Source: Kiritimatiellia bacterium (lineage in GTDB: Bacteria; Verrucomicrobiota; Kiritimatiellia; RFP12; UBA1067). From it: DNA of 42,420 bases. The stretch lies in the NCBI GenBank assembly GCA_017650345.1, contig JAGCFB010000006.1:1-42420 (forward strand), written 5' to 3'. Shown here in pieces: positions 1 to 42,420 of the stretch; positions within the stretch are counted from its first letter, which is position 1, and every line of letters begins with the position of its first letter. The notes beneath the pieces were generated by a model. The model was not told the origin of the DNA and ran no database searches. It saw only the letters and a program-made list of their open reading frames with translations. The translations under genes were made by a program, and so were the position numbers.

Positions 1-99
1 AAACTTTTTGACATCAATGTTGTGGATCATCTTGTCATCGCGACCCCGAGAGGGCTTCCCGTTGTGACGTATATTTCGATAAAGGCCTTTCAAGACTAA
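1..99 (+). CDS. radC: RadC/JAB-family protein, C-terminal tail (truncated by window edge)
   Basis: Frame 1 is open from the first base to a TAA and gives 32 residues that include LFDINVVDHLVIATPRG. This resembles the last beta strands of the RadC/JAB (MPN) metalloprotease-like fold, where an 'LLDHLIIG' segment precedes the terminal helix. RadC homologues were named for DNA repair and often lie beside mobile or accessory genes. The catalytic motifs would be upstream of the window, so whether the gene is intact cannot be judged. The match rests on about ten residues; another JAB-domain protein is possible. A strong hairpin follows 13 nt after the stop. Confidence 0.55.
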   Translation, partial: KLFDINVVDHLVIATPRGLPVVTYISIKAFQD

Positions 100-112
100 G
101 TAAGGGGAACGG

Positions 113-142
113 ATTCCAAGAAAAAGGTCTTTTTCTTGGAAT
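113..142. terminator. Perfect 13-bp hairpin, likely bidirectional terminator
   Basis: ATTCCAAGAAAAA (113-125), a GGTC loop (126-129) and TTTTTCTTGGAAT (130-142) form a perfect 13-bp stem. On both strands the stem ends next to an A/T-rich run, so it could end transcription of the radC-like gene on the plus strand. The stem is AT-rich, unlike a classical GC-rich intrinsic terminator, so a protein-binding palindrome is also possible. Confidence 0.55.
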
Positions 143-165
143 TAAAAAGAATTGTGAGGTAGCCT

Positions 166-306
166 ATGGCGATGCCGCAGAGAGACGATACGATTGAGGC
201 GATCAAGCGACTTGACGCCTTGCTTGAGTATGCCGTCATGCATGGAGACGAAAAAGAGGCCGAGCGCATCCGCGCCGAGCTTCGCAAGCTGACGGACGAG
301 GTTTGA
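166..306 (+). CDS. Small acidic helical protein, 46 aa (first copy)
   Basis: ATG at 166 follows a weak Shine-Dalgarno sequence (gaggt). The 46-residue product is highly charged and predicted helical, with a core of DALLEYAVMHGD followed by EAERIRAELRKL. I recognise no family. A second copy at 1578-1751 differs at only three of the 46 aligned residues and has about as many or more synonymous changes, which argues that the reading frame is real and selected. It lies 50 nt upstream of a DUF1016 nuclease gene in both copies, and the promoter of that gene begins 20 nt after this stop. A partner or regulator of the nuclease is possible but unproven. Confidence 0.6.
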   Translation: MAMPQRDDTIEAIKRLDALLEYAVMHGDEKEAERIRAELRKLTDEV

Positions 307-326
307 CGGCTGGGCGGCGGATGTTA

Positions 327-335
327 TGGTATAAT
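327..335 (+). promoter_or_regulatory. Extended -10 promoter of the DUF1016 gene
   Basis: TGG-TATAAT lies 21 nt before the ATG at 357, leaving a short leader that carries a GAGGAG Shine-Dalgarno sequence. The same promoter and leader recur exactly at 1772-1780, upstream of the dead nuclease copy. Confidence 0.75.
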
Positions 336-356
336 CTTAAACAAAGAGGAGAAACA

Positions 357-1529
357 ATGGCGAAGAAGTTGGAGAAAGAGTTTGATCTGGTAAATTCAAT
401 CATAGAGCGTCGGTGGGAACGGGCGATAGGACTCGCCAATGCCGAGGCTCTGATGAGTTACTGGAGCGTGGGCGCTTTCGTTTCCGCACGCTTGAAGACT
501 GCAGCGTGGGGATCGAAGACGGTGGAGGAGCTCTCGGATTATCTCAAGACGCGCAATCCAAAACGGCGAGGTTTCGGCAAGCGGCAGATATACAACATGG
601 TGGCGTTCTTTGATGCTTATACGTCACTGGATTTCCAGAAGATATCTGAACGGTTGCGGCTTCACGAATTTGTGCAGTTGCCAACTGCACAAATTGAGAA
701 CGGTACAATTGTGCAATTGCCAATTGCACAAAGTGGTAAGGGTGAAATTGTGCAGTTGCCAACTGCACAATTAGATCATAGTGACGATTATTGCGCAGAT
801 TTTCCGTTGTTTTTATCGCTTACGACGTTCACAAATCACATTGAGATACTGAATCACGTCAGTTCGATTGAAGAACGGGTGTTCTATGTCCTTTATGCGG
901 CGAGGGAACGGTTGAATCAGATGGAACTGCGAAGGGCCTTTGCTGCGCAGACGTATGACATGATCATGAGCAAGGAGAAGAAAATGTCCGCCCGATTGAG
1001 GGCGGCATATCCCAAGGCGGATTTTGTGCTTAAGGACAAGGCCTTTCTCGACTTCTTAAATCTGCCTAAGAAACACACGGAACATGTACTGCATAGAAAG
1101 CTTGTGGAACACATGAAGGACTTTATTCTTGAGATGGGCAAGGACTTCCTTTACATGGGGGATGAATATTTTGTACATGTCGGTGGGGAGATACGCCGTC
1201 TTGACTTGCTGTTTTATCACAGGGGGTTGAGGTGCCTTGTTGATGTCGAACTCAAGGCAGTGGGATTCCAGCCTGAGTTCGTCAGCAAGCTAGACATGTA
1301 TCTAGAGGCGATCGACAGGGAAATCCGTCGCGAGGGAGAGAATCCCTCTGTTGGCATAATTCTTTGCCCAGATGCGGATAGATGCCGAGTTGAATATACG
1401 CTTTGCCGCACTATGAGTCCTGTAATGGTAGCCGAATACAGGCGGTTGCTTGTGCCAGAAGAGGTGATGAAGAAATCACTAGAAGAATACTGCGAATTCA
1501 TGAAGTGCGAGGAAGGCAAGGGGAAATGA
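357..1529 (+). CDS. DUF1016/YhcG-family PDDEXK nuclease
   Basis: The product has 390 residues. The N-terminal part (about 5-100) matches the DUF1016 helical domain: residues 31-80 carry ALMSYWSVGAFVSARL and then GFGKRQIYNMVAF. The C-terminal part (about 225-350) is the PDDEXK nuclease fold, with D283 in RLDLLFYH and the E298-x-K300 pair in VELK. Related proteins are associated with mobile DNA and restriction or defence loci; the substrate is unknown. I chose ATG 357 because it follows a GAGGAG site and the promoter; an in-frame TTG at 303 would start upstream of the promoter. Residues 105-141, between the two domains, are a three-fold 13-residue repeat (VQLPTAQ-type) encoded by large palindromes. 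Base composition is lower in GC than the genes after 2150, suggesting horizontal acquisition. Confidence 0.85.
   Translation: MAKKLEKEFDLVNSIIERRWERAIGLANAEALMSYWSVGAFVSARLKTAAWGSKTVEELSDYLKTRNPKRRGFGKRQIYNMVAFFDAYTSLDFQKISERLRLHEFVQLPTAQIENGTIVQLPIAQSGKGEIVQLPTAQLDHSDDYCADFPLFLSLTTFTNHIEILNHVSSIEERVFYVLYAARERLNQMELRRAFAAQTYDMIMSKEKKMSARLRAAYPKADFVLKDKAFLDFLNLPKKHTEHVLHRKLVEHMKDFILEMGKDFLYMGDEYFVHVGGEIRRLDLLFYHRGLRCLVDVELKAVGFQPEFVSKLDMYLEAIDREIRREGENPSVGIILCPDADRCRVEYTLCRTMSPVMVAEYRRLLVPEEVMKKSLEEYCEFMKCEEGKGK
667..772 (+). repeat. Three phased palindromes inside the DUF1016 coding sequence
   Basis: Three palindromes of the type TTGTGCAGTTG-C-CAACTGCACAA are centred at 681, 720 and 759, exactly 39 nt (13 codons) apart. 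Perfect arms are 14 nt (667-695), 11 nt (709-731) and 13 nt (746-772). In the middle copy a G:C pair of the stem is replaced by A:T on both arms (716 and 724), so the palindrome is kept although one change is synonymous (Gln) and the other replaces Thr by Ile. They encode the linker between the two nuclease domains. Confidence 0.9.
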
Positions 1530-1577
1530 CGGTAGGCTGGAGGAAGGATAGAAGATCCCATTGGTGGAGTAGAGACT

Positions 1578-1751
1578 ATGGCGATGCCGCAGAGAGACGA
1601 TCCTCCTTCGCGCTGCGCGCTACGGAGGACAGGTACGATTGAGGCGATCAAGCGACTTGATTTGTTGCTAGAGTATGCCGTCATGCATGGGGACGAGGAA
1701 GAGGCCGAGCGCATCCGCGCGGAGCTTCATAAGTTGACGGACGAGGTTTGA
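1578..1751 (+). CDS. Small acidic helical protein, second copy with in-frame 11-aa insertion
   Basis: The ORF runs from ATG 1578 to TGA 1749-1751 and encodes 57 residues. It matches the 46-residue protein at 166-306 (D-L-L-L-E-Y-A-V-M-H-G-D core) except for a 33-nt insertion at 1602-1634, which adds PPSRCALRRTG after residue 8 and keeps the frame. Only three substitutions separate the rest, so this copy still looks functional while the nuclease behind it is dead. The function is unknown. The insertion lies close to the N-terminus, before the predicted helix. Confidence 0.5.
   Translation: MAMPQRDDPPSRCALRRTGTIEAIKRLDLLLEYAVMHGDEEEAERIRAELHKLTDEV
1602..1634 (+). repeat. Short palindromic element inserted in frame in a small gene
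   Basis: These 33 nt are absent from the first gene copy. They begin CCTCCTTCGCGCTGCGCGC, and the outer CCTCC pairs with GGAGG (1624-1628) around an alternating GC core. A close relative is at 2101-2133. The size, palindromic form and in-frame placement resemble REP or Rickettsia palindromic elements. Confidence 0.7.
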
Positions 1752-1771
1752 CGGCTGGGCGGCGGATGTTA

Positions 1772-1780
1772 TGGTATAAT
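1772..1780 (+). promoter_or_regulatory. Duplicated extended -10 promoter of the dead DUF1016 copy
   Basis: TGG-TATAAT and the following leader through GAGGAGAAACA are identical to 327-356. The promoter therefore appears intact although the gene it drives has premature stops. Confidence 0.65.
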
Positions 1781-1801
1781 CTTAAACAAAGAGGAGAAAC
1801 A

Positions 1802-2080
1802 ATGGCGAAGAAGTTGGAGAAAGAGATTGAACTGGTAAATCGCATAATCGAGCGGCACTGAAACAGGGCCGTCGGTTTTGCCAATGCCGAATCGTTGATG
1901 ATTTACTGGACTGTCGGCGCGTTCGTGTCGGAGCGGCTCAAGAAAGCGCAGTAGGGTTCAAAAACGGTAGAGGCCCTTTGCGATTACTTGAAGATGCGCA
2001 ATCCCAAGCGCAAGGGGTATGGGAAACGCAATGTCTACAACATGGTGGAATTTTACGATGCATACTCCAGCCTTAGATGA
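1802..2080 (+). pseudogene. DUF1016 nuclease, decayed and truncated second copy
   Basis: From ATG 1802 the sequence follows the N-terminal domain of the 357-1529 protein for about 92 codons (KKLEKEIELVNRIIERH, then GAFVSERLKKAQ and GYGKRNVYNMVEFYDAY). It is interrupted by TGA at 1859-1861 and TAG at 1952-1954 and ends at TGA 2078-2080, with the linker and nuclease domain missing. Both internal stops replace tryptophan codons (TGG) of the intact copy, each by a G-to-A change. The gene cannot make a working nuclease. It is the remnant of a duplicated unit of small gene, promoter and nuclease. Confidence 0.85.
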
Positions 2081-2100
2081 GAAAGTTTTTTACATCCTTT

Positions 2101-2133
2101 CCTCCTTCGCACTGCGCGCGGAGGCGGGACGGA
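2101..2133 (+). repeat. Second copy of the short palindromic element, upstream of pgpA
   Basis: CCTCCTTCGC-A-CTGCGCGC followed by GGAGG-C-GGGAC matches the element at 1602-1634 with a few substitutions and a 3-nt difference in the loop. It ends immediately before the extended -10 box of pgpA (2136). If read in the pgpA frame it gives PPSHCARRRDG, close to the PPSRCALRRTG of the other copy. Confidence 0.6.
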
Positions 2134-2135
2134 TT

Positions 2136-2144
2136 TGATATAAT
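2136..2144 (+). promoter_or_regulatory. Extended -10 promoter of pgpA, leaderless
   Basis: TGA-TATAAT ends 7 nt before the ATG at 2152, so transcription should begin at or beside the start codon. Confidence 0.7.
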
Positions 2145-2151
2145 ATTGCTG

Positions 2152-2643
2152 ATGGAAAACAAGGGTTGGTCAGCTGTGGACAGGCTTTGCCTGTTCGTCG
2201 CGAGCGGGTTCGGGCTAGGACTCGTCGCGCCGTTCGCGCCCGGGACGTTCGGATCTATTCCGGGCGTCGCGCTCGCGTACTTCATGTCGTACATGCCGGC
2301 GTGGCTCCAGATCCCGGCGTGCACCGCGCTCGCGCTCGCGGCCATTCCCGTGTGCGGCGCGGCGGAGCGCATCCTCGGCATCAAGGACGACGGACGCATC
2401 ACGGCCGACGAGTGGATGCTATTCCCGATCGCCGTCGTAGGCATCCCGCTCCCGCTCCTCCCCTGGTGGTCGCTGCTCCTCTTCTTCTGCGTCGTGCGCG
2501 CCATCGACATAATCAAGCCGCCGCCCGCGCGCGGACTCCAGTCCATCCCCGGCGGACGCGGCATCGTGGTCGATGACTTCGTCGCCAACCTCTATTCGCT
2601 CGCCGTCAACTGGCTCCTCTACTACTTCCTCTTCTGCAGATGA
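2152..2643 (+). CDS. pgpA: Phosphatidylglycerophosphatase A
   Basis: The product has 163 residues, normal for PgpA, a membrane enzyme that removes phosphate from phosphatidylglycerol-phosphate in phospholipid synthesis. It shows the family blocks PFAPGTFGS (27-35), DDGRITADEW (79-88), the acidic motif at the active site, and IDIIKPPPARGLQ followed by GGRGIVVDD near the C-terminus, separated by hydrophobic segments. The frame is open upstream to 2077 through the palindromic element, but ATG 2152 is preferred because it lies at the expected transcription start and begins the conserved sequence. The stop overlaps the trmB start by ATGA, so the two genes are probably translated together. Confidence 0.9.
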   Translation: MENKGWSAVDRLCLFVASGFGLGLVAPFAPGTFGSIPGVALAYFMSYMPAWLQIPACTALALAAIPVCGAAERILGIKDDGRITADEWMLFPIAVVGIPLPLLPWWSLLLFFCVVRAIDIIKPPPARGLQSIPGGRGIVVDDFVANLYSLAVNWLLYYFLFCR

Positions 2644-3305
2644 ACGATCCCGTCATCAGAATCACCGATCCCTGCAGGCCGATCGAGTTCGACCTGTCGC
2701 GTCCGCTCGAGATCGAGGTGGGCTGCGGCAAGGGCCAGTTCCTCGCGCGCCGCGCGGCCGAGCATCCCGAATGCGACTTCCTCGGCATCGAGCGCATGCT
2801 GGAGCGCGTGCGCCTGTTCGCCGGCAAGTGCCGCCGCGGCGGACTCTCCAACGCGCGCATACTGCGGCTCGAGGCGCTCTACACCTTCCACTACCTCCTG
2901 CCGGAGCACCATGCGCGCACAGTGTACGTCTTCTTCCCCGACCCGTGGCCAAAGAAGAAGCACCATTCGCACCGGCTCTTCGGTCCGCTCTTCCTGAGCG
3001 CCCTGTGGAAGCGGCTCGAGGTCGGCGGGAAGCTGGAGTTCGCGACGGACCACGCCGAGTACTTCGAGACCGTCTGCGAGTGCTTCGCCGGCGACGCACG
3101 CTTCGAGCGCACGGACCCCATGCCGCGTCCGAAGGAGGTCTGGACCGAGTTCGAGACGATGTTCCGCGAGAAGGGGCTTCCGATATACAGCGCCGCGTGG
3201 CGCTCGCTCCCGGCGGACGACGCGCCGCTCGCGCCGCTGACGATACCGCCGGAGGCCGAGCCGCGCGAGGGGATACCGCGACGCGTCTCCGAGGTCCGCG
3301 ACTAG
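2640..3305 (+). CDS. trmB: tRNA (guanine-46-N7)-methyltransferase
   Basis: The product has 221 residues and the TrmB signatures: the SAM-binding EVGCGKGQFL (about 26-35), FLGIE, and the PDPWPKKKHHSHRL block (about 101-114) that forms the catalytic and tRNA-binding site. TrmB makes m7G46 in the variable loop of tRNAs. The gene overlaps pgpA by 4 nt. The C-terminus is extended by roughly 30 proline- and acid-rich residues after the usual FxxK-like end, with no recognisable motif. A GC-rich 6-bp hairpin (3311-3326) follows the stop and may end the transcript. Confidence 0.93.
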   Translation: MNDPVIRITDPCRPIEFDLSRPLEIEVGCGKGQFLARRAAEHPECDFLGIERMLERVRLFAGKCRRGGLSNARILRLEALYTFHYLLPEHHARTVYVFFPDPWPKKKHHSHRLFGPLFLSALWKRLEVGGKLEFATDHAEYFETVCECFAGDARFERTDPMPRPKEVWTEFETMFREKGLPIYSAAWRSLPADDAPLAPLTIPPEAEPREGIPRRVSEVRD

Positions 3306-3310
3306 CCGCC

Positions 3311-3326
3311 CGCGCGAAATCGCGCG
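3311..3326 (+). terminator. Possible weak terminator hairpin after trmB
   Basis: CGCGCG-AAAT-CGCGCG forms a 6-bp GC stem 5 nt after the trmB stop. There is no following T-run, so termination by this hairpin alone is uncertain. Confidence 0.3.
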
Positions 3327-3357
3327 CGCGAAACCGGATGCAAAACCTCGCTTGTTT

Positions 3358-3366
3358 TGGTATAAT
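3358..3366 (+). promoter_or_regulatory. Extended -10 promoter of the pyrophosphorylase operon
   Basis: TTTTGGTATAAT ends 29 nt before ATG 3396. The leader contains CGAGGTAAT as a ribosome binding site, so this is a leadered example of the promoter class. Confidence 0.75.
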
Positions 3367-3395
3367 TGTAGCCAAGAAAGCGAGGTAATACCACG

Positions 3396-4739
3396 ATGAA
3401 CTACGAACAGGCTGAAAAGCTGCTCAAGAAGTGCGGCCAGGAACACGTCCTTGCCTATTGGAAAAAGCTCGGGAAGAAGGAGCGCGAAGAGCTCCTCGCC
3501 CAGATCGCGACGCTTGAGCCGAAGAGCATCGCACAGTGCCAGGGCGCGCTCAAGACGGGCGCGGACGTCCCGGACAGCTCGAAGGGCAAGGCGCCGAAGG
3601 TCGCGGTGCTCAAGGGCAAGAAGCTCGCCGAGGCCGTCGCCGCCGGCGAGAAGGAGCTGAAGGCCGGACGCGTCGCCGCGCTTCTCGTCGCGGGCGGACA
3701 GGGCTCGCGCCTCGGGTACGACGGCCCGAAGGGCTGCTACCAGATCGGACCCGTCACCGACGCTCCGCTGTTCTACTTCCACGCGCGCAAGATCCTCGCG
3801 CGCACGATCCGCTACGGCAAGCCCATCCCGTTCTACGTGATGACCAGCGAGGCCAACAACGAGGCGACCGTCAAGTGCTTCGAGGAGAACGACTACTTCG
3901 GGCTCAATCCCGACGACGTGTTCTTCTTCACGCAGGGCATGTGGCCCGGAATGACCAAGGACGGCAAGATCATCCTCGACAAGCCCGGCCACATCTTCAT
4001 GAGCCCCGACGGACACGGCGGACTCCTCGCCGCGCTGAAGCGCTCCGGCGCGCTCGCGGACATGAAGAAGCGCGGAATCAAGTCCGTCTTCTTCTTCCAG
4101 GTTGACAACCCGCTCGTCGAGATCGCCGACCCCGCGTTCGTCGGCTACCACGTCCTCAACAAGTCCGAGTACTCCCTCAAGCTCTGCGCCAAGCGCGACC
4201 CGAAGGAGAAGGTCGGCATGCCCATGCAGTTCGGCAAGACCTTCCGCATGGTCGAGTACACCGAGATGACGGACGAGCAGTGCACCCGCCTCGGCAAGGA
4301 CGGCAAGCTCTACTTCCTCTACGGCTCGCCCGCGATCCACGTCTTCGACCGCGCGTTCCTCGACCGCGAGGCGTCCAAGGCGATGCCCCTCCACCTCGCG
4401 TTCAAGAAGATCCCGTTCGTCGATGCGAAGGGCGCCGTCGTCAAGCCGTCCGAGCCCAACGGATACAAGTTCGAGAAGTTCATCTTCGACATTCTCCCGA
4501 ACGCGAAGACCGCGGCGTTCCTCGCCTTCGACCAGAAGGACGAGTTCTCGCCCGTCAAGAACGCGGAGGGCTCCGACTCCCCGGCGACCTGCCGCGCGGA
4601 CATGCAGGCCAAGTGGCGCCGCTGGATGGCCGAATGCGGAATCCAGTGCTCCGACAAGGTGCCCGTCGAGATCGACCCCGTCTATGCGGTCGATGCGGCG
4701 GAGCTCGCCAAGATCGGCATCTGCCTCGGCGCCGAATGA
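3396..4739 (+). CDS. UDP-sugar pyrophosphorylase, UDPGP type 1 (UAP-like)
   Basis: The 447-residue product belongs to the eukaryotic-like UDPGP family. It has the nucleotide-binding signature VAGGQGSRLGYDGPKG (98-113) and later SPDGHGGL and FFQVDNPLVEIADP, typical of UDP-GlcNAc (UAP) enzymes rather than the short bacterial GalU or GlmU. It should make UDP-GlcNAc or a related UDP-hexose from the sugar 1-phosphate and UTP in the cytoplasm for wall or glycan synthesis. The N-terminal 90 residues form the usual helical cap. It shares a promoter with, and overlaps by ATGA, the ABC ATPase gene. Substrate choice between GlcNAc, GalNAc and glucose cannot be settled by eye. Confidence 0.85.
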   Translation: MNYEQAEKLLKKCGQEHVLAYWKKLGKKEREELLAQIATLEPKSIAQCQGALKTGADVPDSSKGKAPKVAVLKGKKLAEAVAAGEKELKAGRVAALLVAGGQGSRLGYDGPKGCYQIGPVTDAPLFYFHARKILARTIRYGKPIPFYVMTSEANNEATVKCFEENDYFGLNPDDVFFFTQGMWPGMTKDGKIILDKPGHIFMSPDGHGGLLAALKRSGALADMKKRGIKSVFFFQVDNPLVEIADPAFVGYHVLNKSEYSLKLCAKRDPKEKVGMPMQFGKTFRMVEYTEMTDEQCTRLGKDGKLYFLYGSPAIHVFDRAFLDREASKAMPLHLAFKKIPFVDAKGAVVKPSEPNGYKFEKFIFDILPNAKTAAFLAFDQKDEFSPVKNAEGSDSPATCRADMQAKWRRWMAECGIQCSDKVPVEIDPVYAVDAAELAKIGICLGAE

Positions 4740-5464
4740 GCACGGACGCGCTCGTCGCCAACGGCGTCTGCCGCGGATACGGCAGGCAATCCGTCCTCGA
4801 CGGATTCTCGCTCCGTCTCGGTCCCTCCAGCTTCGAAGCGCTGATGGGTCCGAGCGGCAGCGGAAAGTCCACGTTCCTGCACATCGCCGCAGGACTCCTC
4901 GCCGCCGGCTCGGGCGAAGTGCTCGTCGGCGGCGAGAACGTCACCGCGATGTCCGACTCCGCGGCCGCGAAGTTCCGCCGCCGCCACGTCGGCGTCGTGT
5001 TCCAGGCGTTCAACCTCCTTTCCGAGAAGACCGTCGCCGAGAACATCCTCATGCCGCTCGCGCTCGAAGGGCGCGCCGGCGCCCCGGAGTCCCGCGCGCG
5101 CCTCGCGTCGCTCGCGTCGCGGCTCGGACTCGAACCGCTCCTTTCAAAGCGGCCCGAACAGCTCTCTGGCGGCGAGCAGCAGCGCGTCGCCATCGCGCGC
5201 GCGCTGGTGGCCGAGCCGGACGTCGTGCTCGCGGACGAGCCGACCGGCAACCTCGACGCGCAGTCCGCCAAGTCGATATGCGCGCTCCTCAAGGAGCTCA
5301 ACGCGTCCGAGAAGAGCGCGATCCTCGTCGTCACCCACGACCCCGTCGTCGCGGCGACGGCGTCCCGCGTCCACTTCCTGAAGGACGGACGCATCGCCGC
5401 GTCGCACGCGACCGAAGGCGACCCTGAGCTCGTCTCGCGGCTCTACCTGGAGTGCTACAGGTGA
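4736..5464 (+). CDS. ABC transporter ATP-binding protein, LolD/MacB type
   Basis: The 242-residue ATPase has Walker A GPSGSGKST (38-46), Q-loop Gln90, signature LSGGEQQR (143-150), and Walker B with the catalytic glutamate VVLADEPTGNLDA (E168). The signature and VFQAFNLL wording are those of the LolD/MacB/FtsE branch, whose partners are FtsX-type permeases involved in lipoprotein release, peptide efflux or wall remodelling. The next gene is such a permease, overlapping by GTGA, so the two form one transporter. ATG 4736 overlaps the pyrophosphorylase stop. Confidence 0.92.
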   Translation: MSTDALVANGVCRGYGRQSVLDGFSLRLGPSSFEALMGPSGSGKSTFLHIAAGLLAAGSGEVLVGGENVTAMSDSAAAKFRRRHVGVVFQAFNLLSEKTVAENILMPLALEGRAGAPESRARLASLASRLGLEPLLSKRPEQLSGGEQQRVAIARALVAEPDVVLADEPTGNLDAQSAKSICALLKELNASEKSAILVVTHDPVVAATASRVHFLKDGRIAASHATEGDPELVSRLYLECYR

Positions 5465-7686
5465 AGGCCCGTCACGTCTGCGCGGTTGTCGGCGTCGCGT
5501 TCGCCGTCGGCGCCGTCGTCTTCATGCGCTCGCTCGTCGCGTCCAACGACGCGCAGTCGGAGTCAGTCGCGCGGCGCCTCATGTCCGCGCTCCCGGTCGG
5601 ACCCGACGCGCAGATCGCGCGCCTTGCGCTGGACTTCCGTCCGGAAGGGCGCGTCATGCAGGGTCCGCCGCTCATGGCAGTCGTCGCGACGAAGCCCGGC
5701 GTCGAGGGAGTCGCCATCGCGAAGTCCGTCTTCGCCGCGCGCAGGCTCGATCCGCCGGGCGTCGGCGAGGAGCTCGCGTTCCTCGGGCGCAACGGCGCGT
5801 ACAGGCTCAAGGTCTCGGAGATCCTGGACTGGGACCGTCCGCCCGGTCGCGGCGCGGCGTATCCCACGGCGTTCGTCTCGCCGGAGACGGCCGCCGCGAT
5901 AGGCGAGGAGTGGAGTCCGTTCACTGCTCCTTCCGTCGCAGAGCTCGCGCCCGCCTTCCGCAGCGACGCCGGACGCAACTTCGACCGCGCGAAGGCGCTC
6001 CTCCTGTGGGCCGCGGCGCTCACCGCGCTCTGCCTTCTCGTCAATTCCCTCTTCCTTTCCATCGAGGCCAAGCGCCGCGACATCGCCGTCCTCCGCATGC
6101 TCGGCATGACGCGCGGCGGCGTGGTGCGCCGCGTCGCCGCCGAGGCCGTCGCGCTCGCGCTTGGCGGACTCGCCGCCGGCGTCGCCCTCGCCTTCGCCGC
6201 AACCGCCGCGTACGTCGCCTTCGACAGGTCGCTCTTCCCCGAGGGCCCCGCGTTCTCGTTCGTTTCCGCCGCCGCATGCGCCGCGCTCGCGCCGCTCCTC
6301 GCGGTCGCCGCGTCGCTTGTCGCGCTGAAAAGCGCCCTCGCCGTGAAGCCGCTCGAGGCCGCGAGCGCGCGGCTTCCCCGTAAGCGCCACGTCGGCATGG
6401 TCGTGTCGTTCGCGTTCGGATTCGGCGCGTTCGTCGCCGTCGAGGTCTGGGGTGCGTCGCTAATGAGCGCGTTCGTCCCGTCCGAGGAGTTGCCGGACGC
6501 CATAGTGTCCATCCTTCCGGGCGGAGTGTCGAGCTTCGACATAGAGAAGGTGCGGAACGTCGAAGGCGTCGCGCGCATCGCGGAGCTCCAGCCGCTCCAG
6601 GTGAACATCCTTCCGCTCGAGGAGCTGAAGATGCCAGGTGCGGAGAAGGAGCAGCAGCCCGCCAGGGACAAGCCGTCCGACAAGGGGCGTCCGCCGCGCA
6701 AGGGACCGCCGCCCGGCATGGGAGGTCCGCCGCGCGCGCAGTACCGCAACGCGCTGCTCCTCGCGAGCGAATGGCTTCCGGACTTCCGCTTCTCGTCCGG
6801 CTCGCACGACGAGGCCGAGCGGGAGATCAAGTCCGGCGACGCGTGCGTCATAACGGAGATGATGGCGCGCGCGCGCGGATGGAGCATGGGCGACGAGATC
6901 GAGCTGGACTGCGGACGCGGACACGTCATGCGCCTCAGGATCGTCGGCATCGTCGATCTCAACTGGCACATGGTGACGAGCCGCGGACTCGTCCGCGGAC
7001 TCAACCGCATGCCGGTCAACACGGACGGACCCGTCTTCGTCAGCTTCGACACGCTCGCCGCGTGCGATCCGCGTCCGCAGGACTTCGTCCGCATGACCCA
7101 CCTCTGGCTCGACTACACTCCTGAGTTCCTCGCCGCGCACGGTGTCTTCGGCGCGGGGCGCATCGTGGAGAATGAGATCGTCAAGGCGCTCAACGGCGCG
7201 GACCTTGTGACGCGCGAGGGCGAGGTGCGCGGGAACACCGTGCGGCTCCATTCGCGCGGCGAGATCGCGGACGGCACGCTTGCGCACGGCGCGGACCTGA
7301 TAGGCTCGATGGCGCGCGTTCCGTTCATCTTCATCGCGGTCGTCTCGCTCGGCTTCATCGCGATGCTCGTCGCGAGCGCGGACGCGCGCCGCCGCGAGTT
7401 CGCGGTCCTTCGCGCCGTCGGCGCGACGCGTCCGCAGCTGGCCGCCGCGCTTGCGCGCGAGGCGGCGCAGGTCGCGTGGAAGGGGATCGTCCTCGGACTT
7501 CTCGGCGGCGCTCCGGCAGGATGGCTCTTCACCTTCGGAACGCGCAAGGCGATGGCGAACTGGGGGCTTCCCGCGTCCTTCGCCGTTCCCTGGGAGACGC
7601 TGGCCGTCGGCGCGGCGCTCGCCTTCGCGTTCGCGCTCGCGGTAGCCGTCCCCACGGCGCTCGCCCTCGTCCGTCCCCGCCGCTGA
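5461..7686 (+). CDS. FtsX-family ABC transporter permease
   Basis: The product has about 741 residues. A first membrane segment (AVVGVAFAVGAVVFMRSLV) is followed by a short periplasmic part, an FtsX/MacB core (about 180-280, with EAKRRDIAVLRMLGMTR), a second helix and large periplasmic region, and a terminal core with ARRREFAVLRAVGATRPQL. The two 'xxRRxxxAxLRxxGxT' blocks are the coupling-helix regions seen in LolC/E- and MacB-like permeases. A proline/glycine-rich linker near residue 410 (KGPPPGMGGPPRAQ) is unusual. GTG 5461 overlaps the ATPase stop; an in-frame GTG at 5452 is an alternative. The substrate is not evident. Confidence 0.88.
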   Translation: MKARHVCAVVGVAFAVGAVVFMRSLVASNDAQSESVARRLMSALPVGPDAQIARLALDFRPEGRVMQGPPLMAVVATKPGVEGVAIAKSVFAARRLDPPGVGEELAFLGRNGAYRLKVSEILDWDRPPGRGAAYPTAFVSPETAAAIGEEWSPFTAPSVAELAPAFRSDAGRNFDRAKALLLWAAALTALCLLVNSLFLSIEAKRRDIAVLRMLGMTRGGVVRRVAAEAVALALGGLAAGVALAFAATAAYVAFDRSLFPEGPAFSFVSAAACAALAPLLAVAASLVALKSALAVKPLEAASARLPRKRHVGMVVSFAFGFGAFVAVEVWGASLMSAFVPSEELPDAIVSILPGGVSSFDIEKVRNVEGVARIAELQPLQVNILPLEELKMPGAEKEQQPARDKPSDKGRPPRKGPPPGMGGPPRAQYRNALLLASEWLPDFRFSSGSHDEAEREIKSGDACVITEMMARARGWSMGDEIELDCGRGHVMRLRIVGIVDLNWHMVTSRGLVRGLNRMPVNTDGPVFVSFDTLAACDPRPQDFVRMTHLWLDYTPEFLAAHGVFGAGRIVENEIVKALNGADLVTREGEVRGNTVRLHSRGEIADGTLAHGADLIGSMARVPFIFIAVVSLGFIAMLVASADARRREFAVLRAVGATRPQLAAALAREAAQVAWKGIVLGLLGGAPAGWLFTFGTRKAMANWGLPASFAVPWETLAVGAALAFAFALAVAVPTALALVRPRR

Positions 7687-7703
7687 AATGCGGCGGACGG
7701 CGG

Positions 7704-8189
7704 CTACGGGAAATCGATCTTCCTCTTCGGCGGCTTGGGTCCGGGAAGCTTGCCGCCGTTCTCGGACTTCAGCCTGCGGATAAGCGACGACACGCCGTTG
7801 GACCACTGCGTCGGATAAGGCGGATTGTAGCGCTTGCCGAACTCCACGAGGTCGCCCTTGTAGTGCTTGCGGACCGTTCCCGCCGCCCACATCCCCTGTA
7901 TGTAGAACGACTTGTATCCGTCGCGGTACCTGTGCGAGGGATGTCCGGAGTCCATCGGACCCCCGACGCCGAACTCCAGCCCGGGGCGTCCGTTCTCGTG
8001 CCTGCGGATCGCCGCGAGCAGCCACGTGCGCTCCTCGTCCAGGTCGTAGTTCACCGCAATCTGGCGGATCATCGCCCATTCCCTCGCCGGGATGAGCGGA
8101 CCCTTTGCCGCAGGCTGCCGCGCGGGCGCCGACGCGTTCGCGACCGCGGCGAGCAGCGCCGCCGCCATGCTGATGAATGTCGTCTTCAT
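7704..8189 (-). CDS. Small secreted protein, possible lysozyme/transglycosylase-like fold
   Basis: The 161-residue product begins with a signal peptide (MKTTFISMAAALLAAVANASA) and is therefore exported. The mature part has AIRRHENGRPGLEFGVGG, reminiscent of the Glu-containing helix of soluble lytic transglycosylase-like domains, and later YIQGMWAAGTVRKHYKGD and GVSSLIRRLKSEN. A wall-cleaving role is possible but not established, because I see no full SLT signature. The gene is monocistronic and convergent with the permease gene 17 nt away. Its start codon sits 6 nt from its -10 box, so its mRNA should be leaderless. Confidence 0.7.
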   Translation of the reverse strand: MKTTFISMAAALLAAVANASAPARQPAAKGPLIPAREWAMIRQIAVNYDLDEERTWLLAAIRRHENGRPGLEFGVGGPMDSGHPSHRYRDGYKSFYIQGMWAAGTVRKHYKGDLVEFGKRYNPPYPTQWSNGVSSLIRRLKSENGGKLPGPKPPKRKIDFP

Positions 8190-8195
8190 GCCTCA

Positions 8196-8204
8196 ATTAT
8201 AGCA
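8196..8204 (-). promoter_or_regulatory. Extended -10 promoter of the secreted-protein gene, leaderless
   Basis: Read on the minus strand the sequence is TGC-TATAAT followed by only 6 nt before the ATG at 8189. This is the only clear minus-strand member of the promoter class in the window. Confidence 0.7.
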
Positions 8205-8336
8205 TAACTCAACGATCCGCGCATACTGTTTTTTGCGGCGCGCCGTTTCGGCGCCCGCCCTCCATTCATGATGCGGCATAGGCAAAGCCTATTGCCGTGG
8301 CGTGTGTTTTCCGATTACCCTATGCGGCTTCCTTTG

Positions 8337-8345
8337 TGCGATAAT
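8337..8345 (+). promoter_or_regulatory. Extended -10 promoter of the DUF3034-like gene
   Basis: TGC-GATAAT lies 104 nt before ATG 8450. It gives the longest leader in the window, and that leader contains a strong hairpin. Confidence 0.55.
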
Positions 8346-8381
8346 ATTCCCGTCCGACAGATGAAGCGGATTTAAACCCCT

Positions 8382-8409
8382 GGCCCGTCCGGTCCCCGCC
8401 GGGCGGGCC
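8382..8409 (+). promoter_or_regulatory. GC-rich hairpin in the 5' leader of the DUF3034-like gene
   Basis: GGCCCGTCCGG (8382-8392), a 6-nt loop and CCGGGCGGGCC (8399-8409) form an 11-bp stem with one G-U pair, followed by TTTAAAG. It lies between promoter and start codon, so it could act as an attenuator, an mRNA stabiliser or the terminator of a short RNA. Confidence 0.5.
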
Positions 8410-8449
8410 TTTAAAGAAACCACGCATCAGCGAGAAAGGAACGAATGCA

Positions 8450-9316
8450 ATGAAGAACACAAAGATCAAGACGTCGGCGGTCGCCGCAATCGCAGTCGCA
8501 GCAGGAACGCTCTTCGCGGGAGTGCCGCTCAGCAACCTTCAGGGCGCAGGAGGCATCGCGTTCAACCCGCTGGCCTACACGGCGGGCCTTCCGTGGGACG
8601 GCGGCGAGACTAACTCGCTGAACGGGGTCGTGTCGAAGCCGCAGGTCGGCGGCTGGTACGTGAACCTGAACGACGCGGACATCAACTGGTATGCGGGATC
8701 CGCCGCGGCGACGCTGTTCGGACGCCTTGAGGTCTCCTACGGCTACGGGTTCGTCAACGCGCACCGCTACGGCGACAGGTCCATCGAGACGCACAACGTC
8801 GGCGCGAAGCTGCGCTTCCTCGACGAAAACGCCTTCGACACGTCCTGGGTGCCGTCCGTCGCGGTCGGCGGACTGTGGAAGTACACGGACTCCAGGACCG
8901 TTGACGCGCTCGGGCTCGACGACAACGGATTCGACGCGTATGTCGTCGCCACGAAGCTTGTCACGCAGACGCCTGTACCGGTGCTGCTGTCCGCCGGCCT
9001 CCTGTACACGGACGAGGTGGTGAACGGCGTGGTCGGACACAACGACTACGACACGGTCGCGTTCGGCAACATCGACATCCTGCCCGCGAAGAACGTGGCG
9101 ATAGGTCTGGAGTACAAGCAGGGCGCGCGCGTCGGCGACGGGATCCGCAACCATGACTACTGGGACGGGCACGTCGCGTGGTTCGTGAACGACAGGCTCA
9201 CGCTCGTGGCAGCGTTCGCCGAAACAGGCGACAAGGACAAGTTCGTCCGCCGCGGGTCCGCAAAGAACCTTGGCGTCGGCTCTGGCGCGGTGTTCTCGGT
9301 CCAGTACCAGTTCTGA
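8450..9316 (+). CDS. Outer-membrane beta-barrel protein, DUF3034-like
   Basis: The 288-residue product has a signal peptide (MKNTKIKTSAVAAIAVAAGTLF) and the mature sequence PLSNLQGAGGIAFNPLAYTAG. It continues with alternating beta strands and ends in SVQYQF, a C-terminal aromatic of the kind recognised by the outer-membrane assembly machinery. Blocks such as FDAYVVATKLVTQTPVPVLLSAGL, VAIGLEYKQG and WDGHVAWFVNDRLTLVAAF resemble DUF3034 barrels. The function of that family is unknown; a porin or structural role is plausible. It has its own promoter and a long structured leader, as expected of an abundant envelope protein with post-transcriptional control. Confidence 0.75.
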   Translation: MKNTKIKTSAVAAIAVAAGTLFAGVPLSNLQGAGGIAFNPLAYTAGLPWDGGETNSLNGVVSKPQVGGWYVNLNDADINWYAGSAAATLFGRLEVSYGYGFVNAHRYGDRSIETHNVGAKLRFLDENAFDTSWVPSVAVGGLWKYTDSRTVDALGLDDNGFDAYVVATKLVTQTPVPVLLSAGLLYTDEVVNGVVGHNDYDTVAFGNIDILPAKNVAIGLEYKQGARVGDGIRNHDYWDGHVAWFVNDRLTLVAAFAETGDKDKFVRRGSAKNLGVGSGAVFSVQYQF

Positions 9317-9363
9317 CGCGCCTTCGCGCCGCATGGAGCCTTGCGTGACGGAAAGGCGCCTGC

Positions 9364-9401
9364 GGCGCTACCACGTTGCTTTCGTGATCGCGCGTAGCGC
9401 C
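9364..9401. repeat. Inverted repeat after the DUF3034-like gene
   Basis: GGCGCTAC (9364-9371) pairs with GTAGCGCC (9394-9401), and inside them CACG pairs with CGTG around a 7-nt loop. It may be a terminator or REP-like element in the 275-nt gap before hisA. Apart from this and the hisA promoter I see nothing else in the gap. Confidence 0.4.
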
Positions 9402-9511
9402 AAACCGCCAGCAATGGCATTGAGAAGACTTTTTCCTCTGCATAAAAGCTTCGTTCTATCCCGTTTTTTGTGCCCAACGTGGCGCGGCGTCGGGCCATCT
9501 TGCCGCAGATT

Positions 9512-9520
9512 TGGTATAAT
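9512..9520 (+). promoter_or_regulatory. Extended -10 promoter of the hisA operon
   Basis: TTTGGTATAAT ends 71 nt before ATG 9592. The leader carries GAGGAAGAG as ribosome binding site. Confidence 0.75.
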
Positions 9521-9591
9521 ACAACAATACTAGACAGAAAAGCACAGATTGCAATGCAACAACATACCGATTCTGGAGAAGCGAGGAAGAG

Positions 9592-10317
9592 ATGGTAATC
9601 CTACCGGCGATCGACCTCAAGGGCGGCAAATGCGTCCGCCTGAGGCAGGGGCGTGCCGACGACGTGACCGTGTACGGCGACGACCCGGCGCAGCAGGCGC
9701 GCGACTGGGCCGAACAGGGCGGACGCGAGCTGCACGTCGTCGATCTCGACGGCGCGTTCGACGGCGAGCCGCGGCACGCGGACGTCATACGCCGCATCAT
9801 AGAGGCCTTCGGCGGGCCGGTGGAGGTCGGCGGCGGGATCCGCACGGCCGCCGCGCTGCGCGCCGTCATCGAGGCGGGCGCCGCGCGCGCGATCCTCGGC
9901 TCCGCCGCGCTGGAGGATCCGGAGTTCCTCACGAAGGCCGTGGAGCTCTACGGCGACAGGATCGCCGTCGGCATCGACGCGCGCGACGGCTTCGTGCAGA
10001 CGAAGGGCTGGGTCGAGACGACGTCCGTCAAGGCGACGGACCTCGCGTCCGCCGTCGCGAAGATCGGCGTCGGCACGATAATCTACACCGACACGGCGAC
10101 GGACGGGATGCTCGGCGGACCGAACCTGAGCCAGATGGCGTCCATCTGCGACGCCGCTCCGACATGCCAGATCACGGCGTCCGGCGGCGTCAGCTCGCCC
10201 TACGACATTGCGAACCTCAAGGCGCTGGAGCGTCCGAACCTGCGCGCGGCGATCGTCGGCAAGGCGCTGTACGACGGACGCACCACGCTGCGCGAAATGA
10301 ACATAGCCGCGATATGA
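9592..10317 (+). CDS. hisA: Phosphoribosylformimino-AICAR ribotide isomerase (HisA)
   Basis: The 241-residue TIM barrel starts PAIDLKGGKCVRL, with the catalytic Asp in AIDLK. It has VDLDGA, VEVGGGIRT and the second catalytic region TDTATDGMLGGPN, then ASGGVSS; these are the phosphate-binding and active-site loops of HisA rather than HisF. It catalyses the Amadori rearrangement in histidine biosynthesis in the cytoplasm. No other his gene is present, so the pathway is dispersed. It heads an operon and overlaps the M16 peptidase gene by ATGA. Confidence 0.95.
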   Translation: MVILPAIDLKGGKCVRLRQGRADDVTVYGDDPAQQARDWAEQGGRELHVVDLDGAFDGEPRHADVIRRIIEAFGGPVEVGGGIRTAAALRAVIEAGAARAILGSAALEDPEFLTKAVELYGDRIAVGIDARDGFVQTKGWVETTSVKATDLASAVAKIGVGTIIYTDTATDGMLGGPNLSQMASICDAAPTCQITASGGVSSPYDIANLKALERPNLRAAIVGKALYDGRTTLREMNIAAI

Positions 10318-11549
10318 AGCCGACGCTTGCAGAAATCTCCAACGGACTCCGCGTCGTCCTCGCCCCGTGCGAGGCGGAGAGCGTCGCGTTCGGACTCTTC
10401 GTCGCGTCCGGCTCGCGCCACGAGGACGCGAAGACGGCGGGCATCTCCCACTTCATCGAGCACATGCTCTTCAAGGGCACGCCAACCCGCAGGCCCGTCG
10501 ATATAACGCGCGCCATCGAGGGGCGCGGCGGCAACTTCAACGCCTGCACCGGCGAGGAATCGACCTGCTACTTCGCCCACCTCCCGTCCGAGTACCTTCC
10601 GGACGCCGTGGCGGTGCTTTCGGACATGTACCTCAACGCGACCATCCCCGACGGCGAGTTCGAGCGCGAGAAGCAGGTCGTCCTCGAGGAGATCAAGATG
10701 TACGCCGACGAGCCGGACGCCGTCGCTATGGAGAGCCTCCAGCGCGCGCTCTTTCCGCGCAACCAGCTCGGCGCGCCCGTGGCGGGCGGACCCGCCTCGC
10801 TCGTCCCCATGACGCCAGCAACGCTCCGCCGCTACATCAGGTCGCACTACACGCCGGACGCCACGATCGCCGTGGTCGTCGGCAGCTTCGACCCGGACGC
10901 CGCGCTCGCCGAGATAGAGCGCAGGCTCGGATCGAAGGCGCTGCGTCCGCGCAAGTGCGCGGCGGTCGCGACGCCTGTGGATCTCTCCGTCCCGCCGATC
11001 GTAGAGATGCGCGCGGCCAAGGACGTGCAGCAGACGCAGCTCGCCGTCGGCTACAGGACGTTCGGCGTCACCGATCCGCGCAAGTACGCGGCGGTCGTCA
11101 TGGACGCCGTGCTCGGACGCGGAATGTCCAGCAGGCTCTTCCAGGAGGTGCGCGAGAAGCGCGGACTCAGCTACGACATCGCCTCGCGCATGCAGTTCTT
11201 CAGGGAGACGGGCATGTTCACCGTGGCCGCCGGGCTCGACGGCGCGAAGTCGGATCTCGCCCTCAGGACGATAGACCGCGAGTTCGACAGGATCCGCACG
11301 AAGCGCGTACCCGCCGCCGAGCTCGCGCGCACGAAGGAGTTCCTCGTCGGCAACTTCCGCCTCTCCCACGAGAAGGTCGTCTCCAAGCTCTTCTTCTACG
11401 GCGCGACGCTGCTTTCGTACGGACGCCTCGTGACCACGGACGAGCAGGTCGAGGGCGTGCGCGCCGTGACGGCGGCGGATGTCCAGTCCGTCGCCGAGGA
11501 CATCCTGCGCCCCGAGGCGCGTAGCATCAGCTGGGTGGTGCCGAAATGA
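10314..11549 (+). CDS. M16-family zinc peptidase
   Basis: The product has 411 residues with the inverted zinc motif HFIEH (46-50) and a downstream acidic EEIKMYADEPD region (about 124-134) containing the third ligand, as in mitochondrial-processing-peptidase-like proteins. The C-terminal half has the partner lobe, with GRGMSSRLFQEVREKRGLSYD, the hallmark R-x-x-x-Y segment. No signal peptide is seen, so it is probably cytoplasmic and degrades or processes peptides. The upstream in-frame extension lies in hisA; ATG 10314 overlaps the hisA stop. It overlaps uppP by ATGA. Confidence 0.92.
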   Translation: MKPTLAEISNGLRVVLAPCEAESVAFGLFVASGSRHEDAKTAGISHFIEHMLFKGTPTRRPVDITRAIEGRGGNFNACTGEESTCYFAHLPSEYLPDAVAVLSDMYLNATIPDGEFEREKQVVLEEIKMYADEPDAVAMESLQRALFPRNQLGAPVAGGPASLVPMTPATLRRYIRSHYTPDATIAVVVGSFDPDAALAEIERRLGSKALRPRKCAAVATPVDLSVPPIVEMRAAKDVQQTQLAVGYRTFGVTDPRKYAAVVMDAVLGRGMSSRLFQEVREKRGLSYDIASRMQFFRETGMFTVAAGLDGAKSDLALRTIDREFDRIRTKRVPAAELARTKEFLVGNFRLSHEKVVSKLFFYGATLLSYGRLVTTDEQVEGVRAVTAADVQSVAEDILRPEARSISWVVPK

Positions 11550-12310
11550 CGGACGTCGCCATCCTCGCAGTCCTCCAGGGCGTTGCGGAGTTCCTGCCGA
11601 TCTCCAGCTCGGGCCATCTCGTCATCGCGCAGCACCTGCTAGGCGTGGAGGAGCCCGGGCTCCGCCTCGACATCGCGCTTCACTTCGGAACGCTCCTCAG
11701 CGTGTTCGCTTTCTACCGCAGGGCGATATGGCGGATCGTCCGCGACCTCGACTGGCGCTACGCGCTCAAGATCGTCGCGAGCGCGCTCCCAGCCGTGGCC
11801 GCGTACTTTTGCTTCAAGGGCTTCATCGACGGACTCTTCGAGAACGTCCGCATGGTTGGCGCGCTCCTCATGTTCACGGGCGCGGTCCTCATCGGCACGC
11901 GCTACATGCCGCGCGGCTCGGCGGACGTCGGCTTCGCGCGCGCGGTCCTAATGGGGCTCGGACAGGCCATCGCGCTCCTTCCGGGCATCTCCCGCAGCGG
12001 CATGACGATCGCCTGCGCGCGCGCCGGGCGCGTCGATCCAGACAGGAGCGCCGAGTTCTCGTTCCTCATGGCGGCGCCGCTCATAATCGGCGGAACGCTT
12101 CTCGAGATAGTGAAGTCCGCGACCGCCACGTCCGCCTCCGCCGAGGCGTCCTCGTCGTGGTGGACGCTCGCGGCCGGTGCGGCGATCGCTGCGGCCGTCG
12201 GCTACGTCTCGCTCGCGGTGCTAATCAAGGCCGTGCGCGGGAAGTGGTTCTGGCTGTTCGGTCCGTACTGCCTCGCGGCGGGACTCGTCACGATACTTCT
12301 GGTGCGCTGA
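11546..12310 (+). CDS. uppP: Undecaprenyl-diphosphatase
   Basis: The 254-residue integral membrane protein carries both UppP/BacA signatures: GVAEFLPISSSGHLV (12-26) and LPGISRSGMT (about 149-158). It dephosphorylates undecaprenyl diphosphate to recycle the lipid carrier for peptidoglycan and surface glycans. About seven or eight hydrophobic segments are visible. It is coupled by ATGA to the M16 peptidase gene, and a 41-nt gap with its own ribosome site separates it from the next gene. Confidence 0.95.
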   Translation: MTDVAILAVLQGVAEFLPISSSGHLVIAQHLLGVEEPGLRLDIALHFGTLLSVFAFYRRAIWRIVRDLDWRYALKIVASALPAVAAYFCFKGFIDGLFENVRMVGALLMFTGAVLIGTRYMPRGSADVGFARAVLMGLGQAIALLPGISRSGMTIACARAGRVDPDRSAEFSFLMAAPLIIGGTLLEIVKSATATSASAEASSSWWTLAAGAAIAAAVGYVSLAVLIKAVRGKWFWLFGPYCLAAGLVTILLVR

Positions 12311-12351
12311 AACGCGCGTTGCCTGAAACTGATTCAAGGAAGGGAGAATAC

Positions 12352-13203
12352 ATGAATGCGAATGTGATCATAGCGGCCGCGGCGCTCGCCGCAGGGGCCG
12401 GACTCGGATACGCTCTCGCGCCGAAGGCGCCGGCGGACGGCGCGGCGGACTTTCCGGAGCCGTCCGCATCCGCGCGGTCGATAGCGGACGTCGGCGACGG
12501 CGCGTCGCTAGCCGCGCTGCGCGCGCGGATCGCGGAGCTGGAGCGCATGCTCGGCGCGAAGTTCGACGAGGCAGGCGAGGCTGGCGAGGCGAGGACGGCG
12601 GCCGTGCTGGCGGACCTCGGCATCCCCGTCGAGAAGGCGGAGGACGGCACGTACAGGCTGCGCCAGCCCACGCCGGAGGAGATGCGCAAGATGATGCGCG
12701 AGGGGCGCGAGCGCTTCCGCAGGGAGCATCCCGAGGAGGTCGCGCGCTTCGAGGAGAACATGCGCAGGATGGCCGAGCGCCGCGCGAACCAGGTCAAGTC
12801 CCGCATCGAATTCCTCGCGTCCGTCGATACTTCGACGATGAGCGAGTCCGACAAGGCGACGCACGAGGAGGTGCAGCAGCTTATGGCCAGGCGCGAGGAG
12901 CTTCTGGCCAGGATGCAGGAGGATGGCATCACGGACGACGAGCGCGAGCAGGTCGGAAGGGAGCTCTTCGAGCTTGACCGCACGCTGAGGGACAAGAGCG
13001 GCAGCGAGCGCGAGATACTGATCAGGCAGACGGCCGAGGCGCTCGGCTTCACTGGCGAGGACGCGGAGACGGTCGTCGGCACGATCGGCGAGATCATCGA
13101 CGCGACGGATTCGCGCGGACGCTTCGGACCAGGCCCCGGCGGTCCCGGCCCCGACGGCGCAGGGGGTCCGCCCCCGATGCCGCCTCCCGGAGGGGCACGC
13201 TGA
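12352..13203 (+). CDS. Exported helical protein with Pro/Gly-rich tail, unknown function
   Basis: ATG 12352 follows AAGGGAGAA. The 283-residue product has an N-terminal hydrophobic segment (VIIAAAALAAGAGLGYAL) that could be a signal or anchor, a short low-complexity stretch, and a long highly charged helical middle (about 100-235, for example REGRERFRREHPEE and MARREELLARMQ). It ends in a Gly/Pro-rich tail (GPGPGGPGP). The helical part loosely recalls periplasmic LTxxQ/Spy-type proteins, but I cannot name a family. TGATG couples it to the next gene. Confidence 0.65.
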   Translation: MNANVIIAAAALAAGAGLGYALAPKAPADGAADFPEPSASARSIADVGDGASLAALRARIAELERMLGAKFDEAGEAGEARTAAVLADLGIPVEKAEDGTYRLRQPTPEEMRKMMREGRERFRREHPEEVARFEENMRRMAERRANQVKSRIEFLASVDTSTMSESDKATHEEVQQLMARREELLARMQEDGITDDEREQVGRELFELDRTLRDKSGSEREILIRQTAEALGFTGEDAETVVGTIGEIIDATDSRGRFGPGPGGPGPDGAGGPPPMPPPGGAR

Positions 13204-14210
13204 TGCGCCGCACGCTGGCAGTAGGCCATTTTCTTAACGCGCCGTTCACGGAGGCGTGCGCGCGGCACCTCGGACGCATACGCGAGACGTTCTTCGCGTG
13301 GCCGGGGGTGCCTAGCTGCCGCCCCGCGCCGGACTTCACGCCCGAGGTCAGGGAGCGCATGGTGTCCGACCTCCGCTGGGCGCGCGCGAACGGGATAGAG
13401 CTGGACACGCTCTTCAACTGCAACTGCTACGGGGACATCGCGATATCGCCGGAGCTGGCGGACTTCGTGATCCGCAACCTGCGCGAGATGGACGCGGCGG
13501 GGCTCTTCCCGGACACGGTGACGACCACGTCGCCGTTCATCGCGAAGGTCCTGAGGCGCCATTTCCCGTCCGTCAAGATTCGCCTCAGCGTCAACATCCG
13601 CGTCCACGGCACTGTCGGCTTCGAGCCGGTCATGGACCTCTTCGACTCGTTCTACGCGTCGCGCGAGCGGCACCGCGAGCTGGACTGGCTGGCGGACCTC
13701 TCGCGCTGGGCGAAGGAGAACGGGAAGGTCCTCGGCATGCAGGCCAACTCCGGCTGCATACGCCAGTGTCCGTACCAGCAGTTCCACGACAACCTGCACG
13801 GACACGGCGACGGACGGCGTCCGCAGGACGTGGCGACGATGAAGGACTACGGCTTCACGTTCTTCCTTTGCAAGGAGAACTACGAGAAGGGACGCTACGA
13901 GGACTTCCTGCGCTCGACGTGGATAAGGCCCGAGGACCTTCCGCTCTACGAGGAGCACGTCGGTGTCGTGAAGCTCGCGACGAGACGGCATCCGCATCCG
14001 GTCGAGGTGCTGGACGCATACGCGACCTACTCCTACGACGGGAACCTGGCGGACCTCATGGACGCGTGCCATTCGTTCCCGAAGAGCTTCGACAACCGCC
14101 GCTTCGACGAGGCGGGCGCGCTCTGGGCGTCCGTGCGCGGATGCCGCGACGCGAACGACTGCCGCCATTGCGGACGGTGCGCGGAGCTCCTTTCGCGGGT
14201 GTTCGCCTGA
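13203..14210 (+). CDS. U32-peptidase-like putative Fe-S protein
   Basis: The 335-residue product looks like a TIM-barrel protein of the U32 type (FNCNCYGD, then TTTSPF, then IRLSVNIR). It ends with two cysteine clusters: SGCIRQCPYQQFHDN (about 185-199) and CRDANDCRHCGRC (about 315-327). U32 relatives such as UbiU/V, TrhP and RlhA use such cysteines to hold 4Fe-4S clusters and often act in RNA hydroxylation or ubiquinone synthesis. The exact function is not clear. TGATG overlap with the upstream gene suggests coupling, although that neighbour gives no clue. Confidence 0.55.
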   Translation: MRRTLAVGHFLNAPFTEACARHLGRIRETFFAWPGVPSCRPAPDFTPEVRERMVSDLRWARANGIELDTLFNCNCYGDIAISPELADFVIRNLREMDAAGLFPDTVTTTSPFIAKVLRRHFPSVKIRLSVNIRVHGTVGFEPVMDLFDSFYASRERHRELDWLADLSRWAKENGKVLGMQANSGCIRQCPYQQFHDNLHGHGDGRRPQDVATMKDYGFTFFLCKENYEKGRYEDFLRSTWIRPEDLPLYEEHVGVVKLATRRHPHPVEVLDAYATYSYDGNLADLMDACHSFPKSFDNRRFDEAGALWASVRGCRDANDCRHCGRCAELLSRVFA

Positions 14211-14254
14211 AATCGCGGGAGGCTGCGCGGGAGCGGAATGCGGCATGGCAAGTG

Positions 14255-14263
14255 TGGTATAAT
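14255..14263 (+). promoter_or_regulatory. Extended -10 promoter of the GYF operon
   Basis: TGG-TATAAT ends 18 nt before ATG 14282; a short leader with AAAAGG remains. It probably drives 14282-18901, where all genes overlap. Confidence 0.7.
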
Positions 14264-14281
14264 ATTGGAAAAGGTTAAATC

Positions 14282-14932
14282 ATGAAGCAGGAGAACTGGT
14301 ACGTCAGAAGCGCGGACGGAAGCGTGTACGGTCCGACGGATCGCGCCACGCTCGTCTCGTGGGCCGAGGAAGGGCGCATAGACCCTTCCGGTTTCGTGTC
14401 GAGCGACAGGAAGGAGTGGATCCCCGCGCAGCTCATGTCCGATCTGGAGATGAAGTGGGTCGTCGAGGCGGAGCCGGGCAAGTTCTTCGGTCCGTTCAAC
14501 CGCGCGGCTTTGGTCCGCCTCTCGTCCGCCGGCGAAATCCCGGCCGGCGCGGCGATATACAGGCGACACGAGCTCGCCGTCGATAGGGACCCGGATCCGG
14601 TCGTAGTCGAGAAGGTGGTAGAGAAGGTCGTCGAGAAGCGCGTGGAGGTCCCGGTCGAAAAGATCGTGGAGAAGATCGTCGAGGTGCCGGTAGAGAAGAT
14701 CGTCGAGAAGATCGTAGAGGTCGAGCCTCCGGCGCGCGCGTCGATAGTCGAGCCGGAGATCGTTGAGGCCGTCGCGGTGCGTCCGCCCGAGCCGGCCTTC
14801 GGCGGGATATTCAAGGGCGCGGACAGGTCGAAGATGGCGGCGCTTGAGGCCGCCGCGCGGCGCGAGCTGTTCGCCGCGAAGCGCGGACGCCAGCCCGGGA
14901 TCGGCGCAATGTTTTCAAGGAGGGGTTCATGA
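14282..14932 (+). CDS. Tandem GYF_2-domain protein with VEK repeats (shorter paralogue)
   Basis: The 216-residue product starts with a GYF_2/DUF4339-type domain (NWYVRSADGSVYGP, 5-18; W at 46), followed by a second related half (FFGPFNRAALVRLSSAGEI, about 68-86). Residues 105-150 are a low-complexity repeat of VEK, VVEK and VEVPVEK units, then a short basic C-terminus. GYF_2 domains bind proline-rich or other peptides and are common in bacterial envelope proteins. No signal peptide or membrane segment is visible, so the site of action is unclear. It overlaps its paralogue by ATGA, and the pair is probably one complex. Confidence 0.75.
   Translation: MKQENWYVRSADGSVYGPTDRATLVSWAEEGRIDPSGFVSSDRKEWIPAQLMSDLEMKWVVEAEPGKFFGPFNRAALVRLSSAGEIPAGAAIYRRHELAVDRDPDPVVVEKVVEKVVEKRVEVPVEKIVEKIVEVPVEKIVEKIVEVEPPARASIVEPEIVEAVAVRPPEPAFGGIFKGADRSKMAALEAAARRELFAAKRGRQPGIGAMFSRRGS
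14599..14727 (+). repeat. VEK/VEVPVEK coding repeat in the first GYF gene
   Basis: This stretch encodes residues about 105-148 as a tandem of VVEK, VEVPVEK and IVEK units. The nucleotide copies vary at third positions, so the repeat is kept at the protein level. Confidence 0.8.
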
Positions 14933-16374
14933 GCGAAGCCAACTGGTATCTGAGGACGCAGGACGAGACTTTCGGGCCCGAGACGCGCGAGAAGCTCGTC
15001 GAATGGGCGCAGATGGGGCGCATCCAGCCCGGACAGGAGGTGTCCGACGACAACGTCGTCTGGCGCAAGGTCGAGGACGTTCCGTTCCTGGACATGCGCT
15101 TCTCCATAGACCTCGGCGACGGGAATCCGCGCGGACCCTTCAACAAGGCCGCGGCGGACGCGCTCATCGCATCGGGACGCCTTCCGCCGACGGCGCGCGT
15201 CGTCGAGACGCGCGAGCAGTTCGCCGAGGAGCAGCCGACGGTCGCGGAGCCGGAAGCGCCGGAAGCCGCAGAGGCCTCCGCAGGGCCGGAAGCGCCGGAG
15301 ACGCCGCCCGCTCCGCCGCCGGCCCCCGAGCCGGAGGTCAGGATCGTCGAGAAGGTCGTCGTCAAGGAGGTCCCCGTCGAGGTCGAGAAGATCGTCGAGG
15401 TCGAGAAGATCGTCGAGAAGGAGGTTCCGGTCGAGGTCGAGAAGATCATCGAGAAGCGCGTGGAGGTCCCCGTCGAGGTCGAAAAGGTCGTCGAGAAGGT
15501 AGTCGAGAAGGTTGTGGTGGACGAGAGCCGCGTCAAGGAGCTGGAGCAGCTCGTGGAGGCGGAGCGCCGCCACACGGCGGACCTCCAGGAGCGCATGGAC
15601 GCGGCGCTCAAGGCGTCCGCCGAGCGCGAGGCCGCTGCGCAGCAGAAGCTGGTCGAGCAGGTGAAGGAGGCCTCGGCCCGCGAGGGCAAGCTCCGCGAGC
15701 AGGTCGTCGCGCTGGAGAACGAGCTGAGGAGGCTTCCGCAGACGGCTAGCGAGATAGCGGACGTTCAGGCGGCGATGTATTCGATCATGACCGGCGAGGC
15801 GGAAGAGATCCGCAAGATGCAGGAGCTGGAGCGCGCGGAGATGGACGAGTTCCGCCGCCGCCACCAGGAGCGCGCGGAGCGCATGATGGAGCGCAGGCGC
15901 GACCTGCTCAGGCGCGCTGGCACGAACATCGAGGACATGACCCGCCGAGCGCTCGTGGGGCGTCCGGAGGATCCGCGCACCGCCCAGCTCCGCAAGGAGT
16001 ACACCGAGTTCCAGAAGCTCAGCGAGCGCAAGGCTTGGGAGGCGGAGCGCAAGATCGCCGAGCTGCGCGACCAGCTGAGGCTGCGCGAGACGGAGCAGCT
16101 CAGGGCGAAAGAGGGGATGAAGGACGTCACGCAGCTGCGCGCCGAGGTGCAGGCGCTCCGCGAGAGGCTCCAGCTCCGCGAGAAGGAGCTCATGTCCGAG
16201 CGCCAGCAGATGGAGGCCATGCGCCAGCAGCAGGCCGTGAGCCAGCAGACCCTCATCACGCGCCTCGCCCAGCTTGAGTCGCCCTCGATCGGCACGAGCC
16301 AGACGATGGAGACGAACCAGAGCCGCGAGGCGAAGCTCGTCAAGCTCCCCGGCTGGATGAGGATCGGCAAATGA
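14929..16374 (+). CDS. GYF_2-domain protein with VEK repeats and long coiled coil
   Basis: The 481-residue product opens with the same two-part GYF region as its neighbour (NWYLRTQDETFGPETREKL, then GNPRGPFNKAAADAL). An Ala/Pro-rich linker follows, then VEK/VEVEK repeats (about 139-200). Residues about 200-455 are a long predicted coiled coil rich in Glu, Arg and Gln (RRDLLRRAGTNIEDM, LREKELMSERQQ). Such a protein could be a scaffold or filament-forming partner. There is no membrane segment. It overlaps both neighbours by ATGA, so the operon is translationally coupled. Confidence 0.75.
   Translation: MSEANWYLRTQDETFGPETREKLVEWAQMGRIQPGQEVSDDNVVWRKVEDVPFLDMRFSIDLGDGNPRGPFNKAAADALIASGRLPPTARVVETREQFAEEQPTVAEPEAPEAAEASAGPEAPETPPAPPPAPEPEVRIVEKVVVKEVPVEVEKIVEVEKIVEKEVPVEVEKIIEKRVEVPVEVEKVVEKVVEKVVVDESRVKELEQLVEAERRHTADLQERMDAALKASAEREAAAQQKLVEQVKEASAREGKLREQVVALENELRRLPQTASEIADVQAAMYSIMTGEAEEIRKMQELERAEMDEFRRRHQERAERMMERRRDLLRRAGTNIEDMTRRALVGRPEDPRTAQLRKEYTEFQKLSERKAWEAERKIAELRDQLRLRETEQLRAKEGMKDVTQLRAEVQALRERLQLREKELMSERQQMEAMRQQQAVSQQTLITRLAQLESPSIGTSQTMETNQSREAKLVKLPGWMRIGK
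15343..15528 (+). repeat. VEK/VEVEK coding repeat in the second GYF gene
   Basis: About 60 residues of VEK, VPVEVEK and VVEK units precede the coiled coil. The repeat family is the same as at 14599-14727 but longer, and it again varies mainly at synonymous positions. Confidence 0.75.
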
Positions 16375-17924
16375 CGGCGCTTGCGTCCGCGTTCCTGGCC
16401 CTCGCGGTGACGGTCTGGGACTGTCCGGGGCTTCAGGTGCGCCACGACGCGCTGCGCGGCGAGTTCATCGCCGCGATGGCGAAGGGCGACGCGGACGCCA
16501 TGGAGGACGCGAGCCGCAGGGGAATCGAGCTGATGCCTGACGACCCGACGTGGCGCTACAACCACGCCTGCTCGCTCGCGCGCAGGGGCGAGAGGTCCGC
16601 CGCGCTCGACGAGCTGGACCGCGCGGTGTCGATGGGGTACCGCAGGCCGGACGAGATCGCCGCGGACGCCGACCTCAAGACGCTGTCCACCGACCCGCGC
16701 TTCAAGGACCTCGTGGAGCGCGCGAGAAGGCCCGGATTCGGACTCGACATCGCGGGTCCGCTGGAGTCCGTCCCCGCCATGGGCACGTCCGGGCAGCCGG
16801 TCGCCCTCGGCGCGCAGAACATGAAGTGGAACTTCGACAGGGGCTACTTCGAGGCGGACGTCTCGCTGGACGGGACGGACGCGCCGTTCTCGCGGATGCT
16901 GTACCACAACCTGGACGACAACCATTCGACCCTCGTCGTGACGAACTATCCCGGACTCTCCCGCGTCATGGTCAACAAGGAGGGCGCGGAGAAGGGCGTC
17001 GGACAGAACTATCCGCAGATCCGCTTTCCGTACCCCGTCTTCGGCAACTGCAGCCGGTCCTACACGCGCGGACCCCTCTGGCGCTCGCTGCCGCGCGCGC
17101 TGATGACAGTCGAGTCGCGCCGGCTCTGGGCGATGCACGAGTTCTACATGTCCAACCAGGTGTGGGCGTATCCGGCGGCGTCGGACTACAAGTTCGAGAC
17201 GAACAGCTTCGGCGACGTCTATGCGTCCGTCACCCCCTACTGGATCCTCACCGAGGGCCACAGCTGGACGGACCGTCCGTACCTCGACGCCGCGCTCGAC
17301 GCGGTCAAGGCGATGACGCCTGCGACTAAGGACGACATAGTGAGGCGCGGACTTCTCGCGCCGACGCTGCAGATGCTCCTGCGCAAATCCCTCAAGGGCG
17401 TCCGCGACGAGTCCGACTACCTCACCGCGAAGGCGCATCCCACCGCATTCCCGCCGAACGGCATCGATCGTCCGCGCCTTCGCAAGCTTGCCGCCGCGCT
17501 GCGTCCCGACACCGTGCCGCCGGTCGCGAACATCGTCGGCATCGGCTCGCAGCCTGTCCTTGAGCCGTCGGAGGTTCCAGAGATGCTCTACGCGACGCCG
17601 TGCGCCGCGGCGCTGGTCCTGCGCTCGCCGGACACGCTGCGCTCCTTTGCGATAAGGGCGTCCGGCGGGGCGGAGTACGCGTTCGCCGCTGTCCACGGAC
17701 TCGAAGGCGCGGCGAGGGTCGAGCAGGTCCGTCCGGATTCCGCCATCGTGAAGCTGGACAGGCTCAAGATGACGCCGACGAACCGCGTGGACGTGGCGGT
17801 CTTCGCGCGCAACCCCGGCACGCAGTGGGGCGCGCCCGCCTTCGTCTCGTTCGCGGTCGTCGATCCGTCCGCGCCGTATGCGGACCCGCTGCTCATTCCT
17901 AAGGAGTCGCCGAAGGGCGAGTGA
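16371..17924 (+). CDS. Secreted protein with TPR-like N-terminus, unknown function
   Basis: The product has 517 residues. The start (MTALASAFLALAVTVWDCPG) looks like a signal peptide. Residues about 25-110 read as a TPR-like pair ending in DADLKTLSTDPRFKDLVE, a motif often found after TPRs (TPR end-of-group). The larger C-terminal part (about 130-517) contains LGAQNMKWNFDRGYFEADVSLD and SDYKFETNSFGDVYASVTPYW, suggesting a beta-rich domain; I recognise no family. An exported partner of the GYF proteins is a reasonable guess from the operon, no more. Confidence 0.65.
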   Translation: MTALASAFLALAVTVWDCPGLQVRHDALRGEFIAAMAKGDADAMEDASRRGIELMPDDPTWRYNHACSLARRGERSAALDELDRAVSMGYRRPDEIAADADLKTLSTDPRFKDLVERARRPGFGLDIAGPLESVPAMGTSGQPVALGAQNMKWNFDRGYFEADVSLDGTDAPFSRMLYHNLDDNHSTLVVTNYPGLSRVMVNKEGAEKGVGQNYPQIRFPYPVFGNCSRSYTRGPLWRSLPRALMTVESRRLWAMHEFYMSNQVWAYPAASDYKFETNSFGDVYASVTPYWILTEGHSWTDRPYLDAALDAVKAMTPATKDDIVRRGLLAPTLQMLLRKSLKGVRDESDYLTAKAHPTAFPPNGIDRPRLRKLAAALRPDTVPPVANIVGIGSQPVLEPSEVPEMLYATPCAAALVLRSPDTLRSFAIRASGGAEYAFAAVHGLEGAARVEQVRPDSAIVKLDRLKMTPTNRVDVAVFARNPGTQWGAPAFVSFAVVDPSAPYADPLLIPKESPKGE

Positions 17925-18901
17925 TGCGCTACCTCCTCGCACCGCTCGCCGAGTACACGGACGCCGCGTTCCGCCGCATGTGCCACGAGGGCGGGGCGGA
18001 CCTCACGTACACCGAGATGGTCTCCGCCGCCGCGCTTTTCCACGGAAGCTCCCCGACGCGCCACCTCATGGAGACGATGCCGGGCGAGGGTCCGGTCGCC
18101 TGCCAGATATTCGGCGCGGAGGAGGAAGAGGTCGCCTTCGCCGCGCGCGAGGCGTCCGCCCTGCGCGACGGGGACCGCCGCCGCTTCTGCGAGATAAACC
18201 TCAACGCCGGATGCCCCATGCCGCGGATAATCCGCTCGGGGTGCGGCGCGAAGCTGGTCACGGACCCCGGGCGGGTTTACAGGCTCCTGAAGGCGATGGT
18301 CGGGGCGACGGACCTTCCCGTCACGCTCAAGACGAGGCTGGGTCCGAGGATCGGCGACAACACGGTCTTCGAGCTCCTTGACGCGGCGGAGCGCGCCGGC
18401 GCGAGCGGGATCATCGTCCACGCGCGCTACACGAGCCAGATGCACGGAGGTCCGCTGGGGTACGACGTCCTTGCGAACGTGGTGTCGCGGGCGAAGATCC
18501 CGGTGACGGGGAACGGAAGCATACGGACGGCGGACGACGTCCGCCTCATGTCCGAGACGGGCGTCAAATCGGTGATGATCGGACGCGGGGCGTTCGCGGA
18601 TCCCGCGATCTTTGCGCGGCTCAAGGCGGAGGGGCGCGGAGAGCCGCCGCCGCCCGCGCCGTGGGAGAGGGGTCCGCTCGCGACGCACCTCGAATACCTC
18701 CTCGCCTTCAGGCGGCAGCTTGCTGAGCGGTATCCCGGCGACCATGTCATGTCCGAGGACGCCATCGCGTCCGTCAAGATGCACACGCACTTCATCCACT
18801 ACTTCAAGGGGGTGCCCGGCGCCGCCGCCCTCCGCGCGCGCCTCAACGCCGTCCGCACCCTCGCCGAGGTCCGCGCCATCGTCGCCAGTTGCGCCAAGTA
18901 G
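17924..18901 (+). CDS. dus: tRNA-dihydrouridine synthase
   Basis: The 325-residue flavoenzyme begins LLAPLAEYTDAAFR and has the FMN/active-site block NLNAGCPMPRIIRSGCGAKL with catalytic Cys97, then HARYTSQMHGGPLGY, TGNGSIRTADD and MIGRGAFADP. These define the Dus fold, which reduces uridine to dihydrouridine in tRNA with NADPH. The usual Lys after CPxx is an Arg (CPMPR), a mild departure that could mark a subfamily. TGATG couples it to the upstream gene; a GTG at 17921 would add one codon. The final gene of its operon, it is a housekeeping tail on an otherwise envelope-type operon. Confidence 0.9.
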   Translation: MRYLLAPLAEYTDAAFRRMCHEGGADLTYTEMVSAAALFHGSSPTRHLMETMPGEGPVACQIFGAEEEEVAFAAREASALRDGDRRRFCEINLNAGCPMPRIIRSGCGAKLVTDPGRVYRLLKAMVGATDLPVTLKTRLGPRIGDNTVFELLDAAERAGASGIIVHARYTSQMHGGPLGYDVLANVVSRAKIPVTGNGSIRTADDVRLMSETGVKSVMIGRGAFADPAIFARLKAEGRGEPPPPAPWERGPLATHLEYLLAFRRQLAERYPGDHVMSEDAIASVKMHTHFIHYFKGVPGAAALRARLNAVRTLAEVRAIVASCAK

Positions 18902-18909
18902 GCGCATTT

Positions 18910-18918
18910 TGGTAGAAT
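18910..18918 (+). promoter_or_regulatory. Extended -10 promoter of the 18928 operon, near-leaderless
   Basis: TTTTGGTAGAAT ends 9 nt before ATG 18928. The predicted leader is two or three bases at most. Confidence 0.65.
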
Positions 18919-18927
18919 ATAGGTACT

Positions 18928-19527
18928 ATGACTATAGCAATCTGGGGATTCGCCCTCGGGCTTCCGCTCCTCGCCTTCGGCGCGGTGTCCCTTTTTGCAC
19001 CTCCGGTCGCCCGCCGTTTCGCCGCCTGGTTCGAGTCCTCTCGTGCCGTCGCCGCCGTGATGACGGCCTTCGCGTGGGCGTGGGCGGCGTACGAGATCCA
19101 GATATTCGGCGTCAACATGTTCCGCGAGTTCTTCGTCGGCGTGCCGGTCCTCTGGCAGCTGATGCAGGTCCTGGCGTTCATCTACGACAACTTCTGGTTC
19201 GCTGCGCCGGTGCTCATCTACCTCACCGTCGCCTGGATGCCGAAGAGCCTTGCGGTCCGCGCGCTGACCGGCGTCCTCATGCTGATCCCCGCCGAGCTCT
19301 TCAAGACGACGCGACTCCTCCTGCCGCCGGACGGCTCGTCAATGGTCTTCCTTTTCGTCGTAACCGCATATGCCGGAGCCGTCGTCGGCATGTACGGGAT
19401 GTTCTATCCGTGGAGGCTCGAGAAGGGCCTCGCGGTCGTCCAGCGCACCGATGCCGGCGCGCGCGCCCTTGGCGCGGCGTGCGCGGCGCTGGGCGCGTCA
19501 CTAGCCACAACGGGATGCCTGATATGA
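18928..19527 (+). CDS. Integral membrane protein, unknown function
   Basis: The 199-residue protein has an N-terminal helix (IAIWGFALGLPLLAFGAVSLF) and about four more hydrophobic stretches, including AAVMTAFAWAWAAYEIQIFGV, IYDNFWFAAPVLIYLTVAW and VFLFVVTAYAGAVVGMYGMF. I recognise no family. It is the first gene of a three-gene operon with a 30-residue ORF and a sodium/phosphate cotransporter; the overlaps are of ATGA type, so function linked to the transporter is possible. Its C-terminus ends ATTGCLI. Confidence 0.65.
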   Translation: MTIAIWGFALGLPLLAFGAVSLFAPPVARRFAAWFESSRAVAAVMTAFAWAWAAYEIQIFGVNMFREFFVGVPVLWQLMQVLAFIYDNFWFAAPVLIYLTVAWMPKSLAVRALTGVLMLIPAELFKTTRLLLPPDGSSMVFLFVVTAYAGAVVGMYGMFYPWRLEKGLAVVQRTDAGARALGAACAALGASLATTGCLI

Positions 19528-19616
19528 AGAAACTGATGATCCTTGAAGTCCGCCAAGGGCGTCTGGAGGTCCGTCGAGTACATAGCGGAGTGACGCACGG
19601 GACGCAAGCCGGATGA
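19524..19616 (+). CDS. 30-residue ORF coupled at both ends
   Basis: ATG 19524 overlaps the stop of the membrane-protein gene as ATGA, and its own TGA overlaps the ATG of the Na/Pi cotransporter gene, again as ATGA. The peptide is basic (MKKLMILEVRQGRLEVRR, then a polar tail) and has no membrane segment. The two exact junctions suggest it is translated by coupling, but no homologue is known to me; it might only be a bridge that carries ribosomes to the transporter gene. Confidence 0.45.
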   Translation: MKKLMILEVRQGRLEVRRVHSGVTHGTQAG

Positions 19617-21343
19617 AGGAACTGCTAGAGACTCTCTGCACGATCGTCGGCGGACTGGGGATATTCCTCCTCGGGATGAAGCACCTTTCCGAGGGGCTCC
19701 AGGCGACGGTCGGCGGGAGCCTGCGCAAGTTCATGTCCCACGCCACCGGCCACCGCATCTACGGCGTCGGCACGGGCGTCATTTCCACGATAATCGTCCA
19801 GTCCTCCAGCATCATCACAGTGATGCTGGTGGGCTTCGTGTCGATGGCGCTGATGACGCTTCCGCAGGCGTTCTCGGTCCTCATCGGCGCGAACATCGGC
19901 ACCACGGCGACGGTGTGGATCATGGCGTTCGCACCGAAGCCGCAGATACTCGGACTCTGCGGACTCGCCTTCGGCGGCGTCCTGTACTTCTTCTTCCGCG
20001 GCGACAGGGTCCACAACGCCGGCCTCACCCTGATGGGCCTCGGCCTCGTCTTCCTCGGACTCTTCTTCATGGGCGACGCGATGAGCAGCCTCAAGCCGAC
20101 GCCGGAGATGATCGCCTCGGGGAACGTGAGCCCCTCCGCGCAGAGGGTTCTCGACTTCTTCTCGTCGCTCGATGCATCGACCTTCCCGGGCGCGATCAAG
20201 GTCGCGTTCTGCGCGATGCTCCTCACGGCGGTCATCCAGAGCTCCGCCGCGACGATCCTCATCGCCATGACTCTCGCGACGACGGGACTCATCAGCTACG
20301 AGGTGGCCGTCGCCGTCCTCTTCGGCGCGAACGTCGGCACGACCGCGACCGGCTGGATCGCGGCAATCGGCGGCACGGCGGACGCGAAGCGCACGGCACT
20401 TTCGCATACGCTTTCCAACTTGATTGGCTCGGTAGTCCTAATGCCGCTGTTCTACGTGTTCTTCGTCAAGCTCGGCGTTTGGCTCTTCCCGGATGTTGTG
20501 ACGGCGAACGCGGACGGGGTGCTCATGACCTCCCACATGAAGCCGATTGCCATAACGGACACGGTGTTCGCGGTCTGCCGCGGGATAATCTTCTTCCCGC
20601 TGGTGCGTCCGTTCTCCCGCTTCATCGAGCGCATCGTCAAGCAGCCCGAGAACGAGAAGCCGCACCTCTCGGCGTTGCGCTTCGGGGCGAAGCTCTCTCC
20701 GGTCATCGCGTGCGACCAGGCGCTTCTCGAGGTCGTCTTCATGAAGGAGAGCAATCTTGAGCTGCTTGTCTGTGCAAGGCAAGTGCTGGCCGGCGAGTCG
20801 GACGAGAAGATCGAGAACCATATCGTCCACCGCGAGGACATCCTCGACAACGTGCAGAAGGAGATAACGGAGTTTCTCGGCGGCATCATGTCCAAGCGCC
20901 TCGCGCAGGACGTGGCGGAGCGCGCGCAGAGGATACTCAGGTTCACGGACGAGTTGGAGAGCGTTTCGGACGAGGCGGCGGCCGTCCTCAAGGCGGTGAA
21001 GCGTCTCAGGAAGCAGAAGCAGGTGATGTCCGCCGTTTCGCGCGAGTTGCTCCTTTCGGTCCACGACCGCGTCGCGGAGTTCGCGGCGAAGGTGACGCCC
21101 TGGATACGCTCTCCGCGTCCGATAATCGATGTCAGGGAGGTGCAGGCGGAGTCCAAGTCGATCCACGAGTTCATCCGCGACTGCCGCAAGGCGCAGCTCG
21201 GGCGCGTCGGTCCGGAGGATCCGGGTTCTGCAATCCGCGTCCTGGCAGAGCTGGACATCATCAACGCCTACGAGCGCATCCGCTCCTACTACCTCAACAT
21301 GGCCGAAACCGTCGCCGGCGGCAAGCGCTTGACGATAACTTGA
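19613..21343 (+). CDS. Na/Pi cotransporter family protein (NptA-like)
   Basis: The 576-residue protein has two inverted-repeat membrane halves with the family's QSSS motifs: IIVQSSSIITVMLVGF and AVIQSSAATILIAMTLA, with GANIGTT and GANVGTT. A C-terminal cytoplasmic domain (about 385-565) resembles PhoU-like helices. These proteins import phosphate with sodium. It is the last gene of its operon. Neither a PhoR/PhoB system nor a pho box is visible here. Confidence 0.9.
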   Translation: MKELLETLCTIVGGLGIFLLGMKHLSEGLQATVGGSLRKFMSHATGHRIYGVGTGVISTIIVQSSSIITVMLVGFVSMALMTLPQAFSVLIGANIGTTATVWIMAFAPKPQILGLCGLAFGGVLYFFFRGDRVHNAGLTLMGLGLVFLGLFFMGDAMSSLKPTPEMIASGNVSPSAQRVLDFFSSLDASTFPGAIKVAFCAMLLTAVIQSSAATILIAMTLATTGLISYEVAVAVLFGANVGTTATGWIAAIGGTADAKRTALSHTLSNLIGSVVLMPLFYVFFVKLGVWLFPDVVTANADGVLMTSHMKPIAITDTVFAVCRGIIFFPLVRPFSRFIERIVKQPENEKPHLSALRFGAKLSPVIACDQALLEVVFMKESNLELLVCARQVLAGESDEKIENHIVHREDILDNVQKEITEFLGGIMSKRLAQDVAERAQRILRFTDELESVSDEAAAVLKAVKRLRKQKQVMSAVSRELLLSVHDRVAEFAAKVTPWIRSPRPIIDVREVQAESKSIHEFIRDCRKAQLGRVGPEDPGSAIRVLAELDIINAYERIRSYYLNMAETVAGGKRLTIT

Positions 21344-21360
21344 TGATAAGGTGCATAATA

Positions 21361-21369
21361 TGATATAAT
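21361..21369 (+). promoter_or_regulatory. Extended -10 promoter of the esterase gene, leaderless
   Basis: TGA-TATAAT ends 6 nt before ATG 21376, which places the A of the start codon exactly at the expected transcription start. Confidence 0.7.
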
Positions 21370-21375
21370 TGTCGC

Positions 21376-22947
21376 ATGAAAAGAATCATTGCGGCTATAG
21401 CCATCGTCGGGCTCGCTTTTGCGGGGAATGCATACGGCAAGACCAGGGTCGCCTGCATCGGCGACTCCATCACGTACGGGTTCGGACTTTCCGACCGCGA
21501 GCGCGAGTCGTATCCCGCCCAGCTCCAGAAGCTCCTCGACGAGCGCTTCCCCGGGAAGTACGAGGTCCGCAACTTCGGCAACTCCGGACGCGGCATCTAC
21601 CTCGACTCGATGCGCGGCAGCGAGAAGCGCGGCTTCCGCCACATGCCGGAGCACAAGGCCGCGCTGGAGTGGAAGCCCGAGATCGTCATCTGCAACCTCG
21701 GCATCAACGACAACGGCGAGTACATCAAAGAGTACTCCGGCGGCAGGCAGCGCGGACAGTTCGTGCACGACTATATGACGCTCCTTGCCGACTATGTCAA
21801 ACAGAGCCCGAGGCCGAAGCTCTATATATGGACGAAGCTTGCGCCGCTCACCGAGGGGCAGAAGTTCCACCGCAGCCCGGAGCCGTTCCTCATGCAGGCG
21901 GACCTCGAGGAGATCGCACACCGCACGCATGCGACAGGAATCGACATGCAGGAGCCTTTCCGCAACTGCATGGACGAGGTGTTCGCGAGAGACAAGATAC
22001 ATCCGAACGCCGAGGGCGCGAAGATCATCGCCGAGACCACGTTCAAGGCTCTCACCGAGCCGCTGGAGCCGCCGGTGGTGCTGCCGCAGGACATCGCCGA
22101 CAAGTGCGAGGTCTGGCTTTGCGCGGGGCAGTCCAATATGCAGCAGGGCTGGGGCTCGTACAACCGCACGCCCGAGGAGAAGGAGCGCGTAGCAAAGGAG
22201 CTCGCCCAGCTCAACAGCGTAGATGTCCGCTTCTGGGACGTGAACGACGGATCCTGGAAGAAGCTGACGCCCCAGAACAGCCTTGAGAAGAGCGCGAACG
22301 GCGTTTCGTTCGCAATCCGCCGCGCGCAGCAAGTCAAGAAGCCGATCTGCATTCTATACGTCGCCAGCGGCGGCGCGCCTACCGAGACGTTCCTCTCCGA
22401 GCAGGTGATGTGCGCCGTCGGACCAGACGGCAAGCCGAAGTACCCCAACCTCTGCAAGATCGCCACCAACCGCCACCAGATCGACCGCAACGACGACTTC
22501 CCGTGCGCTTGGTGCAAGCGCGAGTTCCCGAGACGCAAGGGGAAGGCGGCCGAGGCCGCATGGTGGCCGGTGTCGCTCATGTACGACAGGGGCATCAAGC
22601 GCCTTAGGAATCTGCCGCTCACTGGCATCTACTGGTATCAAGGCGAGTCCAACGCAACAACCAACGTCGCGCCCGATGTGCCGCTTGCCGACGATTACAT
22701 GCTTGAGACGAACCTCGCCATCATCGAGCAGCTTCGCGGCAACCGGAACATTCCCTTCGTGATGATGGGACTGCCCAAGATGAACCGTCCGTGGGATCCC
22801 TACCGCGCCGCGCAGAAGAAGGCCTGCGAGCAGACCGGCGCCATCTACATTGACAGCCTTGCCGCCGGTCTCGGCGACCCGCACGACGTCCACCCCCGCA
22901 ACAAGATTCCCTTCGCAGAGCTTGTCATCAAGGCACTCTCAAAGTGA
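21376..22947 (+). CDS. Secreted two-domain SGNH esterase (GDSL + sialate O-acetylesterase-like)
   Basis: The 523-residue protein has a signal peptide (MKRIIAAIAIVGLAFAGNAYG). The first domain (about 22-228) is an SGNH/GDSL hydrolase: GDSITYG with Ser31, an NLGINDNGEY block and DKIHP (D206, H209). The second domain (about 240-520) is SASA-like, with GQSNM (Ser253), ASGGAPTE, WYQGESN and a terminal DVHPRNK. Two complete catalytic cores in one chain suggest deacetylation of acetylated glycans such as plant xylans or sialylated mucins. It overlaps queE by GTGA although the functions look unrelated. Confidence 0.85.
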   Translation: MKRIIAAIAIVGLAFAGNAYGKTRVACIGDSITYGFGLSDRERESYPAQLQKLLDERFPGKYEVRNFGNSGRGIYLDSMRGSEKRGFRHMPEHKAALEWKPEIVICNLGINDNGEYIKEYSGGRQRGQFVHDYMTLLADYVKQSPRPKLYIWTKLAPLTEGQKFHRSPEPFLMQADLEEIAHRTHATGIDMQEPFRNCMDEVFARDKIHPNAEGAKIIAETTFKALTEPLEPPVVLPQDIADKCEVWLCAGQSNMQQGWGSYNRTPEEKERVAKELAQLNSVDVRFWDVNDGSWKKLTPQNSLEKSANGVSFAIRRAQQVKKPICILYVASGGAPTETFLSEQVMCAVGPDGKPKYPNLCKIATNRHQIDRNDDFPCAWCKREFPRRKGKAAEAAWWPVSLMYDRGIKRLRNLPLTGIYWYQGESNATTNVAPDVPLADDYMLETNLAIIEQLRGNRNIPFVMMGLPKMNRPWDPYRAAQKKACEQTGAIYIDSLAAGLGDPHDVHPRNKIPFAELVIKALSK

Positions 22948-23531
22948 AGTACGACCTAGTAGAGGTTTTCGAGTCGCTTCAGGGCGAGGGACGCAACACG
23001 GGGCGACCGTGCGTGTTCGTGCGTTTCGCCGGATGCAACCTGGCGTGTCCGTGGTGCGATACGGACGTCGCGACGCGCTTCTCGCTGTCGCTGGACGGAC
23101 TCCTTGCGGAGATCGGTCAGTACAGGTCGAAGAGCGTCATCCTGACCGGCGGCGAGCCTACGCTCGTGAAGGAGATGCCTGAGCTCGTCGCTGCGCTCAA
23201 GGCGCGCGGATACTGGATAGGCGTCGAGACGAACGGTACGAACGACGCGGACTGGCTGCAGTTCGCGGACTATGTGGCGTGCTCTCCTAAGGTGGAGTAT
23301 CCTGACAGGATTGCGCTCGGCAAGGCGGACGAGGTGCGCATTGTCGCGTCGTCCGAGGCCGCTGCGGCGTTCTGCCGGGAGGTGCGAGGGAAGATTGCGG
23401 CGACGGACTACTATGTCTCGCCATGCGAACGCGATGGAAGCATTGATTTCGCCACCGCGAAGTCCGTGATGCAGCAGCTCGACGGCTGGTCGCTTTCCGT
23501 TCAGCTCCACAAGCTCCTGGGCTTCCGCTGA
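22944..23531 (+). CDS. queE: 7-carboxy-7-deazaguanine synthase
   Basis: The 195-residue radical-SAM enzyme has the short N-terminal ESLQGEG motif, the cluster FAGCNLACPWCDTD (Cys31, Cys35, Cys38) and TGGEPT. This is the QueE form of C-x3-C-x2-C and catalyses ring contraction in queuosine biosynthesis. The start is GTG, overlapping the esterase stop by GTGA. The partner genes queC and queD are not in the window, but tgt and queA are further on, so the organism should make queuosine. Confidence 0.93.
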   Translation: MKYDLVEVFESLQGEGRNTGRPCVFVRFAGCNLACPWCDTDVATRFSLSLDGLLAEIGQYRSKSVILTGGEPTLVKEMPELVAALKARGYWIGVETNGTNDADWLQFADYVACSPKVEYPDRIALGKADEVRIVASSEAAAAFCREVRGKIAATDYYVSPCERDGSIDFATAKSVMQQLDGWSLSVQLHKLLGFR

Positions 23532-23542
23532 TTTTTTACCTG

Positions 23543-24487
23543 TCAGTCCCGGAGGTCCGCCCACGCCGGAATCGGCGTGCGGATCTCCGTCTCAATATTC
23601 GACACCGGGTGAGTGAATCTTGCCGCCAAGGCGTGCAGGCAGTGTCCGCGCTGGTTCTCCACTGCGAACGCGCCGTATAGCCTGTCGTTGACGATGTGCA
23701 TTCCGGCCATTGCGAGCTGTGCGCGGATCTGGTGCGTGACGCCGGTGAAGATGGTCACCTCCAGGAGCGTACGCTCCTCGCACTCCACCGTGACGTGTCC
23801 GACCGGCCTGAAGCGCGTCACGGCGTGCATCGGGCGCAGCTTGGCCTTTTCGGCGAGCGTGAGGCGGTTGTGCTTCGCGTCGATCATGCGGCAGAAGGGG
23901 AGCGTCGGATCGTGGACCAGGTCGTTCTCCAGCGCGCCGCCTGCGGCGACGGAGCCTTCGACGAGCGCGAGGTAGGTCTTCTCGACGGTCTGCGCGGCGA
24001 ACTGCGCGCGCATCGCCTCGAAGGCCTGTGCGGTGCGCGCGACGAGGACGAGTCCGGACGTGTCCGCGTCTATCCTGTGCAGCGCGCCTGCCATGAGCGG
24101 GGCGTCGCCTAGGGGGATGCATTCCGGGTGGCGCGCCGCTACGCCGTTCATGAGCGTGCCGGTCTCGGTACGGGAGAGCGGCTGGACGGGCATTCCGGCG
24201 GGCTTGTCGAAGGCGAGGATGTCGTCGTCCTCGAAGACGCAGCGGACGGGGACAGACGGATCGGGCGCGACAGTGTTGTCGCAGGCCTCGGCGAGCGCGC
24301 GCACCTCTATGGACTCGCCGCCGCGCAGCTTGAGTCCCTTGGCCGCGCGGCGTCCGTTCACCAGCACGGCGCCGGACTCGATCGCCTCGCGCGCGAAGGC
24401 GCGGGTGGTGGTGGGGAAGGCCAAAAGCAAGGCGGCGTCCAAACGAACGCCGCCTCCTTGAGCCGGGATGGTCCTGTTCTCAATCAT
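23543..24487 (-). CDS. RluA-family pseudouridine synthase
   Basis: The 314-residue protein has an N-terminal S4-like RNA-binding domain (about 14-65) and the catalytic block HRIDADTSGLVL, where Asp140 is the essential residue, followed by KTYLALVEG and HQIRAQLAMAGMHIVND. These mark the RluA family that isomerises uridines in rRNA or tRNA; the target cannot be read from sequence. The gene ends a minus-strand operon and converges on queE with an 11-nt gap. Its start overlaps the upstream lipoprotein gene by 8 nt. Confidence 0.9.
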   Translation of the reverse strand: MIENRTIPAQGGGVRLDAALLLAFPTTTRAFAREAIESGAVLVNGRRAAKGLKLRGGESIEVRALAEACDNTVAPDPSVPVRCVFEDDDILAFDKPAGMPVQPLSRTETGTLMNGVAARHPECIPLGDAPLMAGALHRIDADTSGLVLVARTAQAFEAMRAQFAAQTVEKTYLALVEGSVAAGGALENDLVHDPTLPFCRMIDAKHNRLTLAEKAKLRPMHAVTRFRPVGHVTVECEERTLLEVTIFTGVTHQIRAQLAMAGMHIVNDRLYGAFAVENQRGHCLHALAARFTHPVSNIETEIRTPIPAWADLRD

Positions 24488-24674
24488 ACCTGTCCATCAC
24501 GCTCGGGGCTATCGGGGCCATGCCCTCCCACGACTTGTTCGAGCTCCACGGGAGGTTGGAGTCCTCCGCGGAGTCCGCTATGCACCCGGCCAGCGTGGCC
24601 AGCGCGACGGCCGCGAGCAACGCGCGCGCGGCCGCGCCGAGGCGGACGGGATCAGTCTGCGAAGACGATGTCAT
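24480..24674 (-). CDS. Small lipoprotein
   Basis: The 64-residue product starts with a signal peptide ending in the lipobox LATLAGC, so it should be lipidated at the cysteine and sorted to a membrane. The mature part is only about 30 residues and rich in Ser and Trp (NLPWSSNKSWEGMAP). Its start lies inside the end of the coiled-coil gene, a 23-nt overlap, and its end overlaps the rluA-type gene. I know no function; the WSS/SWEG pattern could be a conserved family mark. Confidence 0.75.
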   Translation of the reverse strand: MTSSSQTDPVRLGAAARALLAAVALATLAGCIADSAEDSNLPWSSNKSWEGMAPIAPSVMDRYD

Positions 24675-25800
24675 TGGGCCTGAGCTTGGACTGTTCCCAG
24701 TTGGCGAGGATGTCGCAGACGACGTAGTTCTTGCCGGCGACCTCCTGCTTGATGCGGATGCGGCCGACGAACTCGCCCGCCTCGCCCTTGAATCCGGGAC
24801 GCTTGACGCCGAGCTCGATCATCGGGAGCGGACGGTTCTTGTCGTCGCCCCTGAGCTGGGCGAACGTCTCGGGCGTGAACTCGACGATTGCGAACATGTT
24901 CTCGTTGTCGGCGAGGACGACCTTGCCCTTGTCGCCGAACGGAAGCGAGGCGACGGCGGCGGAGTCGAGGCCGGACTTGGAGAGGCCCGCCTGGTTCTGG
25001 AGGGTCTCCTGGAGGATCTTCGAGACCTGCTCGAGCTGCTTCTGGCACTTCACGAGGTCCTCCTGCCTGGCGGCGATCTCCTCGTCCTTGGCGGTGAGCT
25101 CCTCCTTGAGGTCGGAGTTCTCGGAGTCGAGCTCCTTGGCCTTGGCCTCGGACTTGACGAGCTTGTCCTCGAGCTGGGCCTTCTCGCCCTCGAGGGTGGA
25201 GATCGTCTGCTCCCTCTCGACGATGGTGACCTTGTCCTTGCGGTTCTCCTTCTTCTGCTCGTTGAGCTCGTCAACGGCGTCCGCGAGCTTGCCGTGGAGG
25301 GTCTTCAGCTCGGCGCGGGTCGTGTTGAGCGTGGCCTGCTGGTTCTGTCCGCTCTTGAGGAGCTTGTCGAGAAGCTCGCGCTCCGTGCCGGGGCCGTAGT
25401 CGCGCGGCGTGTTGCCGTCCATCTCGACCTTGCCCTCGGCGTCAAGCGCGTACACCGTGCGCAGCTGCTGGGCGATGGCGGAGTTGTTGACCCACTCGTA
25501 GGTCTTGAGGTTGTCCTGCTCGAGGTAGGCCTTGTAGTCCTGGAGGAGGTTGTCGTACGAAGGGGAATCGACCTCCTTCGCCTCGACGGGGGAGACGTCC
25601 TTGTTCACCTCCGCCACGACGTCCTTGCCCTCGGGCTCGACGCATTCGATCGTCGCGGCCAGCTTGGTTATGTACTCCTCCTGCATCTTGTTCCGAGCCG
25701 TGAGAAGCGCGCGCTTCTCGTTGAGCTGGAACTCGAAGTAGAGTCCGGCGGCCGCCAGTATCAGGAACAGATAGACGAAAACATGGAGTGTTTTGTTCAT
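24652..25800 (-). CDS. Inner-membrane anchored coiled-coil protein
   Basis: The 382-residue protein has one N-terminal membrane helix (FVYLFLILAAAGLYFEF, 8-24), a linker, a long coiled coil (about 155-270, with ELNEQKKENRKDK and EDKLVKSEAKAKEL), and a globular C-terminal domain of about 100 residues (VASLPFGDKGKVVLADNENM, VGRIRIKQEVAGKNYVVCDI). The architecture suggests an envelope scaffold. No catalytic motif or known family is seen. It is the first gene of a minus-strand operon with the lipoprotein and the pseudouridine synthase. Confidence 0.7.
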   Translation of the reverse strand: MNKTLHVFVYLFLILAAAGLYFEFQLNEKRALLTARNKMQEEYITKLAATIECVEPEGKDVVAEVNKDVSPVEAKEVDSPSYDNLLQDYKAYLEQDNLKTYEWVNNSAIAQQLRTVYALDAEGKVEMDGNTPRDYGPGTERELLDKLLKSGQNQQATLNTTRAELKTLHGKLADAVDELNEQKKENRKDKVTIVEREQTISTLEGEKAQLEDKLVKSEAKAKELDSENSDLKEELTAKDEEIAARQEDLVKCQKQLEQVSKILQETLQNQAGLSKSGLDSAAVASLPFGDKGKVVLADNENMFAIVEFTPETFAQLRGDDKNRPLPMIELGVKRPGFKGEAGEFVGRIRIKQEVAGKNYVVCDILANWEQSKLRPNDIVFAD

Positions 25801-25831
25801 ATGAGTTTATTCCTCTAGTCTTATGTAGAAA

Positions 25832-25860
25832 ATGATACACCATTTTTCGTCATAAGGCAA
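25832..25860 (-). promoter_or_regulatory. Candidate -35/-10 promoter of the coiled-coil operon
   Basis: On the minus strand TTGCCT (25855-25860) and TATCAT (25832-25837) are 17 nt apart, which fits a conventional sigma-70 promoter, and GAGGA precedes the ATG at 25800. It lies back to back with the tgt promoter at 25869-25877. Confidence 0.5.
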
Positions 25861-25868
25861 CTGTTTTT

Positions 25869-25877
25869 TGGTACAAT
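25869..25877 (+). promoter_or_regulatory. Extended -10 promoter of tgt, near-leaderless
   Basis: TTTTTTGGTACAAT ends 8 nt before ATG 25886, so the mRNA should start one or two bases before the start codon. Confidence 0.7.
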
Positions 25878-25879
25878 AA

Positions 25880-27347
<1,468 letters not shown>

Positions 27348-27367
27348 CAGGGGAGCGGCGGTAGGCG

Positions 27368-28285
27368 ATGTCGTTCGCGACGGGACGCTTCGGGATCGAG
27401 TACAACCCGGAAACCGGCGACGAGAGGTCTCCGGCGACGGGGCGCATCATCGCGCTCGTGGTCGCCGCAGCCGCCGTGTCGCTGGCCGTCACCGTCGCAA
27501 GGCGAGTGCGCGCGCGCGCCCAAGAGGAGCCGCCGCCCGCGCCCGTCCAGGCCCCCGCGCGCCCCGCGTCCGACCCGGATCCGAAGGCCACCCGGGTCCC
27601 CGCGCCGGAAACCCCCGGGGGTAGCGACCCTCGACCCCCGGGGGTAGCGACCCTCAACCCCCGGGGGGAGACGGTGCCGACCCCCGGGGGTATCGACCGC
27701 CGCCCCCCCAGGGTCCGCAACCTCCTCCTCAAGCTGGAGAAGGCCGAGGCCGCGCAGGACGTCGCGATGTGCGTATCGACTATCGAGCAGCTGCGCGCGC
27801 TTCCGGGCGAGCCGGTGGCGGACATAGACGACAGGCTCGCCCGGCGGCTGGGCGAGCTGAACGTCCGGTGGCTCTTCGAGCTCAAGAACGCGCAGTGGGT
27901 CAAGGAGGTGGCCGTGAAGTCCGGCGACTCCGCCACGCGCATCGCGCGCGAGAACGCATCGACGCTCGCGTCGCTGAGGCGGCTCAATCCGGAGACGGAC
28001 GTGGAGCGCCTGCGCGCGGGCGCGAAGGTGCTCGTCATGAACCAGCCGCGCTTCAACCTGGTCGTCCACAAGCGGACGCGGACGGCCGACCTGCAGCTCA
28101 ACGGCAAGTTCTTCAGGCGCTACGACCTCCGCGACGCCGTTGGCGGAGAGCCGGGCGCGCACGTCTCGTCCGGCAACCTCCGCCAGCTGCTGGCGGACAA
28201 CGGAGTCTGGTTCAACCGCGACGACCGCTCCGAGCTGGAGCTCCTCATGCCGAAGGGCTCCTCCCTCACCATATCCGAGCTCTGA
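27368..28285 (+). CDS. Membrane-anchored LysM protein with repeat-encoded linker
   Basis: The 305-residue protein has an N-terminal membrane helix (about 26-43), a Pro/Ala linker containing a repeat-encoded segment (residues about 81-115), a helical part, and a LysM domain (about 180-226: VKSGDSATRIARENASTLASLRRLNP). After that, FNLVVHKRTRTADLQLNG loosely resembles the start of an L,D-transpeptidase domain, but no HxxN or SxGC catalytic motif follows, so any enzymatic role is unlikely. LysM binds peptidoglycan, so a wall-binding role is likely. The linker is coded by an array of DNA palindromes (27590-27714). Confidence 0.75.
   Translation: MSFATGRFGIEYNPETGDERSPATGRIIALVVAAAAVSLAVTVARRVRARAQEEPPPAPVQAPARPASDPDPKATRVPAPETPGGSDPRPPGVATLNPRGETVPTPGGIDRRPPRVRNLLLKLEKAEAAQDVAMCVSTIEQLRALPGEPVADIDDRLARRLGELNVRWLFELKNAQWVKEVAVKSGDSATRIARENASTLASLRRLNPETDVERLRAGAKVLVMNQPRFNLVVHKRTRTADLQLNGKFFRRYDLRDAVGGEPGAHVSSGNLRQLLADNGVWFNRDDRSELELLMPKGSSLTISEL
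27590..27714 (+). repeat. 23-nt-period palindrome array inside the LysM gene
   Basis: ACCCCCGGGGGT occurs at 27611, 27634 and 27680, and a variant (last base changed) at 27657, each exactly 23 nt apart; a shorter ACCCGGGT (27590-27597) and a decayed copy (27703-27714) continue the phase on both sides. Spacer units are similar but not identical (AGCGACCCTCG, AGCGACCCTCA). Twenty-three is not a multiple of three, so each unit is read in a different frame (TPGG, RPPGV, NPRG). Confidence 0.9.
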
Positions 28286-28315
28286 CGCGCCACTATTGCG
28301 CGTGCTTGGGCGATG

Positions 28316-28324
28316 TGCTAGAAT
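28316..28324 (+). promoter_or_regulatory. Extended -10 promoter of ilvD
   Basis: TGC-TAGAAT lies 57 nt before ATG 28382. The leader carries GGCGGAAAAG near the start. No branched-chain amino acid leader peptide is visible. Confidence 0.6.
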
Positions 28325-28381
28325 AGACGAAACGCGGCGGAGGCTGACGACGCCGCGGCAAATGCGAAAGGCGGAAAAGAC

Positions 28382-30061
28382 ATGATATCCGATCAGGTAA
28401 AGAAGGGCAACGAAAGGGCGCCCCACAGGTCGCTCTTCTTCGCGACAGGCATGAAGCGCGCGGACGTGAGGAAGCCCTTCATCGGCATATGCAACAGCTA
28501 CGAGAGCTTCGTCCCGGGGCACTGCCACCTCAACAGGGTCGGCGCGTTCCTCAAGAAGTGCATCGAGGAGGCCGGCGGCGTCGCGATGGAGTTCAACACC
28601 ATCGCCGTCTGCGACGGAATCGCCATGGGGCACTCCGGCATGAAGTTCTCGCTTCCGTCGCGCGAGCTGATCGCGGACTCCGTGGAGACCGTCGCGCGCG
28701 CGCACTGCTTCGATGCGATGATCTGCGTTCCCAACTGCGACAAGATCGTCCCCGGAATGCTCCTCGGCGCGCTGCGCGTGAACATCCCGACGATCTTCGC
28801 GTCCGGCGGCCCGATGGCCCCGGGGAGGAATCCGCTCACGGGGGCGGACTCCGACCTCAACTCCGTCTTCGAGGCGGTCGGCGCGGAGAGCGTCGGCAAG
28901 ATCAGCGCCAAGGACCTCGAAAAGGTAGAGGAGACCAGCTGTCCGGGATGCGGAAGCTGCTCCGGCATGTTCACGGCGAACTCCATGAACTGCCTCTACG
29001 AGGCGCTCGGACTCGCCCTCCCCGGCAACGGCACGATCCTCGCGGTCGATCCGCGCCGCCAGGACCACTACCGCGCCTCGGCGAAGCGCATCGTCGCGAT
29101 GGCCAAGAAGGGAGGTCCGCTCCCGCGCGAACTCGTCACGCGCGACTCGCTGGACAACGCGCTCACGCTGGACATGGCGATGGGCGGATCCACCAACACC
29201 GTCCTCCACACTCTCGCGATCGCGCGCGAGGCCGGCGTCGATTACTCGCTCGAGCGCATGAACGAGGTGTCCGCCGCGACGCCGTACGTCTGCAAGCTCG
29301 CGCCGTCCGGACACTACCACGTCAGCGACCTGGACCGCGCCGGAGGGATCATGGCGGTCCTGAAGCGCGTCGGGAAGGTCGCGAAGTTCTTCCATCCCGG
29401 ATGTCCGACCGTCGGCGGCGGGACGATCGGCCGGCAGGTCAAGGCGGCGAAGTTAAAGGACGCCGACGTCATCCGCACGGTCGCCAATGCCTACTCGCCG
29501 GACGGCGGACTCGCGGTCCTCTGGGGCAACCTGGCCGAAAAGGGGTCCGTCGTGAAGAAGGGCGGCGTCGCGCCGTCCATGATGAAGTTCACCGGCAAGG
29601 CGATCTGCTTCGACTCTCAGGAGGAGGCGTGCGCGGGAATCCTCGGCGGAAAGGTCAAGCCGGGGCACGTCGTTGTCATCCGCTACGAGGGTCCGAAGGG
29701 CGGACCCGGCATGCAGGAGATGCTCGCGCCGACGAGCTACATCATCGGACAGGGGCTCGGCGAGTCGGTCGCGCTCATCACGGACGGACGCTTCTCGGGA
29801 GCGACGCACGGCGCGTGCGTCGGGCACGTCTCGCCGGAGGCGGCAGAGGGCGGACTCATCGGACTCGTCAAGAACGGCGACGAGATAACGATCGACATCC
29901 CGAAGCGCGCGATCTCGGCGAAGCTTTCGAAGTCGGAGATCGCCGCGCGCGCGAAGAAGGCGAAGAGGTGGTCGCCGCGCATCAAGGGCGGCTGGCTGGA
30001 GCGCTACGCGCAGCTCGTCGGAAACGCCTCAACCGGCGCGAGCCTGAAGCGGGACGCCTGA
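28382..30061 (+). CDS. ilvD: Dihydroxy-acid dehydratase
   Basis: The 559-residue enzyme of valine, leucine and isoleucine synthesis carries the iron-sulphur motifs [11 protein letters not shown] (35-45), [12 protein letters not shown] and [19 protein letters not shown], and the C-terminal [10 protein letters not shown]. These belong to the IlvD/EDD family; the sugar-acid dehydratases share the fold, but length and motifs fit ilvD. It has its own promoter and stands alone between other operons; no other ilv gene is present. Confidence 0.92.
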
Positions 30062-30076
30062 CGCGGCGCCGGGATT

Positions 30077-30085
30077 TGGTATAAT
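30077..30085 (+). promoter_or_regulatory. Extended -10 promoter of queA operon, near-leaderless
   Basis: ATTTGGTATAAT ends 9 nt before ATG 30095; a two- to three-base leader is predicted. It probably drives queA, and possibly the tightly packed genes to folP. Confidence 0.7.
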
Positions 30086-30094
30086 ACACCTTAT

Positions 30095-31219
30095 ATGAAG
30101 ACGCGGCAGTTCTGGTATCCGCTTCCCGAGCGGCTCATAGCGCAGCATCCTGCGGAGCGGCGCGGCACCGAAAAGATGATGGTGCTGCACCGCGACACCG
30201 GGATGCTGGAGCACCGCCACATCGCTGACATCGTCGATTACATCACGCCGAACGACCTTCTCGTCGTGAACGACACAAAGGTCTTCCCGGCGCGACTCAT
30301 CGGCAAGTGGGAGGACTCGGACGGCGCGATCGAGGTGCTGATGGTGTCCGCCGCGCCGGAGAGCGAGACGGACGCGTCCGGCGACATGGCGATGCCGTCC
30401 ATGGACGTCTCGAACGAGACGCTCGTCTGGAACTGCATAATCGGCTCCGGGCGTAAGTGCCGCGAGGGGCAGGTCGCCGTGTTCGGTCCGGCCGAGCAGC
30501 TGAAGGTCACGCTCGTCAAGCCGCTCTCCGGGATTGGCATGTGGAAGGTGCGATTCGACTGCAGCCGTCCGCTCATGGACCTCCTGGACGAGTTCGGCAG
30601 GACGCCGGTCCCGCCGTACGTCAAGCGCGAGGGCACGCGCGAGGAGGAGCTGGAGGACCGCGAGCGCTACCAGACGATCTACGCGAAGCACGTCGGGTCC
30701 GTCGCCGCGCCCACGGCCGGACTCCACTTCACGCCGGAGATATTCGCCGCGCTGGACGCGAAGGGCGTCCGCCGCGTCTCCGTCACGCTGCACGTCGGGC
30801 CGGGGACGTTCCGTCCCGTCAAGGCGGACGACATCGAGGACCACAGGATGGACTTCGAGGCGTTCTCGGTCCCTCCGGAGACGGCGGAGGCGATAAACGC
30901 GTGCAAGGCGCGCGGCGGGCGCGTGTTCTGCTGCGGATCGACGACGGTGCGCACGCTGGAGACGGTGGCGAGCCGCGAGCGCGCCGAGGGCGATCCGCTC
31001 GTCGTCGCGGGCTCCGGGGCGTCGAACATATTCATCTACCCGCCCTACACGTTCAAGGTGTGCGACTGCATGCTGACGAACTTCCACCTTCCGCAATCGA
31101 CGCTGCTAATGATGGTGTCCGCGCTCGCCGGACGCGAGCGGATGCTCTGCGCGTACGCGATGGCGGTGAGGTCCAACTACATGTTCTTCAGCTACGGCGA
31201 CTGCATGCTGATAGTGTGA
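30095..31219 (+). CDS. queA: S-adenosylmethionine:tRNA ribosyltransferase-isomerase
   Basis: The 374-residue enzyme adds the cyclopentene epoxide to preQ1-tRNA. It has YPLPERLIAQHPAERR near the start, LLVVNDTKVFPARL, GRTPVPPYVKR, a YAKHVGSVAAPTAGLHFT block and VGPGTFRPVK. These are QueA signatures and the length is normal (about 350). A 30-nt gap with its own ribosome site separates it from pyrE. Confidence 0.96.
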   Translation: MKTRQFWYPLPERLIAQHPAERRGTEKMMVLHRDTGMLEHRHIADIVDYITPNDLLVVNDTKVFPARLIGKWEDSDGAIEVLMVSAAPESETDASGDMAMPSMDVSNETLVWNCIIGSGRKCREGQVAVFGPAEQLKVTLVKPLSGIGMWKVRFDCSRPLMDLLDEFGRTPVPPYVKREGTREEELEDRERYQTIYAKHVGSVAAPTAGLHFTPEIFAALDAKGVRRVSVTLHVGPGTFRPVKADDIEDHRMDFEAFSVPPETAEAINACKARGGRVFCCGSTTVRTLETVASRERAEGDPLVVAGSGASNIFIYPPYTFKVCDCMLTNFHLPQSTLLMMVSALAGRERMLCAYAMAVRSNYMFFSYGDCMLIV

Positions 31220-31249
31220 GGTCCATTTGAAACAGAAAGGAACGGCAAA

Positions 31250-31861
31250 ATGACACAGGCACAGGTTCTGAAGGCGTTCAAGGACACGGACGCACTCCTC
31301 GAGGGACATTTCGAGCTCCGCTCGAAGCTCCACTCCAACCGCTACTTCCAGTGCGCCAACGTGCTGAGGTATCCGCGCGTCGCGGAGAAGCTCTGCCGCG
31401 CGGTGACGCGCGATGCGGTGAAGAGCGGGAAGCTCGGCGCGCGCATCGACGGCGTCATATCGCCCGCGGTCGGCGGGATTCTGGTCGGACACGAGGTCGC
31501 GCGGGAGCTCGGCGTCAAGTGCATCTTCGCGGAGAAGGTGCAGGGCGAGGGAGTGGATGCGACCGGCAAGCCGAACACAGTGCTCGCGCTGAGACGCTTC
31601 AGGATCGCGAAGGGCGAGAGGTACGTGGTCGCCGAGGACGTCGTCACGAAGGGCGGACGCGTCCAGGAGACGATCGATCTCGTCAAGGCGGCGGGCGGCA
31701 AGGTCGCCGGAGTCGTCGTCCTCGTCGATCGCTCCGCCGGCAAGGTCAAGTTCGGCAGGATCCCGATGTTCTCGCTCATGCAGATGACGCCCGAGACGTG
31801 GACCGCCGCCGAGTGCCCCATGTGCAAGGCCGGAGGAAAGCCCGTCCATCCCGGCTCGTGA
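31250..31861 (+). CDS. pyrE: Orotate phosphoribosyltransferase
   Basis: The 203-residue protein has LLEGHFELRSKLHSNRYFQC, DGVISPAVGGILVGHEVAREL, the PRPP-binding loop VAEDVVTKGGRVQETIDL and ECPMCKAGGKPVHPGS at the end. The C-terminal CPxC...PGS is typical of one PyrE subfamily. It makes OMP from orotate and PRPP in pyrimidine synthesis. A closely related purine enzyme is less likely because of the LHSNRY block. ATG follows GAAAGGAACGG. Confidence 0.88.
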   Translation: MTQAQVLKAFKDTDALLEGHFELRSKLHSNRYFQCANVLRYPRVAEKLCRAVTRDAVKSGKLGARIDGVISPAVGGILVGHEVARELGVKCIFAEKVQGEGVDATGKPNTVLALRRFRIAKGERYVVAEDVVTKGGRVQETIDLVKAAGGKVAGVVVLVDRSAGKVKFGRIPMFSLMQMTPETWTAAECPMCKAGGKPVHPGS

Positions 31862-31877
31862 CGTCCGCCCCGCATCC

Positions 31878-32816
31878 GTGACAGGCCTGGTTCCATACGT
31901 CAACGACAACGTCGCCAGCCGCGACTTCAAGTACTACATCTTCGACTGGGACGACAACATCCTCCACATGCCGACGAAGATCCTGATGGAGCATCGGGAC
32001 GCGGACGGCGAGTGGCGCCCGGTCGAGCTGTCCACTTCGACCTTCGCCCTCGTGCGCGGCGACGCGGAGCACTACCGTCCGCCGTCGGAGGGAGGATGGG
32101 ACGCGGCGTTCCGGTGCTTCGCGGACCCCGAGCGAGACGGCGAGCCGAACCACTTCATCGAGGACACGATGGACGCGCTGCGGCGCGTGGCGGACGGCGA
32201 GAAGCCCTCGCCCAGCTACGCCACCTTCAAGAAGACGCTCGTCGAGGGGCGCATCTTCGCGATCGTCACCGCGCGCGGACACGCCCCAGAGACGATAGAG
32301 CGCGCCGTGCGGCTCTTCATCGAGTACGCGCTCACTCCGCTCGAGCGCGAGACCATGATGTCCAACCTGCGCGGATACCGCCGCTGGCTCGACAAGGTGG
32401 AGGACTTCGGGACGGACGACGAGGAGCTGGACTACTACCTCGGGATGTGCCGCTACTCCGCCGTCACCTACGACGGGTTCAGGGAGCGCATGGCCAACGA
32501 CCCGATTTACCGCGAGAAGCTTGCCGTCGCGACGACCGCGTCGCGTCCGGAGCTCGCCAAGGAGTTCGCCATCCGCGACTTCGTGGAGCACGTCTTCCAC
32601 ATGCTCCAGCGCACGGGCGGACTCGGCAGGTCCGTCGCCATCGGCTTCTCGGACGACGACAAGGGCAACGTGAAGAGCGTCTCCAACTACATCAAGGCGG
32701 AGCTCTCGCGCCGCTTCGACGGAATAAAGTTCGTGGTTTACGACACGTCCGACAAATCGCTCTCGAAGGGACGCAAGGTCTGCGTCTCGGGGCAGATGAA
32801 CCTACCGGGATTCTGA
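31878..32816 (+). CDS. HAD-superfamily hydrolase-like protein
   Basis: The 312-residue protein has an N-terminal HAD-type motif YYIFDWDDNILHMPTKI, in which the first Asp of DWDD would be the nucleophile, then FAIVTARGHAPETIERA (motif II/cap region) and IGFSDDDKGNVKSV near motif IV. A phosphatase function fits, but the substrate is unknown. The start is GTG 31878, 17 nt after pyrE; no obvious Shine-Dalgarno sequence precedes it, and no other in-frame start lies before the motif. Confidence 0.65.
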   Translation: MTGLVPYVNDNVASRDFKYYIFDWDDNILHMPTKILMEHRDADGEWRPVELSTSTFALVRGDAEHYRPPSEGGWDAAFRCFADPERDGEPNHFIEDTMDALRRVADGEKPSPSYATFKKTLVEGRIFAIVTARGHAPETIERAVRLFIEYALTPLERETMMSNLRGYRRWLDKVEDFGTDDEELDYYLGMCRYSAVTYDGFRERMANDPIYREKLAVATTASRPELAKEFAIRDFVEHVFHMLQRTGGLGRSVAIGFSDDDKGNVKSVSNYIKAELSRRFDGIKFVVYDTSDKSLSKGRKVCVSGQMNLPGF

Positions 32817-32817
32817 A

Positions 32818-33561
32818 ATGTCCGAAGAAAGGCTCCAGAACGTCCTTGCGCGCGCGGGCGTCTCCTCGCGGCGCGGCGCGGCCGCGATCATCGCGGAAGG
32901 GCGCGTCACCGTGGACGGGATAGTCGTCCGCGAGCCCGGCGCGCGCGTCGATCCGGCGTCCGCCAGGGTCGCCGTGGACGGAAGGCCCGTCGCCGCGGCG
33001 GAGGCGAAGCGCACGATCGTCCTCAACAAGCCCGCAGGCGTCCTCTCCTCGATGTCCGACCCGTTCGGCGGGAAGACCGTCGCGGACATCGTTTACGGCG
33101 ACGCGGCGAAGGCGCCGTCCGAGCGCCTCGTCCCGGTCGGACGCCTCGACAAGGACAGCGAGGGGCTGCTCCTCATGTCCAACGACGGCGACCTCACGCT
33201 GAAGCTGACCCATCCGCGCTACGAACACGAGAAGACGTACGTCGTCCGCGTCGCCGGACGCTGGAGCGCGGAGAAGCTGCGCGTCCTGCAGGGTCCGGTC
33301 GAGATGCCGGACGGCTACGTGACGCGCCCGGTCCCCGTGCGCGTCCTCCGCGAGCAGGAGAACAACGTCACGACGCTGGAGTTCCGCCTTCGCGAGGGGC
33401 GCAAGCGCCAGATTCGCTACATGTGCTCCGCCGCGCATCTCGTTGTGCTGACGCTGCGGCGCGTCGCGATAGGCGCGCTGAGGCTTCCGGCGGACCTCGC
33501 GCCGGGCGAGTGGAGGGACCTGACGGACGCGGAGCTGGAGGCGGCGAGGAGGCTTGCATGA
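32818..33561 (+). CDS. RsuA/RluB-family pseudouridine synthase
   Basis: The 247-residue protein has an N-terminal S4 domain (ERLQNVLARAGVSSRRGA), a LNKPAGVLSSMSDP block and the catalytic GRLDKDSEGLLLMSNDG, with Asp111, followed by HEKTYVV and EGRKRQIRYM. These are marks of the RsuA/RluB/E/F group that modifies rRNA; the exact target is unclear. It lies one base after the HAD gene and overlaps the DUF167 gene by ATGA. Confidence 0.92.
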   Translation: MSEERLQNVLARAGVSSRRGAAAIIAEGRVTVDGIVVREPGARVDPASARVAVDGRPVAAAEAKRTIVLNKPAGVLSSMSDPFGGKTVADIVYGDAAKAPSERLVPVGRLDKDSEGLLLMSNDGDLTLKLTHPRYEHEKTYVVRVAGRWSAEKLRVLQGPVEMPDGYVTRPVPVRVLREQENNVTTLEFRLREGRKRQIRYMCSAAHLVVLTLRRVAIGALRLPADLAPGEWRDLTDAELEAARRLA

Positions 33562-33848
33562 GCTGGTTTTCGGAGACGCCGGAGGGCGTGGTCCTCAACG
33601 TGAAGGCGCAGCCGCGCTCGTCCAGGGCGGGGATCGACGGACTCGTCGGCGACGCCGTGAAGGTGCGCATCAGGTCCGCGCCCGTTGACGGCAAGGCTAA
33701 CAAGGAGCTTGTCGAGACGCTGGCGGACGCGTTCGGACTTCCCAAGTCGCGCGTCGTGTTCAAGTCCGGCGAGACGTCCAAGACGAAGCGCATCCTCCTT
33801 TCGGGGGTGCAGGCCGCCGAGGCCGCAGCGGTGGTGGAGCGTGCGTGA
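33558..33848 (+). CDS. DUF167 (YggU) family protein
   Basis: The 96-residue protein has VVLNVKAQPRSSRAGIDG, VKVRIRSAPVDGKANKELVE and the SRVVFKSGETSKTKRILL block, which is the whole DUF167 family signature. Its function is not established. ATG 33558 overlaps the synthase stop and its own stop overlaps rnhB, so it is translationally coupled on both sides. Confidence 0.9.
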   Translation: MSWFSETPEGVVLNVKAQPRSSRAGIDGLVGDAVKVRIRSAPVDGKANKELVETLADAFGLPKSRVVFKSGETSKTKRILLSGVQAAEAAAVVERA

Positions 33849-34483
33849 TGGCGGTGACCCTGGATCTTGAGCGCGAGGCGGGGGACTTCGTCATGGGCAT
33901 CGACGAGGCGGGGCGTGGTCCGCTCGCCGGCGGCGTCTATGCCGCGGCGGTGTGCGTGCCGCTCGCGCGGGCTGAGGAGCTGCTCGCCGGCGCGTGGAGC
34001 GGGGTTAACGACTCGAAGAAGCTTACGGAGAGGAGGCGCGACGCGCTGGCGGAGGCGATCAAGTCGGCGCCGGACTGCGTGTGGGCGGTCGCGAGCGCGT
34101 CGCCTGCGGAGATCGACTCGCTGAACATACTGCGCGCGACGCACCTCGCTATGCGCCGCGCTGCGGAAGCGGTCGCCGAGCGGCTAGACGGCGCGGTGTC
34201 GGCCCTGGTTGACGGACTCCCTGTTAGGACGCTTCCGGTCCCGTCGCGGAGCGTCGTGAAGGGGGACGCGAAGTCGCTTTTCATAGCGGCGGCGTCCATA
34301 CTCGCGAAGACGGCGAGGGATGCGGACTGCCTGAGGCTAGAGCGGCATTATCCCGGATACGGGTTCGCGAAGCATAAGGGATATCCGACGAAGGAGCATC
34401 TTGCGGCGCTCGCCAGGCTGGGTCCGTGCCCGGAGCACCGCCGCAGCTTCGGACCGGTCATGCAGATGGAGCTGGGACTATGA
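33848..34483 (+). CDS. rnhB: Ribonuclease HII
   Basis: The 211-residue enzyme cuts RNA in RNA-DNA hybrids, in particular single ribonucleotides in DNA. It has the GIDEAGRGPLAGG motif with Asp19-Glu20, LVDGLPVRTLP, KGDAKSLFIAAASILAKTARD with the other acidic and lysine residues, and YGFAKHKGYPTKEHL. ATG 33848 overlaps the DUF167 stop by TGATG; a GTG at 33845 (GTGA overlap) would add one codon. Confidence 0.95.
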   Translation: MAVTLDLEREAGDFVMGIDEAGRGPLAGGVYAAAVCVPLARAEELLAGAWSGVNDSKKLTERRRDALAEAIKSAPDCVWAVASASPAEIDSLNILRATHLAMRRAAEAVAERLDGAVSALVDGLPVRTLPVPSRSVVKGDAKSLFIAAASILAKTARDADCLRLERHYPGYGFAKHKGYPTKEHLAALARLGPCPEHRRSFGPVMQMELGL

Positions 34484-35187
34484 AATGCAAGGTCATGGGA
34501 ATCGTCAACGTCACGCCCGATTCGTTCTCGGACGGCGGCATGTACTACAGGCCTGAGGAGGCGGTGCGCCGCGCGCGGAACCTCGTCGCGGACGGGGCTG
34601 ACATAATCGACCTCGGCGGGGAGTCCACCAGACCGGGGTCCGTCCCCGTCGGCTGGGAGGAGGAGTGGGCGCGCATCGGGCCTGTCCTGAAGGCGCTCGC
34701 CGCGGACGCGTCCGTCCCGGTCTCCGTCGATACGTACCATCCCGAGACGGCGGAGCGCGCCGTAGCGGAGGGGGCGTCCATAGTGAACTGCGTTTACGCT
34801 GAGCCGGTCGCCGAGATGCTGCGCATATGCGCCAAGGGCGGCGCGGAGCTTGTGCTGCCGGCGGGATGCCTGGACGCGCTGCCGCCGGATCGGGAGGTTC
34901 CGCTCTACCTCGACCCGATGATCGGGTTCGGGACGACGCGCGAGGAGGACCTCGAGCTGTTGAGGTCCGTGCCGGAGCTCGCCAAGCGTGGCCGCGTGCT
35001 GGTCGGGGCGAGCCGCAAACGGATCGTGAAGAAGCTGACTGGCGAGAAGATGACCGGGAAGAACCTTGGCGGGAACCTCGGCATCGCGCTCTGGTGCGCG
35101 GCGCACGGTGCGTCCGTCGTCCGCGTGCACGACGTGAAGGAGACGGTCCAGGCGCTGCGCGTCTTCGCGTGCCTCGACGGAGACTGA
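34480..35187 (+). CDS. folP: Dihydropteroate synthase, short divergent form
   Basis: The 235-residue protein contains [58 protein letters not shown] and [10 protein letters not shown], the main substrate-binding and catalytic blocks of DHPS. It lacks about 40 residues of the usual length; the INDxSG region reads VNCVYAE, and the MHMxGTP segment that normally follows is missing. It should join pteridine and p-aminobenzoate in folate synthesis if the shorter active site works. It ends the queA operon; no other folate gene is nearby. Confidence 0.82.
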
Positions 35188-35204
35188 CGGGCCGCGGCGG
35201 TATT

Positions 35205-35213
35205 TGGTATAAT
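35205..35213 (+). promoter_or_regulatory. Extended -10 promoter of the ACT gene
   Basis: TATTTGGTATAAT ends 10 nt before ATG 35224; the predicted leader is about three bases. Confidence 0.65.
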
Positions 35214-35223
35214 AGGGAAAGCC

Positions 35224-35496
35224 ATGAAAAAAGCCATAATAACGGTAGTCGGCAAGGACGTGGTCGGCATCATCGCAAAGACCGCCGCGTACCTCGCCAA
35301 GTCGAACGTGAACATCCTCGACATCAGCCAGACTGTCGTCCAGGACTACTTCAACATGATGATGATCGTCGATCTGTCGAAGACGAAGAAGCCGTTCGAC
35401 GCGATCGTCGCGGACCTCTCCGCGATCGGACGCGACCTCGGGCTCGAGGTCCGCTGCCAGCGCAGCGAGATCTTCGAGAGGATGCACAGGGTGTGA
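35224..35496 (+). CDS. ACT-domain protein (UPF0237 type)
   Basis: The 90-residue protein is a single ACT-like domain: [21 protein letters not shown], then [27 protein letters not shown] domains bind amino acids or other small ligands. Such genes commonly precede a UPF0210/PFL gene, as here, so the two form a conserved but functionally uncertain pair. Its stop overlaps a possible GTG start of that next gene. Confidence 0.9.
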
Positions 35497-35519
35497 TCTC
35501 CGGCAACTTTCGCAAAGCC

Positions 35520-36884
35520 ATGATCAACATATCGGAAGTAATCGAGACGAACAAGATGATCCTCGAGGAGAACCTCGACGTGAGGACCATCACGATGGGC
35601 ATCTCGCTCCTGGACTGTGCGGATTCTTCGCTTGAAAAGACGTGCGGCAACATCTACACGAAGCTCATGCGCCTTGCGAAGGACCTCGTCAGGACCGGCG
35701 ACGACATCGGACGCGAGTTCGGCATCCCCGTCGTCAACAAGCGCATTTCCATCACGCCCGCCGCGATCGTCGGGTCCGCGTGCTGCAAGAAGCCTGCGGA
35801 CTTCGTCAAGATCGCAAAGACCCTCGACCGGGCGGCAAAGAAGCTGGGCGTCAACTTCATCGGCGGATACTCCGCCATAGTCTCCAAGGGCATGACGCCC
35901 GCGGACGAGCTGCTCATCCGCTCGATCCCCCGCGCCATGGCTTGCACCGAGCGCCTCTGCTCGTCCGTCAACGTCGGCTCCACGAAGACCGGCATCGACA
36001 TGGACGCCGTCCGTCTCATGGGCGACATCATCAAGGAGACGGCGCGCCTCACCAAGGACAACGACTCGCTCGGATGCGCGAAGCTGGTCGTCCTCTGCAA
36101 CGCGCCTGACGACAACCCGTTCATGGCGGGCGCGTTCCACGGCGTGAGCGAGGGCGACTGCGTTGTCAACGTCGGCGTCTCCGGTCCCGGCGTGGTCAAC
36201 CACGTCCTCAAGTCCATCCGCGGCGCCAGCTTCGAGGTCCTCTGCGAGACCATCAAGCGGACGGCGTTCAAGATCACGCGCGTCGGGCAGCTCGTCGCGC
36301 AGGAGGCGGCGAAGCGTCTGGGCGTCCCGTTCGGCATCATCGACCTCTCGCTCGCGCCCACGCCGGCCGTCGGCGACTCCGTGGCGGACATCCTGCGCGA
36401 GATCGGACTCGAGCATCCCGGCGCGCCCGGCACGACCGCCGCGCTCGCGCTCCTCAACGACCAGGTGAAGAAGGGCGGCGTGATGGCGAGCTCCTACGTC
36501 GGAGGGCTCTCCGGCGCGTTCATCCCCGTCTCCGAAGACCAGGGCATGATCGACGCCGTTGACGCGGGCGCGCTCACGATCGAGAAGCTGGAGGCCATGA
36601 CGTGCGTCTGCTCCGTCGGACTCGACATGATCGCAATCCCCGGCGACACGCCCGCGAGCTCCATCGCGGGGATCATCGCGGACGAGGCGGCGATCGGCAT
36701 GGTTAACCAGAAGACGACCGCCGTTCGCGTAATCCCCGTCGCGGGCAAGAAGGTCGGCGACACGGTGGAATTCGGCGGACTCCTCGGGCACGCGCCGGTC
36801 ATGCGCGTCTCCCCGTTCTCGTGCGAGGCGATGGTCGGCCGCGGCGGACGAATCCCCGCGCCGATACACTCCTTCAAGAACTGA
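35520..36884 (+). CDS. PFL family protein (UPF0210/DUF711)
   Basis: The 454-residue product has the family start [13 protein letters not shown] and [16 protein letters not shown], later [34 protein letters not shown] and [10 protein letters not shown] at the C-terminus. The family is annotated by similarity to glycyl-radical enzymes, but its function is not established. I chose ATG 35520 because the family begins there; GTG 35493, overlapping the ACT stop by GTGA, would add nine residues and is an alternative. The gap otherwise is 23 nt without a clear ribosome site. Confidence 0.85.
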
Positions 36885-36901
36885 CGGCCTGTCCGCGCGG
36901 C

Positions 36902-37351
36902 ATGGACTTCGTGGCGATAGACTTCGAGACGACCGGCTACGAGGGCGGCGGCGAGAACGAGCCGTGGCAGCTCGGCGCGGCGGTCGTCGCGGACGGCGAG
37001 ATCGTCGAGACGCACGAGTGGTTCTTTGGAACCGCCATGACGCCGGACTGCGAGCCGCTGATGGCGCAGTGGGACGACTTCTACCCCGTCCTCGCCGGAC
37101 GCCGCCTAGTCGCGCACAACATCGCCTGCGAGCGGACGATCCTCACGCGCATCGCGCCGCTCACGAAGTGGGGTCCGTGGACGGACACCCTGAAGTTCGC
37201 CAAGGCGCGCTACCCCGGGCTTCCGTCGTACTCGCTCGGAAGCCTCTGCGAGACGTTCGGATGCGTTCCGCAGATCGACGGACGCACCTGGCACGACGGA
37301 CTCTACGACGCCGTCGCGTGCGCGATGCTCGCGCTGAGGTTCGCTGTGTAG
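36902..37351 (+). CDS. DnaQ-like 3'-5' exonuclease
   Basis: The 149-residue protein has the DEDDh exonuclease pattern: VAIDFETTGYEG (Asp-Glu of ExoI), VAHNIACERTIL (ExoII region) and HDGLYDAVACAML (ExoIII His-Asp). It is a single-domain relative of the DNA polymerase III epsilon subunit or an RNase T-like enzyme; the substrate is not known. The start ATG 36902 lies 17 nt after the PFL stop; no promoter box is seen, so it probably belongs to the same operon. Confidence 0.85.
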   Translation: MDFVAIDFETTGYEGGGENEPWQLGAAVVADGEIVETHEWFFGTAMTPDCEPLMAQWDDFYPVLAGRRLVAHNIACERTILTRIAPLTKWGPWTDTLKFAKARYPGLPSYSLGSLCETFGCVPQIDGRTWHDGLYDAVACAMLALRFAV

Positions 37352-37361
37352 GAGTGCGGCG

Positions 37362-38528
37362 GTGAAGAGGCTCTGGACGCTTTTCTGGGAGATGTTCAAG
37401 ATCGCGCTCTGCGTGGTCGGCGGAGGCTTCGCGATACTGGCCGTGGCGGACGAGGTCTTCTCCAAGAGGCTCAAGTGGACGGAGGAGGGCGAGCTCTTCG
37501 CGAACCTGCCCGTCTTCCAGATGGTGCCCGGCATAATCGCCGGCAACACGGCCATATACGTCGGACGCAAGGTGGCCGGCGTCCCCGGCGCGGCGGTCGC
37601 GCTTCTCGGCGTGTTCCTTCCGAGCGTCATCGTATTCTCCGCCGTGTCGGCGGGCTACGCGCTCATTCCGCTCGGGAACCCCGTCCTCGACGGCGCGTTC
37701 CTCGGACTCCGCGCCGCGCTCACCGGCGTAATCGCCGCGATGGCCGTCCGCTCCTGGCCCAAGTGCATCGACGGCGCGTACGCGGCGACAACCATGCTTC
37801 TTGCGCTTGTCGCGATCGGCCCTCTTGCCCTCAACCCGGCACTAGTCGTAGCCGTCGCAGTCGTATGCGGCGTCGCGGCGCGCTTTGCGGAGGGAGAGAC
37901 CCCGCGCCGCGGGCGCCGCTTCATGTCCGCCTTCTGGGCTCTTCCGCTCATCTTCCTCAAGTACGGCGCGATCGCGTTCGGCGGCGGCTACGTCCTCGTC
38001 CCCGTCTATCTCGGCGACTTCGTCGGGGCGTCCGCCCCGTACCTCCAGCTTGCGGAGCGCGAGTTTGCGGACGTCATGGCGCTCACGCAGATGACGCCGG
38101 GTCCGGTCGCCGTGAACTGCGCGACGTTCTTCGGATACCGCATGGGGCTGGCGGACGGACTTGGCGCGGCGGGCGGCGTCGCGTACGCGGTCGTTGCGAC
38201 AATCTGTCTGCTCATCCCAGGGTCCGTCCTCCTCTACATCGCGCTCGGCTCGCTTGAGCGCTTCCGCGCGAGCCGCGTGGTGCAGGGGGTGATGCGCGGC
38301 GTCAAGCCTGTGACGATCGCGATGATGCTCAACGCGCTTTGGGCCTTCGCCGGGATGAGCGCGTGGACGCGCGGCGCGGAGGGGGAGGTCGTGTGGCATC
38401 CCGTCGCCGCGATGCTTGTCGCGCTCGCCTGCGCGGCGACGCTTACGCGCAAGGTGGGCGTCGTCAGGCTGATACTCGGCTGCGCCGCCGCGTCCGCCGC
38501 CGTGGCGGCCGTAGGGACGCTCTTGTGA
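37362..38528 (+). CDS. Chromate transporter (ChrA-like)
   Basis: The 388-residue membrane protein has two CHR domains. The first (about 1-165) has VVGGGFAILAVADEVF and QMVPGIIAGNTAIYVGRKV; the second (about 190-388) has AFGGGYVLVPVYLGDF and QMTPGPVAVNCATFFGYR. These repeated GGGY and PGP motifs are diagnostic of the ChrA family, which exports chromate or other oxyanions, though the natural role of distant relatives is unclear. The GTG start 37362 follows GGAG. Confidence 0.92.
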   Translation: MKRLWTLFWEMFKIALCVVGGGFAILAVADEVFSKRLKWTEEGELFANLPVFQMVPGIIAGNTAIYVGRKVAGVPGAAVALLGVFLPSVIVFSAVSAGYALIPLGNPVLDGAFLGLRAALTGVIAAMAVRSWPKCIDGAYAATTMLLALVAIGPLALNPALVVAVAVVCGVAARFAEGETPRRGRRFMSAFWALPLIFLKYGAIAFGGGYVLVPVYLGDFVGASAPYLQLAEREFADVMALTQMTPGPVAVNCATFFGYRMGLADGLGAAGGVAYAVVATICLLIPGSVLLYIALGSLERFRASRVVQGVMRGVKPVTIAMMLNALWAFAGMSAWTRGAEGEVVWHPVAAMLVALACAATLTRKVGVVRLILGCAAASAAVAAVGTLL

Positions 38529-38553
38529 CCGCTTGAACGGAAAGGGTTGAACG

Positions 38554-39072
38554 ATGACGATGGACGATTTCGACAGGACCTTCATGAGGATGGCGCTGAG
38601 GGAGGCGGAGAAGGCGGCGACGGACGGCGAGGTTCCGACGGGCTGCGTCATAGTCGAGCCCGCCGTCCTCGAGCCGGCGCACGACGGACATCCTGCCGTC
38701 CTCGATCCCGATCCCGTGCGCGCGCGCATCCTCGGACGCGCCCACAACCAGACCGAAGGCCTGCGCGACGCGACCGCGCACGCCGAGATGCTCGCGATGA
38801 GCGCGGCGTTTTCGGTGAAGGGCGACTGGCGGCTCTGCGGCGCGCGGCTTTACGTGACGAAGGAGCCGTGTCCGATGTGCGCGGGCGGAATCGTCCTTGC
38901 GCGGCTGGACGCGGTGGTGTGGGGCGTGTCGGACCCGAAGCGCGGCGGCGGGACGGAGTTCGGGATATTCACGCACCCCGGGATAAACCACCATCCCCAG
39001 GTCGTGACCGGCGTCCTCGAGGCGGAGTCTAAGTCCATCCTCCAGTCCTTCTTCCGCGCCCGCCGCGCATAG
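38554..39072 (+). CDS. tadA: tRNA-specific adenosine deaminase (TadA-like)
   Basis: The 172-residue protein has the HAE zinc motif (His76, Glu78), the PCPMC motif (Cys106, Cys109) and VWGVSDPKRGG. These belong to TadA, which makes inosine at position 34 of tRNA-Arg(ACG). Between GEVPTGCVIVE and the HAE block there is an insertion of about 22 residues rich in Pro, Asp and His (about 36-58), absent in most TadA. A guanine deaminase is the main alternative, but the PCPMCAGGI block and the C-terminal region favour TadA. Confidence 0.83.
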   Translation: MTMDDFDRTFMRMALREAEKAATDGEVPTGCVIVEPAVLEPAHDGHPAVLDPDPVRARILGRAHNQTEGLRDATAHAEMLAMSAAFSVKGDWRLCGARLYVTKEPCPMCAGGIVLARLDAVVWGVSDPKRGGGTEFGIFTHPGINHHPQVVTGVLEAESKSILQSFFRARRA

Positions 39073-39129
39073 CGGCAGAATGGCGTTTGCAACATGGCGA
39101 TGACTGCGCCGTCAACCACCGGAGGATAT

Positions 39130-39150
39130 CCATATTGATGGAAGATATGG
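39130..39150. promoter_or_regulatory. Inverted repeat over the ECF sigma promoter
   Basis: CCATAT (39130-39135) and ATATGG (39145-39150) form a 6-bp inverted repeat around a 9-nt centre. The right arm contains the TGG of the extended -10 box, so a protein bound here would block the promoter. It could be an operator, but the arms are short and AT-rich. Confidence 0.35.
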
Positions 39151-39156
39151 TACAAT
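39148..39156 (+). promoter_or_regulatory. Extended -10 promoter of the sigma factor gene, leaderless
   Basis: TGG-TACAAT ends 7 nt before ATG 39164, so the mRNA should begin at the start codon. Confidence 0.65.
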
Positions 39157-39163
39157 AGGGACG

Positions 39164-39787
39164 ATGTCAAGACGGCAGAGCGGCGACGCAATAAGGTTTG
39201 TGACTACGCAATTCACCCTGCTGGTGAATCTTGCGCGGGGGAGTGCGGACGAAATAAATCCGCACTGGGGACGCTTCTTCGACCTTTACTACCCGACCAT
39301 GGTCAAGTACGCCGAAATGTTCTGCGCTCCGCAGGACGCCGAGGACATCGCGCAGGGCGTCCTCGTCAGGCTTGTCGATGTGATGAGATCCGGCGGATAC
39401 GAGCGGCGCCCTGGCGTCCGCTTCAGCACATACGTCAAGACGCTCGTCAGGAACGAGTTCATCGACTGGCGCCGGCGTGAGGCTGCGCGCGGACTTGGCA
39501 GGACCGTCCCTCTGTCGGAAAAGGCGGGGCCGCATGTCGAACCGGACGCGGCGGCGCGGATCGACGCGGAATGGAGGCTCGCCTTGAGGGCGGCCGCCAC
39601 CGACCACGTCCTCTCGCGGACGGCCATGCCGGACGACATGCGCCGCGCCTATCGCGCGTATGTCCTCGAAGGCCGTCCGCCCGGGGATGTCGCGCGCGAG
39701 CTGGGCGTCAGGCGCGGCTACGTGCTTCTTGCGAAAACGAGGATCGACGCCCGCATTGCGGCGGTGGAGGCGATGTATGGCGAATGA
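39164..39787 (+). CDS. ECF-type RNA polymerase sigma factor
   Basis: The 207-residue protein has region 2 features (FFDLYYPTMVKYAEMF, QDAEDIAQGVLVRLVDVM, FSTYVKTLVRNEFIDWRRR) and a region-4-like C-terminus (MRRAYRAYVLEGRPPGDVARELGV) with a helix-turn-helix. It is a small ECF sigma factor. No anti-sigma gene is seen; instead a Ser/Thr kinase gene overlaps its end by 11 nt, a pairing known from planctomycetes and relatives, where the kinase is thought to control the sigma factor. Its own targets are not known. Confidence 0.85.
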   Translation: MSRRQSGDAIRFVTTQFTLLVNLARGSADEINPHWGRFFDLYYPTMVKYAEMFCAPQDAEDIAQGVLVRLVDVMRSGGYERRPGVRFSTYVKTLVRNEFIDWRRREAARGLGRTVPLSEKAGPHVEPDAAARIDAEWRLALRAAATDHVLSRTAMPDDMRRAYRAYVLEGRPPGDVARELGVRRGYVLLAKTRIDARIAAVEAMYGE

Positions 39788-42041
39788 CGTCGGAACAGGC
39801 GCGGAATGCGGAACGGCGCACGGCGAGGGGCGCATGCTTGGCGGATGGAGGCTGGTTCGCAGGCTCGGCGTCGGCGGCATGGGGTCCGTATATGAGGCGG
39901 TCCATGCCAGCCTCGGCGTGAGGCGCGCCGTCAAGGTGTTCGCGGACGCTCCGCGCCATGCCGACGCGCTAAAGGCGTGCTTCCTGGCGGAAGGGCGCAC
40001 GCTCGCAAACCTGTCGCATCCCAGGGTCGTCCGCATCTACGACTTCGCCATCGACGCGGCGGACGGCTCGCCGTACTTCGTCATGGACCTCGTCCTTTCG
40101 CCCGACGGCGAGCATTCCACGCTCGAGGACGCGCGGCTGCGCGGAATCGACGAGAAGCAGGCCGCCGCATGGTTCGCCGACATGTGCGAGGGGCTTGACT
40201 ACATCCACGCCCAGGGCGTGGTCCACGGCGACGTAAAGCTCGAGAACGTCCTGGTGGGGTCCGACGGACGCGCCGTGATCTCCGATTTCGGCATATCCCG
40301 CGCATTCGGCGAGGAGCTGCGGCAGAAGGTGGAGTCCGGACACTGCACGGAGACCGACGCCTTGCGCATGGGCACGTTGAACTATCTGGCGCCAGAGCTC
40401 CTGTCCGACAGAGACGCGCAGATGCAGCCCGGGACGGACGCCTGGGCGCTCGGCGTCATGATGTTTCGCATGCTCACGGGATTCTGGTTCGAGGACGACA
40501 ACCGCGAGAGGTGCCTCGCGCTGCTGGACGGCTTCGACCTGCCGTGGAAGGGCGTCATCGACCGCCTTTGCTCGCGCGATTCGTCCGCGCGCCTTTCCGG
40601 CGGACGCCTCATGCCGTTCGCGGAGAGGATCGTGCGCCGCCGCGCGACCCGGAGTCGGATGCTTTGCGTCGCCGCCGCTTGCGCCGCGCTCTTCGCCCTG
40701 GCCGTCGTCGCATTCTGCACATTGCCGCCTCCGTCGCACAAACTCCCGTCCGGCCGCGATGTGCGGCTGTGTCCGCATTCGCCCGCATGGCGCGAATTCG
40801 GCCGTCGCATGGACTATGCCATGCGAACCGTACTCCTCGTGCCCTTCGAAGGGATGGACGGCGAGGTCGAGGACGCCTTGCGCGCCTTCATGGAACGCCG
40901 GTCCTCGTTCTTCTGCCACGAAGACTACTGGCCGCAGGACCGCGTGGGCAGGATAGACGCCCTCGTCTCCGCGCAGATGCCGGGGGCGGGCGCTCCGCTA
41001 CGCGCCAGCTCGCCGCAGCTTCTGGCCTTGGCAGGGGAAGTGTACAGGCAGAAGCGGCTCTGGTCGTTCGGACGGGGCGAGTTCCCGGAAGACGTTGACC
41101 GGATTGTCGCGCTTGCCAAGCGTCTTGTGTCCGACGTGTCCTTGGGCCGATACGAACCGGAGTGGGCGTTCGAGCTTGTGGAGGCGGCGGTTCCGTTTGG
41201 CAGGCTGGACGGACGGCGCATAGGCGCGAACGACTCGCAGTTCCGGAGCATGGCCGATCCGTGGCTGGCCAAGATGATCGAAGCGTCCGCAATGGCGGCG
41301 GAGGCGTCCCGCGCGCACGGCTCCGCCTTCACTCCAAGGGACGATCTTGAGCATGACGAGAAATGCGCGCTTGCCGCTAGGCTCTTCAAGGAGGCGCTGT
41401 CCCTGCATCCTGAGCGGTATCGCGCGGCGGAGCGGCTCATTGGACTCTCCCACGCCGACCTGGACGAGGCGCGGCTTTCTTTCGAGCGATGCCAGGCGTA
41501 TTGCTTCGACGACCTGCGCGCATGGAAGTCCTATGCAGGCGTTCTGGCCAGGCACGACGGCGACCCGGCGCGTGCCAGGCTGGCGCGGCTGCTGGACCAG
41601 GCGCTTGCGTCCGGGCGATACGATTCGTGGGTTCCGGCGTTCTATGTCATCGGGAGATGGTCGCTTCTGGCGAGATACGACGAGCACGGAAGGACGCTGG
41701 ACGACAGGAGTTGGGCATATGCTGACGAAGAGGTGCGAAGGAAAACGGTTGAGACGATCCGCCGCTACAAGGGCAGCGCGTTGATGTCCGAGGCTCCTGG
41801 TCCGCGCCGTCTGTCGCTGACCGCGCTCTTTGCCGCCGCCGCGCTGACATGCGGCGACGAGAGCCTTGCCGCAGAACTGGCGCGGCGGATTCCGTCCGCC
41901 CTGTTCAACGCAGTCGCCGGGTCGGTGATGAGAACCACGTCCCAGACCTTCCGAAGGCTGAAGAATCTGGCGGAAGACAGCGAGAAAGGGCCTGAATCCC
42001 ATCCGAGCGCCCAAGACTCGCCGCACAATAACCAACAGTAA
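39777..42041 (+). CDS. Membrane Ser/Thr protein kinase with large C-terminal domain
   Basis: The 754-residue product begins with a kinase domain: glycine loop LGVGGMGSVYEA (30-41), Lys53, Glu72, catalytic loop VVHGDVKLENVLV with HGD (150-152) instead of HRD, DFG (170-172) and APE (205-207). One membrane helix (295-316) separates it from a C-terminal region of about 440 residues, mostly helical and TPR-like, that is probably extracytoplasmic. HGD is a recognised variant of active kinases; Lys154 and Asn157 are kept. The sensor domain could bind an envelope signal and pass it to the sigma factor encoded upstream. Confidence 0.85.
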   Translation: MANDVGTGAECGTAHGEGRMLGGWRLVRRLGVGGMGSVYEAVHASLGVRRAVKVFADAPRHADALKACFLAEGRTLANLSHPRVVRIYDFAIDAADGSPYFVMDLVLSPDGEHSTLEDARLRGIDEKQAAAWFADMCEGLDYIHAQGVVHGDVKLENVLVGSDGRAVISDFGISRAFGEELRQKVESGHCTETDALRMGTLNYLAPELLSDRDAQMQPGTDAWALGVMMFRMLTGFWFEDDNRERCLALLDGFDLPWKGVIDRLCSRDSSARLSGGRLMPFAERIVRRRATRSRMLCVAAACAALFALAVVAFCTLPPPSHKLPSGRDVRLCPHSPAWREFGRRMDYAMRTVLLVPFEGMDGEVEDALRAFMERRSSFFCHEDYWPQDRVGRIDALVSAQMPGAGAPLRASSPQLLALAGEVYRQKRLWSFGRGEFPEDVDRIVALAKRLVSDVSLGRYEPEWAFELVEAAVPFGRLDGRRIGANDSQFRSMADPWLAKMIEASAMAAEASRAHGSAFTPRDDLEHDEKCALAARLFKEALSLHPERYRAAERLIGLSHADLDEARLSFERCQAYCFDDLRAWKSYAGVLARHDGDPARARLARLLDQALASGRYDSWVPAFYVIGRWSLLARYDEHGRTLDDRSWAYADEEVRRKTVETIRRYKGSALMSEAPGPRRLSLTALFAAAALTCGDESLAAELARRIPSALFNAVAGSVMRTTSQTFRRLKNLAEDSEKGPESHPSAQDSPHNNQQ

Positions 42042-42202
42042 ACATCAAAACACGAAAGGAATCGGCAATTATAAAAAAGTTGAAAATAATTTGAAATTGA
42101 GCGCTCTGCAATGCGCTTATGTATATAGAGGGGCAGAGAGTCTCTATTCGCGGCAGTCGCGGATATCCTTTGCCCATCGAATACGGAAGAAAGGAGCATA
42201 AC
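42042..42202 (+). promoter_or_regulatory. AT-rich intergenic region before the last gene
   Basis: This 161-nt gap has an unusually AT-rich stretch (42058-42100), a small hairpin (AGCGC-8 nt-GCGCT, near 42100) and AGAGAGTCTCT. The TG-N-TATAAT box seen elsewhere is absent. The gap could hold a promoter read by the neighbouring ECF sigma factor, but I cannot identify its boxes. AAAGGAGC precedes the last start codon. Confidence 0.3.
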
Positions 42203-42420
42203 ATGTCCAAAATCGTGAACAAATGGCGCGACAGGCTGATTGCGCTGCTTATCGTAGTCGGATTCGCCGCCTTAGCAATCGATCTGGTCGGCATCGACGT
42301 CTCGACCGAGCCTCCGTCCGCGATTCAGGCATCCGGACTTGTCTCCTGCTGCGAGCGCGTGGCCGGAGGCGTCCTCCTTGCCGTTGACGCCAGCGGCGGC
42401 GAGGACGTCATCCTTTCCGT
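42203..42420 (+). CDS. Membrane-anchored protein, N-terminal part (cut by window edge)
   Basis: From ATG 42203, with AAAGGAG 8 nt upstream, the frame stays open for 72 codons to the window end. The product starts with a short basic head and one helix (LIALLIVVGFAALAIDLVGI), then VSTEPPSAIQASGL and further polar residues. I cannot assign a family from this part. As the third gene of the sigma/kinase locus it could be a substrate or part of the signalling system. Confidence 0.6.
   Translation, partial: MSKIVNKWRDRLIALLIVVGFAALAIDLVGIDVSTEPPSAIQASGLVSCCERVAGGVLLAVDASGGEDVILS

What the first reader, a model, noticed from the sequence alone, without database searches (positions are those of the whole stretch)
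667..772. Covarying palindromes built into the linker of a DUF1016 nuclease gene
Three palindromes with arms of 14, 11 and 13 nt are spaced by exactly 39 nt inside one ORF. In the middle copy the stem keeps a Watson-Crick pair although both arms changed (G:C to A:T), one change being silent and the other Thr to Ile. Selection or a templated repair process must therefore act on the DNA or RNA structure and not only on the protein. They could be recognition sites for the encoded nuclease, hairpins controlling translation, or remnants of repeated template switching. I know of no description of this for the family.
Basis: partly seen in the sequence, partly recalled or inferred. Interest (0 to 1): 0.78.

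Follow-up and report, generated by a model that had tools for sequence, protein, structure and literature searches.

The report
Nuclease gene carrying its own binding site
The palindromes are real and are not peculiar to this gene: nearly every gene of this widespread bacterial nuclease family (including yhcG of laboratory E. coli) carries one at the same place in its coding sequence, and its letters change in step with the DNA-reading helix of the protein the gene makes, so the protein very probably binds its own gene.

Summary
In 192 DUF1016 genes from many bacterial phyla, archaea and phages, plus 84 independent test genes, 168 and 70 have a strong palindrome whose centre is the first base of a codon, just upstream of the W-x-H motif; neighbouring genes do not. 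E. coli K-12 yhcG has three, also 39 nt apart. Arm sequences differ widely yet stay paired, through synonymous and amino-acid-changing double changes; G-T pairs are not tolerated, so the constraint is on DNA, not RNA. The half-site bases covary with residues 2, 5 and 6 of a predicted helix-turn-helix recognition helix of the encoded protein (Arg-Gua, Asn/Gln/Tyr-Ade); rules fixed beforehand held on 69 unseen proteins (p down to 6e-11) and in sister pairs. Profile alignment relates the N-domain to ParB/Noc DNA-binding domains. Best reading: the nuclease recognises a palindrome inside its own gene; autoregulation is the likeliest use (inferred). RNA hairpin, mobile-element and protein-only readings are disfavoured. 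I found no description of this in the papers I could search.

The parts
357..1529 (+). DUF1016/YhcG gene, 390 aa: N-terminal DNA-binding domain (DUF1016_N), disordered linker with the palindromes, C-terminal PD-(D/E)XK nuclease
   Evidence: Pfam PF17761 1.4e-17 and PF06250 1.6e-46; PADLOC PDC-S02 5.7e-95
579..617 (+). codons 75-87: predicted recognition helix of helix-turn-helix 1 (GFGKRQIYNM...), with Arg76, Tyr79, Asn80 at the positions that covary with the half-site
   Evidence: AlphaFold model; covarying columns N61, N64, N65; the window obeys the code: R76-G at d7, N80-A at d5, Y79-G at d9
667..695 (.). palindrome 1 AATTTGTGCAGTTG-C-CAACTGCACAAATT, predicted binding site of the encoded protein, codes EFVQLPTAQI
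709..731 (.). palindrome 2 TTGTGCAATTG-C-CAATTGCACAA, with the paired G:C to A:T change at distance 4 from the centre, codes IVQLPIAQ
746..772 (.). palindrome 3 AATTGTGCAGTTG-C-CAACTGCACAATT, codes EIVQLPTAQL
663..800 (+). linker (about codons 103-148) in which the palindromes lie; predicted disordered (pLDDT 45-65), so the DNA can be shaped with little cost to the protein
828..839 (+). codons 158-161 (F-T-N-H), equivalent of the W-G-H motif; residue 159 equals column C3, which covaries with the inner half-site (d3, d4) and aligns with the Gly-His motif of ParB
867..944 (+). codons 171-196: second predicted helix-turn-helix (helices 171-184, 188-196); the family residue at its start (column C32) covaries with d3
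1026..1463 (+). PD-(D/E)XK nuclease domain with invariant Asp283 and Lys300
1802..2086 (+). degraded second copy of the gene, N-terminal part only (2 TGA, 1 TAG); the stretch that would hold the palindromes is deleted
   Evidence: sequence

Best explanation
DUF1016/YhcG proteins are two-domain DNA-binding nucleases whose own recognition site, a 19-27 bp palindrome, is built into their coding sequence between the segments that code for the two helix-turn-helix motifs. Step 1 (shown by comparative sequence evidence): the dyad symmetry of the DNA is maintained while the letters change. Step 2 (shown by covariation, not by a binding assay): the letters are read by the encoded protein; residues 2, 5 and 6 of recognition helix 1 read the outer half-site (d5-d9 from the centre), the W-x-H residue and the second helix-turn-helix read the inner half-site (d2-d4), in the manner of ParB/Noc proteins on parS/NBS. 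Step 3 (inferred): a dimer bound to one, or to several sites 39 nt apart, inside its own gene blocks or limits its own transcription, so that a horizontally moving nuclease carries its operator with it, and specificity and site cannot be separated by recombination. Step 4 (inferred): the nuclease acts on other DNA when needed (candidate anti-phage gene, PADLOC PDC-S02). My confidence is about 0.93 in steps 1-2 and about 0.6 in step 3.
For: Universality: 168 of 192 genes have a palindrome of score 8 or more in phase 0; best centre in phase 0 in 181 of 192; score of 10 or more in 69% of DUF1016 genes versus 3.2% of 528 neighbouring ORFs; synonymous-permutation null mean 6.1. Centre defined from the protein motif alone: mean score 6.9 at shift 0 and 0.5-2.1 at every other shift. 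DNA-level pairing: at four-fold degenerate codon positions the base that pairs with the other arm is 2.4-5.5 times enriched and all others depleted; G opposite T 0.19 and T opposite G 0.09. First bases of codons -1/+1 are complementary in 225 of 233 genes, with all four pair types (C-G 122, A-T 51, G-C 38, T-A 14), i.e. amino acids change in pairs. Recognition code: top of 2360 residue-base pairs are R61-d7 (z 10.4), Y65-d5 (9.5), K64-d9 (8.4), all on one helix face; R61 with G7 in 92 of 92. Prospective test on 69 unseen proteins: R61-G7 24/26 vs 6/43 (6e-11), R65-C5 11/13 vs 4/56 (5e-8), Y/N/Q/F/L65-A5 43/46 vs 4/23 (2e-10), E/D64-C8 12/13 vs 2/56 (1e-10), W64-C9 10/10 (3e-6). Sister pairs on a nuclease-domain tree: residue-61 changes go with base-7 changes in 15 of 24 pairs, never the wrong way, versus 7 of 90 without residue change; residue 64 E/D with base 8 in 10 of 10. 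E. coli: two yhcG allele classes are almost identical except about codons 80-137, exactly recognition helix plus palindromes. ParB/Noc relation: hhalign E 3e-5, W-x-H on the Gly-His of ParB; VIA-align Z 7.5-6.9 to Noc and ParB DNA-binding domains; the same regions set ParB/Noc specificity, outer versus inner base in the same order (PMC7383237). Autoregulation: in L207, L259, L277 and L332 another copy of the gene's own site lies in the first codons, and in L315 and L317 a perfect copy lies upstream of the start; other genes' half-sites give about 0.1-0.3 such close hits; no clear excess elsewhere in the flanks.
Against: No binding, cleavage or expression assay exists or could be run. Most genes have no recognisable copy of their site at the promoter, only inside the gene about 250-400 nt from the start, an unusual place for an operator. 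Pure autoregulation does not by itself explain why specificity has diversified so far; a test for orthogonality between co-resident paralogues was inconclusive (0 of 77 pairs share a site, 1.6 expected). About 12% of genes have a weak or decayed palindrome. The structural match to ParB/Noc is moderate (Z about 7 for a helical domain; Foldseek alone did not list it; the window's own model did not list it).
Confidence: 0.72

Rival explanations
1. Self-directed nuclease: the in-gene palindrome is the address at which the nuclease acts, for example cutting its own gene or an incoming copy of the same allele (exclusion, gene conversion, or a fail-safe), not an operator.
For: The protein joins a site-reading domain to an intact PD-(D/E)XK nuclease. 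Nuclease relatives include Holliday-junction resolvases and EndoMS/NucS. Specificity is diverse, as in systems under frequency-dependent selection. The palindrome stretch shows deletions and junctions: O157:H7 yhcG lost palindromes 2 and 3, other E. coli alleles carry foreign DNA right after palindrome 3, and the second copy in the window lost that stretch.
Against: A site-specific nuclease cutting its own intact gene would be suicidal without a protective device; no methylase is consistently adjacent (N6_Mtase in 6 of 96 neighbours). Extra copies at the 5' end of the gene fit an operator better.
Confidence: 0.17
2. Mutational self-maintenance: template switching or quasi-palindrome correction keeps an old palindrome perfect, without any binding function.
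For: Paired changes on both arms and near-perfect symmetry are what quasi-palindrome correction produces.
Against: It predicts no link with residues of the protein coded some 20 codons upstream, yet that link is the strongest signal. It would act on palindromes in any gene, but neighbours lack them (3.2% vs 69%), and it cannot explain one fixed position and codon phase across bacteria and archaea.
Confidence: 0.04
3. RNA hairpin in the mRNA (translation pausing, autogenous RNA binding, or RNA cleavage by the protein).
For: The sense strand could form hairpins; centre positions d1 are less constrained, as in a 3-nt loop.
Against: G-U-type pairs are as depleted as other mismatches (0.19, 0.09), whereas an RNA stem should tolerate them. 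The bases follow an Arg-Gua / Asn-Ade type code of a DNA-reading helix-turn-helix. In L315 and L317 a copy lies upstream of the likely start.
Confidence: 0.03
4. Inserted palindromic mobile elements, like the Rickettsia palindromic elements that enter genes in frame.
For: Short palindromes in frame inside coding sequence, in variable copy number; such elements are described for Rickettsia (cited in PMC4316617).
Against: Not dispersed: the core occurs only in this gene in the host genome, and own-site copies elsewhere in flanks show no clear excess. Always at one aligned place in one family, with sequence that follows the host protein.
Confidence: 0.02
5. Protein-only selection for a repeated linker peptide (I-V-Q-x-x-x-A-Q) that happens to be palindromic in DNA.
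For: The peptide recurs with a 13-residue period in the window and in E. coli.
Against: Synonymous-codon permutation destroys the palindromes (P about 2e-4 or below in the window; null 6.1 vs median 11); four-fold sites are fixed by the partner arm; very different peptides (PILAALLREL, TIVHSVNAQL, AICYTLCSKL) all keep it.
Confidence: 0.01

Closest known systems
ParB-parS and Noc-NBS (ParB/Noc DNA-binding domains)
   Same: Related helical DNA-binding domain (profile match, structural match); a homodimer-type palindrome is read by the recognition helix (outer bases) and by the Gly-His residue (inner bases); specificity diversified by changes in those same regions (PMC7383237). From memory, not checked in a paper: one B. 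subtilis parS lies inside the spo0J (parB) gene.
   Different: DUF1016 has no recognised ParB/Srx CTPase domain, carries a PD-(D/E)XK nuclease instead, and its site is in its own ORF at one fixed place as a family rule, with specificity far more diverse.
DUF1016 / YhcG family (PF17761 + PF06250, COG4804; PADLOC candidate defence gene PDC-S02)
   Same: The gene is a full member; Kosinski 2005 predicted the PD-(D/E)XK domain next to YraN-like resolvases (PMC1189080).
   Different: Neither the palindrome nor the DNA-binding specificity of the N-domain is described in the papers found and read.
Autoregulators with an operator inside their own coding region (for example E. coli PurR; from memory, not checked)
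   Same: A DNA-binding protein with a cognate site inside its own gene.
   Different: There the main operator is at the promoter and the in-gene one is an isolated case; here the in-gene site is the family-wide one and co-evolves with the protein.
Rickettsia palindromic elements
   Same: In-frame palindromes inside coding genes.
   Different: Those are selfish, dispersed and unrelated to the host gene's function; these are not dispersed and follow the host protein.

Membership tests
DUF1016/YhcG (PF17761 + PF06250) | both Pfam domains above curated cut-off | tested here: met
   64.5 bits (cut-off 32.8) and 158.4 bits (cut-off 32.5)
PD-(D/E)XK nuclease | restriction-endonuclease-like core fold with D ... 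(D/E)xK motif | tested here: met
   Asp283 and Lys300 invariant in the family alignment, E298-L-K300 in the sequence; model matches EndoMS/NucS and Hjc, Z 8.5-9.5. Activity not testable here.
ParB/Noc DNA-binding domain | homologous helix-turn-helix domain | tested here: met
   hhalign E 3.2e-5, probability 73%, residues 72-128 on the ParB domain; VIA-align Z 7.5 (7nfu), 7.0 (7bnk), 6.9 (6y93), residues 26-147. Moderate strength.
ParB/Noc protein family | N-terminal ParB/Srx CTP-binding domain | tested here: not met
   Pfam finds only DUF1016_N and YhcG_C; so not a ParB, though it reads DNA like one
ParB/Noc protein family | palindromic site read by recognition helix (outer base) and Gly-His residue (inner base) | tested here: met
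   covariation of columns N61/N64/N65 with d5-d9 and of C3 with d3-d4; compared with PMC7383237
Autoregulated DNA-binding protein | cognate site at its own gene | tested here: met
   in-gene site in nearly all members; extra 5' or upstream copies in six genes
Autoregulated DNA-binding protein | binding changes expression of its own gene | not testable with these tools
   needs an expression assay
Rickettsia-type palindromic elements | same element dispersed in unrelated genes of the genome | tested here: not met
   only 3 copies, all in this gene; no clear excess outside the gene in 0.56 Mb of flanks
mRNA hairpin element | G-U pairs tolerated in the stem | tested here: not met
   G-T pairs as depleted as other mismatches at four-fold sites
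Anti-phage defence gene (PDC-S02) | protects against phage | not testable with these tools
   PADLOC model match 5.7e-95 only; some members lie next to restriction-modification or CRISPR genes

The most novel reading that the evidence does not exclude
A categorically new arrangement, a self-addressed nuclease: across bacteria, archaea and phages one gene family embeds, in the coding DNA between its two DNA-reading motifs, the very palindrome that those motifs read, so that site and reader form one inseparable, freely diversifying cassette; and this in-gene site is the address through which the nuclease works (allele-specific exclusion, gene conversion or self-control), not merely an operator.
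Probability: 0.25. Interest if true: 0.95.

Novelty: new variant of a known kind. Interest (0 to 1): 0.88.

Why it matters
A very common gene of unknown function (present in most E. coli genomes, in many phyla, on plasmids and phages, and listed as a candidate defence gene) gets a concrete, testable job: its protein should bind a stated palindrome in its own gene, with a readable amino-acid-to-base code. It shows a coding sequence written under two codes at once, and a specificity module in which reader and site move together, which makes the evolution of protein-DNA specificity visible in many natural pairs. It can be tested at once in E. coli K-12, whose yhcG has three such sites.

Tried and rejected
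RNA hairpin: rejected on the G-T versus other mismatch test. Mobile palindromic element: rejected, since the core is unique to this gene in its genome and own-site copies elsewhere in flanks are at or near control levels. Protein-only repeat: rejected by synonymous permutation. The cruciform idea (nuclease domain near Holliday-junction resolvases) was considered; it explains symmetry but not the residue-base code. A first covariation run lost the N-terminal domain because the profile search split the genes at the linker; redone with separate N and C alignments. Orthogonality of paralogues within a genome: inconclusive. Search of the E. coli K-12 genome for further sites was not possible. A scan of viral contigs for the half-site pattern mostly returned chance matches outside DUF1016 genes. 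No solved structure of the family. Foldseek alone did not list ParB/Noc for the N-domain. The genome search could not be centred on other phyla, so the independent test genes come from the window's own phylum, though from divergent subfamilies.

Full report
1. Observation. The three palindromes are present as described, in frame, in a 390-codon DUF1016/YhcG gene at 357-1529. All three centres are the first base of a CCA (Pro) codon. The middle copy differs by a paired change, CAG/ACT to CAA/ATT, one silent and one Thr to Ile. No shuffled window gave a match. Permuting synonymous codons leaves 20 of the 38 pairs on average and never more than 30 in 5000 trials. In the host metagenome-assembled genome the core is found only here.

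2. It is a family-wide feature. Two homologues with about 70% identity carry palindromes of other sequence at the same place, and so do distant ones. In 78 genes of the same phylum and then in 192 genes including 80 loci from named organisms over many bacterial phyla and archaea and 35 viral contigs, the best palindrome of the gene has its centre on the first codon base in 181 of 192. It reaches score 10 in 69% (3.2% of 528 neighbouring ORFs; many of those may be false ORFs), and sits in compact genes at residue 81 of the domain, just before the (P/S)W-x-H motif. In genes with a longer linker there are two to six, most often 39 nt apart. E. coli K-12 MG1655 yhcG has three at codons 105, 118 and 131, again 39 nt apart.

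3. The constraint is on DNA. Taking the centre from the protein motif alone, positions d2-d12 are complementary in 55-76% of genes (expected from column composition 34-59%), and little or nothing is left beyond d13. At four-fold degenerate codon positions inside the palindrome, the base complementary to the fixed base in the other arm is 2.4-5.5 times over-represented and the rest are depleted; G opposite T (0.19) and T opposite G (0.09) are no better than other mismatches, which argues against RNA pairing (palindromes were picked by Watson-Crick score, which biases against all mismatches alike). The first bases of the codons flanking the centre are complementary in 225 of 233 genes with all four pair types, so amino acids also change in pairs: Gln/Val, Thr/Ser, Leu/Thr, Ala/Leu and others.

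4. Who reads it. Across 160 genes the half-site (d9 to d2) was compared with every alignable residue outside the palindrome. The three highest of 2360 residue-base pairs, after average-product correction, are residues at positions i, i+3, i+4 of the motif G-F-S-x-R61-N-L-K64-Y65: R61-d7, Y65-d5 and K64-d9. The tables have the chemistry of a helix-turn-helix: Arg61 goes with G7 in 92 of 92; Arg65 with C5, i.e. G on the other strand, in 37 of 42; Tyr, Asn or Gln65 with A5 in 91 of 93; Trp64 with C9 in 17 of 18; Gly64 with T9 in 16 of 16. The next best pairs are the residue in W-x-H and the first residue of a second helix-turn-helix, with the inner bases d2-d4. The residues concerned are coded outside the palindrome, so the link is not a coding artefact.

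5. Independent test. Rules taken were applied to new genes fetched afterwards. Of 84 proteins less than 80% identical to any used before, 78 had the best palindrome in phase 0 and 70 scored 8 or more; 69 could be aligned, many from a clearly divergent subfamily. R61-G7 held in 24 of 26 (6 of 43 others), R65-C5 11 of 13 (4 of 56), Tyr/Asn/Gln/Phe/Leu65-A5 43 of 46 (4 of 23), Glu/Asp64-C8 12 of 13 (2 of 56), Trp64-C9 10 of 10 (13 of 59), Lys64-G9 13 of 19 (13 of 50). On a tree of the nuclease domain alone, 114 disjoint pairs of relatives show that the base changes when the residue changes: residue 61, 15 of 24 consistent and none opposite, versus 7 of 90 when the residue is unchanged; residue 64 (Glu/Asp) 10 of 10 versus 7 of 104. 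Shared ancestry therefore does not explain the code.

6. E. coli as a natural experiment. Two classes of yhcG alleles are about 87-100% identical over most 30-nt blocks and fall to 20-77% only in about codons 80-137, the stretch that holds recognition helix and palindromes. GFSTRNLWQFK goes with AATTGTGCAGACACTGTCTGCACAATT; GFSAKNLRQMR goes with AATTCGCCAGACAGTGTCTGGCGAATT, both perfect palindromes, in line with the code for Arg61 (G7), Gln65 (A5 in both) and Arg64 (G8).

7. Structure and kinship. AlphaFold places residues 76, 79 and 80 (columns 61, 64, 65) at positions 2, 5 and 6 of helix 75-87, in both a compact relative and the window protein, where the palindromic linker is disordered. A profile comparison aligns the N-domain with the ParB DNA-binding domain (E 3e-5 in a single comparison, W-x-H on the Gly-His of ParB). 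VIA-align gives Noc and ParB DNA-binding domains at Z 6.9-7.5, a level that alone would not be convincing for a helical domain. In ParB/Noc the residues that set specificity are in the corresponding recognition helix (outer base) and at the Gly-His motif (inner base) (PMC7383237). No ParB CTPase domain is found, so this is not a ParB but reads DNA like one. The C-terminal domain matches EndoMS/NucS and Holliday-junction resolvases, as Kosinski 2005 predicted (PMC1189080).

8. What it is for. The only partner common to all these genomes is the protein itself. Own-site copies outside the linker are rare but placed tellingly: in the first codons of the gene in L207, L259, L277 and L332, and upstream of the likely start in L315 and L317 (the L279 copy is a remnant of another DUF1016 gene). 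That favours control of its own transcription, which I put at about 0.6. A self-directed nuclease or exclusion of identical alleles is the main rival. Some neighbours are type I and other restriction-modification, CRISPR and partition genes, as expected for mobile or defence islands.

9. Literature. Ten held papers mention DUF1016 and eight mention YhcG with nuclease; those read do not describe an in-gene palindrome or a DNA code. Only open-access papers could be searched.

10. Limits. All evidence is comparative. The best-scoring palindrome per gene was used where there are several. Base numbering d counts from the centre base on the coding strand. About 12% of genes have a weaker, decayed palindrome.

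Noticed in passing
window 1571-2125: Directly downstream lies a duplicated, decayed copy of the small upstream ORF (about 166-306) and of the DUF1016 gene (1802-2086, three in-frame stops); the stretch with the palindromes is deleted between AGCCTTAG and ATGAGAAAG.
   Followed up: partly
window 1600-1632 and 2098-2125: Two copies of a short GC-rich inverted-repeat-like element (TCCTCCTTCGCxCTGCGCGC...GGAGG) lie in and after the decayed copy, the second at the broken end of the pseudogene.
   Followed up: no
window 113-142: Inverted repeat ATTCCAAGAAAAAGGTCTTTTTCTTGGAAT (arms 14, 2-nt loop), terminator-like, upstream of the small ORF.
   Followed up: no
L229, L236 (E. coli O157:H7 AC-5 and CAU16175), yhcG: An 80-nt deletion removes palindromes 2 and 3 and shifts the frame, so yhcG is a pseudogene there; palindrome 1 stays perfect.
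   Followed up: partly
L227, L233 (E. coli), about 1900-2310: In some E. coli foreign DNA with a gene annotated 'transposase' starts directly at the end of palindrome 3 and replaces the nuclease half of yhcG.
   Followed up: partly
L050 2311-2333, L100 2210-2232, L153 2167-2189 and relatives: An unrelated phage protein family carries the near-palindromic consensus site TTGTGCAGCARCCTGTTGCACAA in frame in a linker (RIVQQPVAQ); several viral contigs also have the site in a DNA polymerase gene (L041, L083), and L139 has a perfect one between genes.
   Followed up: partly
L180 3111-3571: A run of seven further related palindromes (AATTTCGCCGCAACCTGCGGCGAAATT and others) lies about 130 nt beyond the DUF1016 frame, perhaps in a second family member.
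   Followed up: no
G396, G361, G247, G063: Some genomes of the phylum hold 5 to 9 DUF1016 genes; 77 within-genome pairs examined never share a half-site (1.6 expected).
   Followed up: partly
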